Assembly (NCBI GenBank): GCA_003647765.1
Contig: QMNM01000116.1
Span: forward strand, 1 to 5,775
Direction: 5' to 3'
Source of the DNA: Candidatus Cloacimonadota bacterium
GTDB lineage: Bacteria > Cloacimonadota > Cloacimonadia > JGIOTU-2 > B8-G9
Length of the DNA stretch: 5,775 bases
Numbering within the stretch: position 1 is the stretch's first letter; each line of letters begins with the position of its first letter. The notes beneath the pieces were generated by a model. It saw only the letters and a list, made by a program, of their open reading frames with translations, had not been told where the DNA came from and did no database searches. The translations under genes were made by a program, and so were the position numbers. This document shows, piece by piece, positions 1-5,775 of this stretch.

Positions 1-795
1 CTCAAGTGCCTTAGATGTTGCTTCCTTACTCCACCAGGGAACTTTTATTTTTACCTCTTTCCCTTCTATCTTTCTCACTATCCCATAGAAAGCATCACTT
101 AATAGTCCCATCACAGGACCCAGGCATAAACCTACTCCCAGGAATTCATCACTTACCTGAGCAGCTTCCAGGAATTTCCCTATCCATTCTCTCTTAGTAT
201 GTAAGGCTTTTAACGCAGCTTTGAATCCTGATTGTTCTGCAAGTTTTGCTATTTCTCTAACTCTCTCTATGTTCTTTGTCAGTTTATACAGCCCTTTAAA
301 TCTACCAAGAGCTGCGTCCATGAGGTGGCCTGCCGCCCTCTTGGCCCCCATCGGGCCAAGAGGCAATGAGGCGGCAGCATTGAATAAATCAGCAACAGAA
401 CTTGCAAGCTCTCCTGCCGCTATGAGTGGTGCAGTTACAGCAGCTACAGAAGGAACAGCAACAGTAACTACTTCTAAAGCAGTTGTAGCTGTAGAGATTA
501 CATCTTCCACATCGTCTATCCAGTTAATAATCCTCTGAAGTTTTTTGCCCCATTCTGGAATAGGACTTTTGGATATCCTCTTTGCTATTTCTCTTCTTCT
601 TTCAAGTTCTTCTAAGCCTTCTTTAGTAAACTTGCTGTAGTCTCTTTCACTATGAGGCTTTTTAAGCTCTTCTAACTCTTCGTCATTAAACTGATAGCGG
701 GGTTTTATGTGAATGATGTCAGTCAGCCCAGGAATGACAATTTCGTAAGTCTGCCGATCTTTGTAAGTATTTTCAAATCTTTTCTTTTCGGTCAT
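1..795 (-). CDS. Alanine-rich hydrophobic protein, candidate membrane-active or DNA-delivery virion protein (3' end beyond window)
   Basis: This open frame runs from an ATG at 795 to the left edge without a stop, giving 265 visible residues; the C-terminus is outside the window. Residues 1-90 are charged and helical (for example the E/K-rich stretch 38-70). Residues 104-145 form a long Ala/Val-rich stretch of low charge, with V-A-V-P-S-V-A-A-V and A-P-L-I-A-A-G. Residues 217-240 are a second Gly/Leu-rich hydrophobic stretch (G-V-G-L-C-L-G-P-V-M-G-L-L), followed by a basic segment and P-W-W near 253-255. The start overlaps the stop of the M15 gene as ATGA, so the two are probably translationally coupled; no separate good Shine-Dalgarno is seen. 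I recognise no family. The composition resembles virion proteins that insert into membranes during genome delivery, but it could equally be an internal membrane or scaffold-like protein. A strong stem-loop lies inside it at 330-377. Reading frame certain, function speculative. Confidence 0.85.
   Translation of the reverse strand, partial: MTEKKRFENTYKDRQTYEIVIPGLTDIIHIKPRYQFNDEELEELKKPHSERDYSKFTKEGLEELERRREIAKRISKSPIPEWGKKLQRIINWIDDVEDVISTATTALEVVTVAVPSVAAVTAPLIAAGELASSVADLFNAAASLPLGPMGAKRAAGHLMDAALGRFKGLYKLTKNIERVREIAKLAEQSGFKAALKALHTKREWIGKFLEAAQVSDEFLGVGLCLGPVMGLLSDAFYGIVRKIEGKEVKIKVPWWSKEATSKALE
330..377. repeat. Strong GC-rich interrupted inverted repeat (stem-loop)
   Basis: The outer arms are 330-337 (ctgccgcc) and 370-377 (ggcggcag), 8 perfect pairs. 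The inner arms are 338-347 (ctcttggccc) and 353-362 (gggccaagag), 10 perfect pairs. The apical loop is 5 bases (348-352), and one 7-base bulge lies at 363-369. The stem totals 18 Watson-Crick pairs in 48 bases and is much richer in G+C than its surroundings. It lies within codons for an Ala/Gly-rich part of the protein, roughly residues 140-155. No T-run follows on either strand, so an intrinsic terminator is unlikely. Possible roles are an RNA structure, a protein-binding site, or a packaging or replication signal; the sequence does not choose between them. Confidence 0.8.
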
Positions 796-1085
796 CTTTT
801 GGGGTCATATTCAATGTGGATGTGGTCTTTCTCTACTACGATGTCATAATCCTTTCCCAGTAACAACTTCAGAGCGTTCACCACAGCATCTACATTCCCG
901 CGAGGAAGCCTCACATCAACAGCAAGATGTGCATAGTGAAGCGATGAAGGCATGTGATCTCCTTCGTAAGTGCTTGTTATAACTGCTTCCTCCCCAAAAT
1001 CTTTAAAAGCCTGGTCAATCAGATTAAGAGCTCGTCTCATAGGCCTCTTTAACTTGCTTATGTCTACTCCTAATTTAAGCAACAT
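792..1085 (-). CDS. M15-type zinc D,D- or L,D-peptidase, candidate lysin
   Basis: This 97-residue protein carries the sequence pattern of the M15 (hedgehog/DD-peptidase) fold. S-S-L-H50 with A-V-D57 matches S-x-H-x6-D, and E85-K-D-H88-I-H90-I-E matches the C-terminal catalytic and zinc-binding stretch. H50, D57 and a histidine of the H-x-H would bind zinc, with an acidic residue as general base. Enzymes of this family cut peptide cross-links or stems of peptidoglycan, and phages use them as endolysins or virion entry enzymes. At 97 residues it is shorter than most family members and has no wall-binding domain, signal peptide or membrane segment, so export would need help or it would act from the virion. 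The start is supported by GAGGAGG about 8 bases upstream, embedded in the end of the preceding gene, whose stop lies 3 bases away. Its stop overlaps the next start as ATGA. Confidence 0.82.
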   Translation of the reverse strand: MLLKLGVDISKLKRPMRRALNLIDQAFKDFGEEAVITSTYEGDHMPSSLHYAHLAVDVRLPRGNVDAVVNALKLLLGKDYDIVVEKDHIHIEYDPKR

Positions 1086-1088
1086 ATC

Positions 1089-1529
1089 TCATACCTCCTC
1101 AATGTTTATGTTGAATTTCTTGAGAACATAACGAGTATCTGCATTTACAGTTTCGCATACAACCAAAGGTATATATTCCGCCTGGAAAGGATCTATATCT
1201 CTCATCAGCGTTATGTAAGTGATTATCTGCCCTACACATCTCAGATGTGCATGCTGAGTAACTTCTATGACTAAAAACTTCTTTTCTTTCGTAAAAGCAA
1301 CAGCATCAATCCTGACAGCAGCAGAATACATCCATGATGAGACTATTCTATCTGGCAAGTGGTTTGGCGGGTTCTGGATTGTGATTGCAAAGTTGTAAAG
1401 AACATACTCAAGCTCATCTTGATGCTGTGCAAGCCATCTATGCCAGACAGGAACATCTGGCGGGAGCATCTGAGGCGGTCTTCCTCGCCAGGAGGGGTCT
1501 TTCTTTACAGTGTAATACCACCATGACAT
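1089..1529 (-). CDS. PD-(D/E)XK nuclease-like fold protein, possibly lacking the catalytic lysine
   Basis: This is a 146-residue protein. R-I-D75-A-V-A-F, then a charged turn, then F-L-V-I-E89-V-T91 followed by Q101-I-I-T-Y105 resembles the RecB/Cas4-like PD-(D/E)XK core: a D on one strand, E-x-K on the next, then Q-x3-Y on the helix. Here the usual lysine position is threonine (T91), with histidines at 93 and 95. A further strand (Y-I-P-L-V-V-C, about 119-125) and a C-terminal strand complete an alpha/beta fold. The N-terminus is Trp/Pro-rich. The loss of lysine suggests an inactive or altered nuclease, or a DNA-binding or structural role; a true divergent nuclease is also possible. The gene starts one base after the stop of the preceding small gene and has only a weak purine-rich ribosome site, so it probably depends on coupling. 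It sits between putative virion genes and the lysin. Confidence 0.7.
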   Translation of the reverse strand: MSWWYYTVKKDPSWRGRPPQMLPPDVPVWHRWLAQHQDELEYVLYNFAITIQNPPNHLPDRIVSSWMYSAAVRIDAVAFTKEKKFLVIEVTQHAHLRCVGQIITYITLMRDIDPFQAEYIPLVVCETVNADTRYVLKKFNINIEEV

Positions 1530-1530
1530 C

Positions 1531-1707
1531 TTATTCTTCTACTTCTAAAAGCACTTTCAGTATCTCAACAAAGATGTCGTCAAGTGGATTGTTTGTCTTC
1601 TTTGCATGATGCTCAAGCTGCTTTACAAAATTCTGTGCAGCTGCTTTTAGCTCTGGAGTTATAACTTTTAAAATCTTCGGTAGCATTTTCTCTATCAACT
1701 TGAACAT
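1531..1707 (-). CDS. Small amphipathic helical protein, 58 residues
   Basis: This is a small protein of unknown function. From the ATG at 1707 it has 58 residues and looks almost entirely helical: M-F-K-L-I-E-K-M-L-P-K-I-L-K-V-I, a central Lys/Ala helix, a turn with N-N-P-L-D-D, and a final I-F-V-E-I-L-K-V-L-L-E-V helix. Hydrophobic residues are spaced to form amphipathic helices rather than a clean membrane span. The alternative ATG at 1722 would add five residues, but the best ribosome site (GGAGG at 1713-1717) lies 5 bases before 1707 and overlaps the codons just after the 1722 start, so 1707 is preferred. It could be a minor capsid, membrane-associated or holin-like component; none of these is shown by the sequence. 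Its stop is one base from the start of the 146-residue gene. Confidence 0.75.
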   Translation of the reverse strand: MFKLIEKMLPKILKVITPELKAAAQNFVKQLEHHAKKTNNPLDDIFVEILKVLLEVEE

Positions 1708-1712
1708 CTCAA

Positions 1713-1720
1713 CCTCCCCC
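1713..1720 (-). promoter_or_regulatory. Ribosome binding site deciding the start at 1707
   Basis: The minus strand reads GGGGGAGG here, with GGAGG ending 5 bases before the ATG at 1707. The upstream in-frame ATG at 1722 has only a distant GGAGAA about 12 bases before it and shares a base with this site. This favours the shorter 58-residue product. Confidence 0.75.
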
Positions 1721-1731
1721 ATCTCGTAAAT

Positions 1732-3030
1732 TTATTCTCCTACAAAGTAATAAAGAATTCCAGGAGCGGTTTCTGTAGCATTTGTGCATGAAGCATTAAT
1801 TTGAACAGCTTCTATTTCTGCGTCAAAGCTTTGTCCTTCATCAAGATAAATCGTTTGCATATCTGAAATGTTTTTCCCAGACAGAAAATCATACAAAGGC
1901 AGTATTTTAATTTCCCAACTGCCAGCTTTAGCATAAAAAGAGACATTCTTACTGACAATACCACTTACAACTGTTCGCTCTGAAGTATCAGTAACTTCAA
2001 GTTTTCCGCTTGTGTATGTAATAGCTGCTGAAGTTATTCGCTGTCTTGCCCTAACATCAGCTACAGGTCGCACAGAACCAAGTGGACTTGGCATTATCTG
2101 CACTATCTTTGTCTCATCAGGTCTTGCAAGATTAATTGCAGATAGAAATTCTGGTGGCTTTTGGATTTTAGAAATATCAGGAGAAACGCCAGGAGGTTTT
2201 TCTTTGAATATATCCCGTGCTTCTTTTGCTGTTTCAGGATAAGGTATCAGCTTATCAGGAACAGGTGGAGCTGGTATAGGTTGAGCTTCTGTTATCTCTA
2301 TAAGTCTATTGTCTTCAAGTGTTTCTTCTATTTTTCTTAGAGGATTGTAATAGTTCAAGAAAGGTATCTCTTCTACAGATATCTCTGCTAATGAGCAAAA
2401 TAGATGTATTCTTGCATAAGCTTCTCCTGCTGCTTTTACTACTTCAAGTGTCAGTGTATCGTTTTTTCTCAAAAAAGTCTGAAGAGGTAGAAAATTAAGT
2501 AAAGGAAGACCTAAAAAGGGATAATACACAAAATCAGCAATCTCTTCTTCATTCTTAAAAAGCTTATATCTCGTTTCTTCAAATCCTCCTAGATCAAGCA
2601 AAACCCCAAGAATAAACAATTTTGTCTCTTGTTTATGCGTATATAAAGCTACTTTCTTTTCAATGTCTAAAGCTTCCCCGAATGCATCTGCTGGTCTTAC
2701 ATGCAAATGTGTCTTTTTCTCAAGAAAGCTTTTAATCTCTGCTTCTTTATAAAAAATTGCAGCAGCATAATCATATGCAGGATCGTCTTCTGTTTCTATT
2801 ACAACCCGCACTCCCTTTTTACTTTTTGCAAAGCAAGGTAAAAAAGTGTTGAATTCATCTATTCCGTAAGGTCTTCTGACAGAACTCCATAGTCCAGGAT
2901 AAACTTCAACTTTCATTGAAACCGAGCGGGGGCAACTGATAAACCCAAGAACTTCATCTTCACCATGTCTTAAATATACCGTTTTTGTCGTATTAGCTTG
3001 CATGTTTATCAAAAATGTTGCTACTCTCAT
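1732..3030 (-). CDS. Multidomain beta-rich protein with proline-rich hinge, candidate spike/vertex protein
   Basis: This 432-residue protein falls into beta-rich segments. A first segment (about 12-95) ends in K-K-G-V-R-V-V-I-E. A second (about 125-215) ends in R-K-N-D-T-L-T-L-E-V-V. A proline-rich linker spans about 250-295 (P-I-P-A-P-P-V-P and later K-P-P). A C-terminal segment (about 330-432) contains S-F-Y-A-K-A-G-S-W-E-I-K-I-L and ends with E-G-Q-S-F-D-A-E-I-E and a hydrophobic strand. These patterns recall the jelly-roll-like strands of the two genes just upstream. No transmembrane segment or signal peptide is evident. Multidomain beta proteins with a proline hinge beside capsid genes often form vertex spikes or receptor-binding proteins, which is my inference here. 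GAGGAG lies 6 bases before the start, overlapping the end of the upstream gene 3 bases away. Gene certain, role moderate to low. Confidence 0.8.
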   Translation of the reverse strand: MRVATFLINMQANTTKTVYLRHGEDEVLGFISCPRSVSMKVEVYPGLWSSVRRPYGIDEFNTFLPCFAKSKKGVRVVIETEDDPAYDYAAAIFYKEAEIKSFLEKKTHLHVRPADAFGEALDIEKKVALYTHKQETKLFILGVLLDLGGFEETRYKLFKNEEEIADFVYYPFLGLPLLNFLPLQTFLRKNDTLTLEVVKAAGEAYARIHLFCSLAEISVEEIPFLNYYNPLRKIEETLEDNRLIEITEAQPIPAPPVPDKLIPYPETAKEARDIFKEKPPGVSPDISKIQKPPEFLSAINLARPDETKIVQIMPSPLGSVRPVADVRARQRITSAAITYTSGKLEVTDTSERTVVSGIVSKNVSFYAKAGSWEIKILPLYDFLSGKNISDMQTIYLDEGQSFDAEIEAVQINASCTNATETAPGILYYFVGE

Positions 3031-3033
3031 CTC

Positions 3034-3345
3034 CTACTCCTCATAAGCAAGTGTCATGTAGATTGTATGATCGTATCCTCCTACATCTTCTCCTCCTACC
3101 TCTACACTTTTAGGACCCGCAACTTCTATTTCTAATGGAATAAAATTTCCCTGGTTAATTGCAAATTCGCAAGGTATTTCTACAATTCTGTCTCCTTCTA
3201 TTTCTATAAAGCTCAGACAGTCACTTTCAGAAGTCCGCCCAAACCCTTTTAGAATAACCTTTTTTTCAGCAGGAAGTGTAAGGATTGTCTCTTTCTTACT
3301 CTGATTTGCTGGTATTGTTAACTTTGTGGTCTTATACCTTAACAT
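3034..3345 (-). CDS. Small single jelly-roll-like protein, candidate minor capsid/penton component
   Basis: This 103-residue protein looks almost entirely beta. Alternating hydrophobic strands are T-I-L-T-L (about 20-24), K-V-I-L-K-G-F, S-F-I-E-I-E, R-I-V-E-I, P-L-E-I-E-V (70-75) and T-I-Y-M-T-L (94-99), enough for one eight-stranded barrel. Residues 45-57 (S-F-I-E-I-E-G-D-R-I-V-E-I) resemble residues 41-55 of the upstream 303-residue protein (S-F-I-T-L-K-I-G-N-R-T-V). In both, a P-A-containing strand lies about 20 residues earlier and a polar turn plus strand follows. This suggests a shared module. In tailless viruses with jelly-roll capsids, a small single-barrel protein usually forms the pentameric vertex. 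The start has GGAGG 5 bases upstream, and the gap from the capsid gene is 25 bases. A short G-G-E/G-G turn repeat (V-G-G-E-D-V-G-G-Y) sits near 83-91. Gene strongly supported; function inferred. Confidence 0.85.
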   Translation of the reverse strand: MLRYKTTKLTIPANQSKKETILTLPAEKKVILKGFGRTSESDCLSFIEIEGDRIVEIPCEFAINQGNFIPLEIEVAGPKSVEVGGEDVGGYDHTIYMTLAYEE

Positions 3346-3370
3346 CTTTTCCTCCTCTCATATTTAATCA

Positions 3371-4282
3371 TTATTCAGGTTTTACTACTTTTCCTACCAG
3401 AGCAAAAACAATTTTTCCTGCTGGAGCACCTGAATTTTCCTCTACATAAAACTTAACTTCAACAGCCATTTCATCGCCTCTTCTAAAGATAAGAGGTTCT
3501 TCAAATATAAAGATGTCTCCTTTATCTCCTCTTGGGATAAATGGAAGTTCATTATTATCTCCTCCATACTTCTCATTAGCTGAACCACTTTCTGGTTGTT
3601 CAGCTTCTGTAACAAATCCTTCTTCATTAGGATGAAGAAGCAGCTCAGTTCCTTTCCATATTCTTATTGCTCTCTGTATTGCAAAAGCATCAGCTCCTCC
3701 TGCATATGTATTCTGGCTATAAGGCACAGTTCCTAACCCGTATAGGTGGAATTCATCGTAAGGGCACGCAACCTCTTCAAAAGGCCAGGAATGCATCTCT
3801 GCTGGGTTCAAGCACTTATCAAGTCTATACCAGTTTTCTGATGTAATATCATACTTATTAGTTCCATGTATGATTATAAGTCTTTCCCTTGCACTTTTCC
3901 CGTTTGGCATATCTTCTTTAATGTCTTCTGGATCTACTAATTTGAAATGCATTCCTATTACTGTCGTTGCTGAACTCCCTTGCACTAATATTTTTTCTCC
4001 TTCTGCTACCGGGAACTCTGTAGGCAATCCAACTTGCTTTAATGCTCTCAGCAATGACTTATATGATGAACCTGAGGAGGGAGGTAAAGCTTGATTCATA
4101 ATATGCGGACCTGTTTGAAGGTATAACACAGTCCTGTTCCCAATCTTAAGTGTTATAAAAGAGCGGTTATTAGCAAAGCTGAAAATATCCGTAATAATAG
4201 CTCCTGATCCAGCTGGTGGAGTATACTCAAGTTTATCAGTATCTCTTACTACTATTTCCTGGAAAGCTTTCTTTACTGCCAT
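3371..4282 (-). CDS. Beta-rich protein, candidate double jelly-roll major capsid protein
   Basis: This 303-residue protein is dominated by short beta strands with little helix. The N-terminal half (about 5-116) has P-P-A-G-S-G-A-I-I-T-D-I-F, S-F-I-T-L-K-I-G-N-R-T-V-L-Y-L and, after one short helix (74-84), F-P-V-A-E-G-E-K-I-L-V with I-G-M-H-F-K-L-V. After a charged linker (117-133) the C-terminal half (about 134-303) has its own strands and closes with F-R-R-G-D-E-M-A-V-E-V-K-F and K-I-V-F-A-L-V-G-K-V-V. Both halves therefore end with the same turn-strand-loop-strand pattern, as expected for two stacked jelly rolls. The length matches small double-barrel capsid proteins, which run from roughly 270 to 400 residues. 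Its ribosome site is the best in the window: TAAGGAGGT, 8 bases upstream and using the stop of the previous gene. An alternative is a single-barrel large capsid protein with an inserted domain. An HK97 fold looks unlikely from the lack of long helices. Gene certain, capsid role inferred. Confidence 0.85.
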   Translation of the reverse strand: MAVKKAFQEIVVRDTDKLEYTPPAGSGAIITDIFSFANNRSFITLKIGNRTVLYLQTGPHIMNQALPPSSGSSYKSLLRALKQVGLPTEFPVAEGEKILVQGSSATTVIGMHFKLVDPEDIKEDMPNGKSARERLIIIHGTNKYDITSENWYRLDKCLNPAEMHSWPFEEVACPYDEFHLYGLGTVPYSQNTYAGGADAFAIQRAIRIWKGTELLLHPNEEGFVTEAEQPESGSANEKYGGDNNELPFIPRGDKGDIFIFEEPLIFRRGDEMAVEVKFYVEENSGAPAGKIVFALVGKVVKPE

Positions 4283-4290
4283 CTCTATTT

Positions 4291-4299
4291 ACCTCCTTA
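4291..4299 (-). promoter_or_regulatory. Shine-Dalgarno overlapping the previous stop codon (capsid gene)
   Basis: The minus strand reads TAAGGAGGT. The TAA is the stop of the 142-residue gene and the AAGGAGGT is a near-ideal ribosome site 8 bases before the ATG at 4282. Terminating ribosomes would be placed directly on the next start, which fits high coupled expression of the putative capsid protein. Confidence 0.8.
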
Positions 4300-4725
4300 C
4301 TTCATCATTTCAAGCTTTGCTTTATGAAGAGCCATAGCTATAGCCTGCACTCTCTGTATGTTCTTCACATCACCACGAGGACCACGAGGAGGTAGTTCTG
4401 TTTTTTCAATGATGTCTCTGTATGGAGCAAAATTCTTTTCATAGTCTGGTCTCGCAATCATTACTCCTTCGCTAAATCTTGCTGGACCTTTAGTTAAAGT
4501 CCTTTCCTGCCATCTCTTTGTTCCTGCCTTGCTTACTCCGCTCGCATATCTCCCCTCATTAGCCGCCTTTATTACCGCTTCTTTGTAAATTGGATCAGCT
4601 TTTACAGCCTCTTCTGCCCAATCTTTCTTAGGGTCTTTCACACCTTCCTGGTAATCTGTAGCCCTCTGAGGGGTAACAGTTGCCCACTTTTCTGCAATTT
4701 TCTGTATTGACCTTATCTTTGCCAT
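4297..4725 (-). CDS. Basic 142-residue protein upstream of capsid gene, function unknown
   Basis: I do not recognise a named family. The protein is mostly helical and rich in Lys, Arg and Ala. The N-terminal half has two charged helices (about 1-15 and 34-58). The middle holds R-W-Q-E-R-T-L-T-K-G-P-A-R-F (71-84). The C-terminal part has N-F-A-P-Y-R-D-I-I (98-106), a L-P-P-R-G-P-R-G-D loop (111-119) and a final helix with R-V-Q-A-I-A-M-A-L-H (125-134). The conspicuous aromatic, glycine and proline positions suggest a conserved viral family. Its place directly before the putative capsid gene and its positive charge fit a small structural, scaffold or nucleic-acid-binding virion protein. The start has TAAGGAGGT 6 bases upstream of ATG within an A-rich 30-base spacer. 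Its stop codon forms part of the next gene's ribosome site. Confidence 0.83.
   Translation of the reverse strand: MAKIRSIQKIAEKWATVTPQRATDYQEGVKDPKKDWAEEAVKADPIYKEAVIKAANEGRYASGVSKAGTKRWQERTLTKGPARFSEGVMIARPDYEKNFAPYRDIIEKTELPPRGPRGDVKNIQRVQAIAMALHKAKLEMMK
4372..4389. repeat. Nine-base tandem duplication
   Basis: The unit accacgagg occurs twice in a row (4372-4380 and 4381-4389). In the 142-residue protein this encodes the repeated P-R-G of the P-P-R-G-P-R-G-D loop. It is probably a small in-frame slippage duplication. Confidence 0.6.
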
Positions 4726-4730
4726 TTCCC

Positions 4731-4740
4731 TACCTCCTTA
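4731..4740 (-). promoter_or_regulatory. Strong ribosome binding site of the 142-residue gene
   Basis: The minus strand reads TAAGGAGGTA, with AAGGAGGT ending 6 bases before the ATG at 4725. It follows an A-rich tract (4741-4758 on the minus strand), a context often seen at well-translated genes. The spacer from the previous stop is 30 bases (4726-4755), the largest true gap in the window, and no promoter is convincing in it. Confidence 0.7.
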
Positions 4741-4755
4741 CTTTTTTTGTTTTTA

Positions 4756-4917
4756 TTAACTTGGAGCAGCTACAGGTGTAGCTGCTTCTTCTTCTGATTT
4801 GAACTCTATCGTAACCTGAACTATTCCCGTGGGTAGCTTTTCTACTTTCACAATTCTACATCCCAATGGCGTTAGTAAAGCTGATATTCTTTGCAGCTTA
4901 ATTGTATCTTTATCCAT
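4756..4917 (-). CDS. Small 53-residue protein, function unknown
   Basis: An ATG at 4917 opens a 53-codon frame ending in TAA at 4756-4758. It begins M-D-K-D-T-I-K-L-Q-R-I-S-A-L-L, continues with two probable strands (C-R-I-V-K-V-E and I-V-Q-V-T-I-E-F-K), and ends in an acidic then Ala/Pro-rich tail (S-E-E-E-A-A-T-P-V-A-A-P-S). The gene is supported by AAGGAGGG ending 6 bases before the start, by its fit in the space between two real genes (2 bases after the parB-like stop) and by the lack of any alternative gene here. The layout, a helix then a beta hairpin, suggests a compact folded domain with a disordered tail. No family is recognised. It might be a small regulator or a virion component. 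Confidence 0.75.
   Translation of the reverse strand: MDKDTIKLQRISALLTPLGCRIVKVEKLPTGIVQVTIEFKSEEEAATPVAAPS
4765..4786. repeat. Perfect inverted repeat (hairpin) at the end of the 53-residue gene
   Basis: The arms are 4765-4774 (agcagctaca) and 4777-4786 (tgtagctgct), separated by two bases; the practical loop is 4 to 6 bases. In the minus-strand transcript the hairpin is followed by an A-rich stretch rather than a U-run, so it is not a normal intrinsic terminator for these genes. It falls in the codons for the Ala/Pro-rich tail. It could protect or process the downstream structural-gene message or be an operator-like dyad, but some of the symmetry may come from repetitive Ala codons. Confidence 0.65.
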
Positions 4918-4919
4918 AC

Positions 4920-5775
4920 TTATCCCTCCTTGTTCTGGATTCCTGTATGAACTCGCATATCTTCCCTTCTAATCTCGCCAGTCTCCGTTCCACTTGCAAC
5001 ATCCATAATAGTAAAATCACCTCTATCCCTTTGCTGAGTATTTCCAATACTTCCACTTTCTTCCTCCTGCTGTAATTCTGCTTCTTTAACAGCTTTCATT
5101 AAGTGAAATCTACACTCCCTACATACGATTAATGTAGTCAACTTTTCGTATAGATACCTTCCCCCGCAAATCTGACACTGTCCGCGTGGTGGTTCACTTA
5201 TTGCTCTCTCAACCCTTTCTTCTACTTCATCTCCATATTCTTCGTCTATCCTTTTTGCTTCCTCGTATGTCGCAAGCCACATCTTTAAAGTGTTTGCTGA
5301 TACTTCTCCTGCCTCTGCTTGTTTTAGCCATCTCATCCTTGTTTCATCATCATCTACCTTGTCTAGCGTAAAAGCTGCGTCTATTGAGATCTTTCCTTCA
5401 TGAACTGCTTTTTGCAATTCAGGCTTGATGTTTAGCAAATCAAGCCTTTGTCTTACCCAGGATTTACTCCTCCCTACTATCCGAGCTAACGCACCTATCC
5501 CTAAGTTTCTTTTCTCTTGCAATTCTTTCAATTTACAAGCTTCTTCAATTGGGCTTAGATCTTTCCTCGCCGTGTTCTCTGTAAGCATTATTGAATCAAG
5601 AAGTTCCTCATCTGCTCTTTTAACTATGCAAGGTATCTTTTTTAATCCAGCGAGCTGACAAGCAAGCAAGCGTCTATGTCCTGCAACTACTTCATACTCG
5701 TCTTCTCCTACTTGCTTGACTGTGATCGGATTTATTAGCCCAACAGCCATGATACTTTCAGCAAGTTCGTATATA
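4920..5775 (-). CDS. ParB/Spo0J-like DNA-binding protein with C-terminal zinc ribbon (N-terminus beyond window)
   Basis: The frame stays open to the right edge. Codons upstream of the ATG at 5750 read Y-E-L-A-E-S-I and join G-L-I-N-P-I in the usual ParB box order, so the real start is outside the window. Counting from that ATG, A-G-H-R-R-L-L-A (23-30) and E-N-T-A-R-K-D-L-S-P-I-E (58-69) match the two nucleotide-binding motifs of the ParB CTPase fold. A helix-turn-helix follows (about 84-106, I-G-A-L-A-R-I-V-G-R-S-K-S-W-V) with the supporting helices of the KorB/Spo0J family. The C-terminal part has C192-x2-C195 and C210-x2-C213, a likely zinc ribbon, then a low-complexity polar tail. ParB proteins load onto parS sites and spread; in phages and plasmids they serve partition or gene regulation. 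No ParA is seen here. It is the first gene of the visible run and may regulate it. Confidence 0.93.
   Translation of the reverse strand, partial: IYELAESIMAVGLINPITVKQVGEDEYEVVAGHRRLLACQLAGLKKIPCIVKRADEELLDSIMLTENTARKDLSPIEEACKLKELQEKRNLGIGALARIVGRSKSWVRQRLDLLNIKPELQKAVHEGKISIDAAFTLDKVDDDETRMRWLKQAEAGEVSANTLKMWLATYEEAKRIDEEYGDEVEERVERAISEPPRGQCQICGGRYLYEKLTTLIVCRECRFHLMKAVKEAELQQEEESGSIGNTQQRDRGDFTIMDVASGTETGEIRREDMRVHTGIQNKEG
5421..5447. repeat. Nine-base inverted repeat inside the parB-like gene
   Basis: The arms aggcttgat (5421-5429) and atcaagcct (5439-5447) are perfect complements around a 9-base spacer. In a window of this size one such 9-base repeat is near what chance would give, so no function is claimed. 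It could be a self-binding operator for the encoded protein, although known parS sites have little or no spacer. Confidence 0.4.

Follow-up and report, generated by a model that had tools for sequence, protein, structure and literature searches.

A Cloacimonadota-binned contig with a putative, divergent major capsid protein matches small tailless viruses of the Odin group

Introduction

A 5,775-nucleotide contig from Candidatus Cloacimonadota raises the question of what kind of element it comes from and which of its genes may encode a capsid. The first-pass annotation had proposed a tailless virus in which three consecutive genes encode capsid proteins of jelly-roll type. We analyzed this whole stretch of DNA, hereafter the window, together with contigs that carry relatives of its genes.

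Results

The window is part of an element with ten genes on one strand

The 5775-bp window is the complete contig G000:C142 of a MAG that comprises 1.97 Mb in 360 contigs and is bacterial by its ribosomal genes. Ten tightly packed genes, all on the minus strand, fill it entirely, in the order g10 (ParB), g9, g8, g7, g6, g5, g4, g3, g2 (M15-like) and g1:

g1, 1..795, minus strand: at least 265 aa, truncated by the contig end; conserved in these elements, with hydrophobic segments
g2, 792..1085, minus strand: 97 aa; M15-type peptidase, candidate lysin
g3, 1089..1529, minus strand: 146 aa; PD-(D/E)XK-like, canonical Lys missing
g4, 1531..1722, minus strand: 63 aa; match to phrog_402 (unknown function), E 1.6e-5
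g5, 1732..3030, minus strand: 432 aa; proline-rich center between two other regions
g6, 3034..3345, minus strand: 103 aa; small protein, placed by position only
g7, 3371..4282, minus strand: 303 aa; member of a divergent family, putative major capsid protein
g8, 4297..4725, minus strand: 142 aa; basic, mostly helical, immediately before g7; putative cons1
g9, 4756..4917, minus strand: 53 aa; ORF only
g10, 4920..5774, minus strand: at least 284 aa, N-terminal end missing from the contig; ParB-like with a C-terminal CxxC..CxxC zinc ribbon

The element is incomplete, since a gene is truncated at each contig end and terminal repeats are absent. No contig of the same MAG carried the other half of g1, and a search of the window against this MAG also gave no spacer-like match (best E 0.018). 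The ORFs g5, g6 and g7 lie exactly where the first-pass annotation had placed its three capsid genes. Its description of them as almost purely beta-strand did not hold, as a crude propensity count gave 0.32-0.36 beta-like versus 0.35-0.39 helix-like windows. Pfam and PHROGs searches over the complete contig matched no tail, portal, terminase or HK97 family, confirming the earlier observation that tail, portal and terminase genes are absent. The same searches matched neither a packaging ATPase nor a replication gene or Rep family in this incomplete window, and an Rfam search gave no match.

The gene upstream of g7 uncovers a family of small elements

The product of g8 is basic (29 K+R versus 19 D+E). 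Its first homologue, 47% identical, was found on a 4.5-kb contig of another Cloacimonadota MAG; a genome of the same phylum (G114) includes a contig that is public as JACNIV010000145.1, Candidatus Cloacimonadota. Scanning the genome contigs with a two-sequence g8 alignment yielded seven loci, the 4.5-kb contig among them, in MAGs labelled Aenigmatarchaeota, Deltaproteobacteria, Planctomycetota, Desulfobacterales, "bacterium", Cloacimonadota and Chromatiales. The same Desulfobacterales MAG contributed further loci (four contigs), as did a second genome of the phylum of contig L018, which is itself binned to Aenigmatarchaeota. Altogether, the g8 family is present on contigs of at least eight other MAGs, with homologues 44-54% identical on contigs of 4-16 kb. 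On contigs this short, a bin label says little about the host.

In all g8 contigs examined (L017-L022, L024 and L036-L039), the next gene downstream encodes a protein of 260-370 aa, either complete or cut by the contig end, in the slot that g7 occupies in the window. By sequence, at least three families can be told apart among these slot proteins. The third comprises L024:1695-2489 and L039:2333-3136 (~31% mutual identity, BLASTP 4e-34), from contigs binned to Chromatiales and to the L018 phylum. Contigs that are long enough share the zinc-ribbon ParB, g3 and g1 with the window, and L020 also g2. Thus clear homologues of g1, g2, g3, g8 and g10 occur on small contigs, of 4-12 kb, from unrelated MAGs, broadly arranged and ordered as in the window. 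Known phages gave no tblastn match to g1, g5 or g8, nor to the slot protein or the g1 homologue of contig L019.

Several other features of these contigs were recorded. Four different g8-bearing contigs (L021, L036, L037 and L038, corresponding to C76, C254, C300 and C56) lie in the Desulfobacterales MAG HyVt-363 (G127), which suggests that one sample held several such viruses. Downstream of their capsid genes, L036 (4135-4842), L017 (3-692) and L024 (3748-4422) encode LamG/concanavalin-like proteins that are likely host-binding; the one in L036 matches Pfam Laminin_G_3 at 1.2e-25. In L018 (2697-2983), the gap between the g1 homologue and ParB contains a nested pair of near-perfect inverted repeats, of 31 and 28 nt, which could be an origin, a partition site or a terminator. 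L017 has a possible replication origin at 3684-4474, upstream of the structural genes, where AAAATGTGGATAACTTT-like sites recur together with 22-bp tandem repeats.

A circular relative encodes a predicted double jelly-roll protein in the capsid slot

Contig L019 carries identical ends of 223 bp (1-223 and 11586-11808) and is therefore circular, at 11,585 bp; this complete genome stands as an ordinary contig in a Deltaproteobacteria MAG. Four of the window's five conserved genes match it. Its ten main ORFs gave no terminase, portal, ATPase or Rep above the Pfam cut-off.

We modelled the 369-aa slot protein of L019 with AlphaFold2 using three relatives (pLDDT 57, pTM 0.61; residues 240-322 are unreliable). 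The best Foldseek matches of the model were PRD1 P3, the STIV major capsid protein (MCP) and PM2 P2, at E 2e-10 to 9e-10. VIA-align placed it closest to the STIV MCP (Z 23.6, rmsd 3.2, 274 aligned), followed by PRD1 P3 (Z 22.7), PM2 P2 (Z 19.2) and FLiP (Z 16.2). The L019 slot protein thus models as a double jelly-roll (DJR) MCP, which supports the proposal of a tailless virus with a jelly-roll protein in the capsid slot. Profile searches of the PDB by sequence with the L019 family gave chance matches only. The slot protein of L017 belongs to this family by profile comparison (hhalign E 1.1e-5) and is 303 aa long, the same length as g7.

g7 belongs to a divergent family that includes a protein of Altivir_6

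Directly downstream of g8, g7 sits in the slot where relatives encode a DJR MCP. It is homologous to the protein in the same slot of L018 (28% over 170 aa, BLASTP E 2.7e-18, and 9e-20 in another search), which the contig end cuts at 174 aa. It is also homologous to ORF3 of Altivir_6_ACLF (24% over 82%, E 1e-13), the single record of the phage collection to match g7 and an unannotated relative. These two proteins match each other at 4e-19, and the residues conserved in the family include DIKED/NGK-like and NPAE..PF motifs. The gene two positions upstream of ORF3, Altivir_6 ORF1, matches the g8 profile at 17.9 bits, a score reached by 0 of 5000 shuffles, while ORF2 is marginal, with 11 of 5000 shuffles scoring as high. 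With g7 homologues in L018 and Altivir_6 and the g8 match of ORF1, the g8-g7 pairing holds in three elements.

Beyond these, g7 had no sequence match in Pfam, PHROGs or the PDB. Direct searches with g7 found no homologue in 98 relatives and 124 same-phylum genomes (its own genome apart), in the genome contig collection or in 155 other genomes of the L018 phylum. No relative emerged from the viral contig collection when scanned with g7, g5, g1 and g8; one pattern match, L012, proved to be an unrelated tailed-phage contig. Between g7 and the L019 DJR family no relation was detectable (hhalign E 0.21), and a resemblance to the L024/L039 slot family, plausible by eye, gave an insignificant profile link (E 0.29). 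A single-sequence AlphaFold2 model of g7 reached pLDDT 33 and was left out of the fold search.

DJR proteins, such as that of FLiP, are known to diverge past sequence recognition (PMC5894146). From its position we strongly infer that g7 is a capsid protein; position and length, together with this known divergence, suggest that it is most likely a DJR major capsid protein.

The remaining genes resemble those of the relatives to different degrees

The product of g1, mostly helical, matches a 520-aa protein of L018 (29%, 3e-26) as well as proteins of L036 (2e-17) and L019 (7e-15), and is possibly a membrane or DNA-delivery protein. The short product of g2 matches Pfam M15_3 at 4.7e-4, below the cut-off, and an L020 protein at 41% identity (3e-18), and keeps intact SxHxxxxAxD and HxH motifs. 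In the M15-like protein at L020:553-843 (minus strand), the His and Asp of the SxHxxxxAxD motif, present in g2, are gone, so that protein may be inactive.

The nuclease-like g3 has matches in L019 (9e-22), L020 (2e-18) and L039 (1.9e-6); the L019 homologue hits Pfam NucS_C at 0.0084, and the L039 homologue (L039:1011-1463) keeps D..ExK and QxxxY. Where L039 and L024 have the canonical E-x-K, g3 reads IEV-[TA]-x, and judging from these residues the catalytic Lys seems to have been lost in the window-like branch of the family. The ParB domains of g10 score above the Pfam cut-off (ParB_N 2.8e-16, HTH_ParB 5.5e-15), and its similarity to proteins of L018 (8e-25), L019 (5e-24) and L020 (4e-22) extends through the zinc ribbon; the earlier pairing of the capsid genes with a ParB-like gene is thus borne out, and recurs in these three relatives.

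For the two other genes that had been put forward as jelly-roll capsid genes, that assignment is not supported. For g5, no homologue was found by tblastn in phages, in the viral contig scan, in the relatives or in Altivir_6; position and layout make it a possible spike or vertex protein. For g6, Altivir_6 and the relatives gave no sequence match; its place in the relatives is taken by proteins of 104-127 aa, and by position it is a possible minor capsid protein.

Discussion

The Odin group comprises DJR viruses whose MCP is structurally related to those of STIV and PM2 (Yutin et al. 2018, PMC5894146). In all its contigs a conserved small gene, cons1, precedes the MCP gene; the genomes, of 7-11 kb, lack a packaging ATPase and encode ParB, PD-(D/E)XK nucleases, a single jelly-roll protein and, sporadically, an M15 peptidase (PMC5894146). 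For the gene in the cons1 position, a role in packaging was suggested by Yutin et al. (PMC5894146). The suggestion in the first-pass annotation to search for an A32-like packaging ATPase would have misled, because this group is characteristically without one (PMC5894146). A further member, the Huginn virus of Odinarchaeum, was tied to its host by CRISPR spacers (PMC9246712). In the window g8 precedes g7, and its homologues precede the slot protein in all the g8 contigs examined; position, size and companion genes make g8 a putative cons1.

We therefore consider it highly probable that the window represents roughly half to two thirds of a small, tailless virus or provirus genome of Odin-group type, with g7 as its MCP and g8 as a packaging or assembly factor. 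That genome is probably dsDNA and, we infer, probably circular. The g7 protein would form an icosahedral shell. Located where a packaging ATPase gene would be expected, g8 probably gathers or condenses the genome and guides capsid assembly; being small, basic and helical, it is presumably not a motor. The shell would then assemble around the DNA or together with it, instead of being filled by an ATPase. The g1 protein may sit in a membrane or pass through it, g2 could lyse the bacterial wall as a lysin, its motifs being intact, g5 might serve as the spike, and the ParB of g10 would bind DNA for maintenance or regulation.

That g7 shares no sequence link with the DJR slot proteins, and that at least three slot families exist, would also fit a capsid protein of another fold, in an element that exchanged its capsid gene but retained g8 and the other genes. 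Such a protein could consist of two stacked single barrels, form a double Greek-key sandwich resembling Gp3 of the Charybdis elements, or build a two-protein shell with g6; Charybdis elements, which are small archaeal elements, do pair an unusual double beta-sandwich with a ~100-aa jelly-roll protein (PMC12324425). We find this unlikely, since DJR proteins can diverge past recognition, as in FLiP (PMC5894146), and g7 has the same slot and a similar length. A broader version, to which we likewise assign a low probability, takes the g7 family (the window, the Aenigmatarchaeota-binned contig, Altivir_6 and presumably Altivir_1) as a capsid protein of separate fold or separate origin that replaced the DJR protein while the upstream g8 was kept. 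In that case g8 would act as a portable module for packaging without an ATPase, common to different capsid types in both bacteria and DPANN archaea.

ParB genes are common on plasmids, and the presence of one here, with no replication gene or ATPase family matched, could also point to a plasmid or satellite in which g7 is a non-capsid surface or accessory protein. We regard this as very improbable: in relatives this place is occupied by a DJR MCP, the closest relatives with a name are putative lytic viruses of archaea (PMC8324899), and g7 is among the few genes common to the window and Altivir_6. We give hardly any credence to a tailed phage with its portal, terminase and tail genes beyond the contig ends. 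The contig does end inside genes, and g1 has a marginal tape-measure match (phrog_1107, E 0.61), but five genes match small contigs, four of them the circular L019 with its DJR MCP, and no terminase, portal or ATPase scores above the Pfam cut-off in the ten main ORFs of that genome.

If the window does stem from an Odin-group virus with g7 as its capsid protein, a group known almost only from sequence becomes tied to the Altivir_1/6 viruses of deep-subsurface Altiarchaea. Altivir_1 was visualized inside infected cells and has been associated with particles, yet its 2021 publication came without hallmark genes. ATPase-free DNA packaging of a small DJR virus would thereby become approachable in an imageable system, with g8 as a candidate factor. 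The g7 family would also be a capsid family missed by the standard libraries Pfam and PHROGs. The novelty lies in this divergent capsid family, which links the Cloacimonadota-binned window with a contig binned to Aenigmatarchaeota and with Altivir_1/6; the lineage itself had already been outlined. The earlier suggestion of a poorly described lineage accordingly stands for the g7 family and falls for the Odin group, described in 2018.

Comparison with known systems

The traits of Caudoviricetes (terminase, portal, HK97-fold MCP and tail) appear neither in the window nor in the main ORFs of L019. P23-77 and other Singelaviria have two adjacent single jelly-roll MCP genes and a packaging ATPase. 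Here g5, g6 and g7 gave no PHROG or Pfam match, g7 gave no PDB sequence match, and no ATPase was matched in the incomplete window. The two-capsid-protein alternative of this type, raised in the first-pass annotation, found no positive evidence, and a single DJR protein fills the slot in relatives. Charybdis elements, likened to the window by their description, are small and circular, lack an ATPase and combine a ~230-aa two-domain beta protein with a ~100-170-aa jelly-roll protein, but are 4.6 kb long and marine only, and their Gp3 is reported as a double Greek-key protein (PMC12324425). The FLiP group (ssDNA, DJR) shares with the window a small genome and the lack of a packaging ATPase; it differs in its M13-type rolling-circle Rep, seen neither in the incomplete window nor in the main ORFs of L019, and otherwise in gene content. 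STIV, PM2 and PRD1 share the DJR MCP fold with the modelled slot protein of the relative L019, but encode packaging ATPases and have no sequence similarity to the window.

Altivir_6_ACLF (BK059159.1) resembles the window in its g7 homologue, ORF3, and in the divergent g8-like ORF1 upstream. It differs in that its 4.6-kb record has no annotated counterpart of ParB, g3, g1 or g2, its g8 is extremely divergent and its other downstream genes are unrelated by sequence. It clusters with Altivir_1_MSI, a virus of Ca. Altiarchaeum that was visualized in Altiarchaea and judged lytic (PMC8324899); Altivir_1 has since been linked to particles of 53-65 nm, with a capsid gene proposed from AlphaFold models (PMC10504349).

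The Odin group comes closest. The window differs from the Odin-like relatives found here in that its contig is incomplete and g7 cannot be aligned with their DJR MCP. In common with the Odin group, the window and its relatives have a small gene before the capsid gene, a ParB, a PD-(D/E)XK-like protein that in the window is without the canonical Lys, an M15 peptidase, no packaging ATPase in the window or the ten main ORFs of L019, a genome that is probably small, judging from L019, and bins that are both archaeal and bacterial. By gene content and order, the window fits a piece of the genome of a small tailless virus, or provirus, of Odin-group type.
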